Assembly (NCBI RefSeq): GCF_003418935.1
Contig: NZ_QVMT01000010.1
Coordinates: 62,001-126,000 of the forward strand
Length of the DNA stretch: 64,000 nt
Direction: 5' to 3'
From: Emticicia sp. C21
Lineage (GTDB): Bacteria > Bacteroidota > Bacteroidia > Cytophagales > Spirosomataceae
Shown here piece after piece: positions 1 through 64,000 of the stretch. Position 1 is the first letter of the stretch. Each line of letters starts with the position of its first letter. Both the position numbers and the translations under genes were made by a program. Under the pieces are notes generated by a model that worked only from the letters and a program-made list of their open reading frames with translations, ran no database searches and was not told where the DNA came from.

Positions 1-523
1 AATCATAGTGTATTTTTAAATCAGTAACTGCCTTCTCCATATTCGATTTAAATTCCGTTCGTTTCGCAACTCCGGTTAAAGCTCGTTCCATACCCCAGAA
101 TTCGCTATAATTTTTCAACCAATCATATTTAATCATCGAATCAATCATTGGTTTCATTTTATCAGGTAATACATCCCAATGATTAAGAAACGACTGGTGT
201 GTACGTTTCCGGAAATCCTCAAACGGCTCTGAAGAATAAGAATACCAATGCTTAGCCAGAAAATGGTCGAAATATATGTCTATCACTACCGAAGCATATT
301 TGTGATAGTTTTGATATAGTACAGTTTTGCAAGTGCTGACCACAGAATGGGTATCCATAAAACTATCAATTAAACGATGTAAAAGGATGCCATTTTTAAT
401 ATTTTCCGAAAAATGTTGATTTCGAGGGTGCTCAATTCTGCCAACTACATAGTCTTCCAACAGATTCCCGACTAAAATTTCCTCATTGTCACCAGAAAGA
501 AATAAATGTGCTAAAAAATTCAT
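1..523 (-). CDS. acpH: Acyl carrier protein phosphodiesterase family protein (partial, C-terminus beyond the window)
   Basis: The minus-strand frame begins with MNFLAHLFLS, the usual opening of the AcpH (DUF479) family, and continues without a stop to the left edge, giving about 174 residues. Family members are around 195-200 residues, so only a short C-terminal part is missing. AcpH removes the 4'-phosphopantetheine arm from acyl carrier protein in the cytoplasm, which allows ACP turnover. Visible family features include the conserved N-terminal His, the GNLLEDYVVGR stretch and an LHRLIDSFMDTH segment carrying metal-binding type His and Asp residues. A TAACTTTG element at 554-561 could be its -7 promoter box. 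The family assignment is firm; the exact substrate in this organism is inferred from the family. Confidence 0.88.
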   Translation of the reverse strand, partial: MNFLAHLFLSGDNEEILVGNLLEDYVVGRIEHPRNQHFSENIKNGILLHRLIDSFMDTHSVVSTCKTVLYQNYHKYASVVIDIYFDHFLAKHWYSYSSEPFEDFRKRTHQSFLNHWDVLPDKMKPMIDSMIKYDWLKNYSEFWGMERALTGVAKRTEFKSNMEKAVTDLKIHYD

Positions 524-553
524 TTATAAAGGGCAGAATTTGTACGTTTGTGG

Positions 554-561
554 CAAAGTTA
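554..561 (-). promoter_or_regulatory. Candidate -7 promoter box of acpH
   Basis: On the minus strand this reads TAACTTTG, matching the Bacteroidota -7 consensus TAnnTTTG. It would start transcription about 25 bases before the acpH ATG. No TTG is seen at the right distance upstream, so support is only partial. Confidence 0.35.
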
Positions 562-634
562 TGAAATAAGAGATAATAAAATATCTAAGTTTCTGTTAGA
601 TTTATAACCTTAGTGACAAATTAAATTTAAGCAA

Positions 635-1147
635 ATGAAAGTTGAATCAAAAAAAGTAGTTACAGCTAGTTACGAATTATATGTGGGAGATGGTGAGGAT
701 AGAGAAATTATAGAGGTTTCGGACGAATCTGATCCAATTGTGTTTATTCATGGCATGAGTGGACTTCCAGAAGCTTTCGAAACAAATTTGATTGGATTAA
801 GTTTGGGAGATACATTTGAATTTTCAGTAAGTGCTGAGGAGGGTTATGGAGAAGTGGATACAGAAGCATTAATTGATTTTCCAATAGAAAACTTTAAAAT
901 CGATGAAGGTAAAGTTCCAGATGGAATGTTGGAAATAGGTAATTTTATTCCTTTTTCAAATGAGGAAGGGCATCGTATGAACGGAAGAGTGGTGGAAGTG
1001 CATCCAGATTTTGTTATGTTAGATTTTAATCATCCATTAGCAGGAGAGACTCTACATTTTAAAGGAAAGATTCTGGCTATCAGAAATGCAAATCCTGACG
1101 AGATTTCACATGGGCATGTTCATGGCCATGGGGGTGTAATTCATTAA
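635..1147 (+). CDS. slyD: FKBP-type peptidyl-prolyl cis-trans isomerase, SlyD-like
   Basis: This 170-residue cytoplasmic protein has the SlyD arrangement: a split FKBP domain (roughly residues 1-70 and 125-155) around an insert-in-flap chaperone domain (about 75-125), followed by a short His-rich tail (GHVHGHGG). The FKBP pattern is visible in IVFIHGMSGLPEAFE and in GEGYGE-like AEEGYGEVD. The family catalyses prolyl isomerisation and acts as a folding chaperone; the His tail of some members binds nickel. The tail here is much shorter than in Escherichia coli, so metal storage is doubtful. The gene is convergent with the dCMP deaminase gene and the two stop codons overlap. Confidence 0.9.
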   Translation: MKVESKKVVTASYELYVGDGEDREIIEVSDESDPIVFIHGMSGLPEAFETNLIGLSLGDTFEFSVSAEEGYGEVDTEALIDFPIENFKIDEGKVPDGMLEIGNFIPFSNEEGHRMNGRVVEVHPDFVMLDFNHPLAGETLHFKGKILAIRNANPDEISHGHVHGHGGVIH

Positions 1148-1155
1148 TTACACCC
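1132..1155. terminator. Inverted repeat across the overlapping stop codons of slyD and the dCMP deaminase gene
   Basis: GGGTGTAATT (1132-1141) and AATTACACCC (1146-1155) form a perfect 10-bp stem with a 4-base loop. It covers the last codons of both convergent genes, whose stop codons share the TTAA at 1144-1147. It can serve both strands, but neither side has a long T-tract, so its strength as a terminator is unsure. Confidence 0.5.
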
Positions 1156-1617
1156 AAACTCTATTACTTCAATACCAAATTTTCTCAAAAAATCCACGCC
1201 CTCATCACTTGGAATGCCTTTATATTTTGCATAAGATTCCTTATAAAACACTTTTTTAATTTTCATCGAAAAAATTACACGAGCACAGGCTATACACGGC
1301 GATAGCGTAACATAGAGCGTACTCCCCTCAAGATTAGCACCGTTTTTTGAGGCATATAAAATCGCATTTTGCTCTGCATGAAGTGCTAATGAGCAACTTC
1401 CTTTTGAATCTCTTGGGCAACCTTCTTCCGGAAAATCCTCATCACAATTGTGTGTACCTGATGGAGGGCCGTTGTAACCTATTGAAATAATTCTCGTATC
1501 TTTAGTTAAAACAGCGCCAACCTGAGCTTTTACACAATGCGAACGTTGGGCAAGGTTTTTAGCAAGATTCATGAAAATTTCATCAAAATTAGGCCTGTCT
1601 TTCATCAATTTTTCCAT
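1144..1617 (-). CDS. Deoxycytidylate (dCMP) deaminase family protein
   Basis: The 157-residue protein has the zinc-binding cytidine/deoxycytidylate deaminase signature: H80-A-E82 with the catalytic glutamate, and PC(108)IAC(111) supplying two zinc ligands. Extra cysteines and a histidine (residues 57-75, THNC, GCPRD, SC) fit the second zinc site seen in dCMP deaminases of the ComEB type. The enzyme would convert dCMP to dUMP, feeding thymidylate synthesis in the cytoplasm. The first ATG is used; a second Met at residue 5 is an alternative start. The gene is transcribed towards slyD and overlaps it by four bases. Confidence 0.9.
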   Translation of the reverse strand: MEKLMKDRPNFDEIFMNLAKNLAQRSHCVKAQVGAVLTKDTRIISIGYNGPPSGTHNCDEDFPEEGCPRDSKGSCSLALHAEQNAILYASKNGANLEGSTLYVTLSPCIACARVIFSMKIKKVFYKESYAKYKGIPSDEGVDFLRKFGIEVIEFGCN

Positions 1618-1805
1618 TTTAGGTGTTTAATTGTTGACTCTAAGTTTAGGTTATATTGGTTAGTTAAAGATTGGCAAAACTAATTGATAAATGTGAGAAC
1701 ATATTTATCAATTGATGTTTTTTGTTGAATTTATAGATGAATTAGCAACCAGGCTGATTAGTAATATTAAACCACAAGTTGGAGAAAGAAGAATAAACAA
1801 ATATC

Positions 1806-3089
1806 CTAAAAAATAGCTAATCGTGCAGCAACACGCTCTTGTTTAGATGTGACGTTTACAATATATGTACCAGCCTGTAAATCGTAGGTTTTGAGTGTTA
1901 CAATAGTGCTGGGGTAATCAGTAAAACTCTCTGAATATACATTTCTACCTTTAATATCGGTCAAAGAAATAGTAAAGTCCTGGAAGTCAGGTAATAAGAC
2001 CTGAACCTTGATATTGTCTTTCGTTGTTGGATTAGGAATAAGTGCTACAGCAAGCGTATTGGATGGAGGCAATTGAAATTTTGCATAAGTCACTACTCTT
2101 TTACGTCTTTGGCTTAACTCAACCACGGCTCTCATTCGTTGTTTCTGGCCTTCAGTAAAAATATTCATACATGAGTCCGGAGAATAGTCCATATAATCTT
2201 CAATAAGATTTCTTGTACGTTCTCCATTACAATTGGAGAACATATCTTTACAAAATGCTGTACTATTCGATCCGCTTGCTTGAGGCGTATCTTCTACATA
2301 GTCAGTCCCACAATATTCATCTCCCCATGTATGAATTAACCCTAGCCAATGGCCAATCTCATGAGTAGCGGTTCTTCCAAAACTATAAAGGCCATCTATA
2401 TTGGTACCTGTTTTTTTACCAAAAACTCTATAATCAATAAATGCTCCATCTAGGCTCTCTACTATTTCATCTCCCAGGCCATCAATAGTTTCAGCATATG
2501 GAAACTCAGCATATCCTATATAAGGGTCTCTATAGGCTGTTACCCAAATATTTAGATACTTATTACTATCCCAATAGACAATATTTGATAATTTCTGACG
2601 ATCATTATCATTTATTAAATTAAAACTCGTAGCGGAATTATAATGTCGGGTAATCCCTGTGGTAGGGTTTCCATCAGGGTCTTTGGAAGCAAGAAAAAAC
2701 TCTATTTGGGTATCAGCTCCTATCGGATTATTATTATATCCCATAGTCCCTTCTTTTCTTCGATAATCTTCGTTTAACACCTTAATTTGCGAGAAAATCT
2801 GCTCGTCTGGAATATTTGTACCTGTTATAGCATTGCTTGATTGATTATGAATGACATGTACAACCACAGGAATCCTTATGATTTCATTATCAGCCACACC
2901 AATTCGGGCATTGCCTGCTCCCTGAAAGTTTTGTAATGTCTGCTCAAACCGAGCCTTTTTCAATGCTCTTGATGGGTCTTTCAATAAACGAATTGAATCA
3001 CTGGCAGCATTGGCACAAAAATGTCTTTTTTGTGCCAATGTCTGTATAAAGACCAGGAAGAATAGAGGGATATATAAAGCTTTTTTCAT
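1806..3089 (-). CDS. Secreted M43-family (pappalysin-like) zinc metalloprotease with T9SS type A sorting domain
   Basis: I start the protein at the Met of MKKALYIPLFFLVFIQTLAQ because that gives a clean signal peptide; an upstream ATG at 3131 would add 14 charged residues in front of it. The catalytic motif HEIGHWLGLIHTW lies near residue 243 and matches HExxHxxGxxH of metzincins, with a later EDYMDYSPDSCMN segment as the Met-turn and several cysteines for disulfides. The last 80 residues (from LIPNPTT) look like a type A T9SS C-terminal domain, ending in a beta-rich AARLAIF. The protein is expected to be exported through the outer membrane and to cut extracellular proteins. Its natural substrate cannot be told from sequence. 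Confidence 0.9.
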   Translation of the reverse strand: MKKALYIPLFFLVFIQTLAQKRHFCANAASDSIRLLKDPSRALKKARFEQTLQNFQGAGNARIGVADNEIIRIPVVVHVIHNQSSNAITGTNIPDEQIFSQIKVLNEDYRRKEGTMGYNNNPIGADTQIEFFLASKDPDGNPTTGITRHYNSATSFNLINDNDRQKLSNIVYWDSNKYLNIWVTAYRDPYIGYAEFPYAETIDGLGDEIVESLDGAFIDYRVFGKKTGTNIDGLYSFGRTATHEIGHWLGLIHTWGDEYCGTDYVEDTPQASGSNSTAFCKDMFSNCNGERTRNLIEDYMDYSPDSCMNIFTEGQKQRMRAVVELSQRRKRVVTYAKFQLPPSNTLAVALIPNPTTKDNIKVQVLLPDFQDFTISLTDIKGRNVYSESFTDYPSTIVTLKTYDLQAGTYIVNVTSKQERVAARLAIF

Positions 3090-3146
3090 GCTATAATGAC
3101 GTGCGATTAGTAGCCTATGGTTGCAAAGCATGATAATTAAAGAATA

Positions 3147-4094
3147 TTATTTACTCTCTGCTTTTTCGTAAGCATTCAGAATATCTCTAACCAATCTATG
3201 GCGTACCACGTCTCTGCCATCTAATTCTACAAAACCTATTCCAGTTATATTTTTGAGAATATCCAAGGCATCAGCTAACCCTGACCTTTGGTTTTTAGGT
3301 AAATCTACCTGTGTCCTATCACCTGTAATAATGGTTTTTGAAAGTGGCCCCATACGCGTCAAAAACATTTTAATCTGCATGGGCGTAGTATTTTGTGCTT
3401 CATCAAGCAGGATAAAAGCATTATTCAAAGTTCTACCTCTCATATAGGCCAAAGGGGCAATTTCTATAGTTCGGTTTTCTAAATAGAACTTCAGTTTTTC
3501 TGCCTGAATCATATCATCAAGTGCATCATAAATAGGTCTTAGATATGGGTCGATTTTCTCTTTTAAATCACCCGGCAAGAAGCCTAAATTTTCACCTGCT
3601 TCAACCGCAGGTCTGGTGATGATAATTTTCTTAACTTCCTTATCTTTTAGCGCTTTTACCGCTAATGCCACAGCAGTATAAGTTTTACCTGTCCCTGCAG
3701 GTCCAGTGGCAAAGACAATATCATATTTTTGAGCCGCTTCAATCATTTTTTTCTGATTGGCGGTTTTAGCCCTAACAACTACGCCTTTGGTTCCATAAAG
3801 AATTACATCGTCGTCAGTTGTTTCATGATTAGCCGTTTCAATATCTTGCTGAATATAGTTTTTGACCTGTTCATTACTCAATCTGCCGTACTTCTGATAA
3901 TGTTCAAGTAATGACTCTAATATATCGGAGATTTTATTGATTTCAGTGTTATTCCCTTTAATTAAGATCTGATTCCCTCTTGAAATAATTTTGCTTTCCG
4001 GAAAAGCTGCCGCTACTACTTTGATATTACTATTTTCTACTCCGAGAAAATCTATCAATGACACTTCGTCTAATGTGAATACTTTTTCTGTCAA
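3147..4094 (-). CDS. phoH: PhoH family ATPase
   Basis: A 315-residue cytoplasmic protein with an N-terminal KH-like region (residues 1-70) and a C-terminal PhoH P-loop domain. Walker A is GPAGTGKT at residues 131-138 and Walker B is FILLDEAQN near residue 230; the signature GFLPGDLKEKIDPYLRP lies between them. PhoH proteins are ATPases linked to RNA metabolism, often near ybeY; that partner is not visible here. The gene lies 57 bases downstream of the metalloprotease start on the same strand. Length and motif order are normal for the family. Confidence 0.93.
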   Translation of the reverse strand: MTEKVFTLDEVSLIDFLGVENSNIKVVAAAFPESKIISRGNQILIKGNNTEINKISDILESLLEHYQKYGRLSNEQVKNYIQQDIETANHETTDDDVILYGTKGVVVRAKTANQKKMIEAAQKYDIVFATGPAGTGKTYTAVALAVKALKDKEVKKIIITRPAVEAGENLGFLPGDLKEKIDPYLRPIYDALDDMIQAEKLKFYLENRTIEIAPLAYMRGRTLNNAFILLDEAQNTTPMQIKMFLTRMGPLSKTIITGDRTQVDLPKNQRSGLADALDILKNITGIGFVELDGRDVVRHRLVRDILNAYEKAESK

Positions 4095-4310
4095 AATACT
4101 AATGAGTTTGGTTATTGGTTTATTAAATAGGTCTTATTCATTTAAACGCTCGACCTAAAATTTTAGTTTTCTTTTTGAGACTTGAATTTGCATTTCAAAA
4201 ATCAAAAATTATTCACATAATCTAATGTTTTTTCCACAAAAAAATTGTGCGTTTGGAATTATATACTGATAATCAATCGTTTATCTTTAAAAGGTAAAGG
4301 TTCTGAACAA

Positions 4311-4318
4311 TAGCTTTG
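4311..4318 (+). promoter_or_regulatory. Candidate -7 promoter box of dnaB
   Basis: TAGCTTTG matches TAnnTTTG and would give a leader of about 35 bases before the dnaB start. A TTG at the ideal distance is missing. Confidence 0.4.
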
Positions 4319-4358
4319 TTTTTTGAGAAAGTTATTTTTCTTAACATTGCAATAATAT

Positions 4359-5972
4359 ATGGAACAAAGATACCCAAATAATCCATCAAACAGAAACCAG
4401 AACCAGAGAGGATTTGGAAAAAATCTCTTTTTGGAAACCACCAGGAGCGAGTCTGGTAAGCTGCCACCTCAAGCTACGGAGTTGGAAGAGGCTGTTTTGG
4501 GTGCTTTGATGATTGAGAAAGATGCATTGACTGCTGTTGTTGATATTTTGCAACCTGCTAGTTTTTATAAAGATGCGCATCAACATATTTATAATGCCAT
4601 TTTGATACTCTTTGGTAAATCTGAACCTATTGATTTACTGACCGTAACTTCGCAGTTAAGGGCTTTAGGGGAATTAGAATTCGTAGGGGGGGCACAATAT
4701 CTGGCAAGATTAACCAGTAAAGTTAATTCTGCAGCTAATATTGAATGGCATGCCCGTATTATCTCGCAAGCTGCGATTAAAAGAGACATGATTCGGGTAG
4801 CCGGGGATATTCTTCGGGATGCCTTTGAAGATACTACTGATGTATTTAATCTTTTAGATAGAACTGAGCAGACCTTTTTTGAGATTTCTGAAAGAAATAT
4901 CAGAAAAAGCTACGCTGATGCCAGTTCAATCATGAGAGCGACTATTGAAGAACTTGAAAAAAAGAAGAACAATAAAGATGGTTTAACAGGTGTAGCCAGT
5001 GGTTTTACAGAGCTAGACCGTATTACCAGCGGATGGCAGAATACGGAATTAACGATTATCGCTGCTCGTCCTGCAATGGGTAAAACAGCATTCGTTGTAT
5101 CTGCCATGAGAAATGCAGCCGTTGAGTGGAATACTCCTGTGGCTATTTTTTCTTTAGAAATGTCTTCTACTCAATTAATGCTTCGTATGATTTCTGCCGA
5201 AGCTGAGATTGATAGTGAAAAATTACGTAAGGGCACCTTAGAGAGCCACGAATGGCAACAATTGCACCATAGAATTGACCGCCTTTCAAAAGCACCGATA
5301 TATATTGATGATACGCCAGCCTTATCCGTTTTGGAATTAAGGGCAAAGTGTCGTCGTCTAAAAGCTCAATTTGATATTGGTCTGGTAATTATTGATTACC
5401 TTCAACTAATGACAGCTGAAGTAGGTGGGGGTAAAAGTGGTAATCGTGAGCAGGAAATTGCAACTATTTCTCGTTCATTGAAAAATCTAGCGAAAGAAAT
5501 CAATGTGCCTGTTATTGCTTTATCTCAATTGAGCCGTGCTGTTGAGACCCGTGGTGGTGATAAACGTCCTCAACTTTCTGACTTACGTGAATCTGGCTCT
5601 ATCGAGCAGGACGCTGACATGGTAATGTTCCTATATCGTCCGGAATATTATAAAATTACACAAGATGAAAACGGTAATCCAACTGCTGGTGTGGGTGAAG
5701 TAATTATTGCCAAAAACCGTAGTGGTACGGTTGATACTGTTAGATTAAGATTCATTGGCAAATATACCAAATTTACTGATCTAGATGGGTTCTATACGCC
5801 CGTCCAGGATAATTTCACAGACTTCAATTCTCCCAAGCCATTCCCAACAACTAATGCTTTAGAAAGCTTTGAACAGGGAGGAAGTGCGCCTAATACAGGT
5901 AGCTCTGTAACATTCGGTAGCAAAGCTAATCAGCCCCGCAATCTTGATGAGGAAACTGAATTTCCATTCTAA
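4359..5972 (+). CDS. dnaB: Replicative DNA helicase DnaB
   Basis: The 537-residue protein opens with a polar tail of about 35 residues, then the DnaB N-terminal helical domain (about 36-140) and the RecA-like ATPase domain. Walker A is ARPAMGKT at 236-243, followed by the FSLEMSS, VIIDYLQLM (Walker B) and SQLSRAVETR motifs. No intein interrupts the P-loop. It unwinds DNA ahead of the replisome as a hexamer and recruits primase. The C-terminal 50 residues are low in complexity and rich in Pro, Asn and Thr, which is common in Bacteroidota DnaB. The start is the ATG that keeps the NPSNRNQNQRG tail; the ATG fits the predicted promoter. Confidence 0.97.
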   Translation: MEQRYPNNPSNRNQNQRGFGKNLFLETTRSESGKLPPQATELEEAVLGALMIEKDALTAVVDILQPASFYKDAHQHIYNAILILFGKSEPIDLLTVTSQLRALGELEFVGGAQYLARLTSKVNSAANIEWHARIISQAAIKRDMIRVAGDILRDAFEDTTDVFNLLDRTEQTFFEISERNIRKSYADASSIMRATIEELEKKKNNKDGLTGVASGFTELDRITSGWQNTELTIIAARPAMGKTAFVVSAMRNAAVEWNTPVAIFSLEMSSTQLMLRMISAEAEIDSEKLRKGTLESHEWQQLHHRIDRLSKAPIYIDDTPALSVLELRAKCRRLKAQFDIGLVIIDYLQLMTAEVGGGKSGNREQEIATISRSLKNLAKEINVPVIALSQLSRAVETRGGDKRPQLSDLRESGSIEQDADMVMFLYRPEYYKITQDENGNPTAGVGEVIIAKNRSGTVDTVRLRFIGKYTKFTDLDGFYTPVQDNFTDFNSPKPFPTTNALESFEQGGSAPNTGSSVTFGSKANQPRNLDEETEFPF

Positions 5973-6141
5973 TGTCTAATCCTTTATTTTATTAAATTCA
6001 TATAATTTTATTAAGCCGATAAATGTTTATTTATCAGGTAAACCTATGTCTTTACGGTTAATAACATAAAATAGTTATATTTTTTATTGATTAAAGTATA
6101 ATTATGCTTAACTTGCTTTGCGTTATCGAAAAGCAGTGCAA

Positions 6142-7290
6142 ATGAAAGCAAGATATTACCTCCCATATATATTATTTATCTTCTCTTTTTCTGGTTATTC
6201 TCAAAAAAACTTCTGGACAATTAGTGGCATTGTTGCTAACGAAAAGAAGATGGCTGTTCAATCAGCTAATGTCTTTGTTAATAACACTTCTATTGGCTTT
6301 GTCACCAACGAAAAAGGAAACTTTCAGTTGAATGTGCCTGATAAATTTTCACAGGTTGAATTAATTGTCTGTTTTGAGGGATATAAAACTATTAAGAGGA
6401 AAATCAATTATTCTACTGAAATTCAGGTCTTTAGATTTCAGCTAGAGAGGGATGGTATACTAAAAAAGACAGTAGTCACTGCCAAAAAAGAAAAGGATTG
6501 GAAGAATAAATGGGAAATTTTTGAAAATGCCTTATTAGGGAATTCAAAGTTTGCTAAAAATTGTAAAATACTTAACTCAAACGTTGTAAGATTGGAGTTT
6601 GACAAGGATAAAAAAATGACTGCAACAGCAACTGCACCAATCCAAATCATTAATGAGGCTTTAGGTTATAAAATCCTGCTGCTGATGGATAAATTTGAAT
6701 CTGATAGCTCAGGAACAAATATGTCTGCTCTCAAATTCTTTGAGAAAGTGAATACCACTAATATAGATTTAAAAAACAAATGGGATAAGAACCAAAAAGA
6801 CGCTTTTAGTGGTTCTTTTCATAATTTTTTAATGGTGCTCACAGATAATAAATTAGAAGAAAATGATTTTGAGATTTTTAAAAAATCTTCAGTTCAAACA
6901 GCCAAAAATGACCCAACAACGGTTGAAAAAGAATTAAATGAGGGTACATTGACACGAGCCAAGGCTAATGAAATTTACATTTATAATAAAGATGCTGAAA
7001 GTTTTCTACTTCAATCGGACTCCCCACTTTTGGTATTCTTTAAAAAAAGCCCTGAATTAAAACCAGCATTTTCTGATTATCCTTTTAAGTCTTCTGAAAT
7101 AGTTTTGCTCAAATCTTACGCCAGATTTAATGAAAATGGCTGGCTAAGAAGACCTAATGATATTGTTTTGAAAGGTTTTTGGGGCGATAAAGGATTAGCT
7201 AATCAATTGCCTGATGATTATAACCTAGATGGTTTAATCAAGGAGCCAAATGATGCATCAACAATTAATAAATTAAGCAAAAGACAATAG
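6142..7290 (+). CDS. Secreted protein with carboxypeptidase-regulatory-like (CarboxypepD_reg-like) domain
   Basis: The start is placed at the ATG of MKARYYLPYILFIFSFSGYSQ, a clear signal peptide; the reading frame extends eight codons upstream to a TTG, which is unlikely to be used. Residues 28-105 form a beta-sandwich of the CarboxypepD_reg-like type (ISGIVANEKKMAVQSANVFVNN, TNEKGNFQLNVP, VELIVCFEGYKT). The remaining 270 residues resemble the uncharacterised C-terminal parts found with this domain in Bacteroidota surface proteins. It has no plug or barrel, so it is not a TonB receptor. It probably resides in the periplasm or at the surface; no enzymatic role is evident. It ends six bases before the convergent rlmD stop. 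Confidence 0.75.
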   Translation: MKARYYLPYILFIFSFSGYSQKNFWTISGIVANEKKMAVQSANVFVNNTSIGFVTNEKGNFQLNVPDKFSQVELIVCFEGYKTIKRKINYSTEIQVFRFQLERDGILKKTVVTAKKEKDWKNKWEIFENALLGNSKFAKNCKILNSNVVRLEFDKDKKMTATATAPIQIINEALGYKILLLMDKFESDSSGTNMSALKFFEKVNTTNIDLKNKWDKNQKDAFSGSFHNFLMVLTDNKLEENDFEIFKKSSVQTAKNDPTTVEKELNEGTLTRAKANEIYIYNKDAESFLLQSDSPLLVFFKKSPELKPAFSDYPFKSSEIVLLKSYARFNENGWLRRPNDIVLKGFWGDKGLANQLPDDYNLDGLIKEPNDASTINKLSKRQ

Positions 7291-7296
7291 CCTAAA

Positions 7297-8709
7297 TCAA
7301 ATCTCTCTTAATTCCAATTTCGCAATGTTTTCTACATGGTGAGTATGAGGAAACATATCTACCGGTTGAACTGTTACAATATCATATTTCGCACTTAAAA
7401 TGGCTAAATCTCTTGCCTGAGTAGCTGGATTACAGCTCACATAAACAATGCGCTTAGGTGCAACTTCAAGAATAGTATTTGTCACAGGCTCGTCCATTCC
7501 CGCGCGCGGTGGGTCAGTAATAATTACATCTGGGTTTCCCTTGCTAGCAATAAATTCCCCAGTAAGAAATTTACGCATATCTCCTGCAAAAAACTCAGTA
7601 TTAGTAATCCCATTTACCTGAGAATTTATTTTGGCATCTTCAACTGCATCTTCAACATATTCAATACCAATGACTCTTTTTGCCTTTTTAGCTACAAAAT
7701 TAGCAATAGTTCCCGTACCAGTATACAGGTCATAAACCAATTCATTGCCACTCAAGTCAGCATATTCTCTAGTCAGCTTATACAGTTCATAAGCCTGTTC
7801 GGAGTTTGTCTGATAAAAAGATTTTGGACCAATTCTAAAAATAAGGTCTTCCATCTTTTCCTCAATAAATGGCTTCCCATAAAATGTAGACACCTCCAGA
7901 TCATAAAAAGTATCATTTCTTTTCTGATTGAGTATATAATTTAATGAGGTTATTTCTGGAAAATTCGTTTGAAGATGCTTTAGAACGGCTTCAATGGCCT
8001 CTTCATTTTTTTGTGCAAATTGTACCATCACCATTAGGTCTCCTGTAGAAGTAGATCGAATCATCACATTTCTTAAAAAACCCTGGTGGGCAACATGATC
8101 ATAGTAAGAGTATTGATTCTGATTGGCAAAATCTCTAAGAGCAAGCCTGATTTCATTAGACGGGTCTTTTTGTAAATAACATTTCTCGATAGGTAAAACC
8201 TTTTCAAAACGCTTCGGCACATGAAAACCTAATGCATTTTTATTTAAATCTTCTCCCTTATCAGCTTCTTCTCTGGTAAACCATCTGCTATTAGAAAAAG
8301 TGTATTCTAATTTATTACGATAGAACTGAATATTTTCGGAGCCCAGAATCGGATTAATTACAGGTAATGTTATTTTCCCGATACGGCGTAATTGGTCATT
8401 TACTTGTTGCCATTTCAAGTCTAATTGTTTTTCGTAAGGTATATGTTGCCATTTACAGCCACCACATACTCCAAAATGTTGGCAAAAAGGAGCAATACGT
8501 AGGGGAGAAGGTTCAATTAACTGCAATACATTCGCTTCTGCGTAATTTTTCTTTCTATTATTCACCCAAAGCTTTACTTTATCTCCCGGAGATACATTGC
8601 TTCCTTCAATAAAAATTATTTGTCCATTATGCCTTGCAAAACATTTTCCTTCTGCTGCAAAATTTTCTACCTCAATATTTTCAATAATGAATGTTTTGTT
8701 TTTAGCCAT
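7297..8709 (-). CDS. rlmD: 23S rRNA (uracil-C5)-methyltransferase, RlmD/RumA family
   Basis: This 470-residue protein has an N-terminal TRAM domain (residues 1-65), iron-sulfur cluster cysteines C76, C82 and C85 in FCQHFGVCGGCKWQ plus a further one near 178, and a C-terminal SAM-dependent methyltransferase domain. The SAM site is LVYDLYTGTGTIANF, DPPRAGMDEP is motif IV and VSCNP carries the catalytic cysteine. It would methylate a uridine of 23S rRNA to 5-methyluridine; some relatives methylate tRNA or two rRNA sites, so the exact target is inferred. A TTG-N19-TATTTTTG promoter lies just upstream. Confidence 0.92.
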   Translation of the reverse strand: MAKNKTFIIENIEVENFAAEGKCFARHNGQIIFIEGSNVSPGDKVKLWVNNRKKNYAEANVLQLIEPSPLRIAPFCQHFGVCGGCKWQHIPYEKQLDLKWQQVNDQLRRIGKITLPVINPILGSENIQFYRNKLEYTFSNSRWFTREEADKGEDLNKNALGFHVPKRFEKVLPIEKCYLQKDPSNEIRLALRDFANQNQYSYYDHVAHQGFLRNVMIRSTSTGDLMVMVQFAQKNEEAIEAVLKHLQTNFPEITSLNYILNQKRNDTFYDLEVSTFYGKPFIEEKMEDLIFRIGPKSFYQTNSEQAYELYKLTREYADLSGNELVYDLYTGTGTIANFVAKKAKRVIGIEYVEDAVEDAKINSQVNGITNTEFFAGDMRKFLTGEFIASKGNPDVIITDPPRAGMDEPVTNTILEVAPKRIVYVSCNPATQARDLAILSAKYDIVTVQPVDMFPHTHHVENIAKLELREI

Positions 8710-8741
8710 TTGGTTAACTGTCGGTTCAATTCAAATTTCTG

Positions 8742-8771
8742 CAAAAATATTTAACTTAACATTAAGTTCAA
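8742..8771 (-). promoter_or_regulatory. Promoter of rlmD
   Basis: On the minus strand TTG (8771-8769) is followed after 19 bases by TATTTTTG (8749-8742), the Bacteroidota -33/-7 pattern. The expected start site lies about 25 bases before the rlmD ATG. Confidence 0.6.
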
Positions 8772-8847
8772 AATTCAACCTTTTATAATTAAATTACGTC
8801 TTACAAATAACATTACCCTAACGTTTAAGAAATACTCTCAAGAGCCT

Positions 8848-11046
8848 ATGAAAAAGTATCTTTACCTTGTATTTTTTCTTGCCTTCGTCCACAAATCAAT
8901 GGCCTCTCATATTGTTGGAGGTGAAATTGAATTAGTGAAAATAAAAAATCCTTCGCCTGGTATTACTCATGAAGTTACCCTGAATCTTTATTTCGATGCG
9001 ATTAACGGACGCCCGGCTGCAGAGGATATTACTATTACTTTAACATTTATACGTAAAAGAGATTTAGCCAAGGTAGGTGAAGCTGTTTGCCAGAGAGTTT
9101 ATCGCGATTTGATTCAATATATTGATCCCGCCTGTTCAAAAGGAGATTTACAAACTTTGCTAATTAAGTATAGTGCTAATTTAAATTTACCAGAAGCCGC
9201 TTTTTCAGACCCGGGAGGTTACGCGATTGTATGGGAAAGATGCTGCAGAAATATAATTATTACAAATATTCGTAATCCAAGTTCTGTTGGAATGGTATTT
9301 TACACTGAATTCCCGCCTGTAACCACAGCTAATAGCTCGCCTAAATTTAAAGAAGTTGTGGCTGATTATCTTTGCATCAATCAGAATTTTGAAATGGATT
9401 TTAGTGCTTCCGACCCGGACGGTGATAGTTTGACTTACGAATTAATTACTCCATGGATAGGCTATGCAACCATGGGTAATCCAAGCCCTATAAGTGTTGG
9501 CAGAAGCAGTTACCCGGAGGCTTCCTGGGTCGATGGTATTTCTTTAGCGAATGTAATTCCGGGCGAAGAACCTTTGCGTATTGATAGAATTACCGGGGTA
9601 CTTTACGTAAAACCTAGTAAACTAGGCCTTTATGTTTTTTCAGTAATGGTGAAAGAATACCGTAAAGGGGTAATGATAGGAAGAGTAAAAAGAGATTTTC
9701 AATTAAAAGTAGTAGATTGTAAAATTAATTATCCACCTCAAATCATGGTTCGAAGCCAAGGGGCAAGTACCTTTTTTAAAGAGGGCGAAATAGTAACGCT
9801 GAAAAAAGGAGATAAAAGATGTTTTGATATTATGTATTTTGATCAGGATGTAAGCCAGAAGGTGACAATAACCGCCAGAGGTGTGAATTTTGATACAAAA
9901 AAGATTAACATGCCTGCTATTACGAATGTAGTCATTCAGAATACAGACACTTTAAAAAATTCATTTTGTTTAGATGAATGTATTATCATTAAGAATAATT
10001 TGGCAGCCGAATTTATAATTAGTATCAATGATAATGGGTGTCCGGTTCCACAAATACGGAGTTATAGAATGAAGATTAATTTCGAAGACATTGATAATAA
10101 TCGTCCGGTTATTACTACTTCACTTACTGATTCTCCAACTATTATGTATGGAGATACGTTAGAGTTTACAGTTTTTGGCGATGATAAAGACCTTGATACG
10201 CTTTCTTTGGCAGGCACAGGACGAAGTTTTGGCTTAGGTAGTTTAGGATTTACTTTTCCATCACAAACAGGTATTGGTAGTGTAAAATCCATTCTGAAAT
10301 TTATTCCGAATTGTGAGGCCGTCAGACGAAAACAGGTTACCTTAGATTTTGTTGCAAAAGATTTGCGATGCGGTGTAAGCAATCAGACTACATACGCAGT
10401 GCCGATTACAATTCAGTCAATCCCCAATAATGCTCCCACTGTTTCAACTAGTTTGTCTGATAGCGAAATAGAGGTAATACTTTCGCCCACCAGCCCGACA
10501 GAAGTAAAATTTAATGTTGATGGGAGTGACATAGATAAAGAAAAAATAGAATTGTTAGCCATTGCAGATGGTTTTGATCTTAAAAACGCATCAATGACTT
10601 TTGAAAATAAAGATGGGATAGGTGCGGTAAGTAGCATTTTTTCATGGAAACCCAACTGTACCTTATTGGCAGGCAAAGATTCCAAAGAATTTATAGTAAA
10701 GTTTCGAACTCAGGACAACGCCTGCGACCAGAAGCAAGATACAATAAGTGTAAAGCTGTTGTTGAAAAACAATCTCCCGGCAGAGAATCCACTAGAGCCA
10801 TTTAATACTTTTACGCCAAATGAAGACGGTGTAAATGATTATTTCAATATGGGGGCAATTCCTGAAGATAATTGTAACAGGCAATTTGTTAAGTTTGAAG
10901 TCTTCAATAGATACGGTAAATCTATATTCCAGACTGCTGATAGAGACTTTAAATGGACTGGAGACAAAGAGCCGTCGGGAGATTATTTCTATGCTTTATA
11001 TTTCACCGATGAAATGTATAAGGGTGTTATACATTTAATACGCTAG
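8848..11046 (+). CDS. Large secreted protein with T9SS type B (gliding-motility-associated, CHU_C) sorting domain
   Basis: The 732-residue protein starts with a signal peptide ending at ...HKSMA and then SHIVGGEIE, an opening often seen in cell-surface proteins of gliding Cytophagales. Beta-rich repeats of about 110 residues follow, with DPDGDSLTYEL, DKDLDTLSLAG and DIDKEKIELLA marking three cadherin/Ig-like units, and paired cysteines. The last 85 residues (FNTFTPNEDGVNDYFNMG, FNRYGKSIFQT, PSGDYFYALYF) are a type B T9SS C-terminal domain. It is expected to be exported by T9SS and attached to the cell surface, where an adhesin or structural role is plausible. It ends six bases before the convergent TPR-SH3 gene. 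Confidence 0.88.
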   Translation: MKKYLYLVFFLAFVHKSMASHIVGGEIELVKIKNPSPGITHEVTLNLYFDAINGRPAAEDITITLTFIRKRDLAKVGEAVCQRVYRDLIQYIDPACSKGDLQTLLIKYSANLNLPEAAFSDPGGYAIVWERCCRNIIITNIRNPSSVGMVFYTEFPPVTTANSSPKFKEVVADYLCINQNFEMDFSASDPDGDSLTYELITPWIGYATMGNPSPISVGRSSYPEASWVDGISLANVIPGEEPLRIDRITGVLYVKPSKLGLYVFSVMVKEYRKGVMIGRVKRDFQLKVVDCKINYPPQIMVRSQGASTFFKEGEIVTLKKGDKRCFDIMYFDQDVSQKVTITARGVNFDTKKINMPAITNVVIQNTDTLKNSFCLDECIIIKNNLAAEFIISINDNGCPVPQIRSYRMKINFEDIDNNRPVITTSLTDSPTIMYGDTLEFTVFGDDKDLDTLSLAGTGRSFGLGSLGFTFPSQTGIGSVKSILKFIPNCEAVRRKQVTLDFVAKDLRCGVSNQTTYAVPITIQSIPNNAPTVSTSLSDSEIEVILSPTSPTEVKFNVDGSDIDKEKIELLAIADGFDLKNASMTFENKDGIGAVSSIFSWKPNCTLLAGKDSKEFIVKFRTQDNACDQKQDTISVKLLLKNNLPAENPLEPFNTFTPNEDGVNDYFNMGAIPEDNCNRQFVKFEVFNRYGKSIFQTADRDFKWTGDKEPSGDYFYALYFTDEMYKGVIHLIR

Positions 11047-11052
11047 TAAGGA

Positions 11053-11793
11053 TTAATGAATTAATAAAATATCACTTCGTTTCAAGTAGCAGAACTTACC
11101 ATCCCATAATACCTGGTACCAAATATCTTCTGAATTAATAACATTTAACCGATGTCCCTCAGTGATGCTCCCGACTATATGTGAGCCTGCTGAGGGGTAA
11201 TCTCTTAAATAAACGTGCTCGTTTTTAATAATTACCGTCCGATAGTTATTAGGGAGATTAATTAGTACCGATAGGAATATCAGGTAAAGTAAGAAAATTA
11301 CTTTATGGTGAGTAGGAGTAAACTGGTTATCTATTCGCTTGATAACAAAGACAGCAAAAACATATATACCTACCAGTAAAAAGCCAATCCAGACATAGAT
11401 AGAATATTGTCTAAAATAATAGAGAAAATAATTCAGGTCATTTTTTTCATATCCCTTATATCCATTCTCGGTAGCTATCATATAAATCTTCTCAAACACA
11501 CGTTCATCTGCAAATCTAAATGAGTACAAATTGAGATAATATAATTCCTTTACAAAGTCGCCTTTATTCTCGTAGATATTCGCCAGCTTTAGATAAATTT
11601 TAGGATTAAAATTTGTCGACGAATCTAGGATTTTTTCATAAAGACCCGCTGCTTCATCAAATTTGCGCTGTTTGAACAAAGAATCTGCAGATAAGTATAA
11701 TTTTCTTTGGGCTTGACTATCAAGGATTTGCAGTGAAAAAATCAATATTAAAAAAAGTCTTTTCAGAAATTTCAGAAAGTATGTTTGCATCAT
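11053..11793 (-). CDS. TPR and SH3-like domain membrane protein (BatE-like)
   Basis: The 246-residue protein has an N-terminal hydrophobic signal (LKRLFLILIFSLQILDSQA), TPR-like helices (about residues 35-95), two close membrane helices (about 133-152 and 164-182) and a C-terminal bacterial SH3-like domain (EHVYLRDYPSAGSHIVGSI...GHRLNVINSEDIWYQVLWDGKFCYL). This layout is that of BatE-like proteins, but no batA-D genes are next to it, so its role in that pathway is not supported. Its start codon lies inside the promoter region of the divergent tRNA-Lys operon, so transcription of the two may interfere. Two adjacent Met codons are both possible starts. Confidence 0.65.
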   Translation of the reverse strand: MMQTYFLKFLKRLFLILIFSLQILDSQAQRKLYLSADSLFKQRKFDEAAGLYEKILDSSTNFNPKIYLKLANIYENKGDFVKELYYLNLYSFRFADERVFEKIYMIATENGYKGYEKNDLNYFLYYFRQYSIYVWIGFLLVGIYVFAVFVIKRIDNQFTPTHHKVIFLLYLIFLSVLINLPNNYRTVIIKNEHVYLRDYPSAGSHIVGSITEGHRLNVINSEDIWYQVLWDGKFCYLKRSDILLIH

Positions 11794-11815
11794 AATATCA
11801 AAAAGTGTAATTTTG
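11785..11815 (+). promoter_or_regulatory. Promoter of the tRNA-Lys operon
   Basis: TTG (11785-11787), 20 bases, then TAATTTTG (11808-11815) is a perfect Bacteroidota promoter pattern. Transcription should begin near 11822, about 107 bases before the first tRNA. The -33 box lies inside the first codons of the divergent TPR-SH3 gene. Confidence 0.75.
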
Positions 11816-11928
11816 CACCGCGATTCAGGAAAGGGGCTAAGACCTCTAAAGTGAAAGAGAAAGCAAAAGTAGTAAAAATTTATTTTTCTCCCATTTCTTC
11901 ATTTACTAATTCCGATTTAGCACCAAAA

Positions 11929-12001
11929 GATTCCGTAGCTCAGCTGGTAGAGCAATACACTTTTAATGTATGGGTCCTGGGTTCGAGTCCCAGCGGGATC
12001 A
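11929..12001 (+). tRNA. tRNA-Lys (anticodon TTT), copy 1
   Basis: Acceptor arms GATTCCG and CGGGATC pair fully, with A as discriminator. The D arm contains GCTCAGCTGGTAGAGC, the anticodon stem is ATACA/TGTAT with loop CTTTTAA (anticodon TTT at 11962-11964), and the T arm is GGGTTCGAGTCCC. The CCA end is not encoded. First of three nearly identical copies. Confidence 0.97.
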
Positions 12002-12051
12002 CAAACGTATACAAACCTTTATTCTTCTTTTAGAGTAGATTATAATAAGAA

Positions 12052-12124
12052 GATTCCGTAGCTCAGTTGGTAGAGCAATACACTTTTAATGTATGGGTCC
12101 TGGGTTCGAGTCCCAGCGGGATCA
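12052..12124 (+). tRNA. tRNA-Lys (anticodon TTT), copy 2
   Basis: Same structure as the first copy. It differs by one base in the D loop (CAGTTGG instead of CAGCTGG), which does not disturb pairing. Confidence 0.97.
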
Positions 12125-12174
12125 CTAACGTATACAAACCTTTATTCTTCTTTTAGAGTAGATAATAATAAGAA

Positions 12175-12247
12175 GATTCCGTAGCTCAGCTGGTAGAGCA
12201 ATACACTTTTAATGTATGGGTCCTGGGTTCGAGTCCCAGCGGGATCA
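12175..12247 (+). tRNA. tRNA-Lys (anticodon TTT), copy 3
   Basis: Identical in sequence to the first copy. It is followed within three bases by a strong intrinsic terminator, so the three tRNAs form one transcript. Confidence 0.97.
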
Positions 12248-12250
12248 CAA

Positions 12251-12284
12251 AAGGCCAAATCGCAAGATTTGGCCTTTTTCTTTT
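12251..12284 (+). terminator. Intrinsic terminator of the tRNA-Lys operon
   Basis: AAGGCCAAATC and GATTTGGCCTT form an 11-bp stem with a GCAA tetraloop, followed by TTTCTTTT. This is a textbook rho-independent terminator. Confidence 0.9.
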
Positions 12285-12311
12285 ATTAGTGCCACTCAAA
12301 TTTTATTAATT

Positions 12312-12881
12312 CTAAACTCTCAATAACCCCCGAAAACCTCTCGCAGCATAGTAAGAATCAGCTCCATTGTGATAGACGAATACATGATTATACCGACGAT
12401 CACAAAAAAGAGCTCCGCCTAATTTCCTGATATTTGCAGGTGTTTGTATCCAGCTGGATGTCTTTAAATCAAAGTTTCCTATTTCCTGTAAATTCCTATA
12501 TTCTTCTTCCGTTAAAAGCTCTATACCCATATCAGCGGCCATATTAGTAGCACTATCTGCTGGTTTGTATTCTTTTCTGGCTTCTAGTGCTTCATGGTCA
12601 AAACAAATACTTCTACGTCCTTTGGGGCTTTCTGCAGAACAGTCACAAAAAATATATTCACCCGTTTTCTCATCCTGTCCGATAACATCGGGTTCTCCTC
12701 CTGTCATTTCCATTTCATTTATTGACCATATTTTTTCTGGCTTAGCCTCTAATCTGGTCTGAACAGTATCCCAGTCGATACCTGAATGGCGATTGAGATT
12801 TTTCTCAAAACGAGTTTTTAATATTTTAAGGAGTTCATCTTTCTCCGAAGCTGGTAACTCTATTCTATTCTTATTCATCAT
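12312..12881 (-). CDS. DUF4256 domain-containing protein
   Basis: The 189-residue protein matches the DUF4256 family over its full length. Marks include IWSINEMEMTGGEPDVIG, YIFCDCSAESPKGRRSICFD, EALEARKEYKP and a C-terminal LGGALFCDRRYNHVFVYHNGADSYYAARGFRG. No signal peptide or membrane segment is seen, so it is cytoplasmic. The function of the family is unknown. It is the last gene of a minus-strand row with DoxX, a broken YdeI-like gene, an SRPBCC protein and an ArsR regulator, kinds of genes that often occur together in soil and water bacteria. Confidence 0.85.
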   Translation of the reverse strand: MMNKNRIELPASEKDELLKILKTRFEKNLNRHSGIDWDTVQTRLEAKPEKIWSINEMEMTGGEPDVIGQDEKTGEYIFCDCSAESPKGRRSICFDHEALEARKEYKPADSATNMAADMGIELLTEEEYRNLQEIGNFDLKTSSWIQTPANIRKLGGALFCDRRYNHVFVYHNGADSYYAARGFRGLLRV

Positions 12882-12935
12882 TTAATATGTTTTGATAATA
12901 TGTGGAATTATATGTGCAAATTAAAATACCTATGT

Positions 12936-13313
12936 TTAAGCAGGAATAAGCCGTCTGTCAGCAGGTCTAAAATACCATGAGACTACAGTCAGGACAATTA
13001 ATAGAACGGGGCCGAAACTCTCTTTAAGTCCATCGCCAACAGCAATGTGAGAAATCATGGCACCTGTCATAGCAATAAAGAATCCGGCGTAAGCCCACTC
13101 TTTTATCAGAGGAAATTTAGGGACAAGCACAGCAATAACGCCAAGCATTTTCCATACACCTATAATGGTCAGAAAGTAGAGAGGATATCCCAGGTGAGTC
13201 ATCAAATCCACTTCTTCCTTCAAATGAATTATTTGTACAATTCCACTTGAGACCATTCCTAATGAAAGCCAGATGGTAGCAATCCAATAAATGATTTTAT
13301 TTCTCTTTGTCAT
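12936..13313 (-). CDS. DoxX-like family membrane protein
   Basis: This 125-residue protein has four predicted membrane helices (about residues 8-27, 45-64, 72-92 and 100-117) and the DoxX-like pattern HLGYPLYFLTIIGVWKMLGVIAVLVPKFPLIKEWAYAGF. DoxX-like proteins are small inner-membrane proteins; a few take part in thiosulfate-quinone oxidation or redox defence, but most, including those next to ArsR-SRPBCC pairs, have no proven role. It follows the broken YdeI-like gene by 68 bases and probably shares its transcript. Confidence 0.82.
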   Translation of the reverse strand: MTKRNKIIYWIATIWLSLGMVSSGIVQIIHLKEEVDLMTHLGYPLYFLTIIGVWKMLGVIAVLVPKFPLIKEWAYAGFFIAMTGAMISHIAVGDGLKESFGPVLLIVLTVVSWYFRPADRRLIPA

Positions 13314-13380
13314 GGTTGTAAAAGGTTATTTGTTTAAATAGTAATAATGCTAAAAAGGTGCTTCAATAAAATGTTTGAGA

Positions 13381-13938
13381 TTAATCTGCCAATCCTTTTC
13401 CCTTAAGAATCTGCCCAATGTACTGCCTCCCGGGTTTTGGAAAGTTTGGCTTGTGAAAAATTAAAAATATAGACTCTTTGACGACCGGGTGTTAGAGAGT
13501 CAAAGACTGTTTTAAATGATGGCATTTCATCCAGTTTCTTTTAAAATTCTTCAGGAATATCGAAATCCTCAGTTTTCTTTAAAGTCACTTTCAAACCAGC
13601 CTTTTCTATTTCTATTGCCTCGAAAATATAAGTTTTGATGATAAGTATTTCATTAAGGCTGGTAAACCGAATTTGACGAGTTGATTGCACATTTCTGTTT
13701 GCTGAATGAGTATACTATTCGCATCATTCTGCAAGACACCCTTAAAAAATAGAACTGCGTAGTACTCTTTAAATCCATGTATTAATATAATATTAGCCTC
13801 TCGATAAACATAGCATGGTTCACCGCATTTCAATTCTTCTGCTAAGTCACATTCTAGTACTATTGTGCGCAAGGCTTCAAATTCTTGCTACCATTTAGCA
13901 TCTTTATTGAAGTTGAAGTCAAGTTTTGGATTTATCAT
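13381..13938 (-). pseudogene. Broken YdeI/OmdA-like (DUF1801-type) gene
   Basis: Read on the minus strand in three frames, this stretch gives nearly a full YdeI/OmpD-associated family protein. It begins MINPKLDFNFNKDAKW, meets a TAG at codon 17 (13888-13890), continues as QEFEALRTIVLECDLAEEL and GEPCYVYREANIILIHGFKEYY, then loses frame in a run of A at about 13692-13694 after QQTE. It resumes as NVQSTRQIRFTSLNEI, has EEF followed by TAA at 13541-13543 and then KKLDEMPSFKTVFDSLTPGRQ, and shifts again near 13410 before the typical end GQILKGKGLAD. Two stops and at least two frameshifts mean the gene is dead. The 86-residue open frame at 13612-13872 is just one fragment of it. Confidence 0.85.
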
Positions 13939-13941
13939 GGT

Positions 13942-14412
13942 TTATTCTTTAAACTGGCTGACTACACTTTGTAATTTGCTATGTGCCATATTTATACCCA
14001 TAGCAAATGGCAATTTCAGAACCTGATCTCTTACAGCAACTGATTTGTAAACTATATGCATGGTCAATTTACTGGTTTCTTCGGTTAGTTTTTCAAATTC
14101 CAGAAATTCAAGCTGGGCATCAAAATGGGTATTGCTCATTTCAAATGTTCTTGTAATTTTCTCGTTTGGGATAAACTCATGAATAACCCCATTGGCTTGA
14201 AATACCACGTTTCCATGAGAGTCACTCGTTTCAAATAACCAACCACCATGTTTTTTATTTTCGAGTTTTAAAACTTTCGTATTCATCCATTGCTCAATAA
14301 TTTCAGGCTCTTCATAAGCCTTGAAAAGTAATTCCAACGGTAAATCAAACTCCCTTGTTATCAATAATTCCTGTTTACCATCTTCAGCGTGAACTTTTGT
14401 TTTTCTTTCCAT
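13942..14412 (-). CDS. SRPBCC / AHSA1 family protein
   Basis: The 156-residue protein has the START-like SRPBCC fold pattern of the AHSA1 (activator of Hsp90 ATPase homologue 1-like) family: ITREFDLPLELLFKAYEEPEIIEQW at the N-terminus, GGWLFE, HEFIPNEKITRTFE and a C-terminal amphipathic helix. Members bind hydrophobic ligands in a deep pocket; those paired with an ArsR regulator are usually uncharacterised. It starts six bases after the arsR-type gene ends, so the two are almost certainly one transcript. No membrane or signal sequence is seen. Confidence 0.88.
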   Translation of the reverse strand: MERKTKVHAEDGKQELLITREFDLPLELLFKAYEEPEIIEQWMNTKVLKLENKKHGGWLFETSDSHGNVVFQANGVIHEFIPNEKITRTFEMSNTHFDAQLEFLEFEKLTEETSKLTMHIVYKSVAVRDQVLKLPFAMGINMAHSKLQSVVSQFKE

Positions 14413-14418
14413 GTTTTT

Positions 14419-14742
14419 CTATTTTTTAGGTTGATATTTTTTCATTATTGATTCCAATTTGTTAAATCTATCATCCCACATCTGGCGAAAGGGCTCTATA
14501 AAATCGGCTACCTCTTTCATTTTTATTGCATTGATATTATAGATAATCTCTCTACCATTTTGTTTTTGTTCAAGTAGCTCACACTCAGTCAATATTTGCA
14601 AATGCTTTGAAACTGTCGGTCGGGCAGTATCAAAGTTTGCTGCAATTGCTCCGGCCGTCATAGACTGCGAAGCCACTAATAATAGAATCGCCCTTCTGGT
14701 GGGGTCAGCTATAGCCTGAAAAACATCTCTTCTTAAATTCAT
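14419..14742 (-). CDS. ArsR-type winged-helix transcriptional regulator
   Basis: A 107-residue DNA-binding protein: [20 protein letters not shown] opens the ArsR winged helix, [20 protein letters not shown] is the helix-turn-helix (about residues 30-49) and a beta wing with [13 protein letters not shown] follows. The metal-binding ELCVCDL motif of true ArsR/SmtB sensors is absent, so it is more like the regulators paired with SRPBCC proteins. It heads the cluster through DUF4256. The two palindromes in its own promoter strongly suggest that it represses itself. Confidence 0.9.
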
Positions 14743-14744
14743 TA

Positions 14745-14791
14745 TGTAGTTATTTGGCTACAAATATATATGTAGTTATTTGACTACGCAA
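14745..14791 (-). promoter_or_regulatory. Promoter and twin operators of the ArsR-type regulator
   Basis: On the minus strand TTG (14791-14789), 20 bases and TATATTTG (14768-14761) form a promoter. Two copies of the palindrome TGTAG-N8-CTACA occur: 14771-14788, filling the gap between the two promoter boxes, and 14745-14762, covering the transcription start and reaching the start codon. Their sequences agree at 16 of 18 positions. A half-site TATTTGCCTACA lies further upstream at 14824-14835. A repressor bound here would block RNA polymerase directly. Confidence 0.7.
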
Positions 14792-14974
14792 TTTTTTTTT
14801 ATTTTTTTTATTTTGATATAAATTATTTGCCTACATTAATGATAACTAGGTGAAATTTAATAGTTTATGGGTAATTTTTAGCTTTATATTATTTTCTTTT
14901 TATCTCTTGATTTTATTAGAATACAAAACAGATTTATTAATATCTTTCTGAAATTCTTTTAAAACCTATAATTT

Positions 14975-15364
14975 ATGGCTAAAACTGACTACCAATCAAT
15001 TGACGAGTACCAAAACACTCTCCAGGAAGAAACCAAAGAAAGACTACAGTCTATCCGTAAAGCAATACACGAAATTGTTCCAGACGTCGAGGAAGTTATC
15101 AGTTATCAGATTCCTTGTTTTAAGTTTAAAGGATATTTGATTTACTATTCAGCTTATGCCAGGCATATATCTCTTTCATATCCCTATAGCAAAGAACTAC
15201 TGGCCAAATTTGAATCTGAATTGAAAGATTTGAGCGTGAGTAAGTCTGCTATTCAGTTTCCCAACAATAAACCTCTGCCACTTGATTTAATAAAGGGGAT
15301 AGTTTCGTTCAGAGTTCAGGAAAACATTCAGAACGAAGTAGCCAAATCAAAAAAGAAAAAGTGA
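14975..15364 (+). CDS. DUF1801 (YdhG-like, iron-chaperone type) protein
   Basis: The 129-residue protein fits the DUF1801/YdhG family: IDEYQNTLQEETKERLQSIRKAIHEIVPDVEEVISYQIPCFKFKG, then HISLSYPYSKELLAKFESEL and AIQFPNNKPLPLDLIKGIV, ending in a Lys-rich tail. A Bacillus relative with a frataxin-like fold (Fra/YdhG) helps deliver iron to iron-sulfur cluster and haem enzymes, but most relatives have not been tested. It is divergent from the ArsR cluster and 232 bases from it, and it is a distant relative of the broken YdeI-like gene in that cluster. Confidence 0.82.
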   Translation: MAKTDYQSIDEYQNTLQEETKERLQSIRKAIHEIVPDVEEVISYQIPCFKFKGYLIYYSAYARHISLSYPYSKELLAKFESELKDLSVSKSAIQFPNNKPLPLDLIKGIVSFRVQENIQNEVAKSKKKK

Positions 15365-15423
15365 TGATTTGTTGCTATCAAAATGAGGAAATCGGCTAAA
15401 TTATAATTAAAAAAGATGAAAAT

Positions 15424-15454
15424 TTGGAATAATCTTAGTCCTTACGTAGTTTTG
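15424..15454 (+). promoter_or_regulatory. Promoter of tRNA-Leu
   Basis: TTG (15424-15426), 20 bases, TAGTTTTG (15447-15454). Transcription would begin about eight bases before the mature tRNA. Confidence 0.75.
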
Positions 15455-15468
15455 TGTTTCCGAAAAAA

Positions 15469-15552
15469 GGCGATGTGGTGGAATTGGTAGACACGCTACT
15501 TTGAGGGGGTAGTGGGCGTTAGCCTGTGCGAGTTCGAATCTCGCCATCGTCA
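15469..15552 (+). tRNA. tRNA-Leu (anticodon GAG)
   Basis: Class II tRNA of 84 bases with a long variable arm. Acceptor strands GGCGATG and CATCGTC pair (one G-U), the D arm is typical (GGTGGAATTGGTAGACAC), the anticodon stem is CTACT/GGTAG with loop TTGAGGG giving anticodon GAG, and the T arm is GCGAGTTCGAATCTCGC. CCA is not encoded. Confidence 0.95.
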
Positions 15553-15743
15553 CAATTAAGATTTAAGTTTAAGTTGAACATTTGTTATTAGATACCTGTT
15601 TGTCTATGACTTACAGGTATTTTTTTGTCTTTCAACATCATATTAAGATTATTACCTTGGTTTTATCTCAAAACCATCCAGTAACTTTTTCATCTCTGCT
15701 TGAGTATTTTTTAAAGTTTTCACTTTTTTTGAAAATAATATGC

Positions 15744-15751
15744 TATCTTTG
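15744..15751 (+). promoter_or_regulatory. Candidate -7 box of rpsO
   Basis: TATCTTTG matches TAnnTTTG and lies about 40 bases before the rpsO start. The preceding TTG is not at the usual distance. Confidence 0.45.
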
Positions 15752-15791
15752 CGGTTGTTTTAAATATTCATTAAATCTAAGTTAACATCAA

Positions 15792-16067
15792 ATGTATTTA
15801 ACTACGGAGAAGAAGGAAGAAATCTTTGCAGGCAAAGGCTTCCAGAAAAAAGCAACTGATACCGGTTCAGCCGAATCTCAGATTGCACTCTTTACTTATC
15901 GTATCTCTCATCTTACAGAGCATCTTAAAAGTCACAAACACGATTATTCTACCAGAGCTGGTTTGTTGAAACTGGTTGGTAAGCGTCGTCGTTTGCTTGA
16001 CTATTTGCATAAGAATGATATTGCTCGTTACAGAGCGATTATTGCTGATTTAGGCATCCGTAAGTAA
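15792..16067 (+). CDS. rpsO: 30S ribosomal protein S15
   Basis: The 91-residue protein is a standard S15: [50 protein letters not shown] is diagnostic, with the helical bundle that binds 16S rRNA in the central domain and a C-terminal LGIRK. It is followed by a strong terminator and then pnp, the same gene order as in many bacteria. Confidence 0.98.
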
Positions 16068-16076
16068 TTTTTTGAT

Positions 16077-16107
16077 AATCAGAGAATGATACCTTCATTC
16101 TCTGATT
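16077..16107 (+). terminator. Intrinsic terminator after rpsO
   Basis: AATCAGAGAATGA (16077-16089) and TCATTCTCTGATT (16095-16107) form a perfect 13-bp stem with a five-base loop, followed by GTCTTTT. It separates rpsO from pnp; read-through may still supply some pnp mRNA. Confidence 0.8.
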
Positions 16108-16208
16108 GTCTTTTATGCAAGAACTACAACATTATACATAGTTTCAGGGCTTTGAAATACCCTTTTTAAAGTCGTTGGAATATCCCCGCGGAATTCGGAT
16201 AGAAAATT

Positions 16209-16233
16209 GCCACGTCGGAAGCGGAAACGTGGT
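16209..16233 (+). promoter_or_regulatory. Hairpin in the pnp leader
   Basis: GCCACGT (16209-16215) pairs with ACGTGGT (16227-16233) around an 11-base purine-rich loop. It lies 19 bases before the pnp start. In Escherichia coli a stem in the pnp leader mediates feedback control; whether this shorter one does the same is only a guess. Confidence 0.4.
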
Positions 16234-16251
16234 TTAATACTTAAACTAAAA

Positions 16252-18381
16252 ATGTTTAACATTCACTCAAAGACCATCGAAATGCCTGATGGCAAAGTGA
16301 TTAGCCTTGAAACAGGAAAACTAGCAAGACAAGCCGACGGTTCAGTTGTATTGAGATCAGGAAATACAATGCTTTTAGCAACCGTTGTTGCTGCTAAAGA
16401 ACATAAAGAAGGCATCGATTTCTTACCCCTTTCTGTTGATTATCAAGAAAAATTTGGTTCAGCTGGTAAAATCCCCGGAAGTTTCCAACGCCGTGAAGGA
16501 CGTTTATCGGATAACGAAATCCTTATCAGCCGTCTGATTGACAGAGCATTAAGACCTATCTTCCCAGAAAATTATCACGCTGAAGTACAAGTTAATGTAA
16601 TTCTGATTTCAGCTGACTCACAGGTTCAGCCAGATTCATTAGCAGCATTAGCAGCAGCTGCTGCCATTGCAGTATCAGATATCCCTTTCAATGGACCGAT
16701 TTCTGAAGTACGTGTATCAAAAGTTGATGGCCAATACGTGATCAACCCAACAAGCAACGAAATTGCAAAGGCAAGCCTTGATCTGATTGTTGCTGGTACA
16801 GCAGATAATATCATCATGGTTGAAGGAGAGGCAGACCAATGTACAGAACTTGAAATGATTGAAGCCATCCGCGAAGCCCATGCGGCAATCAAAATTCAGG
16901 TGGCTGCTTTGAAAGCATTCGAAACCGAAGTTGGTAAAACTGAAAAAAGAGAGTATAACCACGAAGTGCACGATGAAGAATTAAGAGAACGTATGCACAA
17001 AGAGTTATATGATAAAGTATATGCCGTTTGTCAATTAGGAAGCAATCAGAAAGACGTTAGAAAAGCAGGTTTCAGTGCAATTCTGGATGAATTCCTTGCT
17101 ACTTTCTCAGAAGAAGAATTGGCAGCGAAAAAAGGATTTGCCAAAACATATTTTGGTGATATTCAATACTATGCATCAAGAAATTTAGTATTAGATGAGC
17201 GCACAAGACTTGATGGACGTAGATTAAATGAAATTCGTCCAATAGTTTGTGAAGTTGATTATCTGCCATCTGCTCATGGAGCAGCCTTATTTACACGTGG
17301 TGAAACCCAATCATTAACTACTGCTACTTTAGGTACTAAATTAGATGAAATGATTGTTGATCAGGTAATGACGTCTGGTTACAGCAAATTCTTCTTACAT
17401 TACAACTTCCCTGGATTTTCTACAGGTGAAGTAAAGCCAAACAGAGGACCAGGAAGACGTGAGATTGGACATGGTAATTTGGCTATGCGTTCATTAAAGA
17501 AAATTCTTCCTCCTGATAATGAAAATCCTTATACCATACGTGTAGTTTCTGATATATTAGAATCAAATGGTTCGTCATCAATGGCAACTGTTTGTGCGGG
17601 CTGTTTAGCATTGATGGATGCTGGTGTACCAATTAAAGCACCAATTTCCGGAATTGCCATGGGTCTTATAACAGACAATGAAACTGGTAAATGGGCTGTT
17701 TTATCTGATATCTTAGGTGACGAAGACCACTTAGGTGATATGGACTTCAAGGTAACCGGAACAGAAAATGGTATCACTGCCTGCCAGATGGATATAAAAA
17801 TCGGTGGATTGTCTTTTGAAGTTTTGGAAGAAGCGCTAACTCAGGCTAAACAAGGTCGTATTCATATTTTGAATAAAATGAAAGAGGCATTGGAAGCGCC
17901 AAGACCAGACTTGAAACCTCATACACCAAGAGCACATACTATTGTCATTGAAAAAGAATTTATTGGTGCAGTAATTGGGCCTGGTGGTAAAATAGTACAA
18001 GAGATTCAAAGAGAATCTGGTGCTACTATCACCATTGAAGAAAAAGACGGTAAAGGATATGTTTCTATTTTCTCTTCAAATGCTGAGAGCATGGAGAAAG
18101 CGAAAAAACGTGTTAATGGTATAGTTGCTGTACCAGAAGTAGGCTCGGTTTATGATGCAAAGGTTAAATCAATACAACCTTTCGGCGCATTTGTTGAGTT
18201 CTTACCGGGTAAAGAAGGCTTATTACATATCTCTGAAATTTCATGGGATCGCCTGCCAAGTATGGATGGGGTTTTAGAAATAGGAGAGGAACTACAAGTA
18301 AAATTACTTGAAGTTGACCCTAAAACAGGTAAATTCAGACTTTCAAGAAAAGTTCTTTTACCGAGGCCTCCGAAACAATAA
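16252..18381 (+). CDS. pnp: Polyribonucleotide nucleotidyltransferase (PNPase)
   Basis: The protein is taken to start at [15 protein letters not shown], which aligns with PNPase N-termini; the frame extends 15 codons upstream to a TTG across the leader hairpin and is unlikely to be translated. The 709 residues comprise two RNase PH domains joined by a helical domain, then KH (around 560-620, [19 protein letters not shown]) and S1 (around 625-700, [20 protein letters not shown]) RNA-binding domains. The phosphorolytic site is in the second PH domain ([46 protein letters not shown]). The enzyme trims mRNA 3' to 5' with phosphate. It is complete and normal in length. Confidence 0.97.
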
Positions 18382-18385
18382 TTGA

Positions 18386-18420
18386 AACTGTTCATTTATT
18401 GGATAAAGAAATGAACAGTT
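18386..18420 (+). terminator. Stem-loop after pnp
   Basis: AACTGTTCATTT (18386-18397) and AAATGAACAGTT (18409-18420) form a perfect 12-bp stem with an 11-base loop five bases after the pnp stop. There is no T-tract, so it may be a processing or stabilising hairpin instead. Confidence 0.55.
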
Positions 18421-18517
18421 AATCGTGTAAATGGCGCTCTAAACAGGCGAACTGTTAACATAAATTAATTGTTCATTAGAATAAGAAAACAATAGATTTT
18501 TTACGTTAATAAAGAAA

Positions 18518-18548
18518 TTGGTTTTTGGTGTTTTATTGACTACCTTTA
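18518..18548 (+). promoter_or_regulatory. Candidate promoter of rpoD
   Basis: TTG (18518-18520), 20 bases, TACCTTTA (18541-18548) matches the promoter pattern except for the last base. The leader would be about 50 bases. Confidence 0.5.
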
Positions 18549-18603
18549 AAATACAGTTTAGGGCTCCTTAAAACTCTTTAACATAACTGTTCACTGACTT
18601 AAT

Positions 18604-19467
18604 ATGCGCCAGCTAAAAATTAGTAAGCAAATCACCAATCGGGAGAGTCAGTCTCTTGATAAGTATCTACAAGAAATTGGGAAGGTTGATTTGCTAACGC
18701 CAGATGAGGAAGTAATTCTTGCTCAAAAAATCCGTGACGGAGACCAGCTATCCTTAGAACGCTTGACAAAAGCGAACTTACGTTTCGTGGTTTCAGTTGC
18801 AAAACAGTACCAGAATCAAGGACTTTCGTTAGGTGACTTAATTAATGAGGGTAACCTTGGTTTGATTAAAGCCGCTCAAAGATTTGATGAAACACGTGGT
18901 TTTAAATTTATCTCTTATGCTGTATGGTGGATTCGCCAATCTATTCTTCAGGCATTAGCAGAGCAATCACGTATTGTACGTTTACCCCTGAATCGTGTAG
19001 GTTCATTGAATAAAATTTCCAAAACTTTCTCTGACTTAGAGCAAAAATTTGAAAGAGAACCATCGCCGGAAGAATTGGCGGAGGTATTAGAGATTACAGC
19101 TGCAGAGGTTATTGATACCTTAAAAATATCAGGACGCCACGTATCTGTTGATGCACCTTTCGTACAAGGTGAAGAAAACAGTTTGTTAGATGTTTTGGAA
19201 AATGATAGCGAAGAAAAACCTGACCAAGGCTTAATCAATGACTCACTTCGGAGAGAGGTAATGCGAGCGTTATCGACGCTTACGCAACGTGAAGCAGAAG
19301 TAATTACTTATTATTTCGGATTAAACGGTGAGCAAGCAATGACCTTAGAAGAAATTGGTGAAAAATTTAACCTTACACGTGAACGTGTTCGTCAGATTAA
19401 AGAGAAAGCAATTCGTCGTTTACGTCAGACTTCAAGAAGTAAAGCATTAAAAGCTTATTTAGGCTAA
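18604..19467 (+). CDS. rpoD: Primary RNA polymerase sigma factor (RpoD/SigA)
   Basis: At 287 residues this is the short Bacteroidota primary sigma factor, lacking the long region 1.1 and the non-conserved insert of Escherichia coli RpoD. Region 1.2 is [27 protein letters not shown], region 2 runs from about 50 to 125 ([49 protein letters not shown]), region 3 from about 130 to 195, and region 4 ends with the helix-turn-helix [27 protein letters not shown]. It directs RNA polymerase to the TTG/TAnnTTTG promoters seen through the window. It is followed by a strong terminator. Confidence 0.97.
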
Positions 19468-19490
19468 GATATTTTCGAAACAAAGAATAT

Positions 19491-19519
19491 AAAAAGGTAC
19501 GAATCTCGTGCCTTTTTTT
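19491..19519 (+). terminator. Intrinsic terminator after rpoD
   Basis: AAAAAGGTACGA (19491-19502) pairs with TCGTGCCTTTTT (19506-19517) with one G-U pair and a three-base loop, ending in a run of T. It ends only about ten bases before the menD start. Confidence 0.88.
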
Positions 19520-19529
19520 GTAGATTAAA

Positions 19530-21257
19530 ATGGCAATTTTACAACCTATACATAATATTGCTGAAATTTGCGCCAGAAAAAATGTGAAGACAGCGATTCT
19601 CTGCCCTGGTTCGAGAAGTGCTGCTTTGACTATCTCAATGGCACGCCATCCTGAAATACAAACGTATAGTATTAGTGATGAGCGTTCAGCAGGGTTTATA
19701 GGATTAGGAATAGCTCAGGCCTCCAATGAAACAGTTTCTCTAGTTTGCACTTCTGGTACTGCTGCTTATAATTTAGCCCCAGCTGTAGCAGAAGCTTTTT
19801 TTCAGGAAATTCCCTTATTAATTTTAACAGCCGACCGCCCACCTGAATGGATAAATCAGTATGATGGACAAACCATTTATCAGGAAAATATCTTTGGTAA
19901 GCATGTGAAAAAGAGTTTTACACTACCTGCCGATTATACTCATGCAGATGCAGTCTGGCAAATAGAGCGAGTTGTTAATGAAGCGATTAATCTTACGCAA
20001 TCATTCCCCAAAGGCCCGGTTCATATCAATGTTCCTATACGTGAACCATTTTATCCGACTGAGCATGAGATAGTAAAATTTGACAGACAGGTCAGGATTA
20101 TCGGAAATGCGGTAATTTCTAAGACGCTTTCCAGACAGTTTTTTGAGAACTTCTACGGTATCTGGAGGAGTTGTGATAAGAAGCTAATCATTGTCGGACA
20201 GCAGCAAAATACTGAATTATCAAAGGTATTAAAGAATATTTCAGATGAGTTTAGTATCCCGGTATTAAGCGATATTATTTCAAATGTTAGTTTTGAGCAT
20301 GTTATATCTGCACATGACGTTTTCTTCTCATCTAAGAACGAAAACTTTCTAGAGTCGTTAGCGCCTGATTTAATTATTACCTGCGGTAAGTCAGTTATAT
20401 CAAAAAACTTAAAACAGTTTATTCGTAAGTATCAACCGCGCTACCATTTTCATATTCAGGAAAATCCTGAATTAATAGACCCGTTCCAGACACTGACTCA
20501 TAAAGTTGAAGTTTCAGACCAGTATTTCTTTGAGACTTTATTCAGTGATTTAGATATAATGAAGTTCAAAGAAGGCGATGACGACGATGAAAATAGTGAA
20601 TATTTCGCTCGTTGGCAGGCTGCAAATCAAAAATCTCAATTGAAATTATCCAAGTTTTTATTGAATTCGCCATATTCTGAATTCAAAACTGTGAAAAATG
20701 TAATTGCTCAATTGCCTGAGAATGCGATATTTCACCTGGGTAATAGTATGCCTGTCAGATATGCAAACCTCATTGGATTGTCAGACGGTAGAAATATTGA
20801 AGTTTTTGCCAATAGAGGTACAAGTGGGATAGATGGAATACTAAGTTCGGCAGTTGGCAATGCTTTGTCAACTAGCAAATTAGTTATATGCTTGATAGGG
20901 GACGTCTCTTTCTTTTACGATAGGAATGCTTTCTGGAATAATTACTTACCGACAAATTTGAGAGTTGTACTCCTAAATAATCATGGAGGAAATATTTTCA
21001 GAATCATTGATGGGCCAAACAGACAAGCAGAGCTCAAGGAATTTTTTGTTACTGAACAAAATTTCACAGCCAAAAATACTTGCACCGATGCAGGAGTGGA
21101 ATACATACGGGTAACAAATGATGAAGAATTAGAAAAAGCACTTGCTACATTTTTCGAAATAAGCACTCAACCGAAACTTTTAGAAGTGATGATTGATGGC
21201 GAAATAAGCGTGGAGATTTTCAGAGAGTACAAAAAACTATTTGCAGACTTCAGTTAA
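19530..21257 (+). CDS. menD: 2-succinyl-5-enolpyruvyl-6-hydroxy-3-cyclohexene-1-carboxylate synthase (MenD)
   Basis: This 575-residue thiamine diphosphate enzyme joins isochorismate with 2-oxoglutarate, an early committed step of menaquinone synthesis. Family marks are CPGSRSAALTISMARHPEI, DERSAGFIGLGIA, VCTSGTAAYNLAPAVAEA, LTADRPPEW and the ThDP-binding GDVSFFYDRNAF...NNHGGNIF. It has the normal three-domain length. The other men genes are not in the window. The gene ends inside the 3' end of the convergent TPR lipoprotein gene (21 bases overlap). Only about ten bases separate it from the terminator of rpoD. Confidence 0.95.
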   Translation: MAILQPIHNIAEICARKNVKTAILCPGSRSAALTISMARHPEIQTYSISDERSAGFIGLGIAQASNETVSLVCTSGTAAYNLAPAVAEAFFQEIPLLILTADRPPEWINQYDGQTIYQENIFGKHVKKSFTLPADYTHADAVWQIERVVNEAINLTQSFPKGPVHINVPIREPFYPTEHEIVKFDRQVRIIGNAVISKTLSRQFFENFYGIWRSCDKKLIIVGQQQNTELSKVLKNISDEFSIPVLSDIISNVSFEHVISAHDVFFSSKNENFLESLAPDLIITCGKSVISKNLKQFIRKYQPRYHFHIQENPELIDPFQTLTHKVEVSDQYFFETLFSDLDIMKFKEGDDDDENSEYFARWQAANQKSQLKLSKFLLNSPYSEFKTVKNVIAQLPENAIFHLGNSMPVRYANLIGLSDGRNIEVFANRGTSGIDGILSSAVGNALSTSKLVICLIGDVSFFYDRNAFWNNYLPTNLRVVLLNNHGGNIFRIIDGPNRQAELKEFFVTEQNFTAKNTCTDAGVEYIRVTNDEELEKALATFFEISTQPKLLEVMIDGEISVEIFREYKKLFADFS

Positions 21258-22277
21258 TCTTTTAACGGATTTGTCTTCGTTTAATTGAGAACCAATTTTC
21301 CAATACTGGCAGGCTTTTGCTTTTTCACCCATGGCAAAGTTAGTCTCGCCCAGATAGTAATTTAATAATTCAACAGTAGGGTCAAGCTTATCGGCTTGCT
21401 CTAAAAGAGAGACAGCTTGTTTATAGTTTTTATTCAAAAATTCAAAAAATCCTAAGTTTCGGATAGCCCAGGCATTATTTTTATTTTCTTCTAAGGCTTT
21501 ATCAATCAATTTTTTGCCCTCAGTTAAATTTCCTGAATTCAGTAGATAGAACCCTTTATTATTCTCATAAAGAACATTTTTATTCAATCCAATAGCCTTA
21601 TCAACCAGTTCAATGGCTTTAGCGAATTTGTTGTCATGGGCATAAACCAGACTCAGATTATTTAAAGCAAAATCCTGCTTTGGATTTATGGCAATCGCTT
21701 TCTCGAAGTTTACTTTTGCCTGGTCATAGTTTTTCTCCTGATACTGAACGAAACCAAGATTGGTCAGAGCCTTATCATTTTGTTGATTGAGCGAAAGAGC
21801 TTTTTGCAAAACTTGCTGAGCATCGGGAAATTTATTCTTTTGGATATAGATATTGCTTAGTGTAACAAAGTAGAAGGATGAATCCTGATATTTATTTTCA
21901 ATAGATCTCAATAAATTAAGTGATTCATCTAATCTATCTGTAATAGAAAGGGCATCGCCTAAATTGTACTTTGCTAAGACGAAGTCATTGTCCAGAGAAA
22001 CTGCTTTTTCAAAGTCAGTAATGGCTCCGTTTAAATCATCGTTCGCTAATTTAGCGGAGCCTCTATTGTTATAAGCATCCGCAAAAGTAGGTGTTTTCTC
22101 AATTGCCTCTGAAAAAAAGCCTATAGCTTTCTCATAATCTCCTTTTTTATAAGCCACATTTCCCTGAATAAAAAATAATTCAGAATCCTTTTCACTTCTT
22201 GAACACGAGGGTAAAAGTAATAGGATAATAGTACTAAATGTGATAAACTTTGTAAAAGTATTATAAGTAAAATTCAT
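21237..22277 (-). CDS. TPR-repeat lipoprotein
   Basis: The 346-residue protein has a lipoprotein signal (hydrophobic stretch ending LLLPSC, lipidated Cys at residue 25) and about eight tetratricopeptide repeats from residue 35 to the end (for example AYNNRGSAKLANDDLNGAITDFEKAV and ALTNLGFVQYQEKNYDQAKVNFEKAI). It is expected to be anchored to a membrane and to act as a protein-protein scaffold; no partner can be named. The gene overlaps the menD 3' end on the other strand by 21 bases. Confidence 0.82.
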   Translation of the reverse strand: MNFTYNTFTKFITFSTIILLLLPSCSRSEKDSELFFIQGNVAYKKGDYEKAIGFFSEAIEKTPTFADAYNNRGSAKLANDDLNGAITDFEKAVSLDNDFVLAKYNLGDALSITDRLDESLNLLRSIENKYQDSSFYFVTLSNIYIQKNKFPDAQQVLQKALSLNQQNDKALTNLGFVQYQEKNYDQAKVNFEKAIAINPKQDFALNNLSLVYAHDNKFAKAIELVDKAIGLNKNVLYENNKGFYLLNSGNLTEGKKLIDKALEENKNNAWAIRNLGFFEFLNKNYKQAVSLLEQADKLDPTVELLNYYLGETNFAMGEKAKACQYWKIGSQLNEDKSVKRLTEVCK

Positions 22278-22379
22278 TCTTTATGTTTGATAAGTATAAT
22301 TAATTTTTATAAATTTGCTTTTTGAATCAACAATTCTTCCGTAAAATTGTGTCAGAAAATACAAACTTCATAGACAACA

Positions 22380-22622
22380 ATGAAATTTATAAAAGAAATC
22401 CCCAATAATTATTGCAAAGCATCGCTCTATGCCTGGAATAATAAGTTTATAATTAAGTTTGAGGCTGGTATGTACGAACAGACTTATAAAGTGAATGAAT
22501 ATGATGTATCCGGTGAAGATGAGATTGAAGAAATGCTGGGTGATACCTTTATGGAAAAAGTTATCAAACGTTTCAAAGATATGTCAGAAGACTTTGAATT
22601 GATATTAGACTCAGTCGATTGA
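22380..22622 (+). CDS. Small protein of unknown function (80 residues)
   Basis: A short cytoplasmic protein with a beta-rich N-terminal half (KASLYAWNNKFIIKFEAGMYEQTYKV) and an acidic helical C-terminal half (EEMLGDTFMEKVIKRFKDMSEDFELIL). I do not recognise a named family. Reasons to accept it are codon use like its neighbours, a sensible start and a strong terminator placed immediately downstream. It stands alone between two minus-strand genes. Confidence 0.7.
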   Translation: MKFIKEIPNNYCKASLYAWNNKFIIKFEAGMYEQTYKVNEYDVSGEDEIEEMLGDTFMEKVIKRFKDMSEDFELILDSVD

Positions 22623-22627
22623 GAAAT

Positions 22628-22663
22628 AAGAAAGGGCTTAATAATAAAATTAAGCCCTTTCTT
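22628..22663. terminator. Bidirectional intrinsic terminator
   Basis: AAGAAAGGGCTTAAT (22628-22642) and ATTAAGCCCTTTCTT (22649-22663) give a perfect 15-bp stem with a six-base loop, flanked by T-rich sequence on the plus side. It serves the small plus-strand gene and probably the convergent M61 peptidase gene. Confidence 0.88.
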
Positions 22664-22698
22664 GTTATTTGTACTTTTTCAATATTTATCCTGGTTGA

Positions 22699-24504
22699 TT
22701 ACTTTATAAAAAGCCATTTTTTATACAATTCTTCCTGCTCAGCCGTTGGATTTTGAACTCTTTCCAACTTAGCTCTGGTAGATGGATTGGCTAAGAGTTT
22801 TACATCATAAGTAAACTCTCTGCCAAATCTTTTAACTTTCACTTTTATTACATCTCCTACTTGTTTGTCAGTAATATAACTACTGCTAACAGGGTATTTA
22901 TTGCCATCAATTTCCAAAATCTCGTCATTTACATTCAAGCCGCCTTCATAAGCCGATGCTCCTTTCAGAACAGTGGTTATCTTGTTATTTTGAACAGTTG
23001 CTCCAAAAAATGGGGTTTTTGTATCGTATTCTTTTACCAGTTTTAATCCTACATAATTGAAGAAAGCATCGTAGTCAATGGCATCGGTACTCCAGATGTA
23101 TTTTTTAAAGAAACTATCCATACTTTTGCCTGCCACTTTTTCACATCCAGCCTGAAATTCTTCATCTTTATATCCACGTCCTTGTTTCTTATAATACTCG
23201 TTCCACAAAAGCTTAAATACATCATCTAAAGTCTTTTTGCCTTTTGTTTCACCGATTATATACAAGTTAATCAGGCTTCCAATAACGCCACCTTTATTAT
23301 AATAAGAAATTGTACTATTTGTAGAGTTCTCGTTTGGGCGATAGTGTTTAATCCAGGCATCCCAACTAGCTTCTGCTACTGATTGGACTTTCTGTCCCGG
23401 TTGATTTTCTATGCCACTGATAGAAGCAGCCACTTTATTTTTATATTCTTCCGGAGTAAGAATGCCTGCTCTTAACAAGATATTTTCCTGATAGAATGAT
23501 GTAAAGCCCTCGGCCACCCACAGCATATGCGTATAATTTTCATTATCATAATCAAACGGCCCCAGTGCAATCGGTCTGATACGCTTTACGTTCCAAAGAT
23601 GAAAGTATTCATGGGCAATTAATCCCATAAAACCCTTAAATCCAAGGTCAGTTGCATAGGCCAATGGAGAAGTCTGGCAAGTAGTTGAATTTAGGTGTTC
23701 CAGACCACCACCTATACTTGGTAAATGATGAATAATAAACGTATAGTCTTTGCAGGGATGTTCGCCCACAACGGTTGCTGCCGCTTGCGTCACTCTTTTA
23801 TAGGCATCAATCACTTTGTCTTCATTGTATTCTAATGGTCCATTACTATACATAGCTATAGCGTGTGGAATATTCTGAATTTCAAAATTCAAAACCTTAT
23901 GTGTTCCAATTTCAATAGGGCTATCTACTATTATATCGTAATCAGGCGCATAAAAAGTATTTTCTACATCAGCCACTTTTTTCATCCCTGTTGAAATAGA
24001 ATTCCAACCTTTATAGGGGGTAATGGCCACTTTTGATGGATATTTTTTCAATTGAGGCACATACATAAAAATACTTGCGCCATTCAGGTAGCCATGTGTA
24101 TCATCCAGGAAACTGGTTCTCACACTCAGTTCATAAGCATAAACCTTATAACTTATTTTCACTTCATTTGCACCGTTTGAATAAACACGCCAGGTATTCT
24201 TATTAATTTTGTCGGCCTTGACCTTTTTTGCTCCGGCCATTGCTTCAAAACCTTCTACATTTTTCGCATATTCTCTTACCAAATAAGAGCCTGGAGTCCA
24301 AACTGGCATTTTAAAATCTATATACGCCTTTTGCGGAATTTCCTTAATCTTCGAGATATTGCTTAAAGTCATAGAAACTTCAAAGTAATGAGTCCAAGGT
24401 TGGCTCATCGAAAGTGAGTAATTAATATTGGTCGTTTGTGCTTGTAGAATAGAAATTGATAAGAACAAAAATAGAAAGAAGCAGGTAACAGATTTTTTTA
24501 TCAT
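22699..24504 (-). CDS. M61-family metallopeptidase (glycyl aminopeptidase type) with PDZ domain
   Basis: The 601-residue protein has a signal peptide (CFFLFLFLSISILQAQ), an N-terminal beta domain, the thermolysin-like catalytic domain with HEYFHLWNVKRIRP near residue 300 and the zinc-binding glutamate in LWVAEGFTSFYQ, and a C-terminal PDZ-like domain (around 500-570, GASAYEGGLNVNDEILEIDG). M61 enzymes cleave N-terminal Gly or Ala from peptides. It is likely periplasmic or surface-linked; no T9SS sorting domain is visible. Confidence 0.9.
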   Translation of the reverse strand: MIKKSVTCFFLFLFLSISILQAQTTNINYSLSMSQPWTHYFEVSMTLSNISKIKEIPQKAYIDFKMPVWTPGSYLVREYAKNVEGFEAMAGAKKVKADKINKNTWRVYSNGANEVKISYKVYAYELSVRTSFLDDTHGYLNGASIFMYVPQLKKYPSKVAITPYKGWNSISTGMKKVADVENTFYAPDYDIIVDSPIEIGTHKVLNFEIQNIPHAIAMYSNGPLEYNEDKVIDAYKRVTQAAATVVGEHPCKDYTFIIHHLPSIGGGLEHLNSTTCQTSPLAYATDLGFKGFMGLIAHEYFHLWNVKRIRPIALGPFDYDNENYTHMLWVAEGFTSFYQENILLRAGILTPEEYKNKVAASISGIENQPGQKVQSVAEASWDAWIKHYRPNENSTNSTISYYNKGGVIGSLINLYIIGETKGKKTLDDVFKLLWNEYYKKQGRGYKDEEFQAGCEKVAGKSMDSFFKKYIWSTDAIDYDAFFNYVGLKLVKEYDTKTPFFGATVQNNKITTVLKGASAYEGGLNVNDEILEIDGNKYPVSSSYITDKQVGDVIKVKVKRFGREFTYDVKLLANPSTRAKLERVQNPTAEQEELYKKWLFIK

Positions 24505-24774
24505 TTTGTTATTGGGTTAAGTCATTTGTTGATGTAACGAAACAATTTTTTTTTCAAACAAACGTTTTTTGCATGAAATTACTCCAATTTTTCTTCTTTA
24601 CCAAAAATGGCATTCTCTTTGAATTAAACTTTTATCTTTTAGATTGTTTATTGTTATATCCAATAGCTACCTTTGGTTGAGAGTGGCTTAAGTGCTTTTA
24701 TAATCAATATTACTAACCCCAAATATTGACTCCTTAAAAAATATTTCCCCAAGGGGTTGGGGATTTCAGACCCT

Positions 24775-27700
24775 ATGAAAAAGGCGATATTAATTACCAC
24801 CGTCTCCAGCTTACTAAATATGGGCTTTCAGTCTTATGCCCAAAACACAATGTCGTATACTGATCCTGAATCGTATTACCATAAGGGTATAGAATTGTTT
24901 CAGAAAAAAGTATATGCACCCTCTAGAGAGGAATTTCAGCATTATATTAAATCTACTCAGAAATCACTCAACTCAAACGAGTTTAATCTCACCAATGCAG
25001 AATACTATTCTGCCTTAGCCGGACTTTATGTCAAAGCACCTGATGCTGACATTGAAATCGAAAGGTTTGTGGTAAATCATTCAGACCATCCCAAAGCAAA
25101 AGTAATTTATGGAGACCTTGGCAATTTTTTTTATGAACAGGGAGACTACAATCGGGCTATCCAATACTTAGAAAAAGCGGTGAATGCTAATTCTACTTCA
25201 TTGACAGCGCTAGAGTTTAAATACAAACTGGCGATTGCTTATTATCAAACCAATAAGTATGATAAAGCTTTACCTTTATTTAATGAGGTAAAGAGTATAG
25301 CTTCCGATTATTCTATACATGCTTACTACTACTCAGGTGTCATCAATTACAAAAATGCGAATTATGACGCTGCCTTATCTGATTTAAAGAAAGTAGAGAG
25401 CGTAGCTCCTTACAAAACTGAAATTCCGAACTGGATTGCAAATATCTTGTATGTCGAAAAAAGATACGATGAATTATTGGCATACACTGAACCCATTATT
25501 GAAAAACCGAATGGTAGAAAAATAGATGATATGTGCCTGGTAACAGCAGAGGTTTGTTATTTTAGAGACGATTTCGCCAAAGCCGCTAAGTATTACGACA
25601 GATTCAGAACTTTCAGAAAAGGTACTGTTTCTAATCAGGTAACTTTCAGACATGCCTATAGCCTCTATAAAACAGAAAGCTATGAGAAAGCCATAGAGAA
25701 TTTCAAGAAAATTGCTGGACAAAATACTGAATTAGGTCAACAAGCAGCTTATTATCTGGGTATTTCTTCCCTAAAAGCTAATGATTTGAATGGGGCTTTT
25801 GCTGCCTTTGAAAGAGCCAAAAATGCAAATTTCGACAAGGTTGTGCAAGAAGAAGCGCAATTCAATTATGCAAAGGTTGCCATTGATTTAGGTAATAGCC
25901 AGCAAGGAATAGCAGAGATAGAAAATTACCTGAAAACATATCCTACAGGAAAGTATGTTGATGAAGCCAGTGAAGTAATGAGTGAGGTAATGTTTGATGC
26001 CAATAATTATGCACAAGCTATCTCCTATATTGAAAGTTTAAAAAAGAAAACCCCGAAACTCAATGCTGCCTATCAGAAATTGACGTATAATCAAGGGGTA
26101 TTAGATTTCAATGCGGAGCGTTATCCAAGAGCTATCCAATATTTTGACAAATCCCTTACACAACCTATTGATAATGAATTAAAGCAAAACGCCACTTTCT
26201 GGAAGGCAGAGGCCGCTTATGCAGCCAAATTGCCTGAAGCAGAAAACCTGTACAGAGAAGTTATCAATAGTAACAATAACGAGACTTTGAAGCAAAAAAG
26301 TAAATATGCTTTAGGTTATCTAAACTACAATAATAAAGATTACAAACAAGCTGCTAACTACTTTAAGGAATACATAAAAGTACGTAAGGATGAATCTAAC
26401 CGTCAGAATTATGAAGATGCTATTGTGAGAATCGGAGACTGTAATCTAGCCATCAAAAATTATGATGAAGCCATAAGATACTATGATTTAGCCATTAAAG
26501 AGAACAGAACAGAGAAAGACTATGCTATGTATCAAAAAGCGCTCACACTGACTTTTTTGGGCCGTAATCAGGAAGCTTTACAAATCTTTGATAGAATTGC
26601 TGCACAGTATCCAACCTCTCGTCTGGTTGATGATGCATGGTTCCAGAATGCAACTTTAGAATTGGATAAAGGAAATTACCAGAATGCAGTAAACTTATTA
26701 AGTAAAATGGTAAGAGAGCGACCTAAGAGTGGACTTATTCCACAAGCTTTATTGAAACGTGCATTGGCATATGGTAACCTTAAAAACTATGAAGCTGCGC
26801 TAAATGATTATAAAGTCATTGTAATACGATATGGAAAAACAGATGTTGCAGAAAATGCTCTTTTTGGTTTACAAGAAACTTTAAATACTCTAGGGCGTCC
26901 TGAAGATTTCTCTGCAATAGTTGATGAATTCAAAAAGACAAACCCTCAGAGCGGATCTGTTGAAAATCTTGAATATGAAACGGCCAAAAATCTATATCTG
27001 AATGAGAAGTATGCCAATGCCGTTACTGCACTATTGAAGTATATCAGCAACTATCCAAGAAGTTCGAGTATGTATGAAGCTAAATATTATTTAGCCGATT
27101 CATATTATATACTGAATGAGAAATCCAATGCCTTAAAATATTACAACCAGGTAATTAGTGATAACAGGACTAGCTTTGTAACAAAATCTGCTTTAAGAGC
27201 AGCAAGTATAGAAGCTTCGTCTAAGAACTATAAAAATGCTATAGCTAATTACCGTGCGGTTATTGTTTCATCGGCCAATAAACGCGATATCGTAACAGCC
27301 TGGCAAGGTTTGGCAGATGCCTACTATTTTTCTGGAAATCAGGATTCAGTCATCGTATATGCCAGAGAAATCATTAACAATGGAGGCAATATCGTAATGG
27401 GTGCTTCAAATAAAGCACAATTATATATCGGGAAAGCTTATATGGCGAAAAATGATTTTGCAAAGGCAGAAGAGGAGTTTAAGAAGACTATCGCTATGGC
27501 CAAAGACAATAACGGTGCTGAGGCCAAATATTTCATTGGAGAAATGCTGTATCGTCAGAAGAAGTATAAAGAGTCGATTAAGAATATGCAAGAGTTGGCG
27601 TCAGAGTTTTCAGAGTTTTTGTATTGGTATGAAAAAGGATTTATTCTGATTTCTGATAACTATGTTGCATTAAACGATTATTTCATGGCTAAAGCGACTT

Positions 27701-27786
27701 TGAAATCAATTATCGAAAACTCAGAAACCCCTGAAACTGTAGATATTGCTAAGAAAAAAATGAAAGAAATTGAAAATAAAGAGTAA
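24775..27786 (+). CDS. Long periplasmic tetratricopeptide-repeat protein
   Basis: The ATG of MKKAILITTVSSLLNMGFQSYAQ is the start because it opens a signal peptide; the frame reaches six codons further to a TTG in the leader. The 1003 residues are almost wholly TPR units, around 20 of them (for example YNRAIQYLEKAVNANSTSL, DYKQAANYFKEYIKVRKDE, NFEKAI-type repeats), and hold no enzyme domain. The gene begins a row of four envelope genes with an outer-membrane barrel, an HU-SPOR protein and a TonB-like protein. A long TPR superhelix beside such genes suggests a scaffold linking them across the periplasm, but this is inferred from position only. Confidence 0.83.
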   Translation: MKKAILITTVSSLLNMGFQSYAQNTMSYTDPESYYHKGIELFQKKVYAPSREEFQHYIKSTQKSLNSNEFNLTNAEYYSALAGLYVKAPDADIEIERFVVNHSDHPKAKVIYGDLGNFFYEQGDYNRAIQYLEKAVNANSTSLTALEFKYKLAIAYYQTNKYDKALPLFNEVKSIASDYSIHAYYYSGVINYKNANYDAALSDLKKVESVAPYKTEIPNWIANILYVEKRYDELLAYTEPIIEKPNGRKIDDMCLVTAEVCYFRDDFAKAAKYYDRFRTFRKGTVSNQVTFRHAYSLYKTESYEKAIENFKKIAGQNTELGQQAAYYLGISSLKANDLNGAFAAFERAKNANFDKVVQEEAQFNYAKVAIDLGNSQQGIAEIENYLKTYPTGKYVDEASEVMSEVMFDANNYAQAISYIESLKKKTPKLNAAYQKLTYNQGVLDFNAERYPRAIQYFDKSLTQPIDNELKQNATFWKAEAAYAAKLPEAENLYREVINSNNNETLKQKSKYALGYLNYNNKDYKQAANYFKEYIKVRKDESNRQNYEDAIVRIGDCNLAIKNYDEAIRYYDLAIKENRTEKDYAMYQKALTLTFLGRNQEALQIFDRIAAQYPTSRLVDDAWFQNATLELDKGNYQNAVNLLSKMVRERPKSGLIPQALLKRALAYGNLKNYEAALNDYKVIVIRYGKTDVAENALFGLQETLNTLGRPEDFSAIVDEFKKTNPQSGSVENLEYETAKNLYLNEKYANAVTALLKYISNYPRSSSMYEAKYYLADSYYILNEKSNALKYYNQVISDNRTSFVTKSALRAASIEASSKNYKNAIANYRAVIVSSANKRDIVTAWQGLADAYYFSGNQDSVIVYAREIINNGGNIVMGASNKAQLYIGKAYMAKNDFAKAEEEFKKTIAMAKDNNGAEAKYFIGEMLYRQKKYKESIKNMQELASEFSEFLYWYEKGFILISDNYVALNDYFMAKATLKSIIENSETPETVDIAKKKMKEIENKE

Positions 27787-27840
27787 ACTACTCTTAATAC
27801 TTTTCTAATTATTTTTCAAAACATTTAAAAATATTTCTCT

Positions 27841-29529
27841 ATGAAATTCCCGATTCAAAATATAAAAACGATACACAGCCTTTTAATTTTTTCAGGCCTT
27901 GGCCTTATTTCATTACCATCATTTGCTCAAATTGACGATGATATTATCATTACCAAAGACCGCAAAGTTGAATTACCACCTGCCAACCGGGTTTTTGAGA
28001 AGATTCCGCCTCTAAAGTCAAATACTGAAGATAAACAAATGAAATATACTTTCTTTGACCGTAAACCTAAAGGTGTTGAAGAAGTAAAATTTAGTCCGAA
28101 CGTAGTTGCACCGGAAGGAGCTAAAAAAAATGAAGAAATAGAAAGTTATAATAACTATGTAACCTTAGGTGCAGGAAACTATGGCCGAATCTTAGGTGAA
28201 CTTTTCCTGAATACAAATCAGGAGAATAATATGATTATAGGCGTTCATGCTTATCATAATTCCACAGTCCGCGGACCGGTTGATGATAAAAATTCGGCGA
28301 ATATGTATGATAAGGCTGAAATCACAGGTAAATACTTAGCGCAGAAGTTTCAGGTAAATGCAGGCTTTAATTATAACAGAGATCAGTATTATTTCTATGG
28401 TTATCAAAGACCCCGTGAAGATTTAGACCGTAAAGATATCCGTCAGGTATTAAATACCGTTCAATTCAATGTTGGCTTTGAAAACACAGCACCTAATCCA
28501 AAGGTTGACTACGCATTAAAGACAAATCTACGTTCATTAAAGAATATCTATGGAGCACAGGAGACCGATTGGGGTTCTAGCTTCAATGCTTATTTTCCTA
28601 TCATTAATGAAAAATTTGTTGCAGTAGTTGATGCCGAGGCCTTTATCACTCAGAGAAGTGATAATGTAGTAGATAAAAGAAACCTTTTCAGAGTAGAACC
28701 TTCGTTTAAATTAAATTTCAGAAGCTTCGGAGCAAGCGTTGGTTATAAAGCAGTTAATGAGTTTGATGAAGTAAAAAAGATTAATCGTACTAAAGGCTTC
28801 CCTACAGTTGAGCTGACGTATAAATCCCCAAGTATGTTTTACATTTTTGCTGGGATAGATGGTGATTTGGTTAGAAACACATTGGGTTCGATGTTGAACG
28901 AAAATCCTTATCTTAAATCTCAGGTTCAATTATTGAATACAGAAAAAAGCCAGGAGTATTATGTAGGTGCGAAGGGTGATTTAGGTAAAGGTTTTAGCTT
29001 CAATGTAAGAGGTGCTATGGGCTATTACAAGAATCTGTATTACTTCAATAACTATACACCGGATTTTGGCGAGGCTTTAGGTGATACAGCCAAATTTAAT
29101 ATTCTGTACGATAGTTTAAGAACGCAATATTTTAATGTGGTTGTACAGTTAAACTACCAGCCTGTTGAAATGTGGCGGACCTATATTAGAACGGACATCA
29201 ACCATTACCAAAGAAGGAGCTTTGAAAAACCATTTCATAGACCAGTGGTCACTGCAAAATGGGGCAATACATTGATTGTATCGGATCGTCTCTTAGCCAA
29301 TCTGGACTTATATTACTACGGCAAAACATACGCAAGAAATCCTACAACTCAGGAAATAGTAATGAACAAAGATATAATAGACCTCAATGCTGAATTCGAT
29401 TATTTATTCAGTAAACAATTCACGGCTTTTGTAAAATTAAACAACATTTTAGGGAAGAAGTACGAGCGTTTTCTCTATTATCCGCAACAAGGTTTGAATT
29501 TTCTTGTAGGTGTCAATTTTTCATTCTAA
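27841..29529 (+). CDS. Outer-membrane beta-barrel protein (TonB-dependent receptor-like, no plug domain)
   Basis: The 562-residue protein has a signal peptide (LLIFSGLGLISLPSFAQ), a polar N-terminal linker of about 90 residues and a barrel of alternating beta strands (YVTLGAGNYGRILGELFLN, FQVNAGFNYNRDQYYF, GFSFNVRGAMGYYKNLYYF), ending in VGVNFSF with the terminal Phe that the BAM machinery recognises. It resembles the barrel part of TonB-dependent receptors but is too short for a plug domain. It follows the long TPR gene by 54 bases and precedes the HU-SPOR gene by 27, so the three are likely one operon. Its cargo is unknown. Confidence 0.82.
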   Translation: MKFPIQNIKTIHSLLIFSGLGLISLPSFAQIDDDIIITKDRKVELPPANRVFEKIPPLKSNTEDKQMKYTFFDRKPKGVEEVKFSPNVVAPEGAKKNEEIESYNNYVTLGAGNYGRILGELFLNTNQENNMIIGVHAYHNSTVRGPVDDKNSANMYDKAEITGKYLAQKFQVNAGFNYNRDQYYFYGYQRPREDLDRKDIRQVLNTVQFNVGFENTAPNPKVDYALKTNLRSLKNIYGAQETDWGSSFNAYFPIINEKFVAVVDAEAFITQRSDNVVDKRNLFRVEPSFKLNFRSFGASVGYKAVNEFDEVKKINRTKGFPTVELTYKSPSMFYIFAGIDGDLVRNTLGSMLNENPYLKSQVQLLNTEKSQEYYVGAKGDLGKGFSFNVRGAMGYYKNLYYFNNYTPDFGEALGDTAKFNILYDSLRTQYFNVVVQLNYQPVEMWRTYIRTDINHYQRRSFEKPFHRPVVTAKWGNTLIVSDRLLANLDLYYYGKTYARNPTTQEIVMNKDIIDLNAEFDYLFSKQFTAFVKLNNILGKKYERFLYYPQQGLNFLVGVNFSF

Positions 29530-29556
29530 TTTAGCATAAAGATTGCTCCCAAAATT

Positions 29557-30681
29557 ATGTTAAGCCCTATGAAGCCTGTTGCAGAATACATCAGAACACT
29601 ACTTTATGAGCATGATTACGTAACTGTTCCGAACTTCGGAGCATTTATTGCGAATTATATGCCATCAAGTTTCAATGATATCAGTGGCTCATTGATGCCT
29701 CCTCAGAAACGAATTGCTTTTAACGAAATTTTAAAGCAAGATGATGGCCTGTTAGCTACGTACATATCAAGAAGAGAGAGTGTTACCATTGATGAAGCTA
29801 AGAGAACCATTCAGAATTTTGTCTCTGAAATCAAAGTATCTTTAGCCAATGATAAATCATTCCATTTCGACAGAATAGGAGATTTCTCGTTGAACGAAGA
29901 AAATAATCTCGTTTTTGACCCTGACCGTCGGAATAATTTCTTTAGTGAGAGTTTTGGCTTCGATAGCCTTTTCCCAAGAAAAATCGAAAAACAAAGCTAT
30001 ACACTGAGCCAGACTTTTGATGCAGACGATGAAGAAATGATTGTGCATCATGATTCATTCTCTTCTACAGGCGCGCATTCTAAGTGGACTTATGTATTAT
30101 ACTCATTGCCCGTATTATTATTGTCGTCGGGTCTTTTTATCGTGTTATTTTCAAACCCCAGGAGTGGCGATAGCCCGGCAAGGAGTAGCTTTAACCCTTT
30201 AGATTATATTCCAAAAAGAGAGGAGTCTGTTAAAAAAGTAGATTCAGATGTTATAACTAAAACTTCTGAATACGAAATAATTAAACCTGTTTTTGATAAA
30301 AAGGAAGTTGCTGAAGAAAAAACACCAGAAGTAACTCCAGTACCTGTGCCGGTTGTAGAAGCTAAAAGCAAAGAGGTTGTGGCAGAAACAAAGAAAGTTG
30401 AAAAACTTCCGGAAGTAGCCAAGAGTACCGAAACAAAATTAACAATAAATACAACGGAAAAGCGTTATCTGATTGTTTCAGGGATATTTAAAAGTAAAGA
30501 AAACGTAGAAAAGCTAAGCGCGAGTTTACTTAAAAATGGGTTCTCACCAAGAGTTGTTCAGTTTGGTAATTTAATGAAAGTGATTGCCGCTGAAGCTGAT
30601 ACAATGGAAGAAGCCCAGGTTATTGCAGACAAACACCAGAATCTGATAGGCGAGAAGCCTGCAATTATTAAGAGTAAATAA
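29557..30681 (+). CDS. HU-domain (HU-CCDC81) and SPOR-domain membrane protein
   Basis: The N-terminal 130 residues (VAEYIRTLLYEHDYVTVPNFGAFIANYMP, ISRRESVTIDEAKRTIQNFV, FDRIGDFSLNEENNL) match the HU-CCDC81 type of HU-like domain that Bacteroidota join to peptidoglycan-binding domains. One membrane helix follows (about 178-198), then a Lys/Glu/Val/Pro-rich linker and a C-terminal SPOR domain (about 300-374, RYLIVSGIFKSKENVEKLSASLLKNGF) that binds denuded glycan strands at division sites. The topology puts the HU part in the cytoplasm and SPOR in the periplasm. Two Met codons (residues 1 and 5) are possible starts; the second gives the more typical N-terminus. Confidence 0.85.
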   Translation: MLSPMKPVAEYIRTLLYEHDYVTVPNFGAFIANYMPSSFNDISGSLMPPQKRIAFNEILKQDDGLLATYISRRESVTIDEAKRTIQNFVSEIKVSLANDKSFHFDRIGDFSLNEENNLVFDPDRRNNFFSESFGFDSLFPRKIEKQSYTLSQTFDADDEEMIVHHDSFSSTGAHSKWTYVLYSLPVLLLSSGLFIVLFSNPRSGDSPARSSFNPLDYIPKREESVKKVDSDVITKTSEYEIIKPVFDKKEVAEEKTPEVTPVPVPVVEAKSKEVVAETKKVEKLPEVAKSTETKLTINTTEKRYLIVSGIFKSKENVEKLSASLLKNGFSPRVVQFGNLMKVIAAEADTMEEAQVIADKHQNLIGEKPAIIKSK

Positions 30682-30700
30682 GTAAGTTTTCGATATATTT

Positions 30701-30733
30701 AAAACCTGTAAGCAACCCTTACAGGTTTTTTTA
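30701..30733 (+). terminator. Intrinsic terminator after the HU-SPOR gene
   Basis: AAAACCTGTAAG (30701-30712) and CTTACAGGTTTT (30718-30729) form a 12-bp stem with a five-base loop, followed by more T. It separates the HU-SPOR gene from the TonB-like gene. Confidence 0.88.
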
Positions 30734-30766
30734 TAAGCTATTGTTCAACAATAATTATCATGATAA

Positions 30767-31774
30767 ATGCAAACCGCAACTCTTACCGAAGACGATAAAA
30801 AGAACCAACCTTTGGCTTTAGTCATTAGCTTGGTTATTTACGGCTCTTTCTTGACAATCCTGTTCTTTCTTAAATTAATGTATACGCCTCTTGAAGAACC
30901 AGAGGGTGTAGAATTAAATTATGGGATAGATTTAGTAGGTTCTGGAGACATTCAAACCACTAATAAAGCCAATCCTTCTCCGAATAATTACGATGTAAAA
31001 CCGGCAGCTAAAGAAGAGGAAGCTAAACCTGCAAAGGTTAAGCCTTTGGTGACAACGCCGCCTGTGCCTGAAAAAGCAGTTAAGGTGAAAGTGAAAGAGG
31101 CTCCAGCTAAGCCTGTAATTACATCAAATGATGAAAGTCCGGTTACAGAGAAAGAAAATGATAAGCCCGTAAAGAAGGTTGAAACAAAACCAGTTGTGAA
31201 ACCCTCTCCGGTAGAAACCAAAACAAAGACAGAAACGCCGAAACCTGAACCTCCTAAACCGGAACCACCGAAAAGAACAGTAGATGATGGTTCACTTTTC
31301 AAGAAAGGCACAAAAGGTTCTAACGGAGCAAATGGCGCTAACTCTAATTCAAACGGAACTATTGGTACAAGAGATGGCATTGGAGGAAATAACAACGGTG
31401 ATGGTAAGAAAGGTGAAGTGGGCGATAAAGGAGATCCTAGAGGAACGCTTGATGGAAAGAGCCTCTACGGTAACCCTGGTAAAGGAGGTGGCTCAGGCGC
31501 CTCAATAGGCGGACTAAGCGGCTGGAATAAAAAGAAATTATCATTACCGAACGATGGCTCTAGTGAGACCGGAAAAATAGTATTTAAAGTAACGGTAGAC
31601 GATTCTGGTGATGTTGTGGGTATTAGCGTAGTAGAATCAACAGTAAGCCCAGCAGTGCAGAATTTCTATAAGAACTATATTCAACAAAAATTAAGTTCGG
31701 TGTTAACTCCAGCCGGAACACCGCCACCAAGAGCCAGCGGAACTATTACAATCAATATTCAATCGGGCAACTAA
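30767..31774 (+). CDS. TonB-like energy transducer with glycine-rich, collagen-like linker
   Basis: The 335-residue protein has one N-terminal membrane helix (about residues 17-38), a Pro/Lys/Glu-rich stretch (about 75-165), a Gly/Asn/Lys-rich stretch with GxxGxx periodicity (about 168-245, for example GDKGDPRGTLDGKS) and a C-terminal TonB-like fold (about 255-335, GKIVFKVTVDDSGDVVGISVV). TonB proteins carry energy from the ExbB-ExbD motor of the inner membrane to outer-membrane receptors. A receptor-like barrel is encoded two genes upstream; exbB and exbD are not in the window. The linker would span the periplasm. Confidence 0.83.
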   Translation: MQTATLTEDDKKNQPLALVISLVIYGSFLTILFFLKLMYTPLEEPEGVELNYGIDLVGSGDIQTTNKANPSPNNYDVKPAAKEEEAKPAKVKPLVTTPPVPEKAVKVKVKEAPAKPVITSNDESPVTEKENDKPVKKVETKPVVKPSPVETKTKTETPKPEPPKPEPPKRTVDDGSLFKKGTKGSNGANGANSNSNGTIGTRDGIGGNNNGDGKKGEVGDKGDPRGTLDGKSLYGNPGKGGGSGASIGGLSGWNKKKLSLPNDGSSETGKIVFKVTVDDSGDVVGISVVESTVSPAVQNFYKNYIQQKLSSVLTPAGTPPPRASGTITINIQSGN

Positions 31775-31812
31775 TAAAAGAAACTCCGAACAAGATATTT
31801 AGGAATCTTTGT

Positions 31813-31820
31813 TAATTTTG
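31813..31820 (+). promoter_or_regulatory. Candidate -7 box upstream of folC
   Basis: TAATTTTG matches TAnnTTTG. A transcript from it would run through the hairpin at 31833-31855 before reaching folC. No TTG lies at the standard distance. Confidence 0.35.
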
Positions 31821-31832
31821 CATCAAACAATG

Positions 31833-31860
31833 AAGGTGATTAGTTTAATCACCTTTTTTT
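31833..31860 (+). terminator. Intrinsic terminator between the TonB-like gene and folC
   Basis: AAGGTGATTA and TAATCACCTT form a perfect 10-bp stem with a GTT loop, followed by a run of T that ends eight bases before the folC start codon. Confidence 0.85.
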
Positions 31861-31867
31861 ATTGCGA

Positions 31868-33187
31868 ATGAATTACGAAGAGACAATCGATTATTTATAT
31901 GCCATGCTTCCGGTTTTTCATAGGGAGGGTGCAAAGGCATTTAAACCAGGTTTAAGAAATACACTTACTCTATGCGAACAACTAGGAAATCCACAGACGA
32001 AATTTAAAAGTATTCATATAGCAGGCACTAACGGGAAAGGCAGTACCTCGCATTATATAACCTCAATACTGCAAAGTGCAGGATATAAAACAGGACTTTA
32101 TACTTCTCCGCATCTAAAAGATTATACTGAAAGATTCAGAATAAATGGTAAATCAATTGAAAAAGCGAAGGTTGTAGCATTTGTGGAAGAACATAAAGAA
32201 CTTATTGAAAAGCTAAAACCATCGTTTTTTGAATTAAGCGTGGCATTGGCTTTTGATTTCTTTGCCAAAGAGAATGTAGATGTAGCCGTAATTGAAGTTG
32301 GGCTGGGAGGTAGGCTTGATTCCACAAATATTATTCAGCCTGATTTATCAATTATTACGAATATAGGCTTTGACCATATGGATGTTCTGGGAAACACGCT
32401 ACCCAAAATAGCCTTTGAAAAAGCAGGTATAATAAAGCCTAATACACCTGTTGTAATATCTGAATGGCATGAAGAGACGAGTCAGGTATTTATTGATAAG
32501 GCCAATGAGGAAAATGCACCCATCTTTTTTGCTAAGGATAATTACTCGTTAAAGGAAAATACCGAAACAGAATCAGAAAGTTTAAGTCTGGTTGTTGATG
32601 TATATGATAAGAATGGTAAAAGGGTTTTCGATGAAGTAAAGTCTCAACTAATAGGGAAATACCAGTTAAAGAACCTGACAGGTATTTTTCAATCAATAGA
32701 GATCCTTAGAAGTTTGGGATACGAAATTTCAAATGAAGCCATCAGGAAAGGAATTGCAGAAGTAGTTTCATTGACGGGATTAAAAGGTCGGTGGCAGGTA
32801 TTAAACCAACACCCTTTAACTATCTGTGATACCGGCCACAATGAACATGGGTTGAAAATTGTTCTAGATCAGATTGATAGACTTTATGTAAATGGATTGG
32901 TCAAAGGACATAAACATTTTATTCTCGGATTCGTAAAAGATAAAAATGTAGAGGAAATTTTGAAGTTGTTTCCAAAAGATGCCAATTATTACTTTTGTCA
33001 GGCAAATTCACCGCGTGCAATGGCTGCTGAGAATCTGATAAAAATTGCTGAGTCGATACATATATCAGGATATTCAATTCTCAATGTGAATGATGCATTG
33101 AAAAAAGTGAGAGAAATTGCCCAAAAAGATGATTTTATTTATATAGGTGGAAGTACTTTTGTTGTAGCAGAACTAGATGAGTTGTAG
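31868..33187 (+). CDS. folC: Bifunctional folylpolyglutamate synthase / dihydrofolate synthase
   Basis: The ATG of MNYEETIDYLYAMLPVF is chosen; the frame extends two codons to a TTG inside the terminator tract. The 439-residue protein has the Mur-ligase-like ATP site (HIAGTNGKGSTSHYI), the SPHLKDYTERFRINGK and EVGLGGRLDSTN motifs, and DHMDVLGNTLPKIAFEKAGIIKP. It adds glutamate to dihydropteroate and folate in the cytoplasm. It lies 59 bases upstream of trmB on the same strand and they may be cotranscribed. Confidence 0.95.
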   Translation: MNYEETIDYLYAMLPVFHREGAKAFKPGLRNTLTLCEQLGNPQTKFKSIHIAGTNGKGSTSHYITSILQSAGYKTGLYTSPHLKDYTERFRINGKSIEKAKVVAFVEEHKELIEKLKPSFFELSVALAFDFFAKENVDVAVIEVGLGGRLDSTNIIQPDLSIITNIGFDHMDVLGNTLPKIAFEKAGIIKPNTPVVISEWHEETSQVFIDKANEENAPIFFAKDNYSLKENTETESESLSLVVDVYDKNGKRVFDEVKSQLIGKYQLKNLTGIFQSIEILRSLGYEISNEAIRKGIAEVVSLTGLKGRWQVLNQHPLTICDTGHNEHGLKIVLDQIDRLYVNGLVKGHKHFILGFVKDKNVEEILKLFPKDANYYFCQANSPRAMAAENLIKIAESIHISGYSILNVNDALKKVREIAQKDDFIYIGGSTFVVAELDEL

Positions 33188-33246
33188 AATAATACTTTTT
33201 GATTTTTTAATACTTTTAATAATTACAATAAAATTTAAATAGGAGA

Positions 33247-33900
33247 GTGGCAAGGCAAAAATTACCCCGATTTATACATAATTCTCAGGCAGATAATGTA
33301 ATTGAGAGAGGAAAAGAATTATATACAACCGTTAAAGGCCAATGGAGAGACAAGTTCTTTAAGAATAATAACCCGATTGTTTTGGAATTAGCCTGTGGAA
33401 AAGGTGAATATACAGTAGGATTGGCTAAGAAATTTCCTGAGAAAAACTTCATTGGTATTGATATTAAAGGAGATAGAATCGCTCGGGGAAGTAAAAGGGC
33501 CATTGAGGCAAACTTAACAAACGTGGCATTTTTAAGAACTCCTATAGGTTTTTTAGAAGAGTTTTTTGAAGAAAATGAGGTTGATGAAATCTGGCTCATT
33601 CACCCGGATCCTCAACCAAGAGACAAAGAAGAAAAGAAGCGTCTGACTAATATCAATTACCTGAATCTCTATAGAAAAATACTCAAACCGCATGGCGATT
33701 TCTTTTTTAAAACAGATAATAGTGGCTTGTTCGAATATTCTCTGGGTACTTTTGTAGAGGCGGGTTATAAAATTTTAAGACAAACGACCGATTTATATAG
33801 TTCTGCTTTACTTCCTGAGCATCATGATATAGTAACTCATTATGAAAAATTATTTGTTGAGAAAGGATTCAAAATAAATTATCTGGCCGCAAAGCCTTAA
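33247..33900 (+). CDS. trmB: tRNA (guanine-N7)-methyltransferase
   Basis: The start is GTG; MARQKLPRF is where TrmB proteins normally begin, and an AGGAG stretch lies directly before it. The 217 residues contain the SAM site LELACGKGEYTVGLA, the DEIWLIHPDPQPRDKEEKKRL segment typical of TrmB and the C-terminal FFFKTDN and SALLPEHHDIVTHYE. It methylates G46 of tRNAs. The length is normal. Confidence 0.95.
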   Translation: MARQKLPRFIHNSQADNVIERGKELYTTVKGQWRDKFFKNNNPIVLELACGKGEYTVGLAKKFPEKNFIGIDIKGDRIARGSKRAIEANLTNVAFLRTPIGFLEEFFEENEVDEIWLIHPDPQPRDKEEKKRLTNINYLNLYRKILKPHGDFFFKTDNSGLFEYSLGTFVEAGYKILRQTTDLYSSALLPEHHDIVTHYEKLFVEKGFKINYLAAKP

Positions 33901-33905
33901 ATTAA

Positions 33906-33947
33906 AAAGGCCTATTTTAAGATTTTTTAATCCTAAAATAGGCCTTT
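33906..33947. terminator. Bidirectional terminator between trmB and gap
   Basis: AAAGGCCTATTTTA (33906-33919) and TAAAATAGGCCTTT (33934-33947) form a 14-bp stem, extended by GATT/AATC after one mismatch, with a TTTT loop. It lies between the convergent trmB and gap genes. Confidence 0.85.
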
Positions 33948-33965
33948 AAACTTTTATTGCAAATA

Positions 33966-34973
33966 CTAGATAAGTGTAGCGAAATACTTCACAGTTCTTA
34001 CTAATTGGCTTACATAACTCATCTCGTTATCATACCAGCTAACAGTTTTAACTAATTGTTTGTCACCAACTGTAACAACTTTAGTTTGAGTAGCATCAAA
34101 CAAGCTACCGAAGTTAATACCAATGATATCGCTGCTTACAATTTCATCTTCAGTATAACCAAAGCTTTCATTGCTTGCTGCTTTCATTGCTGCATTTACT
34201 TCCTGAACTGTCACAGTTTTATCCAAAACCGTAGTTAATTCTGTTAAACTACCAGTAATAGTTGGTACACGTTGAGCACCACCGTCTAGTTTCCCTTTTA
34301 ATTCAGGTAAAACAAGACCGATCGCTTTTGCTGCACCTGTGCTATTAGGAACGATATTCGCAGCGGCAGCTCTTGCTCTACGTAAATCACCTTTAGCATG
34401 TGGCGCATCTAATGTATTCTGGTCGTTTGTATAAGCGTGAACTGTAGTCATGCTTCCTAAAATAATACCAAAATTATCATTAAGAGTTTTGGCCATTGGC
34501 GCTAAGCAGTTGGTAGTACAGCTTGCGCAGCTAATGATAGTTTCGCTGCCATCAAGTATCTGATGATTTACATTAAATACGATGGTTTTCAAATCGCCTG
34601 TTGCAGGGGCACTGATAATAACTCTTTTTGCTCCGGCAGTTAAATGCGCAGCAGCTTTATCTTTATCTGTAAAGAATCCGGTACATTCTAAAACTACATC
34701 AACTTCATGAGTTCCCCATGCAATTTCAGCCGGATTTTTCTGAGCATAAATTTTGATTTCTTCTCCGTTAACAAGAATGCTATTATCAGTAGATTTTACA
34801 TCTGCATCAAATCTACCTTGAGCACTGTCATATTTTAGTAAATGAGCTAGAACCGATGGACTTGTTAAATCATTAATTGCAACGACATCAATTCCATCCA
34901 TATTATAAATTTGACGATAGGCTAGTCTTCCAATACGTCCAAATCCGTTAATAGCTACTTTTATTTTTGACAT
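33966..34973 (-). CDS. gap: Glyceraldehyde-3-phosphate dehydrogenase, type I
   Basis: The 335-residue enzyme has the NAD-binding start [18 protein letters not shown] and the active-site motif [12 protein letters not shown] with the catalytic Cys near residue 152. [17 protein letters not shown] closes the catalytic domain. It oxidises glyceraldehyde 3-phosphate to 1,3-bisphosphoglycerate in glycolysis. Length and motifs are standard for GapA-type enzymes; cofactor preference cannot be settled here. A 564-base regulatory region rich in TACTAA repeats separates it from divergent dapD. Confidence 0.96.
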
Positions 34974-35537
34974 TTTAAAATAATTTGGTTTAAGTGGTAC
35001 GATTACGCAAGTTAAGAAGATTTTTTAGATTAATAAGTAATAAGCTAAAGGAATGTAGATTAATTAAATACTAATTGCAATATACTAATATTTTTAGCAA
35101 TACTAACTAAAAATACTGATATTAATTAGTAAATTATACTAAAAATATTAGTTATTCATAACTATATTTATACTAACTATTGGTCGGGTAGGGGGTTAGT
35201 ATTAGTATTCTATTAAACTTGTCGTTGTTCTTTAATAATTATCTTTATTTTTATCTATTTATATGTCTAAATTAAGCATGCTGGACGGCTTTATAAAGCT
35301 TTTACTGGATAAGATTGCATTTTCATACTGTTGAGTCGTAGTATAGCATTTCAAGGGAGTGAGATAGTAATAATGGGAGTTTTTCTGGCTGTGATTTCTC
35401 AATATATTGTCTTACCTTTGTTTGCAAGCCAGAAACAATAATCCTATATTAACTTAAAATAAACTTAAAATTAAAGCATAAATCACTATCTATAAGTATT
35501 TTACAGTATATTTATTAATATTTTAATTAATCATAAA
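34974..35537. promoter_or_regulatory. Divergent gap-dapD intergenic region with clustered TACTAA motifs
   Basis: No gene is seen in this 564-base stretch. Between 35069 and 35207 the hexamer TACTAA occurs at 35069, 35083, 35101, 35137 and 35171, with the variant TACTGA at 35114 and its reverse complement TTAGTA at 35126, 35196 and 35202. Such density suggests a multi-site regulator, though the region is AT-rich. A -7 box TACCTTTG at 35413-35420 would give dapD a leader of about 110 bases. Confidence 0.5.
35413..35420 (+). promoter_or_regulatory. Candidate -7 box of dapD
   Basis: TACCTTTG matches TAnnTTTG exactly. No TTG is at the standard distance, so the upstream element is weak or absent. 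Confidence 0.45.
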
Positions 35538-36347
35538 ATGTCGTTAAAAACAACCATTGAAGCCGCGTGGGAAGATCGCTCATTAATCAATGACCCAACT
35601 ACTAAAACTGCAATTGAAGAAATAATCAATCAATTAAATGAGGGAATTATCCGTGTCTCTAATCCAAATGAGGATGGAACCTGGACTACTAATGATTGGG
35701 TGAAGAAAGCCATCATATTGTATTTCCCTTTACAACAAATGAGTGTACAGGAAGTAGGTATTTTTGAATACCACGATAAAATGAAATTGAAAACGGGATA
35801 TGACAAGATTGGTGTACGGGTAGTTCCTCCCGCGGTGGCCCGATATGGCTCTTACTTAGCTAAGGGAGTTATATTAATGCCTTCTTATGTAAATATAGGA
35901 GCTTATGTAGATTCAGGAACAATGGTAGATACATGGGCTACAGTAGGTAGCTGCGCGCAAATAGGCAAAGATGTGCATCTGAGCGGTGGTGTAGGCATTG
36001 GAGGCGTTTTAGAGCCTGCTCAGGCCTCTCCGGTTATCATTGAAGACGGAGCATTCATTGGCTCACGCTGTATCGTTGTAGAGGGCGCCAGAATCGGCAA
36101 AAGGGCCGTTCTGGGGGCAGGTGTAACCATTACCAGCAGCTCTAAAATAATCGATGTCAATACCGGTCAGGAATACATTGGTTACGTACCTGATAACTCT
36201 GTTGTTATCCCTGGCATGTTGAATAAAAAGTATCCTGCAGGAGAATTTGGTGTACCTTGTGCGCTTATTATTGGCCAACGTAAAGCAAGTACAGATCTTA
36301 AAACCTCCCTTAATGAGGCACTAAGAGAAAATAATGTCTCTGTATAA
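35538..36347 (+). CDS. dapD: 2,3,4,5-tetrahydropyridine-2,6-dicarboxylate N-succinyltransferase
   Basis: The 269-residue protein has an N-terminal helical part (to about 100) and a left-handed beta-helix of hexapeptide repeats (GVILMPSYVNIGAYVDSGTMVDTWATVGSCAQIGKDVHLSGGVGIGGV). It transfers succinyl from succinyl-CoA to tetrahydrodipicolinate in the succinylase branch of lysine and diaminopimelate synthesis, needed for peptidoglycan. The length is typical. It is followed by a terminator and then a long gene-free region. Confidence 0.96.
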   Translation: MSLKTTIEAAWEDRSLINDPTTKTAIEEIINQLNEGIIRVSNPNEDGTWTTNDWVKKAIILYFPLQQMSVQEVGIFEYHDKMKLKTGYDKIGVRVVPPAVARYGSYLAKGVILMPSYVNIGAYVDSGTMVDTWATVGSCAQIGKDVHLSGGVGIGGVLEPAQASPVIIEDGAFIGSRCIVVEGARIGKRAVLGAGVTITSSSKIIDVNTGQEYIGYVPDNSVVIPGMLNKKYPAGEFGVPCALIIGQRKASTDLKTSLNEALRENNVSV

Positions 36348-36418
36348 TCCTGGAGTGTTATCTCTAAGAAATTAATTTTAAATCAATAGAAATAAAATTA
36401 AATTTCAGGCAGTAGTAA

Positions 36419-36441
36419 TCTAAGAATTGCTACTGCTTTTT
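36419..36441 (+). terminator. Terminator after dapD
   Basis: GCAGTAGT (36419-36426) pairs with GCTACTGC (36429-36436 region) with one G-U pair around a short AT-rich loop, followed by TTTTTGTTTT. It lies about 70 bases after the dapD stop. Confidence 0.7.
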
Positions 36442-36981
36442 GTTTTATATAATCTGCCTGTAAATTAAAACCCTTGATACTCTTCTAAAAGCAATCAATT
36501 CTTCAAGTAAATTTTTTTCCTTTATCCATTTATTCTACTCTTATGATTAAATCTTATTTAAATTAATTATAATCTCTCTGCTCTAACCATATCTTATTAA
36601 TTCCATTTTATTTTAATCTTTTTGTGTACAGGTAATCCTGACATTAAATAATTAAAAATTTGTTAATGCGTTTTTTATTGTCAACAGCTGATACAATAAA
36701 ATTATTTAATTATTATTCCTTACATCAAAATCTGCCAATATTCTGACACAATAAATTTGACATTAAAAATATTTATCCTGTATAGATTAAATAAAATATA
36801 CTGTCATGTTGTCTTAGTTTCCTTATTGATAAAGCTTATATGGATGAGTTACTTATTTATTGAAAGAAAGGGGAGTAGCTTATATAGTGATTTGAATAAT
36901 TATTAGCTCCTAGTCCGGATTTGCTTTTAGCTCTTTTTCTATTATTTTTTATTCTCTGTTGGCTAAAACGCTATTTAAATA

Positions 36982-37021
36982 AAAAGAGCTATCCAGTTTT
37001 TAATAACTAAATAGCTCTTTT
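36982..37021. terminator. Inverted repeat, possible terminator
   Basis: AAAAGAGCTAT and ATAGCTCTTTT form an 11-bp stem with an 18-base AT-rich loop. No gene ends nearby, so it may be a remnant of lost genes. Confidence 0.4.
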
Positions 37022-37566
37022 GGCGGACTAAAATAAAAAAAGCCCTATCTAAAAAAAGAAAGGACTTTCTGACGATTGAATCCCAAATTGTCGGCATTTC
37101 TACCTACAAATTAAACCTTTACTTAAATTTATCTTTAATGAATTATCTTAGAAAGCACGTAAGCATGACACAAATTTAGTTTACAACCCTTAATAAACAA
37201 GCTCCTTTTGTAAATATTATTCTTTTTTTTCTTGACATTATTAAATATAGGTTGAATTTATCCTAATTAGCTTTTTTCTCATATGTGTGATTAATATTTA
37301 CTCCTGAGAAATTTCATTTAGAACGCTCCAGCCTATATACAGTTTATTCTATTCTTGTGGCTATTAACTGATAAAGCTTATAATGCGCTGAAAATAAGGC
37401 TATTAACATTTGTATTTTAATTGTAAACATCCGCTATTTACATTTACCAGAATATATTTACAAAAGTATTTGGTTTTCATTTCTAAATAATTTATATTTG
37501 TAATGTGATGTTTATAATTGTTAATTAACATTTAGAATTAGTGTTTACTTTTGTTTACATCGATTA

Positions 37567-37586
37567 TTTACAAATATAATTGTAAA
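37567..37586. promoter_or_regulatory. Palindromic operator before the XRE regulator gene
   Basis: TTTACAA, six bases and TTGTAAA make a perfect inverted repeat ending six bases before the start codon. Further TTTACA or TGTAAA copies lie upstream (near 37424, 37439, 37458, 37542, 37553). A site so close to the start is typical for autorepression. Confidence 0.55.
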
Positions 37587-37592
37587 CTGTTT

Positions 37593-38024
37593 ATGAAATT
37601 AAATGAAAAAATTCGTCGATTTATTAATGACAAAGATTTAACCTCAACCAAGTTCGCTGATGAGATTGGAGTGCCTCGCCCGAGCATTTCTCATATATTA
37701 TCAGACAGAAATAAGCCTAGTTTGGAGATTGTACAGAAAATTTACAAAAGATACCCAGAATTAGGCTTCGATTGGTTTTTGGAAGACGAAGAAAATGAAG
37801 CGCAATTAACTACTCAATTACCTAGTAATCAAGTAGTTACACAACAGAAAAGACCTATTTTTACTTCGCGAGAATCAAGCGAAAGAAAAATCACGGAAAA
37901 TAGTACACCACAGCCAAACCTCAATAGCACTATTTTACCAAATTTTGGTCATGGCAACGTTGCTCGTATCATTGTTGTGTATACAGATGGGAATACCCAG
38001 GTTTTTGAGTCAAGCAATGCCTGA
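37593..38024 (+). CDS. XRE-family helix-turn-helix regulator
   Basis: The ATG of MKLNEKIRRFINDKDLTS is used; the frame reaches 14 codons further to a TTG across the palindromic operator. The 143-residue protein has a Cro/CI-type helix-turn-helix in its first 65 residues (STKFADEIGVPRPSISHILSDRNKPSLEIVQKIYKRYPEL) and a polar, Ser/Thr/Gln/Asn-rich C-terminal half ending in a short hydrophobic strand ARIIVVYTDGNTQVFE. Similar lone XRE proteins are common in Cytophagales. It stands alone between two gene-free stretches; targets are unknown, but the palindrome before its start suggests self-control. Confidence 0.85.
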   Translation: MKLNEKIRRFINDKDLTSTKFADEIGVPRPSISHILSDRNKPSLEIVQKIYKRYPELGFDWFLEDEENEAQLTTQLPSNQVVTQQKRPIFTSRESSERKITENSTPQPNLNSTILPNFGHGNVARIIVVYTDGNTQVFESSNA

Positions 38025-40302
38025 CAATTTGTCATAGTTATTTTAAGGATTAGATTCTTTCCATTAGCTTATATTTTAATGTCATCAGGATTCGACTCAA
38101 TTTTATTCAGATGGCATTAAAAATTTTGAAAGTTGAGCCTCTTTACTTTTTAGAATTAAATTTTACAAACTAAAAATGAAGACAATAATTAAATTAGCTT
38201 ACAATAATTGAAATAGAAATTAAGTGTCCTAAGTTATCTCCGAGAGTTTAAAATGGTAATAAAAGTATCTAAATAGATATTTCTCGATGATAACTCTGAA
38301 TTTGTGAATGCTCATATGACGACTAATACAACCAGGGAATTGAGCATGAATAAATCAATACCTTATTTTTCTCTATTTGCTTACTTAGTCAACTTCATTA
38401 AGATGGGCATTAATTAGGTCGGAACTTTTAATAGACCTAATTACCTCCGGAGAATCTAGGTTTATGGCTTGAAGAAAATCCGGCTAGCTATCAAAGATGC
38501 AAATAAAGTTAATGAAGACAAGGCATAGCTTAAGACAGTAACTGAAGTAAATGTTAGGCGTTCATAGAAATAGTTTTCTTACTGATTATTCCGGTATCTG
38601 AATGGTTTAATACAGTTCTATTATAAATGTATGTAGCCCTCCATTGAGACCATTTAAAAGGGGACATTCATTGCTGGAATTATGACTTTACTAATGGTGG
38701 TTAAAAGCTGTAATAGCAAGCAGAAATTGAAACTTTAGAACCAGCCAAATTTGTAGAAAGGCTCAATACTTTCAATAGAACCGTTTAGTAAAAAGTGTTA
38801 AAAAATTAAAGACTATAGGTTTTAAGAAATCACATATCTGTGTTGTGGAGTAAATATAAATCTAATGTGGAAAGAAAGCTTGGTGAGTAATGTTTAGCTT
38901 TAGAAATTTATCAAAGACTTTGACATTTCATTTAATCATTGGTTTGGATTTGGTATGCAGAGTTAAGAGTAGGTCTTAATAATTTGAAGCCAGAGTTTGT
39001 TTCGGGTGAATATAAAGACAGTTAGTATTAATATCATCTCTATCATATACATCAAGTATTAGGCTTACTAACTTGATTAATATTCATTAGAAGAATCTAG
39101 TGGTCTTAGTGCTTTAAAAATTGGTTAGCGCGAATTAGCATAAATTGTATATAGGCAAATTTGTACCAAAGAGATAGAATGATATTTTCAATTTACGTTA
39201 ACTTGTTTGAATCGAAAATCTAACTCTTTCAACTCAGGATAATTTAAATGGTTTTTGTCAATACTTAAAATATGCAGCAGAGTAGTAGGGGGTATTTTTA
39301 AATTTATTGGTCGTTTAAAATAAAACGCAAACCATTCTGACAATTTTTATCTCAGTATAAATTTCAAAATTTGCAGTTTTAAAAATACCAACACAGAAAA
39401 TTGGCGACCAGTATTCTTAAAGTTTTACAAATTATTGAAAGACTTAATCAACTATAATTCATTTTCTATTTGATTTTTATCTTCCCGGCTTTTAATAAAT
39501 TGAATCATTTTTCAGATTCATAAATCTTTGAATTTTCACCTTCAAAAATTAGCCTATAAACTACAACTAGCTTTACTTGAAAGACCCTCAAAATGAAGCC
39601 ATTTTTAAGCCATCAAACGTTATCTCTAAGAGCATTTTGATGCATAAGTAGGGTAGTTGCTCATTTCATCACCTAAAGCTCCTAAAAAAGGCCTTTTTAC
39701 GAATCCACAATTATAACTATACTGCAAATACATACTGATAATAACTAAAAAAACTATATCAATTATAATATTCGTAAATATATTTCTTATGTTTATTATA
39801 ATACTATTGAATATAATCATAAATTATAATACGTATGTTTATTACAATTTGAATTATTAAGTTAATAATTATTATTTAAAATATACTTATAATACTTTTA
39901 TATATAATTGATTATTTATTAAGTAATGTTCATTATTATCTAAATATACATTTATTATATACTTTACATTTTAAATAAATTGTTCTTAATAAATAAACTA
40001 TTCTTATATATCTATTTATACTTTATTATACATTAGTACTTTTATTATAGATTTTACATTTTAAATTATCAGTAATTAAAATACTTACTATAAAATCTTT
40101 ATAAAAGGTGCTTTTTTTATGAATGATAATTATTTATATATACTATATGATTCATAAATTTCAGTATTATTATATGATTATATACTATAAAACATTCTAT
40201 ACTTATCGTAAAATTATTATTTTCAATAAAACTTATATTTTTAATATTGTTACTACAGATGATTTGTTCTATATTGCTGCACAATATTATCCTTATATCG
40301 AT
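38025..40302. other. Long AT-rich gene-free region before parA
   Basis: No intact gene is visible in about 2.3 kb. From 38140 to 39450 the base composition is somewhat more mixed and short stretches translate plausibly (for example ELRVGLNNLKPEFVSGEYKDS at about 38960-39021), but stops interrupt every frame; this may be a fossil gene that I cannot name. From 39600 to 40300 the sequence is extremely AT-rich and contains direct repeats, like a replication or partition site. Confidence 0.55.
39951..40066. repeat. Pair of 26-bp direct repeats upstream of parA
   Basis: The stretches at 39951-39976 and 40041-40066 agree at 24 of 26 positions and are spaced by exactly 90 bases. Each has TTTATTATA followed by TTTACATTTTAAAT. 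A partial copy, TTTATTATACATT, starts at 40022. They sit 240-350 bases before parA, where type Ib partition systems carry their centromere-like site. Confidence 0.6.
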
Positions 40303-41067
40303 ATGATTATTAGTGTAGTAAACAACAAAGGGGGAGTGGGTAAAACTACATCTACCCAAAATCTTGGTGCTGCCTTTAAGAAGTTTGCCAATGCCCAGGT
40401 GCTCTTTATTGACCTTGATGGCCAGGCAAGTCTTACCAGGTGTTTTGGTGTACAGGAATCTCAGGTTGCAAAGAACCATGTAGGGAATTACCTGAGTGGT
40501 GAACTGCCATTTGATTCTATTGTAATCAATACACCTATAGGGGATTTATTGCCCAGTGCCGCTGAACTGAACACGAAGGAAGATGTGATAAAAGCATCTC
40601 CGGTATTTCCCTTTAATCTAAAACTACTATTAGATAAAGTGAAAAAGAATTATGATTACATTATGATTGATTGTCCGCCGACTCTTTCAGGAATGACCCG
40701 AGTTGCGCTTATTGCATGTGATATTTATCTGGTACCGCTCCAGGCGGAATATTTAAGCTATGAAGGTCTCAGAAACTTCCTGAATTATTCTTCAGAGCTA
40801 CAACTCATTAGTCCGCAAACAAGACTCGGTGGTGTATTTGCTACACGCTATAATCCGAGAATCAACAAAAAACTTAGCAACGATATTATAGAAGCTACCA
40901 AACAACAATTGGGAAGTTCATTTTTTACTACAACTATCCGGGACAATATTGCTATATCTGAAGCTCAGGCTAATGGAAAGGATATTTTTTCTTATTCCCC
41001 AGAAAGTAATGGTGCGATGGATTATTATCAATTAACTAAAGAGATTCTCAGTAGTATTAATAACTAA
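40303..41067 (+). CDS. parA: ParA-family partition ATPase
   Basis: The protein is taken to start at MIISVVNNKGGVGKTT, because Walker-type ParA proteins begin there; the 60 codons upstream are Tyr/Ile-rich low-complexity sequence. The 254 residues contain the deviant Walker A KGGVGKTT (9-16), Walker A' VLFIDLDGQAS and Walker B DYIMIDCPPTLSG. It has no N-terminal DNA-binding domain, as in chromosomal and type Ib plasmid ParA. Such ATPases position DNA or protein cargo over the nucleoid. The next gene encodes a small DNA-binding-type partner, and the pair lies about 540 bases from dif. Confidence 0.93.
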   Translation: MIISVVNNKGGVGKTTSTQNLGAAFKKFANAQVLFIDLDGQASLTRCFGVQESQVAKNHVGNYLSGELPFDSIVINTPIGDLLPSAAELNTKEDVIKASPVFPFNLKLLLDKVKKNYDYIMIDCPPTLSGMTRVALIACDIYLVPLQAEYLSYEGLRNFLNYSSELQLISPQTRLGGVFATRYNPRINKKLSNDIIEATKQQLGSSFFTTTIRDNIAISEAQANGKDIFSYSPESNGAMDYYQLTKEILSSINN

Positions 41068-41153
41068 TGTGGCCGCATGATTACGGACGATTACATTATA
41101 TATGATATATATAAGCCCTGATAATTGGCTGTATCAAATTAAATTCTAAAAAA

Positions 41154-41483
41154 ATGGCAAAAAATAAAAATTTCACCTTTGAAAGTTTAGTTCCTACAAA
41201 GAGTTCTGAACAGACAACTCCGGCTACAGCTAATCAACCGGCAGCTATAGTTGCTTTACAAGATAATGGACCATCAACGAAAGTAACATTTGATTGTCCG
41301 AACGATTTAGTTGAAACTATGAAAGATTACGGCTACTGGGAAGGTATGTCTCAAAAAGATATTATTATTGAAGCCCTGGGCGTATTCTTTGAAGATAAGA
41401 AAATAAAAGAAAGGCCTGAGAAAGTAAAAATGCGTAAAAAAGTTGGCCGTAAACCAAAAGCTTTAAAAGCATTTCTCAATTAA
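41154..41483 (+). CDS. Small basic ribbon-helix-helix-like protein, probable ParA partner
   Basis: The 109-residue protein has a disordered N-terminal 45 residues (Thr, Pro, Ala, Gln), then TKVTFDCPNDLVETMKDYGY with SQKDIIIEALGVFFEDK, a strand-helix-helix pattern like the ribbon-helix-helix fold, and a basic tail (KVKMRKKVGRKPKALKAF) with an AT-hook-like GRKPK. It follows parA by 86 bases on the same strand. In type Ib systems the second gene is such a small DNA-binding protein (ParG type) that binds the centromere and activates ParA with its flexible N-terminus. The fold is inferred by eye. Confidence 0.6.
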   Translation: MAKNKNFTFESLVPTKSSEQTTPATANQPAAIVALQDNGPSTKVTFDCPNDLVETMKDYGYWEGMSQKDIIIEALGVFFEDKKIKERPEKVKMRKKVGRKPKALKAFLN

Positions 41484-41546
41484 AATAAATCAAATTCATA
41501 ATTATCCATATAGGAGATAGAAAGAATTCAACATGTTATCAACAAA

Positions 41547-41562
41547 TGTTCCACGTGGATTC
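41547..41562. promoter_or_regulatory. parS-like site
   Basis: TGTTCCACGTGGATTC agrees with the common ParB site TGTTCCACGTGGAACA at 13 of 16 positions; the inner TCCACGTGGA is a perfect palindrome. It lies 64 bases after the small DNA-binding gene and 44 bases before dif. No ParB gene is in the window. Confidence 0.45.
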
Positions 41563-41605
41563 TTTCATTTTCCACACCTTTCCCTTTCTATGAGGGTTAA
41601 ATTAT

Positions 41606-41633
41606 ATGTTACATAATTTATATTATGTTAAAT
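41606..41633 (+). other. dif: dif site (XerCD recombination site of the replication terminus)
   Basis: The 28 bases compare with Escherichia coli dif as follows. The XerC arm is ATGTTACATAA (inner five bases identical), the centre is TTTATA (one difference from TGTATA), and the XerD arm is TTATGTTAAAT (11 of 11 identical). In total 22 positions agree. XerC and XerD resolve chromosome dimers here. Gene orientation changes at this point from mainly plus to mainly minus, as expected at a terminus. Confidence 0.85.
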
Positions 41634-41766
41634 AGAAATTATGTAACTACCCTATGAGTAAGTTAATTATTTGTATTTGTTAAGTTTTGGGTATATTATT
41701 TACCTCTCAAATAATATACATTAATATAAATATTTAAAGGTCAGGCTTAAAATTTACAGGCATTAT

Positions 41767-41801
41767 ACTGAAATTTATAAGATAAAAGAAAGATTAACTT
41801 A
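41767..41801. repeat. Dispersed 35-base repeat, copy 1
   Basis: This stretch agrees at 31 of 35 positions with 46047-46081; the core GATAAAAGAAAGATTA is identical. Both copies lie next to a terminator on the downstream side of a minus-strand gene. Confidence 0.6.
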
Positions 41802-41815
41802 TTACTGTACTCCGT

Positions 41816-41851
41816 AAAAAAGCCCTCAGAATTGCTTCCAAGGGCTTTTTT
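41816..41851 (-). terminator. Intrinsic terminator of the TPR gene
   Basis: AAAAAAGCCCT (41816-41826) and AGGGCTTTTTT (41841-41851) form an 11-bp stem with a run of T on the minus-strand 3' side. Confidence 0.85.
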
Positions 41852-41877
41852 ATAATTTATTTCTGTCTATCGAATTC

Positions 41878-42987
41878 TTATTTGCGTTTTGCGCATTGTT
41901 CAAGTACTGAAGTTAAGCTGGTCATGCTAGTTGTCAACTCTTCCTCCTGAGGTTTTCCTTCTTTTTCTCTTGCGGCCTTACAAATATCGAAGTATGGTTT
42001 TGCTTCAGCAAATTTAGCACAAGCCTTATCTTCTACAGCCTTACCATTCTTTTGATATTCTTTCATATCCATTTTATCTACTTCTTTTTTAATTTCAACT
42101 GCCTGGTTAAAATAATATACACCTAAGTTGAAGTTACAGTCGTAATTATTCGGATCAATCGCCAATACTTTTTTATACCATACTAAAGCTTCTTCTTTCT
42201 TACCCCCATTATCATAAAGAATGGCTAGGTTAAGTAGATTATTTACATTGTTTGGGTCAGCATCTATCAATTTTTTCAACTCTGCAATTGCCTCATCAGA
42301 ATTACCGCTTGATAATTGAATATTCACTAATGAACCTTTCAAATCTTTATCATTAGGATTCGCTGAGATACCCTTTTTTAAAACCTCTACTGCTTTAGTA
42401 TTATTTTTCTCGGCTTTGTATATCTCAGATAAGCTATAGAATACAGCCGGGTCTTTACCTCCCTGATCAATGAACTTTGCGAAATAAACTTTAGCCGCTT
42501 CGTTATCTTTTGCTTGTTGACCTACAATACCTGAGTATAGCGCTGCTGTGGTATCTTTAGGACTTACTTCAGAAGCTAATCTGAATAATCTAAGGGCATT
42601 TGGGAAATTTTTAGCGTTATAGAATCCTGCGCCTTGTTGCATTAATGCTGAATAAATTTTCTGGCTGGTTAGAGCTGCTTCAATCTCTTTAGCACCTTTT
42701 CCCCCAGCCTCAACTTCAAGTGCTTTTTTATAAGTATTATATGCTTTTTCAGATGCCATTGAGTCTTTACCGCAATTAATCGCCATATCCTCATAAGCAG
42801 CAGCCAGTTTAACCCAGGTTGAAGACTTTGCACCTTTTTTAGCATCCTGACTTGCTTTTTCGCCTTTTGTTATTTCATCAGCCGCTGACTTACATTGTGC
42901 ATCACGAAGCTGATTATCAAGTCCTGCTTGTGCAAATACGCCTGCCGTAACCATTGATAAGACAGACACAAAAATGGTTTTTTTCAT
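41878..42987 (-). CDS. Periplasmic tetratricopeptide-repeat protein
   Basis: The 369-residue protein has a signal peptide (FVSVLSMVTAGVFAQ) and about six TPR units between residues 100 and 320 (for example NFPNALRLFRLASEVSPKD, KNNTKAVEVLKKGISANPND, KKEEALVWYKKVLAIDPNN). The stretch before the repeats is rich in Lys and Ala. No catalytic motif is present. It is the first gene right of dif and is transcribed towards it. A role as an envelope scaffold is likely but not shown. Confidence 0.8.
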   Translation of the reverse strand: MKKTIFVSVLSMVTAGVFAQAGLDNQLRDAQCKSAADEITKGEKASQDAKKGAKSSTWVKLAAAYEDMAINCGKDSMASEKAYNTYKKALEVEAGGKGAKEIEAALTSQKIYSALMQQGAGFYNAKNFPNALRLFRLASEVSPKDTTAALYSGIVGQQAKDNEAAKVYFAKFIDQGGKDPAVFYSLSEIYKAEKNNTKAVEVLKKGISANPNDKDLKGSLVNIQLSSGNSDEAIAELKKLIDADPNNVNNLLNLAILYDNGGKKEEALVWYKKVLAIDPNNYDCNFNLGVYYFNQAVEIKKEVDKMDMKEYQKNGKAVEDKACAKFAEAKPYFDICKAAREKEGKPQEEELTTSMTSLTSVLEQCAKRK

Positions 42988-43105
42988 ATTTTGAGTTGAT
43001 TTTTTAAAATACTTAAACGTTTAGGGTTAGACAATATTATTTCCCGAAAAATATATATTTTCGGGAAATTAACAAAGTATTAACATAAAAACTCGACATA
43101 CTCCC

Positions 43106-45745
43106 CTACTCCACTGTCGATTCCGCTTCGGTTGATGCACCTGTACTCTCTCCTCCCTCACCGGCTTCCTCCTCTTCTTCATCGCGGATAATACGTGTAA
43201 CTGAAGCAATATCATCTGTTTCGTTCAAGCGGATAAGTCTTACACCTTGTGTATTACGGCCCATTACTCTTAAATCAGCTATCTTGATACGAATGGCGAT
43301 ACCATTTTTGGTGATAATCATTAAATCATCATCATCAGTTACTTCCTTAATCGCTACCAAAGTACCTGTTTTATCGGTAATATTTAAAGTTTTAACTCCT
43401 TTAGCACCTCTTGAAGTAATACGGTAATCATCTATATCTGAACGTTTTCCATAGCCTTTTTCTGATACCACTAATAATTGCGTATCGGCTCTTGAAACAC
43501 AAACCATTCCGATAACTTTGTCGTCCTCTTCGAGACTGATACCTCTTACGCCTGTGGCTGTGCGTCCCATTGGGCGTGTACCAGATTCGTGGAAACGAAC
43601 AACTTTACCGTTTTTGGCGGCTATTACTATATTATTATCTCCGTTGGTAAGCGCTACGTCTAAGAGATTATCTCCTTCATTAATATTAATAGCAATAATA
43701 CCTCCCTGACGTGGACGAGAATAGGCTTCCAGAAGTGTTTTCTTAACTGTACCGTCTTCTGTGCACATAACTATATAATTATTATTGATATAGTCTTCGT
43801 CAGTAAGTGTAGTTACGTTCAGAACGGCCTGAATTTTATCATCAGACTCAATATTAATCAGGTTTTGAATAGCTCTTCCTTTGGCAGTTTTCGACCCCTC
43901 CGGTATTTCAAATACCCTTAACCAGAACAATTTACCTTTCTTCGTGAAGAATAATAAATAATTATGATTAGTTGCCGCAAACAAATGCTCGGTGTAGTCT
44001 TCGTCTTTGGTTTTAACACCTCTTGAACCTGTACCCCCTCTACCTTGTGTTCTATATTCCTGTAGGGCTGTACGTTTGATATAGCCCTGATGCGAAATAG
44101 TAACCAGCATTTCATCATCCGGAATCATATCTTCTATACTGAATTCACCTGCCGCCATTTCAATTTTAGAACGTCTTTCATCACCGTAGCGAGATTTTAA
44201 CTCTGCTAATTCTTCTTTGATGATGGTACGTTTTCTTTCTTCAGAAGCTAAAATGGCGCGTAAGTCTTCAATCAGATTTTTGATTTCTTCAAACTCAGCA
44301 TTTATCTTATCTCTTTCTAATCCTACTAAACGTTGCAAACGCATATCCAAGATAGCTTTTGCCTGTATTTCGCTAAGGATATTTCCGCTTTCTGTATCTG
44401 CATTGAAAGTATCAACAATTTGCAAACGTATCAGACCTTCAGACAGGAATTTTTGCTTCTGCTCAGCAGTCATAAAATCACCTTGCATTAAACCATTTCT
44501 GGCTTCATCGGCATCTCTTGACCTGCGGATGAGTGTAATAACTGCATCGATATAATCTAGTGCAATTAAAAGACCTATTAAGATATGTGCTCTTTTCTCA
44601 GCTTCTTTTAAATCAAACTGTGTTCGTCTGGTAATAATCTCCAGACGATGCTCTACATAGTAGCGAATCATATCTTTCAGATTCAATGTAACCGGGCGCC
44701 CTTTTACAAGAGCCACGTTATTGATACTGAAAGATGATTGAAGCTGCGTGTATTTATAGAGATTGTTCAATACAACATTTGGTACGGCATCTTTACGTAG
44801 ATCATATACGATACGCATACCCTCTCTGTCCGACTCATCCCTGATGTCTGAAATTCCTTCAATTTTCTTTTCATTAATCAACTGAGCAGTTTTCTCAATC
44901 ATCATAGCCTTATTAACCATATAAGGAATCTCAGTCACTACAATCTGGTCTTTACCGGTCTTTGAGACTTCAAAATTAGCCACAGAGCGTAGCACAATAC
45001 GTCCACGTCCTGTTTCAAAAGCAGATTTTACACCACTGTATCCATATATAATCGCTCCTGTCGGGAAGTCAGGAGCTTTGATATAATGCATTAATTCTTC
45101 AACCGTAATATCATTATTATCAATATAAGAAGTGATGCCATCAACTACTTCTGATAAATTATGAGGGGCCATATTAGTAGCCATACCTACTGCAATACCT
45201 GCCGACCCGTTTAATAGTAAATTAGGGATTTTACCAGGCATCACTGATGGTTCCTCAAGGGAATCATCGAAGTTAGGCTGAAAATCAACAGTTTCTTTAT
45301 TGATATCGGCTAACAGTTCTTCTGCTATTCGTTTTAAACGTGCCTCGGTATAACGCATCGCTGCAGGTGAATCACCATCAACTGAACCGAAGTTACCCTG
45401 CCCGTCTACCAACGTATAACGCAAAGACCAATCCTGCGCCATACGAACCATCGTATCATATACTGATGAATCTCCATGAGGGTGATATTTACCAAGCACC
45501 TCTCCTACTATACGTGCTGATTTTTTATAAGGGCGATTGTGATATACGCCAAGTTCTGCCATACCGTACAATACACGGCGGTGAACGGGTTTCAGACCAT
45601 CTCTAACATCTGGCAAAGCACGTGAAATGATAACAGACATTGAATAATCAATGTATGCTCCACGCATTTCGTCTTCGATGTTGATTGGGATAATTGTGCC
45701 GTTGTTGGAAGATTCTGGGATTAGATTTTCTGTTTCCTCAGCCAT
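43106..45745 (-). CDS. gyrA: DNA gyrase subunit A
   Basis: The 879-residue protein has the breakage-reunion domain with catalytic Tyr132 ([10 protein letters not shown]) and the quinolone-resistance region [10 protein letters not shown], where Ser93 and Asp97 equal the drug-sensitive Ser83 and Asp87 of Escherichia coli. The C-terminal beta-pinwheel carries the GyrA box as QGRGGTG, which argues for gyrase and against ParC. The tail after about residue 850 is acidic ([11 protein letters not shown]). With GyrB it introduces negative supercoils. It is transcribed towards dif. Confidence 0.96.
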
Positions 45746-46046
45746 TAGCCTTTAAATTTACTTTTTTTAGAAGGATAAATATAACTATTTAACTAAATCG
45801 TTGTACTATTCTTAATAGTATTTATACAAATTTAATAAAATTATCCTTCAATAACAAAGGTTTTACGCATTAATATCGCAAAAGACAAAAAGCATAATAC
45901 TACTTATATAAATTATACAAATGTACCATATTATACTTTTTATAATATAGAACGTTATATTTATAATAATATGTATGAATCAATAAAGCCAATTAAACAA
46001 TCAATATAATTATTTTAAGACAAGTCAACCCATTTATCGGAATGAG

Positions 46047-46081
46047 ACTAAAAATTATAGGATAAAAGAAAGATTAGCTTA
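46047..46081. repeat. Dispersed 35-base repeat, copy 2
   Basis: Agrees at 31 of 35 positions with 41767-41801. Like the first copy it lies close to a terminator hairpin. Confidence 0.6.
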
Positions 46082-46108
46082 ATAATATTTATTCTATAAA
46101 AATGACCT

Positions 46109-46159
46109 AATATAGAAAAGGCTTAGAAGCGATAGATGCTTCTAAGCCTTTTCTATATT
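46109..46159 (-). terminator. Terminator with a 22-bp perfect stem
   Basis: 46109-46130 and 46138-46159 are perfect reverse complements separated by GATAGAT. The arms contain AAAAGGCTTAGAAGC. It lies 11 bases beyond the stop of the minus-strand lipoprotein gene. The stem is far longer than that of an ordinary terminator. Confidence 0.75.
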
Positions 46160-46170
46160 GTTATCTAATC

Positions 46171-46470
46171 TTATCTTCTCCAGTGCCCTTTTCTATACAT
46201 ATATCCTCTTGGGGTTTGAACATATCTACTTGGCACCCATACTTTTCTATATCGTGGAGCTGGCCTATAATAACCATTTCTCCAGGTATATACTCCTCCT
46301 CTGGCTACATAATGTCCGGGAATCCAGACATAAGATGGAGAGGGTGGAGTTGGCATGGTTTCAACTACGGCTGCCGGTGGTGGAGTAGTTACAATCTCAC
46401 CTGAGCAGCTAGCCAATCCTATTGGGAGTACTAACACTCCCAATAGAAATAGTTTATTCAATGTTTTCAT
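46171..46470 (-). CDS. YXWXGXW-repeat lipoprotein
   Basis: The 99-residue protein has a lipoprotein signal (LLGVLVLPIGLASC, Cys at residue 22), a Pro/Thr/Val-rich linker and a domain rich in Tyr, Trp, Arg and Gly with repeats such as YVWIPGHYV, YTWRNGYYR, KVWVPSRYV and KGHWRR. These match the YXWXGXW repeat family of small surface lipoproteins, whose function is unknown. It is followed by an unusually long terminator stem. Confidence 0.8.
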   Translation of the reverse strand: MKTLNKLFLLGVLVLPIGLASCSGEIVTTPPPAAVVETMPTPPSPSYVWIPGHYVARGGVYTWRNGYYRPAPRYRKVWVPSRYVQTPRGYMYRKGHWRR

Positions 46471-46594
46471 GGCTTTATTAATTTAAAAACCCAGTAGCTT
46501 TATCAGTAGCTTGGTTTCCTATCGTTTACAAATCTTTAAGCTTATTATAAAGGACTTGCATTTATTGTCAATCTCACATACTCACATGGCTGAG

Positions 46595-46975
46595 TTAATC
46601 CACTCTTGACTGGTCTTCATCTTCAGAATCATCCTGTACTAAATCGGTATTTACTTCATCTGAATGATTATCTCCACCCAAACTATAGTAGTTATTCTCT
46701 TCGTCTTCCAGACCCATGTCTTCTCCTTCGTCATCAAATTCTGAACCGGGAACATCCAGATCATCTCCTGTTCCCTGATGATCATAATCGCTTTCGTTCC
46801 ACTCGTTACGGGTTTTATCGTTGGGCTCCTTGAGTTTATCTATATTTTCAGGATCAATATTATCTTCCTTAACCCCTCTGCTATAAATATCTTCAGACGC
46901 CGGATATAAAGGGTAACCCGGGAATTCCGTTTCAGTTCCTTCTTTTTTTCCCTTAGGATCTTGATCAGTTTTCAT
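46595..46975 (-). CDS. Acidic soluble protein of unknown function
   Basis: The 126-residue protein is about one third Asp and Glu with no hydrophobic core, so it is probably largely disordered. It starts KTDQDPKGKKEGTETEFPGYPLYPASEDIY, where the FPGYPLYPASEDIY stretch looks conserved among Bacteroidota proteins of this kind, and ends in strings of Asp/Glu with Asn and Gly. No function is known to me. Its strong Shine-Dalgarno sequence is unusual here. It lies 24 bases after the 110-residue membrane protein gene, probably in one transcript. Confidence 0.75.
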   Translation of the reverse strand: MKTDQDPKGKKEGTETEFPGYPLYPASEDIYSRGVKEDNIDPENIDKLKEPNDKTRNEWNESDYDHQGTGDDLDVPGSEFDDEGEDMGLEDEENNYYSLGGDNHSDEVNTDLVQDDSEDEDQSRVD

Positions 46976-46979
46976 AACT

Positions 46980-46985
46980 CCTCCT
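46980..46985 (-). promoter_or_regulatory. Strong Shine-Dalgarno sequence of the acidic protein gene
   Basis: On the minus strand AGGAGG lies four bases before the ATG. Such a perfect sequence is rare in this window, where most genes have AT-rich leaders. Confidence 0.7.
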
Positions 46986-46999
46986 TCTCTTAAAAACTA

Positions 47000-47332
47000 T
47001 TATAATAAAAGGATTAAAAGCAAAATCACAATCAAGGCACCAGCAGAAATATATACCCCGCCGCCGATCTGAGCTGCTTGCGCTTTTAATGCTCTTACTT
47101 CTTTACGTAATGCTCTTTTTTCTTTGGCAGTCATTTCTGACTTGTCCATTGCTTTAATTTCTTCTAATCTTGACAAAATGATTTTGCCCTCCTCTGAGGC
47201 CATCAATTTTTCTGTCTTTGACATTTTAGCTGGGTTTTCTGTTGTAGCAGATGGATTAGCAGCACTTGCATTGATACTAATAAATAAAGTTAAAACTAGT
47301 GCTACAAGCGAAGAACAAACATTCTTTTTCAT
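47000..47332 (-). CDS. Small membrane protein with coiled-coil segment
   Basis: The 110-residue protein has an N-terminal signal (LVALVLTLFISINASA), a charged helical part with heptad character (about residues 36-85, EKLMASEEGKIILSRLEEIKAMDK, KEKRALRKEVRALKAQ) and a C-terminal hydrophobic helix (GGVYISAGALIVILLLILLL). Proteins of this layout are common and unnamed in Bacteroidota. The topology puts the coiled coil in the periplasm with a C-terminal membrane anchor. It leads a row of three small envelope or acidic proteins. Confidence 0.75.
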   Translation of the reverse strand: MKKNVCSSLVALVLTLFISINASAANPSATTENPAKMSKTEKLMASEEGKIILSRLEEIKAMDKSEMTAKEKRALRKEVRALKAQAAQIGGGVYISAGALIVILLLILLL

Positions 47333-47599
47333 GGCTTTAATAATTTAAGTTATTATGGAATTAATTAGTTGCTAAATACATTAGAGTTAATTTTCTTATG
47401 TTATTAACTGTTTGTATTTGGTATACAATGCAAAAAAAAATAAGCCATAGCCATAAACCCGATTATTGGCAATTCTTGAAATAATTATTGTAGAATAAAT
47501 TACCCAACAAAATGAATGAGGCCACTTAAAAGTAAATTAAGTGGGAATGGTATGAATGATCGATACTTTTAAAAGCTTTTATTTGCGCTCATCAAGAAA

Positions 47600-48340
47600 T
47601 TACTTTAATAAATCAGGACGTCTTTCTTGTGTGCGTTTGATAGATTGTTCCAAACGCCAATCGTTGATTTTCTTTTCGTGTCCTGATAAGAGAACATCAG
47701 GCACTTTTATTCCTTCAAATTGTGCCGGTCTTGTATAAACCGGTGGGGCCAATAGATTATCCTGAAAAGAATCAGTTAAAGCCGAGGTTTCGTCATTCAG
47801 AACTCCGGGAATTAGCCTGATAATGGCGTCTGAAATAACTGCTGCAGGTAATTCCCCTCCAGACAATACGTAATCTCCTATTGAAATTTCTTTCGTAATA
47901 AAGACTTGTCTAACTCGCTCGTCTATACCTTTATAATGGCCGCAAAGAATAATCAGATTTTTAGTCATCGACAATCGGTTGGCAGTCTTCTGATCAAAGA
48001 CATCACCATCGGGGGTCATATAAATAATTTCTTCATAAGTTCTGAATGATTGTAAATGGCGGATACACCTGGCAATGGGTTCGATTCCCAATACCATCCC
48101 GGCACCACCGCCAAATGCATAATCATCTACCTGACGATGTTTGTTTTCAGAATAATCTCTCAAGTCATGAATAACAACCTCTGCAAGACCTGCGTCTTTC
48201 GCCCGTTTCAAAATAGAATGGTCGAAATAGCTATCTAACAAACGAGGAACGCATGAGATAATGTCAATGCGAATCCCGCCATCGCTACTATCGATGTTAT
48301 TACTTAATTGATTTGTATTTTCTTTATTCTGAGTTTCCAT
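47600..48340 (-). CDS. trmD: tRNA (guanine-37-N1)-methyltransferase
   Basis: The 246-residue protein contains the TrmD core: [41 protein letters not shown] and the SAM-knot segment [22 protein letters not shown]. It methylates G37 next to the anticodon, which prevents frameshifting. The N-terminus is about 20 residues longer than usual ([21 protein letters not shown]); no later start codon fits, so the extension is probably real. It is the third gene of rpsP-rimM-trmD and begins six bases after rimM ends. Confidence 0.95.
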
Positions 48341-48346
48341 ATCTAC

Positions 48347-48925
48347 TTACTGGTGTTCTCCTGTATCATCAGCATCGTCAGGGGATTGCGATGTATTATC
48401 TTCCAAATATATTTCTAACAATCCTTCTGGAAGATTGGTATAAAGCTCTTTTTTCTCTCTATCTACAGTCTTTACAATATCATCATCAATTGGAATCAAT
48501 ACTTCTTTGCCTTCATATTGCATGGCTATCAGGTCTTGCCTGTCTGATGTATAAACAGCCAGTACCTTTCCTAGTTTGCCTTTTATCTCATCTACCACAT
48601 CATAATCAATAATTTCGTGATAATAGAATTGATCGTCATCCTCTAACTCAGGTAAACTATCTTCTGGCAGGTAAATATCACAATTTACCAGTTTGCTAGC
48701 TGCTTCAATTGTATCAATATCCTCAAACTTAATAATAGATTTATTAGGTCTGATCTGGATTTCTTCCACAAAATGTGGTACCAGTTCTCCTTTTATTTCT
48801 AATAAAACAGAGTCTAGTTCTTCATACTCCTCAGGATAGTCAACATCCAACCAGATAGCTAACTCTCCTTTAAGACCATGCGTCTTGGTTATTTTTCCTA
48901 ATAAATAGCAATCCTCTTTGGTCAT
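48347..48925 (-). CDS. rimM: Ribosome maturation factor RimM
   Basis: The 192-residue protein has the two beta-barrel domains of RimM: YLLGKITKTHGLKGELAIW at the start and the PRC-like barrel after residue 100 (VVDEIKGKLGKVLAVY, VLIPIDDDIVKTVDREKKELYTNLPEGLLEIY). It helps the 30S head to mature, binding S19. The last 17 residues are acidic and disordered. A terminator-like hairpin separates it from rpsP upstream. Confidence 0.94.
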   Translation of the reverse strand: MTKEDCYLLGKITKTHGLKGELAIWLDVDYPEEYEELDSVLLEIKGELVPHFVEEIQIRPNKSIIKFEDIDTIEAASKLVNCDIYLPEDSLPELEDDDQFYYHEIIDYDVVDEIKGKLGKVLAVYTSDRQDLIAMQYEGKEVLIPIDDDIVKTVDREKKELYTNLPEGLLEIYLEDNTSQSPDDADDTGEHQ

Positions 48926-48943
48926 GTCTTTATTGAGTTTAAT

Positions 48944-48972
48944 ATAAAAATCCCCGCTTTTGGGCGAGGATT
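48944..48972 (-). terminator. Terminator or attenuator between rpsP and rimM
   Basis: On the minus strand AATCCTCGC pairs with GCGGGGATT (one G-U pair) around a six-base loop, followed by a T-rich run. It lies inside a gene row that is usually one operon, so it probably lowers rimM-trmD expression relative to rpsP. Confidence 0.7.
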
Positions 48973-49004
48973 CTCTATCATTTCATTTAGAATATCTATC
49001 TAAA

Positions 49005-49562
49005 TTATGCTTCTGTTGATTCTTCAGTAGTTTCAGCTGCTGGATTTTCTTCCGTTGCTTCTTCCGATGCTGTAGCTTCTTCTGCTTTAGCTGCAGCTTC
49101 AGCATCTGCTATCGCTTTTTGTTTAGCAGCTTCCATATCCGCACGTTTTTTACGTTCCGCTTCTAAGGCCGCTTGTTTCACAGCATCTTTACCTTGTGTC
49201 AATTTAGCTATTCTTGACTCACGTTTTTCTTGTTTGTCTTTCGACCATGATTCGAAACGTGCATCAGCAACTTCTTGCGTGATAGCGCCTTTATCAACAC
49301 CTACTTGTAAATGTTTTTTGAACATTATACCTTTTACAGACAAGATTTTGCGGGTAGTATCTGTTGGTTCAGCACCAACCATTAACCAATACAAAGCTCT
49401 GTCGTCTTTCAATGTAATACCCGCTGGGGTAGATTGAGGATTATACTGACCCAATTTCTCAATAAACTTACCATCACGTGGTGAGCGAGCGTCAGCTACC
49501 ACGATATCGTATAATGGTGCTTTCTTACGTCCTCTTTTTGCTAATCTGATTTTAACTGCCAT
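49005..49562 (-). CDS. rpsP: 30S ribosomal protein S16 with acidic C-terminal extension
   Basis: Residues 1-80 are ordinary S16 (VKIRLAKRGRKKAPLYDIVVADARSPRDGKFIEKLGQYNP and ALYWLMVGAEPTDTTRKILS). About 100 further residues follow, first Lys-rich, then Ala/Glu-rich with coiled-coil character (AEAAAKAEEATASEEATEE). Long S16 tails of this type are common in Bacteroidota; their role is unknown. S16 helps 16S rRNA fold. It is the first gene of the rpsP-rimM-trmD row. Confidence 0.96.
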   Translation of the reverse strand: MAVKIRLAKRGRKKAPLYDIVVADARSPRDGKFIEKLGQYNPQSTPAGITLKDDRALYWLMVGAEPTDTTRKILSVKGIMFKKHLQVGVDKGAITQEVADARFESWSKDKQEKRESRIAKLTQGKDAVKQAALEAERKKRADMEAAKQKAIADAEAAAKAEEATASEEATEENPAAETTEESTEA

Positions 49563-49615
49563 TTTATTTGTGTTTTTATGGGGAGCCCGTCCCCTTTCCG
49601 CATTTTTTGGGACTG

Positions 49616-49645
49616 CAAAAGTACAAAAAAACCTTATTAAATCAA
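49616..49645 (-). promoter_or_regulatory. Promoter of rpsP
   Basis: TTG (49645-49643), 19 bases and TACTTTTG (49623-49616) on the minus strand. The -33 box lies in the loop of the rnpB terminator. The leader contains GTCCC and GGGAC, which can pair about 30 bases before the start. Confidence 0.65.
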
Positions 49646-49664
49646 AGTTTCATAAGGTTTTTTT
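49625..49664 (-). terminator. Intrinsic terminator of rnpB
   Basis: 49625-49637 (A run, then CCTTAT) and 49652-49664 (ATAAGG, then a T run) are reverse complements: a 13-bp stem with a 14-base loop and a T-tract on the minus strand, about 60 bases beyond the rnpB 3' end. Confidence 0.8.
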
Positions 49665-49721
49665 GTAAATTACCCTTTCGGGATATATGTCTCTCTGTAA
49701 AAATATTATATAGTAAAGAAG

Positions 49722-50127
49722 AAGTAAGCCTATAAGCCGAATTCTGTCTTCAATAATTACCACAAGGATACCTATTAAAGTCTTATCATTTATCTGGAAT
49801 AGTAGTTGCCTATTATTTCTATCAACCTACCCTCCGACTCAGACGAGCAGCCTTTTAAACAACCTTTCGATTGCTATTCGTCGGTTTATTTGGTCTTTCA
49901 GTTCATGAGGTTTACCATGCCTCGTTTGTCACCAAACAAGCGGTAGGCTCTTACTCTACCTTTTCACCCTTACCCGAAGGCGGTATATTTTCTGTGGCAC
50001 TGGCTGTAGATAATCAATCGCTTGGTTATCCCCTACCCGTTAGGTAGCATGATGCTCTGTACTGTTCGGACTTTCCTCAACTTCATAGGGTTGCCCCTCA
50101 AAGCAGCGATAAGACGACTTACTTTTT
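49722..50127 (-). ncRNA. rnpB: RNase P RNA (class A)
   Basis: On the minus strand the conserved blocks are all present: GAGGAAAGTCCGAACA near the 5' side, AGGGTGAAAAGGTAGAGTAA in the middle and GAAGACAGAATTCGGCTTAT near the 3' end. The outermost P1 helix pairs AAGTAAG (50124-50118) with CTTACTT (49728-49722). The RNA, about 400 bases, is the catalytic part of RNase P, which trims tRNA 5' ends. A perfect promoter lies directly upstream and a terminator downstream. Confidence 0.95.
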
Positions 50128-50134
50128 CTTTCTA

Positions 50135-50165
50135 CAAAGGTAATTGATACTTATTTATGGAGCAA
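50135..50165 (-). promoter_or_regulatory. Promoter of rnpB
   Basis: TTG (50165-50163), 20 bases, TACCTTTG (50142-50135) on the minus strand. The predicted start site, near 50128, agrees with the 5' end deduced from P1 pairing. Confidence 0.8.
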
Positions 50166-50282
50166 TATTTTTGATTCTTGACTCCGCTTAATCATAAATT
50201 CATCAGGAAAATATGACTAAGTGGTATCATATTAAAATTTCGCCAAATAACCTTTATTTAATTTTTATGCGAAATAATCTAA

Positions 50283-51689
50283 TTATAAACCCTCAACTTT
50301 TAATTCTACTTTTCCTTTTGCCAAAACTACCGCTACAATACTTGTCGGAGTCAGATAAACTTTATCAGGTATAACGCTCTCAATTTTTCCGCTTAGCTTC
50401 ACTCCTTTTCTGTATTCGCTATTCATGGCCGCTTCAACATTTTGTTTGGCATAGCCTAATAGTTCGTCAACGGGCAATCCATATTCGTCTTCAATCATCT
50501 TTACCATTCTTCCCTCCAATACCCAGGCTGCTGCTTTGGCCAATATATTTTTTGTCTTTATATCAAATTGTGTATTGCTTAATACGATACTTTTTCTAGC
50601 TGGATTATATACCGGAATTCCTTTGATATAAATTGTTCCTTTCAGATTTCCTTTCACATCGGCCTTAATTACCAGGTATTCATCACTTCCATAAATATCC
50701 AAATCTGTGATTTCTATTTTGTATTTACCCTCTTTGAAATCGTAAGATTTACCGATGAACATTTTTTTTGCTACAGTTGCTGCTTCTACGAATGGTACAT
50801 CACTCATTAAGCCAACCTGAAAGTCATTCGGGATAGTTGGGACTAATTTTAGATTAGGTACACTACTTACCGAAAAAGGTCCAAAAGGTTTTTCGCCTGT
50901 AATAGTTTCTGTATAAGCCTTGATACCCAATACTGACTTCACGCTTCTTCCGGCTGTTGCTAATGGAGTCATGAAAATTTCCAAGGGCGTGATTCTTACC
51001 CAGGTTCTATATTCTTCTGAAACGACATAAGGTTGTAAGGCTGCATTCCATGCCTGAACTACGTAAGGTTTGATGCTCATATTTTTCGATACAGCATCAT
51101 CAATAGACTTGGCGAATTTTGAGTGATTGTTATTAATTATTTTCCCTACAATGAAATCAAGAGGCACATCGAAGCCTATGTTTACTTTAGGCTTTGTAAT
51201 CCAGTCATACCCATTAGGCGTAGTAAATGTTTGTACAGCCCAATCGGGTCTAATGGTAAATCTGGTAGAGAATTTCAAATTCATTTCAAATTCAAGCGGA
51301 ATATATTTCATCAAACCAAAAGCGCCAATGCCTTGTTCAGCCCAAATCTTCAACGGCACTGTAAAATCAAACACATCGTTTGTCGCTGCTGTGATTATAA
51401 TATTTGACTTCTTCCAGACCTTACATTTGAAATTATCATTATTCCCATCTGTATAACTATTATCCTCATAAATAAGACCTGCGATAGAAGCATTGATTTG
51501 TCGCTCAATGTCATTCATCGAAATATCAAATGGGATACTGATATTTGAAAAGACTTTTTGCACTTTAACTGTATCTTGTAAGTATTTTTCTTCAGGAGCT
51601 TCTGGGTTAGCTTTTTGGGCACTAACTTCTAAAAGTGGATAAAGAACTACGATTATAATCAAACAAACAGAAATTGTGAACTTTTTCAT
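50283..51689 (-). CDS. DUF4403 family protein
   Basis: The start is the ATG of MKKFTISVCLIIIVVLYPLLEVSAQ, a signal peptide; the frame runs 44 codons further upstream over the end of the neighbouring gene and is not likely to be coding there. The 468 residues match the DUF4403 family (NISIPFDISMNDIERQINASI, IRPDWAVQTFTTPNGYDW and a C-terminal LSGKIESVIPDKVYLTPTSIVAVVLAKGKVEL), whose members look like secreted lipid-binding beta-rich proteins without a proven function. It is likely periplasmic. Confidence 0.82.
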   Translation of the reverse strand: MKKFTISVCLIIIVVLYPLLEVSAQKANPEAPEEKYLQDTVKVQKVFSNISIPFDISMNDIERQINASIAGLIYEDNSYTDGNNDNFKCKVWKKSNIIITAATNDVFDFTVPLKIWAEQGIGAFGLMKYIPLEFEMNLKFSTRFTIRPDWAVQTFTTPNGYDWITKPKVNIGFDVPLDFIVGKIINNNHSKFAKSIDDAVSKNMSIKPYVVQAWNAALQPYVVSEEYRTWVRITPLEIFMTPLATAGRSVKSVLGIKAYTETITGEKPFGPFSVSSVPNLKLVPTIPNDFQVGLMSDVPFVEAATVAKKMFIGKSYDFKEGKYKIEITDLDIYGSDEYLVIKADVKGNLKGTIYIKGIPVYNPARKSIVLSNTQFDIKTKNILAKAAAWVLEGRMVKMIEDEYGLPVDELLGYAKQNVEAAMNSEYRKGVKLSGKIESVIPDKVYLTPTSIVAVVLAKGKVELKVEGL

Positions 51690-51762
51690 TATGATTGTTA
51701 ATTGAAAATCATGTGCAAAACGCACAAAGCAGAAAAAAATTATCGTTTTAGATATTAAACAA

Positions 51763-52770
51763 TTACTTAATCTTAATTCTGGTAGCACCGTATCCGAACT
51801 TCTCTTTCTGTGCATCTTCAAACCAGGCTACATTTTTATGACCAGATAGTCTCTTTTGTATTTCTTGTCTTAGTACACCATTACCTACACCATGAATAAA
51901 TGTTATTTCATCCAGCCCACTGGCTATTGCTTGCTCGAATTTATTCAGAAAAGTATTGATTTGTAGTTCAAGCATTTCTGCATTACCCATCAGGCGATGG
52001 TTTTTTGTTAACTCTTCAATGTGCAGATCCACTAATTGGGTTGGTTTCTCATAGCTTTTTGGCAAAACTTCTGTTTGCTTTTTTTCCATCATGCCTTCTT
52101 TGAGCTTCTCTACATCAATTACGAGTTTTTTCTCTTGTTCTTTTGGTTTCGCGGTAACCTGCTCAACCTCATCTGAATCCAGTTGATATAAATAAGCTTC
52201 TTTATCTAATAAGGGGGCTTTTTTCTTATGATCAGCCCAGGTATTTGTACGGACCCTCATCTTTTTTGAGAGCGAGGCTCGTTCATCAAAAGGTCCTTCA
52301 GTATGGTAAAGTGCCTGAAAAGAAAAATTTCCCCATTCTTCAATATCCTTGAGATCTAAATCCAGATTTGATTTTTGTGCGCTTTTCCCTCTTAATACTC
52401 CGCCCAAGAGTCCGACGTGAATTCTGCCATTATTCAAAGTCAATGAAAAAGGCAAATGCCAGTCAGAGTTATTAACAAGATATATGGCTACGCTCTTATC
52501 ATTGATTGGTAAGAACGCCAGGAAGATTCCTTTGTCAGCTTTAATAGCAGACTTGGCTTCTTTCTGTTTAGCTATCTCTGTATTTGAGGTAGTCTGTGTA
52601 GGTTTAAAGAATTGTTTCTCATTTGTTGAAACAACTGCTAACTCTCTTCTTAATACAGGCAGTTTGAACCCTGCTTCTATCTCTACCTCAACTACGTTAT
52701 CTTTTAAAAATCGTGTAATAATTCCTTCTTCTTTCGAATGTATGAGTCTTACCTTATCTCCAATATTCAT
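51763..52770 (-). CDS. DUF2027 and Smr domain protein
   Basis: This 335-residue cytoplasmic protein starts with a KOW/SH3-like segment (MNIGDKVRLIHSKEEGIITRF), then the DUF2027 region (to about 190), a Lys/Glu-rich linker and a C-terminal Smr domain (about 255-335, TQLVDLHIEELT and ITFIHGVGNGVLRQEIQKRLSG). Smr domains often have nicking endonuclease or RNA cleavage activity. It lacks the ATPase part of MutS2. The combination is widespread in Bacteroidota and functionally unknown. Confidence 0.85.
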   Translation of the reverse strand: MNIGDKVRLIHSKEEGIITRFLKDNVVEVEIEAGFKLPVLRRELAVVSTNEKQFFKPTQTTSNTEIAKQKEAKSAIKADKGIFLAFLPINDKSVAIYLVNNSDWHLPFSLTLNNGRIHVGLLGGVLRGKSAQKSNLDLDLKDIEEWGNFSFQALYHTEGPFDERASLSKKMRVRTNTWADHKKKAPLLDKEAYLYQLDSDEVEQVTAKPKEQEKKLVIDVEKLKEGMMEKKQTEVLPKSYEKPTQLVDLHIEELTKNHRLMGNAEMLELQINTFLNKFEQAIASGLDEITFIHGVGNGVLRQEIQKRLSGHKNVAWFEDAQKEKFGYGATRIKIK

Positions 52771-53402
52771 GTTTTATTATTCATTAAGTAAAATAGTATC
52801 TATCCGTCCTAAACGGATAATTCCTATAACAGTACAAAGGCTAAATTAATTTCATTGAGCCCTATAAACGCTTAATTCTTGCCTAAGAAAAATACTATTT
52901 CTGTCAATTACGGTTTCTATTAAATATGCAAAAAATATCAGGAAAAACTGCCTGATTGGATGACATTTTAAAATTAAGAAAAAATAAATTAGTCCGAAAA
53001 ACGAATTTTGATGATTTGGAAAAATTTTACAAAAACCTTCGTTTTTAAATTTTATCTTAAATAAAACAAGAAGTAATTGAGTAGGCGGTGCTATTCGATA
53101 GCTTTCAGAAAATCCTCTTCTGACTTTTCTATTGAAAAGTTAAAATATGTATTGCTCCAAAAGCAGCTATTATACAGAGAATCAGACTAGGGAAATTTGA
53201 AAAGCGATTTCATGAGGGCAGTTTAACAAGAAAAAGTACAATAAATCAGTGCCTTTTTATATCAATAAATGCAAAATGGTCTGATTCTGCTGAAGAATAT
53301 GGTAAAATACCACCGTTCATTCACAAAATCAGGCCAAATCTTCGTATTATTATTAAAATGTCTATTTTTTACGAAATGAAAAAATCAAGAAAAATGCCTA
53401 AT
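52771..53402. other. Gene-free region between the VWA and DUF2027-Smr genes
   Basis: No plausible gene is seen in 632 bases. A short hairpin (ATCAGG/CCTGAT at about 52938-52957) followed by T on the minus strand could be a late terminator of the VWA gene. The rest is AT-rich without evident structure. Confidence 0.55.
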
Positions 53403-55490
53403 TTAATAGCTTCCCAGATATTTTCTGGTTACCCACTCAACTGAGGCTAAAATAAGCAAAACGAAGAAAATCCACTTCAGATTTATAAACTCATTCATCT
53501 CTTCAATGCTTGTAACTTTATCAGGACTTCGGTTGGTTGAGAAATAATCTTTCAATTTCTCTAACTGGCTGGCAACAAAAAAATTTCCGTTGTTTTGTTG
53601 GGCTAATGTGCGCAACATATTGAAGTCGGCAGTATTGGTGAGACCTTCCAAATCGGCATTTCTGACTATGAATTGTCCATCTGCTGCTTCGCTTTTGCCT
53701 AGGACCTGTGTTGATGCCTTGTAGCGATATACACCCTCTCCTAAACCTGTTATCTCGAAACGAGTGTTTTCCTGACTGATTGTGTAATTATAGCTTTTCG
53801 TAGTGCCTTTTTCGTCTGTGATGTCTAGTTTGATATTCTGGTTATAAATACGCTCATAGATATCATTATAGGCCTCATTTTCAAAAATGACCTTATCGTC
53901 AATAGAGAACTCAGGTGAAATAGGATACACTCTTAATTTACGCTTATCGTCTTTAACTGAAATCAATTGCAAGGTTTTCATGAATATTTCATCTACAACC
54001 TCTTGTTTATCAGTTAGAGCAAATTCCTCTAATCGCCATTGCCAGATACCTTCTCCTGCCCACACGGCAGATTTACGTGCATTGGCAGTGTTTGCTATCA
54101 ATAGCGGTTTAGGAGTAACTAATGAACCAACTCTTTGATAAAGGATAATTTCGCTACCTGTGGCAGGTCTGTAATCGCCGAAAGGAGATAATAGCGGGGG
54201 TAATTTCTCCAGAATATTCAGTTTCTCTCCATCAAGATTAAACAAGTTAAAACTACTGTTGAACTTGGCTGTTACCTTATCTGCTCTTCCGGCTTGCGAA
54301 ATAATACTCAGCGTTTGTTGAATGCCGTTGAAGCTGGCAATGTTTGACTGATTACCCAGAATAAACAACGTTGGCTTCTGTTGCGCCAACAAGCGCGTTA
54401 CCACACTCCCTCCGGCACCGTATAAATCAGGTAGTTGGTGTAAAATCAAAGCGTCAAAGGGTTGAGTGTCTATTTCATTGATATTATCACTCTGAATTAC
54501 TTTTACAGTCAATTCATATAATTCATTTTTTTCGATGATTGACTTGATGGCTTTAATGTCCGGATGAGGTGATAAAGCAACCAATAAAATCTTTTCTTTA
54601 CCATCTACTACATCGATATATACATCTCTTGCATTATTTCTTGTTGAAAATTCTCCTACACTTGGCACAACTTCTATAGTAAAGCGCTGCATGCCTTTCT
54701 GCTCGGCAGTTGAATAGAAAGTTAACTGTTTTAAATCTGTGGGCTTATCGAAGTTAACAATTTGCTTGTCCAGCACTTTACCGCCTTGTTTCAACAAAAC
54801 TGACGTTGACTTACCTTGGTATCCAAAACTGGAGATTTCGGCCTGCACAGGGAATTTATTGCTTAAATAGGCTATTCTATTAGCATAAACAGCATTGAGT
54901 TTTACATCTTTTTTTTGCGTGGTGTCTCCCAAGCCAATAGAATGTATATTAAAATTATATTTTCCATAGGTCGGTGAGATACCTGAATTGGCAATTCCAT
55001 CAGATACCAGAATCACATCAGTCAGGTTTCTGCCTTCGTAATTATTCTTCACATTTGCCAGTAAACCCGACAAATCGGAAGTTTTTTCTCCGAACTTTAT
55101 ACCGTTAATGTCTTTATTGTCTCCTTCTTCATCAAAAGTCTTGATTTCTACACTTGCTCCCTTTGATTCAATATCATCTTTTAGCTTTTGCAGGTCTGCT
55201 TTCAGTTGTGTAAGCTTATTCTGACCACCTTGTGCCATTGAGGTGGAGTTATCAATAGCCAATACAACAGTTGGCTTTTCAATAGTTGATTTATTGCTTC
55301 TGAGCAAAGGATTAATGAGCAGAAAAGCCAGGAGCGCCACTAATATGCCTCTGGCAACAGCTAAAAGCCTGTTTTGTAGTACTGAAAAATTAGTCTTTTT
55401 TTGGTATAATACAACAGCATAAAGCCCTCCGGCGAGTAAGCAAAGTATAATAAACCACGGTGAAGATTGAAAGATTAGTTCGGATTTCAT
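53403..55490 (-). CDS. Membrane protein with von Willebrand factor A-like domain
   Basis: The 695-residue protein has two N-terminal membrane helices (about residues 12-30 and 42-62), a VWA domain (from about 75) with the MIDAS metal motif DNSTSMAQGG and the strand VILVSDGIANSG, a large beta-rich region and one C-terminal membrane helix (NLKWIFFVLLILASVEWVTR). The arrangement resembles the Bat-type and BatA-like proteins but is longer; no moxR or bat genes are beside it. The VWA domain would face the periplasm. Confidence 0.78.
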   Translation of the reverse strand: MKSELIFQSSPWFIILCLLAGGLYAVVLYQKKTNFSVLQNRLLAVARGILVALLAFLLINPLLRSNKSTIEKPTVVLAIDNSTSMAQGGQNKLTQLKADLQKLKDDIESKGASVEIKTFDEEGDNKDINGIKFGEKTSDLSGLLANVKNNYEGRNLTDVILVSDGIANSGISPTYGKYNFNIHSIGLGDTTQKKDVKLNAVYANRIAYLSNKFPVQAEISSFGYQGKSTSVLLKQGGKVLDKQIVNFDKPTDLKQLTFYSTAEQKGMQRFTIEVVPSVGEFSTRNNARDVYIDVVDGKEKILLVALSPHPDIKAIKSIIEKNELYELTVKVIQSDNINEIDTQPFDALILHQLPDLYGAGGSVVTRLLAQQKPTLFILGNQSNIASFNGIQQTLSIISQAGRADKVTAKFNSSFNLFNLDGEKLNILEKLPPLLSPFGDYRPATGSEIILYQRVGSLVTPKPLLIANTANARKSAVWAGEGIWQWRLEEFALTDKQEVVDEIFMKTLQLISVKDDKRKLRVYPISPEFSIDDKVIFENEAYNDIYERIYNQNIKLDITDEKGTTKSYNYTISQENTRFEITGLGEGVYRYKASTQVLGKSEAADGQFIVRNADLEGLTNTADFNMLRTLAQQNNGNFFVASQLEKLKDYFSTNRSPDKVTSIEEMNEFINLKWIFFVLLILASVEWVTRKYLGSY

Positions 55491-55582
55491 AAACCCCCTG
55501 ATTCCGTTTATTAACGGTAGTTTTTTATTAAAAAATAATACTACTAAAACAACACCTTAAGTGAACAAATATTTTGCCAAGA

Positions 55583-55620
55583 TACAAAAAAATATCGTCA
55601 AGGGTAGCTCCCTTGACGAT
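55583..55620 (-). terminator. Intrinsic terminator of fabG
   Basis: ATCGTCAAGGG (55594-55604) and CCCTTGACGAT (55610-55620) form a perfect 11-bp stem with a five-base loop, followed on the minus strand by a run of T. Confidence 0.9.
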
Positions 55621-55659
55621 AGAATCTATGACAGAATAGTATAAATATACGAAAGATAC

Positions 55660-56406
55660 TTACATAAGCATACCGCCATCAACCTGTAGAACCTGCCCGG
55701 TAATATATTTTGATAGGTCAGAACCCAGATAAACACAGGCATTTGCCACGTCTTCACCCTGCCCTGCTCGTTTTAATGGTATATTTTTCAACCATTCTTC
55801 TAGTGCTTTCTCGTTCAGTTCGCCAGTCATTTCTGTTTCTATAAAACCCGGGGCAATTGCATTAGACCGAATGTTTCTTGAACCTAATTCTTTAGCTACT
55901 GATTTGGTAAAGCCTATAATACCGGCTTTTGAAGCCGAATAATTGGCTTGTCCGGCATTACCCATTATACCTACAACCGAAGTCATATTGATGATTGAGC
56001 CTTGTTTAGCACGCATCATTGGCTTTGTAGCAGCCTTGGTCAGGTTAAAAACTGATTTAAGGTTTACTCTTAGCACTTCGTCCCACTGTTCTTCTGACAT
56101 ACGCATCAAAAGTGTATCACGGGTGATTCCGGCGTTATTTACCAGAACGTCAAGAGTTCCGAAATCGCTTACTACGTCGTTTACTAATTGCTCAGCAGCG
56201 GCATAATCAGATGCATCAGAACGGTATCCTTTTGCCTTTACACCATAAGCAGCTAATTCTGCTTCTAATCCCTGACCTTTTTCGACACTTGATAGGTAAG
56301 TAAAGGCGATGCTCGCACCTTGTTCTGCGAACTTTTTAGCGATTTCTCTCCCAATTCCTCGTGAAGCACCGGTTACTAAGGCAACTTTATTGTCAAGTAA
56401 TTTCAT
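55660..56406 (-). CDS. fabG: 3-oxoacyl-[acyl-carrier-protein] reductase
   Basis: The 248-residue short-chain dehydrogenase has the NADP-binding TGASRGIG (12-19), NNAG (90-93) and the catalytic Ser143, Tyr156 and Lys160 (YSASK). The C-terminal GQVLQVDGGMLM and length are typical for FabG, which reduces beta-ketoacyl-ACP in fatty acid synthesis. Other short-chain dehydrogenases share these motifs, so the substrate is inferred. It is 21 bases downstream of the sterol desaturase gene. Confidence 0.92.
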   Translation of the reverse strand: MKLLDNKVALVTGASRGIGREIAKKFAEQGASIAFTYLSSVEKGQGLEAELAAYGVKAKGYRSDASDYAAAEQLVNDVVSDFGTLDVLVNNAGITRDTLLMRMSEEQWDEVLRVNLKSVFNLTKAATKPMMRAKQGSIINMTSVVGIMGNAGQANYSASKAGIIGFTKSVAKELGSRNIRSNAIAPGFIETEMTGELNEKALEEWLKNIPLKRAGQGEDVANACVYLGSDLSKYITGQVLQVDGGMLM

Positions 56407-56427
56407 GTATGATTTGAATGGTTAATG

Positions 56428-57372
56428 TTAAATTGATTCAGTTATAGTTTCAATAGCTTCTTTTTCCTTTCTGAGCTCTTCTCTCAGGCCTTTACTGGTC
56501 TTGGTACTCCCATCATGCGACCAGCCCGGTGGCATAAATATATATTTAATCTTGGTAAAAAAACTCAATGGCTTTTTTAAATCCGCGACTAATTTCACCC
56601 ATTCATGGAAGACAATGTTCACTGCATTTCTGTTTTCGAGGGGAGAAACCAGGCCATATTTGATAGGCAAATCATCGATTTCTTCCTGAAAAGTACCGAA
56701 CATTCTGTCCCAGATAGTGAGGCACATGCCCATATTTTTATCGAGATATTCAATATTAGAGGCATGGTGCACTCTATGCTGAGATGGGGTAACAACTACG
56801 TATTCTAATAATTTTAAAGGCATTTTGCGAAACTTTGGCACATAACTGGTGTGTACCAGGATACCGTATATCTGAGTGATAGAATACATCACAGCAATGT
56901 CTACGGCCTTGAATCCCATCAATGATAAAGGGATAAAGTAGATAAATCTGTATAAGGGTTGAAATACCGAAGATCTGAAACCAACGGTCAGGTTAAATTG
57001 CTCTGACGAATGGTGCGTCACATGAGATGCCCAGAAGAATCTGGAGTGGTGATCTACCACATGCAATACATAGAAAACAAAATCTTCTGCAATGAAGAGT
57101 AACCCCCAATAAAGAATTGGGTTCTGAATTTCAAAAAAACGATACTGGAAAACCAGACCCAGGATGCCCCAGGTAATTCCGCGCGACAACAAATCAATCC
57201 CTCCATTGAGCAGCATCAGATAAATATTGGTGATGGTATCTTTGACCGTATAAAACCGACGGTCCTGAATATTGCTTAGTATTATTTCTCCAAGAATTAA
57301 AAACGTGTATAGTGGTGTTGAAAAAATAATAACAAGCTGCTCGATGGTATAGTGTTTAAGGCTTTCGAACAT
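56428..57372 (-). CDS. Sterol desaturase / fatty acid hydroxylase family membrane protein
   Basis: Start at the ATG of MFESLKHYTIEQL; a TTG four codons upstream is less likely. The 314-residue protein has about five membrane helices and the di-iron histidine clusters of the family: HVVDHHSRFFWASHVTHHSSE (HxxxHH and HxxHH types) and QHRVHHASN. Such enzymes hydroxylate or desaturate lipids using oxygen. It is followed by fabG, which fits a role in lipid metabolism, but the substrate is unknown. Confidence 0.87.
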   Translation of the reverse strand: MFESLKHYTIEQLVIIFSTPLYTFLILGEIILSNIQDRRFYTVKDTITNIYLMLLNGGIDLLSRGITWGILGLVFQYRFFEIQNPILYWGLLFIAEDFVFYVLHVVDHHSRFFWASHVTHHSSEQFNLTVGFRSSVFQPLYRFIYFIPLSLMGFKAVDIAVMYSITQIYGILVHTSYVPKFRKMPLKLLEYVVVTPSQHRVHHASNIEYLDKNMGMCLTIWDRMFGTFQEEIDDLPIKYGLVSPLENRNAVNIVFHEWVKLVADLKKPLSFFTKIKYIFMPPGWSHDGSTKTSKGLREELRKEKEAIETITESI

Positions 57373-57436
57373 AAAAAAAGGCAAACAATTAAAACTTAAT
57401 AAACTTCACATACTCAATATTTTACAGCATTTTTAT

Positions 57437-58105
57437 TTACGCACGCCCCTGCACTACAATTACAATCTCTCCTTTAATGCTGCGATTGGCAAAATTAGTA
57501 ATAATTTCGGACAAAGTCCCTCGTACATTTTCCTCATACATCTTAGTGATTTCTCTTGAAACGCAGGCTTGACGGTCTGTTCCAAAAGTTTCCACGAAAT
57601 TTTCAAGGGTTTTTAGTAATCTGAAGGGAGATTCATAAAAAATCATGGTTCTTTCCTCCTCAACAAGAGATTTTAATCTCGTTTGTCGACCTTTTTTAAC
57701 CGGAAGGAAGCCTTCGAAGGTAAATCTGTCGCATGGAAGACCAGAATTGACCAAGGCAGGTACAAATGCAGTTGGTCCGGGCAGACATTCTACCTCTACA
57801 CCGCTTCTGACACACTCTCTTACCAATAAAAAGCCCGGGTCCGAGATAGCCGGCGTGCCTGCATCTGATACCAATACGATTTTTTCACCCTTTTTTAGCC
57901 GTTCTACGACCTTTCCGACGGTTTGATGCTCATTGAAAGCATGATGGCTTTGCAATGGCTTAGAGATATTCAAATGTTTGAGAAGAAAACCTGTATTACG
58001 TGTATCTTCAGATAGTATCAGATCAGCGTCTTTCAAGACATTAATTGCTCTTAATGTAATGTCTTCCAGATTGCCAATTGGTGTTGGTACAAGAACAAGC
58101 TTCAC
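57437..58105 (-). CDS. rsmI: 16S rRNA (cytidine-2'-O)-methyltransferase RsmI
   Basis: A GTG start is chosen because MKLVLVPTPIGNLEDITLRA is the usual RsmI N-terminus; the frame extends 13 codons upstream to a TTG through the promoter area. The 222-residue protein has the tetrapyrrole-methylase-like fold with VSDAGTPAISDPG, GPTAFVPALVNSGLPCDRFTFEGFLP and FYESPFRLLKTL. It methylates C1402 of 16S rRNA. TACTTTTG at 58127-58120 (minus) may be its -7 box. Confidence 0.93.
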   Translation of the reverse strand: MKLVLVPTPIGNLEDITLRAINVLKDADLILSEDTRNTGFLLKHLNISKPLQSHHAFNEHQTVGKVVERLKKGEKIVLVSDAGTPAISDPGFLLVRECVRSGVEVECLPGPTAFVPALVNSGLPCDRFTFEGFLPVKKGRQTRLKSLVEEERTMIFYESPFRLLKTLENFVETFGTDRQACVSREITKMYEENVRGTLSEIITNFANRSIKGEIVIVVQGRA

Positions 58106-58271
58106 TATATTTTTTTCGACAAAAGTACAAATTTCAACGCTCAACTGGAAGATTATCCTGAATTAAAAGCTTATTAATAAGATTTTTTTGTCAGAAAATG
58201 GCAAAATTAAGCCGTTTAATAAAAAACTTACGTTCATTTGTTCTATTATTTTCAAAAATTTCTGAAAATAC

Positions 58272-58302
58272 TTGACAAAACAAAATTAAATATATAGTTT
58301 TG
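58272..58302 (+). promoter_or_regulatory. Promoter of the first microprotein gene
   Basis: TTG (58272-58274), 20 bases, TAGTTTTG (58295-58302). The transcript would start about 18 bases before the microprotein ATG, which supports that this tiny gene is real. Confidence 0.7.
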
Positions 58303-58326
58303 ACGAAACAATAAACCTTATAAGCC

Positions 58327-58461
58327 ATGTTATTAGCAGCCATTGCCCTTGCCGTGGGCGGTCTGATGATGACCAAAGTACGTGCAACAACTGAGCTCTA
58401 TGCTCCTAAAGGTTACTTAATGAGTCTACAAGCTCGCCCTCGTAACGTTTATTCTTATTAA
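58327..58461 (+). CDS. Microprotein A (44 residues), paralogue of the next gene
   Basis: The translation is a hydrophobic N-terminal segment (LLAAIALAVGGLMMT) followed by a polar part with ELYAPKGYL, LQARPR and a Tyr-rich end. The neighbouring plus-strand gene encodes a sister protein with the same motif order. The conserved C-terminal motif, the perfect promoter upstream and the pairing argue for a real gene. It could insert in the membrane by its N-terminus. I recognise no named family. It lies in a minus-strand gene run and is divergent from rsmI. Confidence 0.7.
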   Translation: MLLAAIALAVGGLMMTKVRATTELYAPKGYLMSLQARPRNVYSY

Positions 58462-58684
58462 TTGTAAAGTCCCCTATTTTATTAATTCAAAAATCTGTAT
58501 CACAACTTAAAATACCTATTATCAATACAATTTTTGAATGATTGTGCTTTTTTTTAGCTAAAACTACCATAGAACTGTCATATTTTAGGATGAAAAAATC
58601 CAATTATTGACTTATAGTTTTTTTAGTTATTGCTTTATTGCAAGGATTTATAGAAAATTGTACCAATTAAACGTGCTTAAAACT

Positions 58685-58822
58685 ATGTTACTACTTACTA
58701 TCGCATCACTCGCTTTTGGCGGTCTTTTAATGACTCGCATGAATGAAGAAAAAGAATTATATGCACCAAAAGGATATTTGGCTCGCTTACAATCTCGTCC
58801 TCGTTCAGTTTACGCCTGGTAA
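58685..58822 (+). CDS. Microprotein B (45 residues), paralogue of the previous gene
   Basis: Start at the ATG of MLLLTIASLAFGGLLMTRM, matching the start of microprotein A; the frame continues 26 codons upstream to a TTG with no similarity to A. Shared residues are LL, GGL, MT, ELYAPKGYL, LQ-RPR-VY and an aromatic end. About half of the positions agree over the whole length and nearly all in the C-terminal motif. It is convergent with the PLP enzyme gene. Function unknown. Confidence 0.7.
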   Translation: MLLLTIASLAFGGLLMTRMNEEKELYAPKGYLARLQSRPRSVYAW

Positions 58823-58853
58823 TACCCCTGTTTTAATACAGATTACGTGCTAA

Positions 58854-58872
58854 GAATACACAAAATGTGTAT
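58854..58872. terminator. Short hairpin between microprotein B and the PLP enzyme gene
   Basis: AATACACA and TGTGTATT form an 8-bp stem with a three-base loop between convergent genes. The following T content is low, so termination is uncertain. Confidence 0.4.
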
Positions 58873-58919
58873 TTAATGATATTGTTTTGTTTTCAAGACA
58901 ATGAGATGAATCCCAATTT

Positions 58920-60065
58920 TTATAATAGAAACAGGTTTTTCTCCAAGTCTTCAATAATAAAGTCCGCATCTTCAAGGCCGATGTAGAATCGGATCATACT
59001 TGCTTGTGGGTCTGTCTCGCTAACGAATGCACATTTAGGCATTATCAGAGACTCGTGTCCTCCCCAAGAAACCGCAATTAGAAAACTCTGTAGAGATTCG
59101 CAGAATTTTTTGATTGAAGGTACATCTTTGTTTTTGAGAGATACGGTAAACATACCCATTGGCATTTTCATTTGCTTATTAACAAGGTCGATTTGAGGAT
59201 TGTTTTCTTCAAACGGATACCATATTTTGTCAATTTTAGGTGATTTTCTAAGAAAGCTTAGTATTTTCAGGGTGCTTTCTGAAGATTGTTTGAGCCTGAT
59301 TGGTAAAGTACGGAGACTGCGTAGCATAAGCCAGGCATTTTGTGGTGAGAGTATATTCCCAAAAGTCATATATTCATTATGAAAAATTTGGGTTATTATT
59401 TCTTTTGAACCACATATAGCGCCTGCTACTACATCACTATGTCCATTGTAGTACTTTGTGGCAGAGTAAATTACTATGTCTATACCAAATTCGATAGGTT
59501 TCTGACCTAGAGCCGTGCAATAACTATTGTCTATAATGGTGGTTATGCCTTTGCTCTTGGCTAACTCGGCTATTTTTGCTAAATCCTGAACCTCAAAAGT
59601 CCAGGAAAGAGGTGACTCCAAATAAATCAGGCGAGTTTTACTGGTAATAGCATTAACAAAATTGTTAATGTCTGTTCCGTCTATAAAGGTAGTCGTAACT
59701 CCAAACCGTGGAAGCGTGTTGGTCATTAATCTTGTTGCCCAATTGTACACGTTTTTTACAGAAACGATATGATCACCCATGCTTACCTGCGACATAATCG
59801 CATTGGTAATTGCTGCTGCACCACTGCCGACCATTAAACAATCTTCTGCACTTTCCAAAGCTGCCATTTTCTGGCATAGCATTGTTACGGTTGGGTTATT
59901 TCCGCGTGTATATATATGTTCTTCTTTTTCATGCGTGGCTGCATGAGCGAATTCATCTACTGTCGGATAAGCAAAATTACTGGTCTGGATAATGGGTGGA
60001 GCAACCGCATGAAAATATTGCTCGCGATTTTCAGCGAGCTGATTAATAATATATGAATCGTTCAT
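58920..60065 (-). CDS. Cys/Met-metabolism PLP-dependent enzyme (cystathionine gamma-synthase/lyase family)
   Basis: The 381-residue protein belongs to the MetB/MetC/MGL fold: HAVAPPIIQTSNFAYPT, YTRGNNPTV, SGAAAITNAIMSQVSMGDHIV and the PLP lysine Lys204 in YSATKYYNGHSD. VSWGGHESLIM marks the C-terminal domain. Members make or split cystathionine or cleave methionine; substrate choice cannot be told. It lies 40 bases downstream of an amino acid permease gene on the same strand, so it may act on an imported amino acid. Confidence 0.88.
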   Translation of the reverse strand: MNDSYIINQLAENREQYFHAVAPPIIQTSNFAYPTVDEFAHAATHEKEEHIYTRGNNPTVTMLCQKMAALESAEDCLMVGSGAAAITNAIMSQVSMGDHIVSVKNVYNWATRLMTNTLPRFGVTTTFIDGTDINNFVNAITSKTRLIYLESPLSWTFEVQDLAKIAELAKSKGITTIIDNSYCTALGQKPIEFGIDIVIYSATKYYNGHSDVVAGAICGSKEIITQIFHNEYMTFGNILSPQNAWLMLRSLRTLPIRLKQSSESTLKILSFLRKSPKIDKIWYPFEENNPQIDLVNKQMKMPMGMFTVSLKNKDVPSIKKFCESLQSFLIAVSWGGHESLIMPKCAFVSETDPQASMIRFYIGLEDADFIIEDLEKNLFLL

Positions 60066-60105
60066 AAGGTAGTAATTCCCTGTTTAGCTTAAAAAAGGGC
60101 AGAAA

Positions 60106-61407
60106 TTAATTATTATCTCGATTTTTCTTAAAGAATAGATATGAAACATAGCCAATTCCTAAAAATAGTAATCCGGCTCCTGCCTGTTGAGGTTTTTCTA
60201 TTAATGTATTACCAATAATGAATGCGCACATGGCCATAAAGACAATTGCGCTTATACTCCCGACATAAGTTTTTTCTTTCAATAACCAAAAATAAGTTAA
60301 AGCTGCCAGTAAAAAAAAGACAGTATCTACAAAAACTACATAAGTAATCAGATTTGAGAACGTTTTCCAGAAAATCAATAAAAAAATGGTCCACAAAGAC
60401 TGAAAAATGATAGCCCAAAAGGGTGTTTTATAGGTAGGATGTATCTCAGCAAACTTTTTGAAGAACAATTTATCGGCAGCCATAGCGAAATAAATACGCG
60501 GTGCAGTCAGAATATAAATACCAATTGTACCTAAAACTGATAATATAATTAAGAAAGAAATGAATTTCGCACCTGCTGACCATACAACACTGATAGCATC
60601 TGAAGCAACACTACCTGAAGCGGCAATTTTACTGATAGGTAATAGTCGTAAATACGCAATATTGATTGTGACATAGGCTAAACATACTACCAATATGCCC
60701 AAAATCATAGCTCTGGGTACTATTTTGGCCGCATCTTTTACCTCTCCGGCAACAAATGTGGCGTGTTGATAGCCTCCGTAAGAGAATGAAACCCCTATTA
60801 AGGCGAGGCCAAAAGCTGAAATTAATGATAGATTATTCGCATTTTCAGGAAAATGAAAATTATTTACATGAATATCTTCATTTACACCAAACAAAATACC
60901 TATTACTACAACTATAAAAATTCCCAGGAGCTTGGCACTGGTGAATAGACTGGCAAATATACTCCCCAATTTTACGCCGAAAATATTCATAATAGTGAGT
61001 GCAACTATGGTAAGCACTGCCACTATTACCTGAGCATTTTCTGATATATCAATGAAAACACTTAAATAAGAGGTAAAAACCAAACTTAAAGCCGCTAATG
61101 AGCCTGTATTAATCACCCAAAGCATGGACCAGCCATATAAGAATGCAGGTAAATCGCCAAAGGCTTCTTTGATAAAGACATAAAAGCCCCCGACTTTGGA
61201 GAATTTGGCAGAAATACTGGCAAAAGTTAAAGCTCCACAAATAGCAATGATTGCTCCGATTACCCAGACTGATAACATTAATCCTTCGGATGGTAGATAA
61301 CCGGCTATCTCTGACGGGGCTCTGAAAATACCTGACCCAATACTTGAGCCAATAGCAATCATGGTTAAACTATAAAGACTGATAGCTCTTTTAAATTGGT
61401 CAGACAT
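60106..61407 (-). CDS. APC-family amino acid permease
   Basis: The 433-residue inner-membrane protein has about twelve hydrophobic helices and the APC opening SLYSLTMIAIGSSIGSGIFRAPSEIA, the unwound GSGIF helix that binds substrate. FGLALIGVSFSYGGYQHATFVAGEVKD is the usual helix-six segment. It imports amino acids by proton symport or exchange. It is upstream of the PLP enzyme gene, with which it probably forms an operon. The specific substrate is unknown. Confidence 0.9.
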   Translation of the reverse strand: MSDQFKRAISLYSLTMIAIGSSIGSGIFRAPSEIAGYLPSEGLMLSVWVIGAIIAICGALTFASISAKFSKVGGFYVFIKEAFGDLPAFLYGWSMLWVINTGSLAALSLVFTSYLSVFIDISENAQVIVAVLTIVALTIMNIFGVKLGSIFASLFTSAKLLGIFIVVVIGILFGVNEDIHVNNFHFPENANNLSLISAFGLALIGVSFSYGGYQHATFVAGEVKDAAKIVPRAMILGILVVCLAYVTINIAYLRLLPISKIAASGSVASDAISVVWSAGAKFISFLIILSVLGTIGIYILTAPRIYFAMAADKLFFKKFAEIHPTYKTPFWAIIFQSLWTIFLLIFWKTFSNLITYVVFVDTVFFLLAALTYFWLLKEKTYVGSISAIVFMAMCAFIIGNTLIEKPQQAGAGLLFLGIGYVSYLFFKKNRDNN

Positions 61408-61488
61408 TTTATAGGTTTTTAGTTTAGGTGAAAAAGAATGGATGAAATGTCAGTTTTTCAGATTTTTTTATACACTTATGTGGGATTT

Positions 61489-61560
61489 ATTATGGCTGAG
61501 AATTGAATATGCCGTACAATATATCAGCTCAATGTAAAATATTCAATTCTCAGCCATAAT
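61489..61560. repeat. Perfect 22-bp inverted repeat with 28-base spacer
   Basis: 61489-61510 and 61539-61560 are exact reverse complements; the arms begin ATTATGGCTGAG and the outer ends read ATTATGG/CCATAAT. It lies in a 303-base gap without genes between the pterin dehydratase and permease genes. It resembles a small MITE-like element or a very long regulatory hairpin in the permease leader; no T-tract follows it. Confidence 0.7.
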
Positions 61561-61710
61561 GGTTTTGTTAATAAAGTGCTTTTTTGCAGGGTTTCGTATA
61601 AAAAAATCTGATTTCTTGGGATTTAACTATATTTGACAATCTTTTACTATTCATAATTAACTGATTATCAATACTTTACAAACGCTTACTAATAGCTGGA
61701 ATGAGCTGTT

Positions 61711-61944
61711 TTACTTAAGCAATTTATCAATGGCTTTAGCCAGATTTCTGTCTTTATCAGTAACTTTATTGCCTGCATCGTGAGTTGAAAGGTCTATATG
61801 AACTTTATTCCATGCATTTGACCAATCCGGGTGATGATTTTGGGTCTCTGCCAATAAAGCAACACGAGTCATAAAAGCAAAAGCCTCTGAAAAATCTTCA
61901 AACTTAAAAGTTCGGCTGAGTTTGTTGTTTTCTTCTTTCCACAT
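61711..61944 (-). CDS. Pterin-4a-carbinolamine dehydratase
   Basis: The 77-residue protein has the family signature [38 protein letters not shown], with the catalytic His-His-Pro. It is shorter than the usual 95-110 residues because the N-terminal arm is reduced; short forms are frequent in Bacteroidota. It dehydrates 4a-hydroxytetrahydrobiopterin during aromatic hydroxylation or pterin recycling. No aromatic hydroxylase gene is in the window. It lies downstream of tRNA-Ser, which has its own terminator. Confidence 0.9.
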
Positions 61945-61995
61945 AGTAGTAATTATTTAAATGTGTGTGATATAATTGGTAGGACAATATACAAC

Positions 61996-62027
61996 AAAAA
62001 AAAGCCGAATCAAATGATTCGGCTTTT
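61996..62027 (-). terminator. Intrinsic terminator of tRNA-Ser
   Basis: AAAAGCCGAATC (62000-62011) and GATTCGGCTTTT (62016-62027) form a 12-bp stem with an AAAT loop and a T-tract on the minus strand, right next to the tRNA 3' end. Confidence 0.9.
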
Positions 62028-62028
62028 G

Positions 62029-62113
62029 CAGAGAGAGAGGGATTCGAACCCCCGGACCTGTAACAGTCAACGGTTTTCAAGACCGCCGCATTCGACCACT
62101 CTGCCATCTCTCT
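62029..62113 (-). tRNA. tRNA-Ser (anticodon TGA)
   Basis: Class II tRNA of 85 bases on the minus strand. Acceptor strands AGAGAGA and TCTCTCT pair fully with G as discriminator; the anticodon loop CTTGAAA gives TGA; the long variable arm and GGGGGTTCGAATCCCTC T arm are typical. CCA is not encoded. Confidence 0.95.
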
Positions 62114-62132
62114 GTGTCCCTTAATTGTGATG

Positions 62133-62163
62133 CAAAGATACGGCTTTCAGCAATTAATGTCAA
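62133..62163 (-). promoter_or_regulatory. Promoter of tRNA-Ser
   Basis: TTG (62163-62161), 20 bases, TATCTTTG (62140-62133) on the minus strand. The -7 box lies 20 bases before the mature tRNA. Confidence 0.75.
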
Positions 62164-62219
62164 CCCTATGTTAAATAATTTTTAGTTTTTTTTTCCTTTC
62201 AGAAGCTATCGAAAAACCG

Positions 62220-62227
62220 TAAATTTG
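62220..62227 (+). promoter_or_regulatory. Candidate -7 box of purL
   Basis: TAAATTTG matches TAnnTTTG about 27 bases before the start; the upstream position expected for TTG reads TTT. A 7-bp inverted repeat (CGTAAAT/ATTTACG, 62218-62240) overlaps it and may be an operator. Confidence 0.4.
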
Positions 62228-62253
62228 TGTAATATTTACGAATACTTCTTTTT

Positions 62254-64000
62254 GTGGAAACAATCGAACAACTTCCTACTTTCGAAACAGCCAAAAAACT
62301 TGGCTTATTGCCCGAAGAATTTGACAAAATCAAACAAATCTTAGGACGCACTCCCAACTTTACTGAATTATCTATATTTTCAGTTATGTGGTCGGAGCAC
62401 TGCTCATACAAAAATTCTATTGTATGGCTAAAAACATTACCACGTGATTCGGACCGGATGCTGGCAAAAGCGGGTGAAGAGAACGCAGGTTTGGTTGATA
62501 TTGGTGATGGTCTGGCATGTAGCTTTAAGATAGAATCACATAATCACCCATCAGCATTGGAGCCTTACCAAGGTGCGGCTACGGGAGTTGGTGGTATTAA
62601 CCGTGATATTTTTACCATGGGGGCACGCCCTATTGCGCAGCTTAACTCGCTTCGTTTCGGCAATATTAATTCGCCAAAAACCCAACGTTTGTTGAAAGGT
62701 GTGGTAAAAGGAATCGGTGATTATGGCAATGCTTTTGGTATTCCGACAGTAGGTGGAGAAATCTATTTCGATGATTGCTACAATACTAACCCATTGGTTA
62801 ATGCTTTTTCGGCAGGAATCGTTGAAGTAGGTAAACAAGCTTCGGCTACTTCTTACGGTGTAGGTAACCCGGTATTTATTGTGGGTTCGGCTACAGGTAA
62901 AGATGGTATCCACGGAGCAACTTTTGCTTCTGAAGATATTACCGATAAATCTACAGAAAAACTTCCGGCTGTTCAGGTTGGTGATCCTTTCATGGAAAAA
63001 CTATTATTGGAAGCTACCTTAGAAATTCTTGGTAGCGGATATGTGATTGGTATACAGGATATGGGTGCAGCTGGTATTATTTGCTCTACTTCTGAAATGA
63101 GTGCCAAGGGTGAACACGGGATGATTATAGATTTGGATAAAGTACCAACTCGCCAGGCAAATATGCATGGTTGGGAGATTTTACTCTCAGAATCTCAAGA
63201 AAGGATGTTGGTAGTTGTGCAAAAAGGTAAAGAAGATTTAATTAAAGGTATATTTGATAAATGGGATTTACATTGTGCGCAAATTGGTGAAGTGACCGAT
63301 ACGCAAAGACTTCACTTCTATCAACATGGAAAACTAATTGCTGATGTTCCGGCAGAAGATTTAGTTTTAGGAGGTGGCGCTCCGCAATATCACCGTGAAT
63401 ATCGTGAACCTGCTTATTATCAGGAATTTAAAAAGTTTGATATTAATGCGGTAGCTGATATTAATGGTGCAGCTGAATTGAAAAAAGTAGCTGAGCATTT
63501 ATTGTCTCACCCAAATATCTGTTCTCGTAAATGGATTACAGAACAATATGATTCAACTGTGGGTACTGCTAACCGTAGTACTAACCGTCCATCTGATGCA
63601 GCAGTAGTGAGATTGAGAAACCCTGAAAAAGGAGATTTGAATAAAGCGATTGTTATTACGGTTGATTGTAATGGAAGATACGTAAATGCTGACCCGGAAG
63701 TTGGTTGTCAGATTGCCGTATCGGAAGCTGCTCGTAATATTGTGTGTACCGGTGGCGAGCCATTGGCTATTACGAATAACCTGAATTTTGGTAACCCATA
63801 TAATCCGGAAGTATACTGGCAATTTGTGGGTGCGGTAAAAGGCATGAGTAAAGCTTGTGTAAAATTCAGCACTCCGGTAACTGGTGGTAATGTGAGTTTC
63901 TATAACCAAAGTTCGGATGATGGCCCGGTATTCCCGACTCCTACTATTGGTATGTTAGGGTTACTGGAAAATACTGAAAACCAAATGACTCTGAATTTCA
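62254..64000 (+). CDS. purL: Phosphoribosylformylglycinamidine synthase subunit II (partial, C-terminus beyond the window)
   Basis: A GTG start gives METIEQLPTFETAKKLGLLP and then the PurL marks: LSIFSVMWSEHCSYKNS, FKIESHNHPSA, GAATGVGGINRDIFTMGARPIAQLNSLRFG, PTVGGEIYFD and DMGAAGIICSTSEMSAKG. About 582 residues are seen of the 740 or so of the small PurL, so the end lies to the right. It makes formylglycinamidine ribonucleotide amide in purine synthesis, together with PurS and PurQ in organisms with this short type. No frame break is seen. Confidence 0.95.
   Translation, partial: METIEQLPTFETAKKLGLLPEEFDKIKQILGRTPNFTELSIFSVMWSEHCSYKNSIVWLKTLPRDSDRMLAKAGEENAGLVDIGDGLACSFKIESHNHPSALEPYQGAATGVGGINRDIFTMGARPIAQLNSLRFGNINSPKTQRLLKGVVKGIGDYGNAFGIPTVGGEIYFDDCYNTNPLVNAFSAGIVEVGKQASATSYGVGNPVFIVGSATGKDGIHGATFASEDITDKSTEKLPAVQVGDPFMEKLLLEATLEILGSGYVIGIQDMGAAGIICSTSEMSAKGEHGMIIDLDKVPTRQANMHGWEILLSESQERMLVVVQKGKEDLIKGIFDKWDLHCAQIGEVTDTQRLHFYQHGKLIADVPAEDLVLGGGAPQYHREYREPAYYQEFKKFDINAVADINGAAELKKVAEHLLSHPNICSRKWITEQYDSTVGTANRSTNRPSDAAVVRLRNPEKGDLNKAIVITVDCNGRYVNADPEVGCQIAVSEAARNIVCTGGEPLAITNNLNFGNPYNPEVYWQFVGAVKGMSKACVKFSTPVTGGNVSFYNQSSDDGPVFPTPTIGMLGLLENTENQMTLNF

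Follow-up and report, generated by a model that had tools for sequence, protein, structure and literature searches.

The dif site of Emticicia sp. C21 and the parS-like word, polar octamers and partition genes that accompany it

A 28-base word resembling the dif site of Escherichia coli is found in the draft genome of Emticicia sp. C21, and it raises the question of whether it marks the replication terminus of this chromosome and what the conserved elements beside it could be for. The stretch analysed, hereafter the window, comprises 64,000 nucleotides (C2:62001-126000) of a genome of 6,641,932 bases in 33 unordered contigs, which is labelled G000; its features are collected in Table 1. In comparison to E. 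coli dif, the word agrees at 21 of 28 positions on recount and not at 22 as originally predicted. The XerD arm (TTATGTTAAAT) is identical at 11/11 positions and the centre agrees at 5/6, both as claimed, whereas only 5/11 positions of the XerC arm are alike, the arms and the centre being separated by eye. A 24-base core is single in the window with up to three mismatches and a 25-base core, at the same tolerance, occurs once in the whole 6.64-Mb genome, as expected from the prediction; both the 28-bp layout of arm, centre and arm and the one copy per chromosome are those of a dif site.

Table 1. Features of the window, with positions counted from its first base
Feature	Position	Strand	Remarks
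RGTAGGGG octamer, towards dif	35187..35194	+	KOPS-like
dapD, left neighbour	35538..36347	+	NCBIfam PRK11830 above cut-off; left of dif on plus in 71/80 genomes
XRE-type helix-turn-helix gene	37593..38024	+	Pfam HTH_3 5.9e-8; left of dif on plus in 72/80 genomes
RGTAGGGG octamer, towards dif	39284..39291	+	KOPS-like
ParA-type ATPase, 254 aa from ATG at 40303	40303..41067 (longest ORF 40123-41067)	+	Pfam AAA_31 1.8e-40, CbiA 2.9e-18
p109, small ParA partner, 109 aa, GRKPK tail	41154..41483	+	conserved beside ParA
parS-like terminus word GTTCCACGTGGAT	41548..41560	+	only window match at <=1 mismatch
dif site	41606..41633	+	XerC arm 41606-41616, centre 41617-41622, XerD arm 41623-41633
Inverted XerC-arm copy (extra arm), just right of dif	41636..41647	-	12/12 complementary
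TPR-repeat protein gene, right neighbour	41878..42987	-	right of dif on minus in 78/80 genomes
RGTAGGGG octamer, towards dif	43103..43110	-	KOPS-like
gyrA, right neighbour	43106..45745	-	NCBIfam gyrA equivalog above cut-off
RGTAGGGG octamer, towards dif	50030..50037	-	KOPS-like; inside RNase P RNA

The site recurs in relatives, as had been anticipated: 48 of 58 have a dif match with up to three mismatches (own genome counted), and another pattern at the same tolerance retrieves it in 351 of the 390 genomes of the order. A looser consensus with up to one mismatch finds it in 80 of 81 genomes of the family, a grouping that here joins Emticicia and Dyadobacter, assigned by NCBI to Leadbetterellaceae and Spirosomataceae, respectively. 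A chance resemblance, to which the AT composition of the dif region might lend itself, can be practically dismissed in view of this recurrence, mostly with the same neighbours, and of the absence of matches to the 24-base core in 100 shuffles. In particular, gyrA is located to the right of dif on the minus strand in 77/80 genomes, the fetched sequence being too short in the other three, and the complete set of dapD, XRE gene, TPR gene and gyrA occupies its usual positions in 68/80; this conserved gene neighbourhood indicates an old chromosomal dif and not a recent insertion. Kono et al. 2011 (PMC3025954) likewise predicted dif in 19/19 single-chromosome genomes of Bacteroidetes.

Alternatively, a phage, plasmid or IMEX that uses dif could have integrated here, the 28-mer being its attachment site, and the neighbouring ParA and p109 would then be the partition genes of that element. 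A ParA with a small partner gene, which adjoins dif here, is a typical plasmid arrangement, use of dif is known from Microviridae proviruses of Bacteroidetes, and the locus has both a 3.7-kb AT-rich and gene-poor stretch to the left of dif and an inverted extra XerC arm. In contrast, the two flanking dif copies of a mobile element are not found, the genome holding no second one, and genomes devoid of ParA/p109 still have dif next to its chromosomal neighbours; moreover, the pair lies beside dif in all nine same-genus genomes with dif, the Dyadobacter pair being in a different setting. The lack of a second dif and the neighbourhood kept without ParA/p109 led to the rejection of this reading, which is very improbable. 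A second dif-like match is present in 5/81 family genomes. Such sites were noted on other contigs at G009:C30:37225 (L050), G007:C5:80848 and G015:C18:323434, that of G009 being 5.4 kb away from a distant ParA homologue (34% identity), and they are perhaps secondary replicons or integrated elements.

The extra inverted XerC arm is complete (12/12) in 3 of 81 regions (G000, G001 and G006; L043, L046), the next best reaching 9. It is separated from the XerD arm by 2 bp in the window genome and by 3 bp in G001 and G006, and it tracks the one-base difference of the XerC arm between G000 and the other two; it could form a hairpin or offer a third recombinase site. The locus shares with E. coli dif/XerCD the 28-bp layout, the identical XerD arm, the single copy, the skew switch and genes of the xerD and ftsK-gamma types, while it differs in the XerC arm and in this additional arm outside the site. 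The dif site as such is ordinary, and it fixes the terminus of the genome.

That dif marks the replication terminus, as originally predicted, is borne out by its single copy, the nearby skew maximum, the conserved site and neighbourhood, and the polar octamers described below; the site is, with high confidence, the chromosomal dif in a zone of converging replication forks. The forks may meet exactly at dif; according to Kono et al. 2011 (PMC3025954), however, they terminate close to dif and not at the site itself. The GC-skew check attached to the prediction was run on the own contig of 251,298 bases, where the cumulative maximum (C2:101310) lies 2.3 kb from the start of the dif core (C2:103609); in the window, the cumulative skew peaks in the 40-42 kb bin. 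The skew of this contig is weak and uneven, the 10-kb bins at 40001 and 50001 being negative and that at 150001 positive. In the single-contig genome of the same genus, G002, dif is found at 2.707 of 5.177 Mb (52%), and among 20 spaced 20-kb samples the skew is positive in 8/11 before dif (one zero, two negative) and negative in 7/9 after it, which leaves 2/11 and 2/9 samples of the wrong sign, while the expected sign is found in 7/7 samples of the single-contig genome G014.

The genes are distributed on the strands as described in the original prediction, although its counts (24 plus and 14 minus on the left, 19 minus and 3 plus on the right) are slightly off: a hand count of ORFs of at least 90 aa, leaving out those contained in a longer ORF or overlapped by it over most of their length, gives 19 plus and 12 minus to the left of dif and 18 minus and 0 plus to the right. 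The proposed search for xerC, xerD and ftsK recovered two of the three above cut-offs, an XerD-family gene at C1:766785 (curated family cut-off) and an FtsK with gamma domain at C28:281028; a second close XerC/D-like recombinase at C4:42169 falls below the XerD-family cut-off and is presumably XerC. Pumping by FtsK and the resolution of dimers by XerCD at dif are established knowledge. In this genome FtsK would load on polar octamers, probably RGTAGGGG, and pump DNA to dif, where recombination by XerC and XerD would resolve chromosome dimers.

The KOPS of E. coli is GGGNAGGG. In the window, 4/4 copies of RGTAGGGG point to dif, their number being not above chance (shuffle mean 1.47; 6/100 shuffles reach 4), and the polarity alone, not the number, is informative. 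Around dif in 80 genomes all 98 copies are dif-pointing (47 on the left on plus, 51 on the right on minus, 0 + 0 in the opposite sense); 44 of them are outside ORFs of at least 120 aa and 8 run against the strand of the ORF. On contig C2 the polarity is 9/9 and in the G002 samples it is 15 vs 2. Together with TAGGAGGG (50 to 0), AGTAGGGG and GGTAGGGG (49 to 0 each) lead 8,619 octamers (40 or more dif-pointing copies). Same-composition permutations also lean to dif (median 0.74 for 165 permutations with at least 20 copies), and since G-rich octamers in general do so, the bias is partly compositional; in addition, the octamers were chosen with the same data, own contig and G002 included, so that these counts are not an independent test.

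RGTAGGGG behaves as a polar octamer converging on dif and, judging from its sequence distribution, is probably the KOPS recognised by FtsK, which makes it a concrete candidate for Bacteroidota. The likeness to the E. coli FtsK KOPS consists in a G-rich polar octamer converging on dif, GGGTAGGG itself being found here 46 vs 2; the exceptionless octamers are, in contrast, RGTAGGGG and TAGGAGGG, and their recognition by FtsK is putative. The excerpts of the literature on KOPS, FtsK and Bacteroidetes that were searched contain no KOPS octamer for Bacteroidota. As regards single copies, the rightmost octamer of the window lies within an RNase P RNA of class A (49717-50125, minus strand). The heptamer GGTGCGA is dif-pointing in 141 copies vs 6 in the G002 samples (L083-L102), unlike in other sets, and this excess is perhaps due to a repeat in the G002 genome.

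A second element beside dif is a parS-like word, GTTYCACGTGRAT. A chance match to it in one window is not rare (16/100 shuffles). Its distribution was followed in the 80 genomes over up to about 20 kb around dif, with at most 12 kb on the left and 8 kb on the right of each. The word is located to the left of dif and on the dif strand in 57/80 genomes, with a single orientation throughout, and no copy was found on the other strand or to the right of dif (858,880 bp scanned on the left and 602,917 bp on the right). Among the 23/80 genomes that lack it are the same-genus G002 and the g13 genomes, all four of them. The distance from word to dif ranges from 51 to 6,520 bp and is at most 110 bp in 17 genomes; where a comparison is possible (55 cases), the word is always to the right of the XRE gene. 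In an unbiased count of 10-mers in the interval between the XRE gene and dif of 72 genomes, the word comes out on top (GTTCCACGTG in 45); each of the 13 10-mers shared most widely is a fragment of it, in some cases extended by a neighbouring base. One copy exactly of GTTYCACGTGRA is present in 58/80 intervals and none in 22, whereas the reversed GTTYCACGTGRA, used as a control, has 0 copies in the same intervals; near dif, 57 of the 58 copies of GTTYCACGTGRA are followed by T and one by G.

The 13 positions of the word, two of them as Y/R, are kept across 21 genera (own count) with largely diverged flanks; most flanking positions are weakly conserved, with A at -3 (0.86) and T at -1 (0.77) standing out most. 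Since the word is inherited together with its neighbourhood, its orientation is not independent evidence and the 57 copies are not independent events. At 14 dif loci of other families of the order the word was not seen within up to 1.5 kb per side, a span too short to exclude it. A related 12-mer, GTTYCACGTGGA, occurs 0 to 5 times per genome, over both strands together, in the 81 family genomes. A reading based on DnaA boxes, with words like TTATCCACA around dif in Emticicia and a few others, was discarded because it is not general across genera. The idea that the word is the centromere of ParA/p109 was weakened by the many genomes with the word and without the pair and by 37 Dyadobacter loci with the pair and without GTTYCACGTGRA. 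Another short word, CAATTCTCAG, was observed 35-224 bp to the left of dif in 8/80 genomes (G002, G003, G006, G007, G009, G010, G035 and G284), of which 7/8 are Emticicia or have the same ParA/p109 pair.

The parS consensus is a 16-bp palindrome, TGTTYCACGTGRAACA. The copies bearing the terminus word agree with it at 12 to 14 of 16 positions; the full palindrome is thus not found, being broken on the dif side, and the word lies beside dif instead of near the origin, while its C/T and G/A variability is that of parS. Twenty regions were chosen among the matches away from dif, and in these the base after GTTYCACGTGRA is A in 43/47 strand-wise matches, T in 2 (G145 and G415) and G in 2; these two T copies show that RAT also occurs outside the terminus. 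In G000 and G002, the two genomes whose genes were read at such copies, parS-like copies are located just upstream of mnmG, and two mnmG-side copies of G002, 8.7 kb from the contig end, match the parS consensus at 16/16. Matches roughly opposite dif are present in G014, G383 and G145 but not in G031, and the copies away from dif would be origin-side. The terminus copy resembles these family copies in GTTYCACGTGRA with the same Y/R alternatives and differs from them in being single, beside dif and of the RAT form, the others being mostly RAA.

According to a review (PMC7022226), the half-parS GTTYCAC is bound by ParB of several species, whereas no binding to half-parS is seen for nine ParBs, those of B. 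subtilis and V. cholerae among them. As in the half-parS sites of Pseudomonas aeruginosa ParB, the heptamer GTTCCAC/GTTTCAC is intact in the word; the difference is that in P. aeruginosa hundreds of sites are distributed genome-wide (PMC7022226), and one longer word lies by dif here. Five word-bearing genomes outside the genus (G014, G018, G026, G145 and G011) have one ParB match only, so that any ParB reading the word in them would have to be this one. These genomes (5/5 of those searched) give no support to a second, Noc-like ParB as the reader, and the idea was set aside. Second ParB genes were observed in G383, about 99 kb from dif, and at G000:C2:58070-58603, where a gene of the ParB family, also found in G001, lies 45 kb to the left of dif and 3.4 kb to the left of the window.

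The word may be, as a tentative first choice that falls somewhat short of an even chance, a weak form of parS to which the chromosomal ParB binds and which marks the terminus. Its main rival, to be considered rather unlikely, is an operator read by the neighbouring XRE protein or by another transcription factor and not by ParB. The XRE gene is indeed to the left of dif in 72/80 genomes, and in 25/55 measurable cases the word lies 44-700 bp past the matched end of this gene; yet the XRE gene stays where the word is missing (e.g., G022, G031, G415 and G284), the eight same-genus carriers have the word 3.0-6.3 kb from the XRE gene and at most 0.6 kb from dif, and the word varies between C and T and between G and A just as do the parS copies located away from dif. 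It is distinctly less probable that an ancestral parS copy is decaying here and no longer serves a function: one half of the word is imperfect and 23/80 genomes lack it, but under decay T would not be retained at position 13 of 57/58 copies, nor does decay accord with 13 positions kept in 21 genera despite largely diverged flanks. The titles and abstract openings of the searched literature on parS and dif gave no account of a parS site beside dif.

The third element is the pair of genes to the left of the word. The ParA ORF has the deviant Walker A motif KGGVGKTT of ParA-family ATPases and matches Soj, with the solved segregation protein 1wcv at 2.4e-28. Searches of Pfam and NCBIfam at E 0.001 gave nothing for its partner p109; in a profile comparison it weakly matches the CopG-family ribbon-helix-helix chain 9kkd (E 0.18), while a structure model of low confidence (mean pLDDT 57) contains helices only, with no strand assigned. 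p109 is possibly a ribbon-helix-helix protein. In the type Ib partition, ParA acts with a ribbon-helix-helix partner; the locus is similar in that a small gene, possibly with a segment of this type, comes after ParA, and different in being chromosomal, at dif in Emticicia, and in that some relatives also encode a putative membrane protein sharing the N-terminal motif.

p109 is present in 11/58 relatives, own genome included, namely in 9/11 same-genus genomes and in G017 and G035; all 11 genes start within about 1.6 kb to the left of the dif match, on the same strand and with ParA adjoining, so that the pair accompanies dif in Emticicia and two related genera. All same-genus genomes with a dif match (9/9) have ParA/p109 beside it, and G004 and G005 have neither match. 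A third gene in G003, G035 and G017 encodes a protein with one apparent membrane segment, assigned by eye, whose N-terminus has an F-x-F-x-x-L/F pattern in common with p109; a short, remnant-like match is found in G010. The two proteins would be partners binding one ParA, one on DNA and the other on the membrane. Somewhat more doubtfully than the ParB reading of the word, the adjacent ParA and p109 might in Emticicia position or tether the terminus region, in some relatives with the membrane protein.

The pair is also found elsewhere. A profile search of the order with p109 recovered 40/390 genomes, of which 27 belong to the family and 13, with weaker matches, do not. Among 46 named p109 loci, 9 have dif in the fetched flank (up to 6 kb) and 37 do not; these 37 are all titled Dyadobacter and all retain ParA adjoining p109, in a different setting with ordinary-looking genes around in the 4 loci listed. 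ParA/p109 as an obligate companion of dif was excluded on account of these 37/46 loci. The pair and dif share a contig in G106, G170 and G190 but are 149-166 kb apart. As a separate observation, the 3.7 kb between dapD and ParA (36350-40120) are AT-rich, with little coding except the XRE gene and a GC content of 0.27-0.31 (2-kb bins, 36-40 kb).

What is new at this locus is the parS-like word kept by dif, the KOPS candidate, and the cluster of ParA/p109, with or without the putative membrane protein, in Emticicia and two relatives. According to PMC7333895, parS lies near the origin in most cases; a parS variant whose position at dif is conserved over 21 genera would point to ParB as a marker of the terminus, too, in these bacteria. 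It is conceivable, if on balance unlikely, that the word is a second, weakened centromere mark at the far end of the chromosome: the same ParB, possibly with its ParA/SMC partners, would read the parS variant by dif, a single partition system would serve both origin and terminus, and in Emticicia a dedicated ParA and p109, with the membrane protein in relatives, would have been added. Farther from dif, the window also contains three tandem tRNA-Lys (ttt) genes at 11929-12248.
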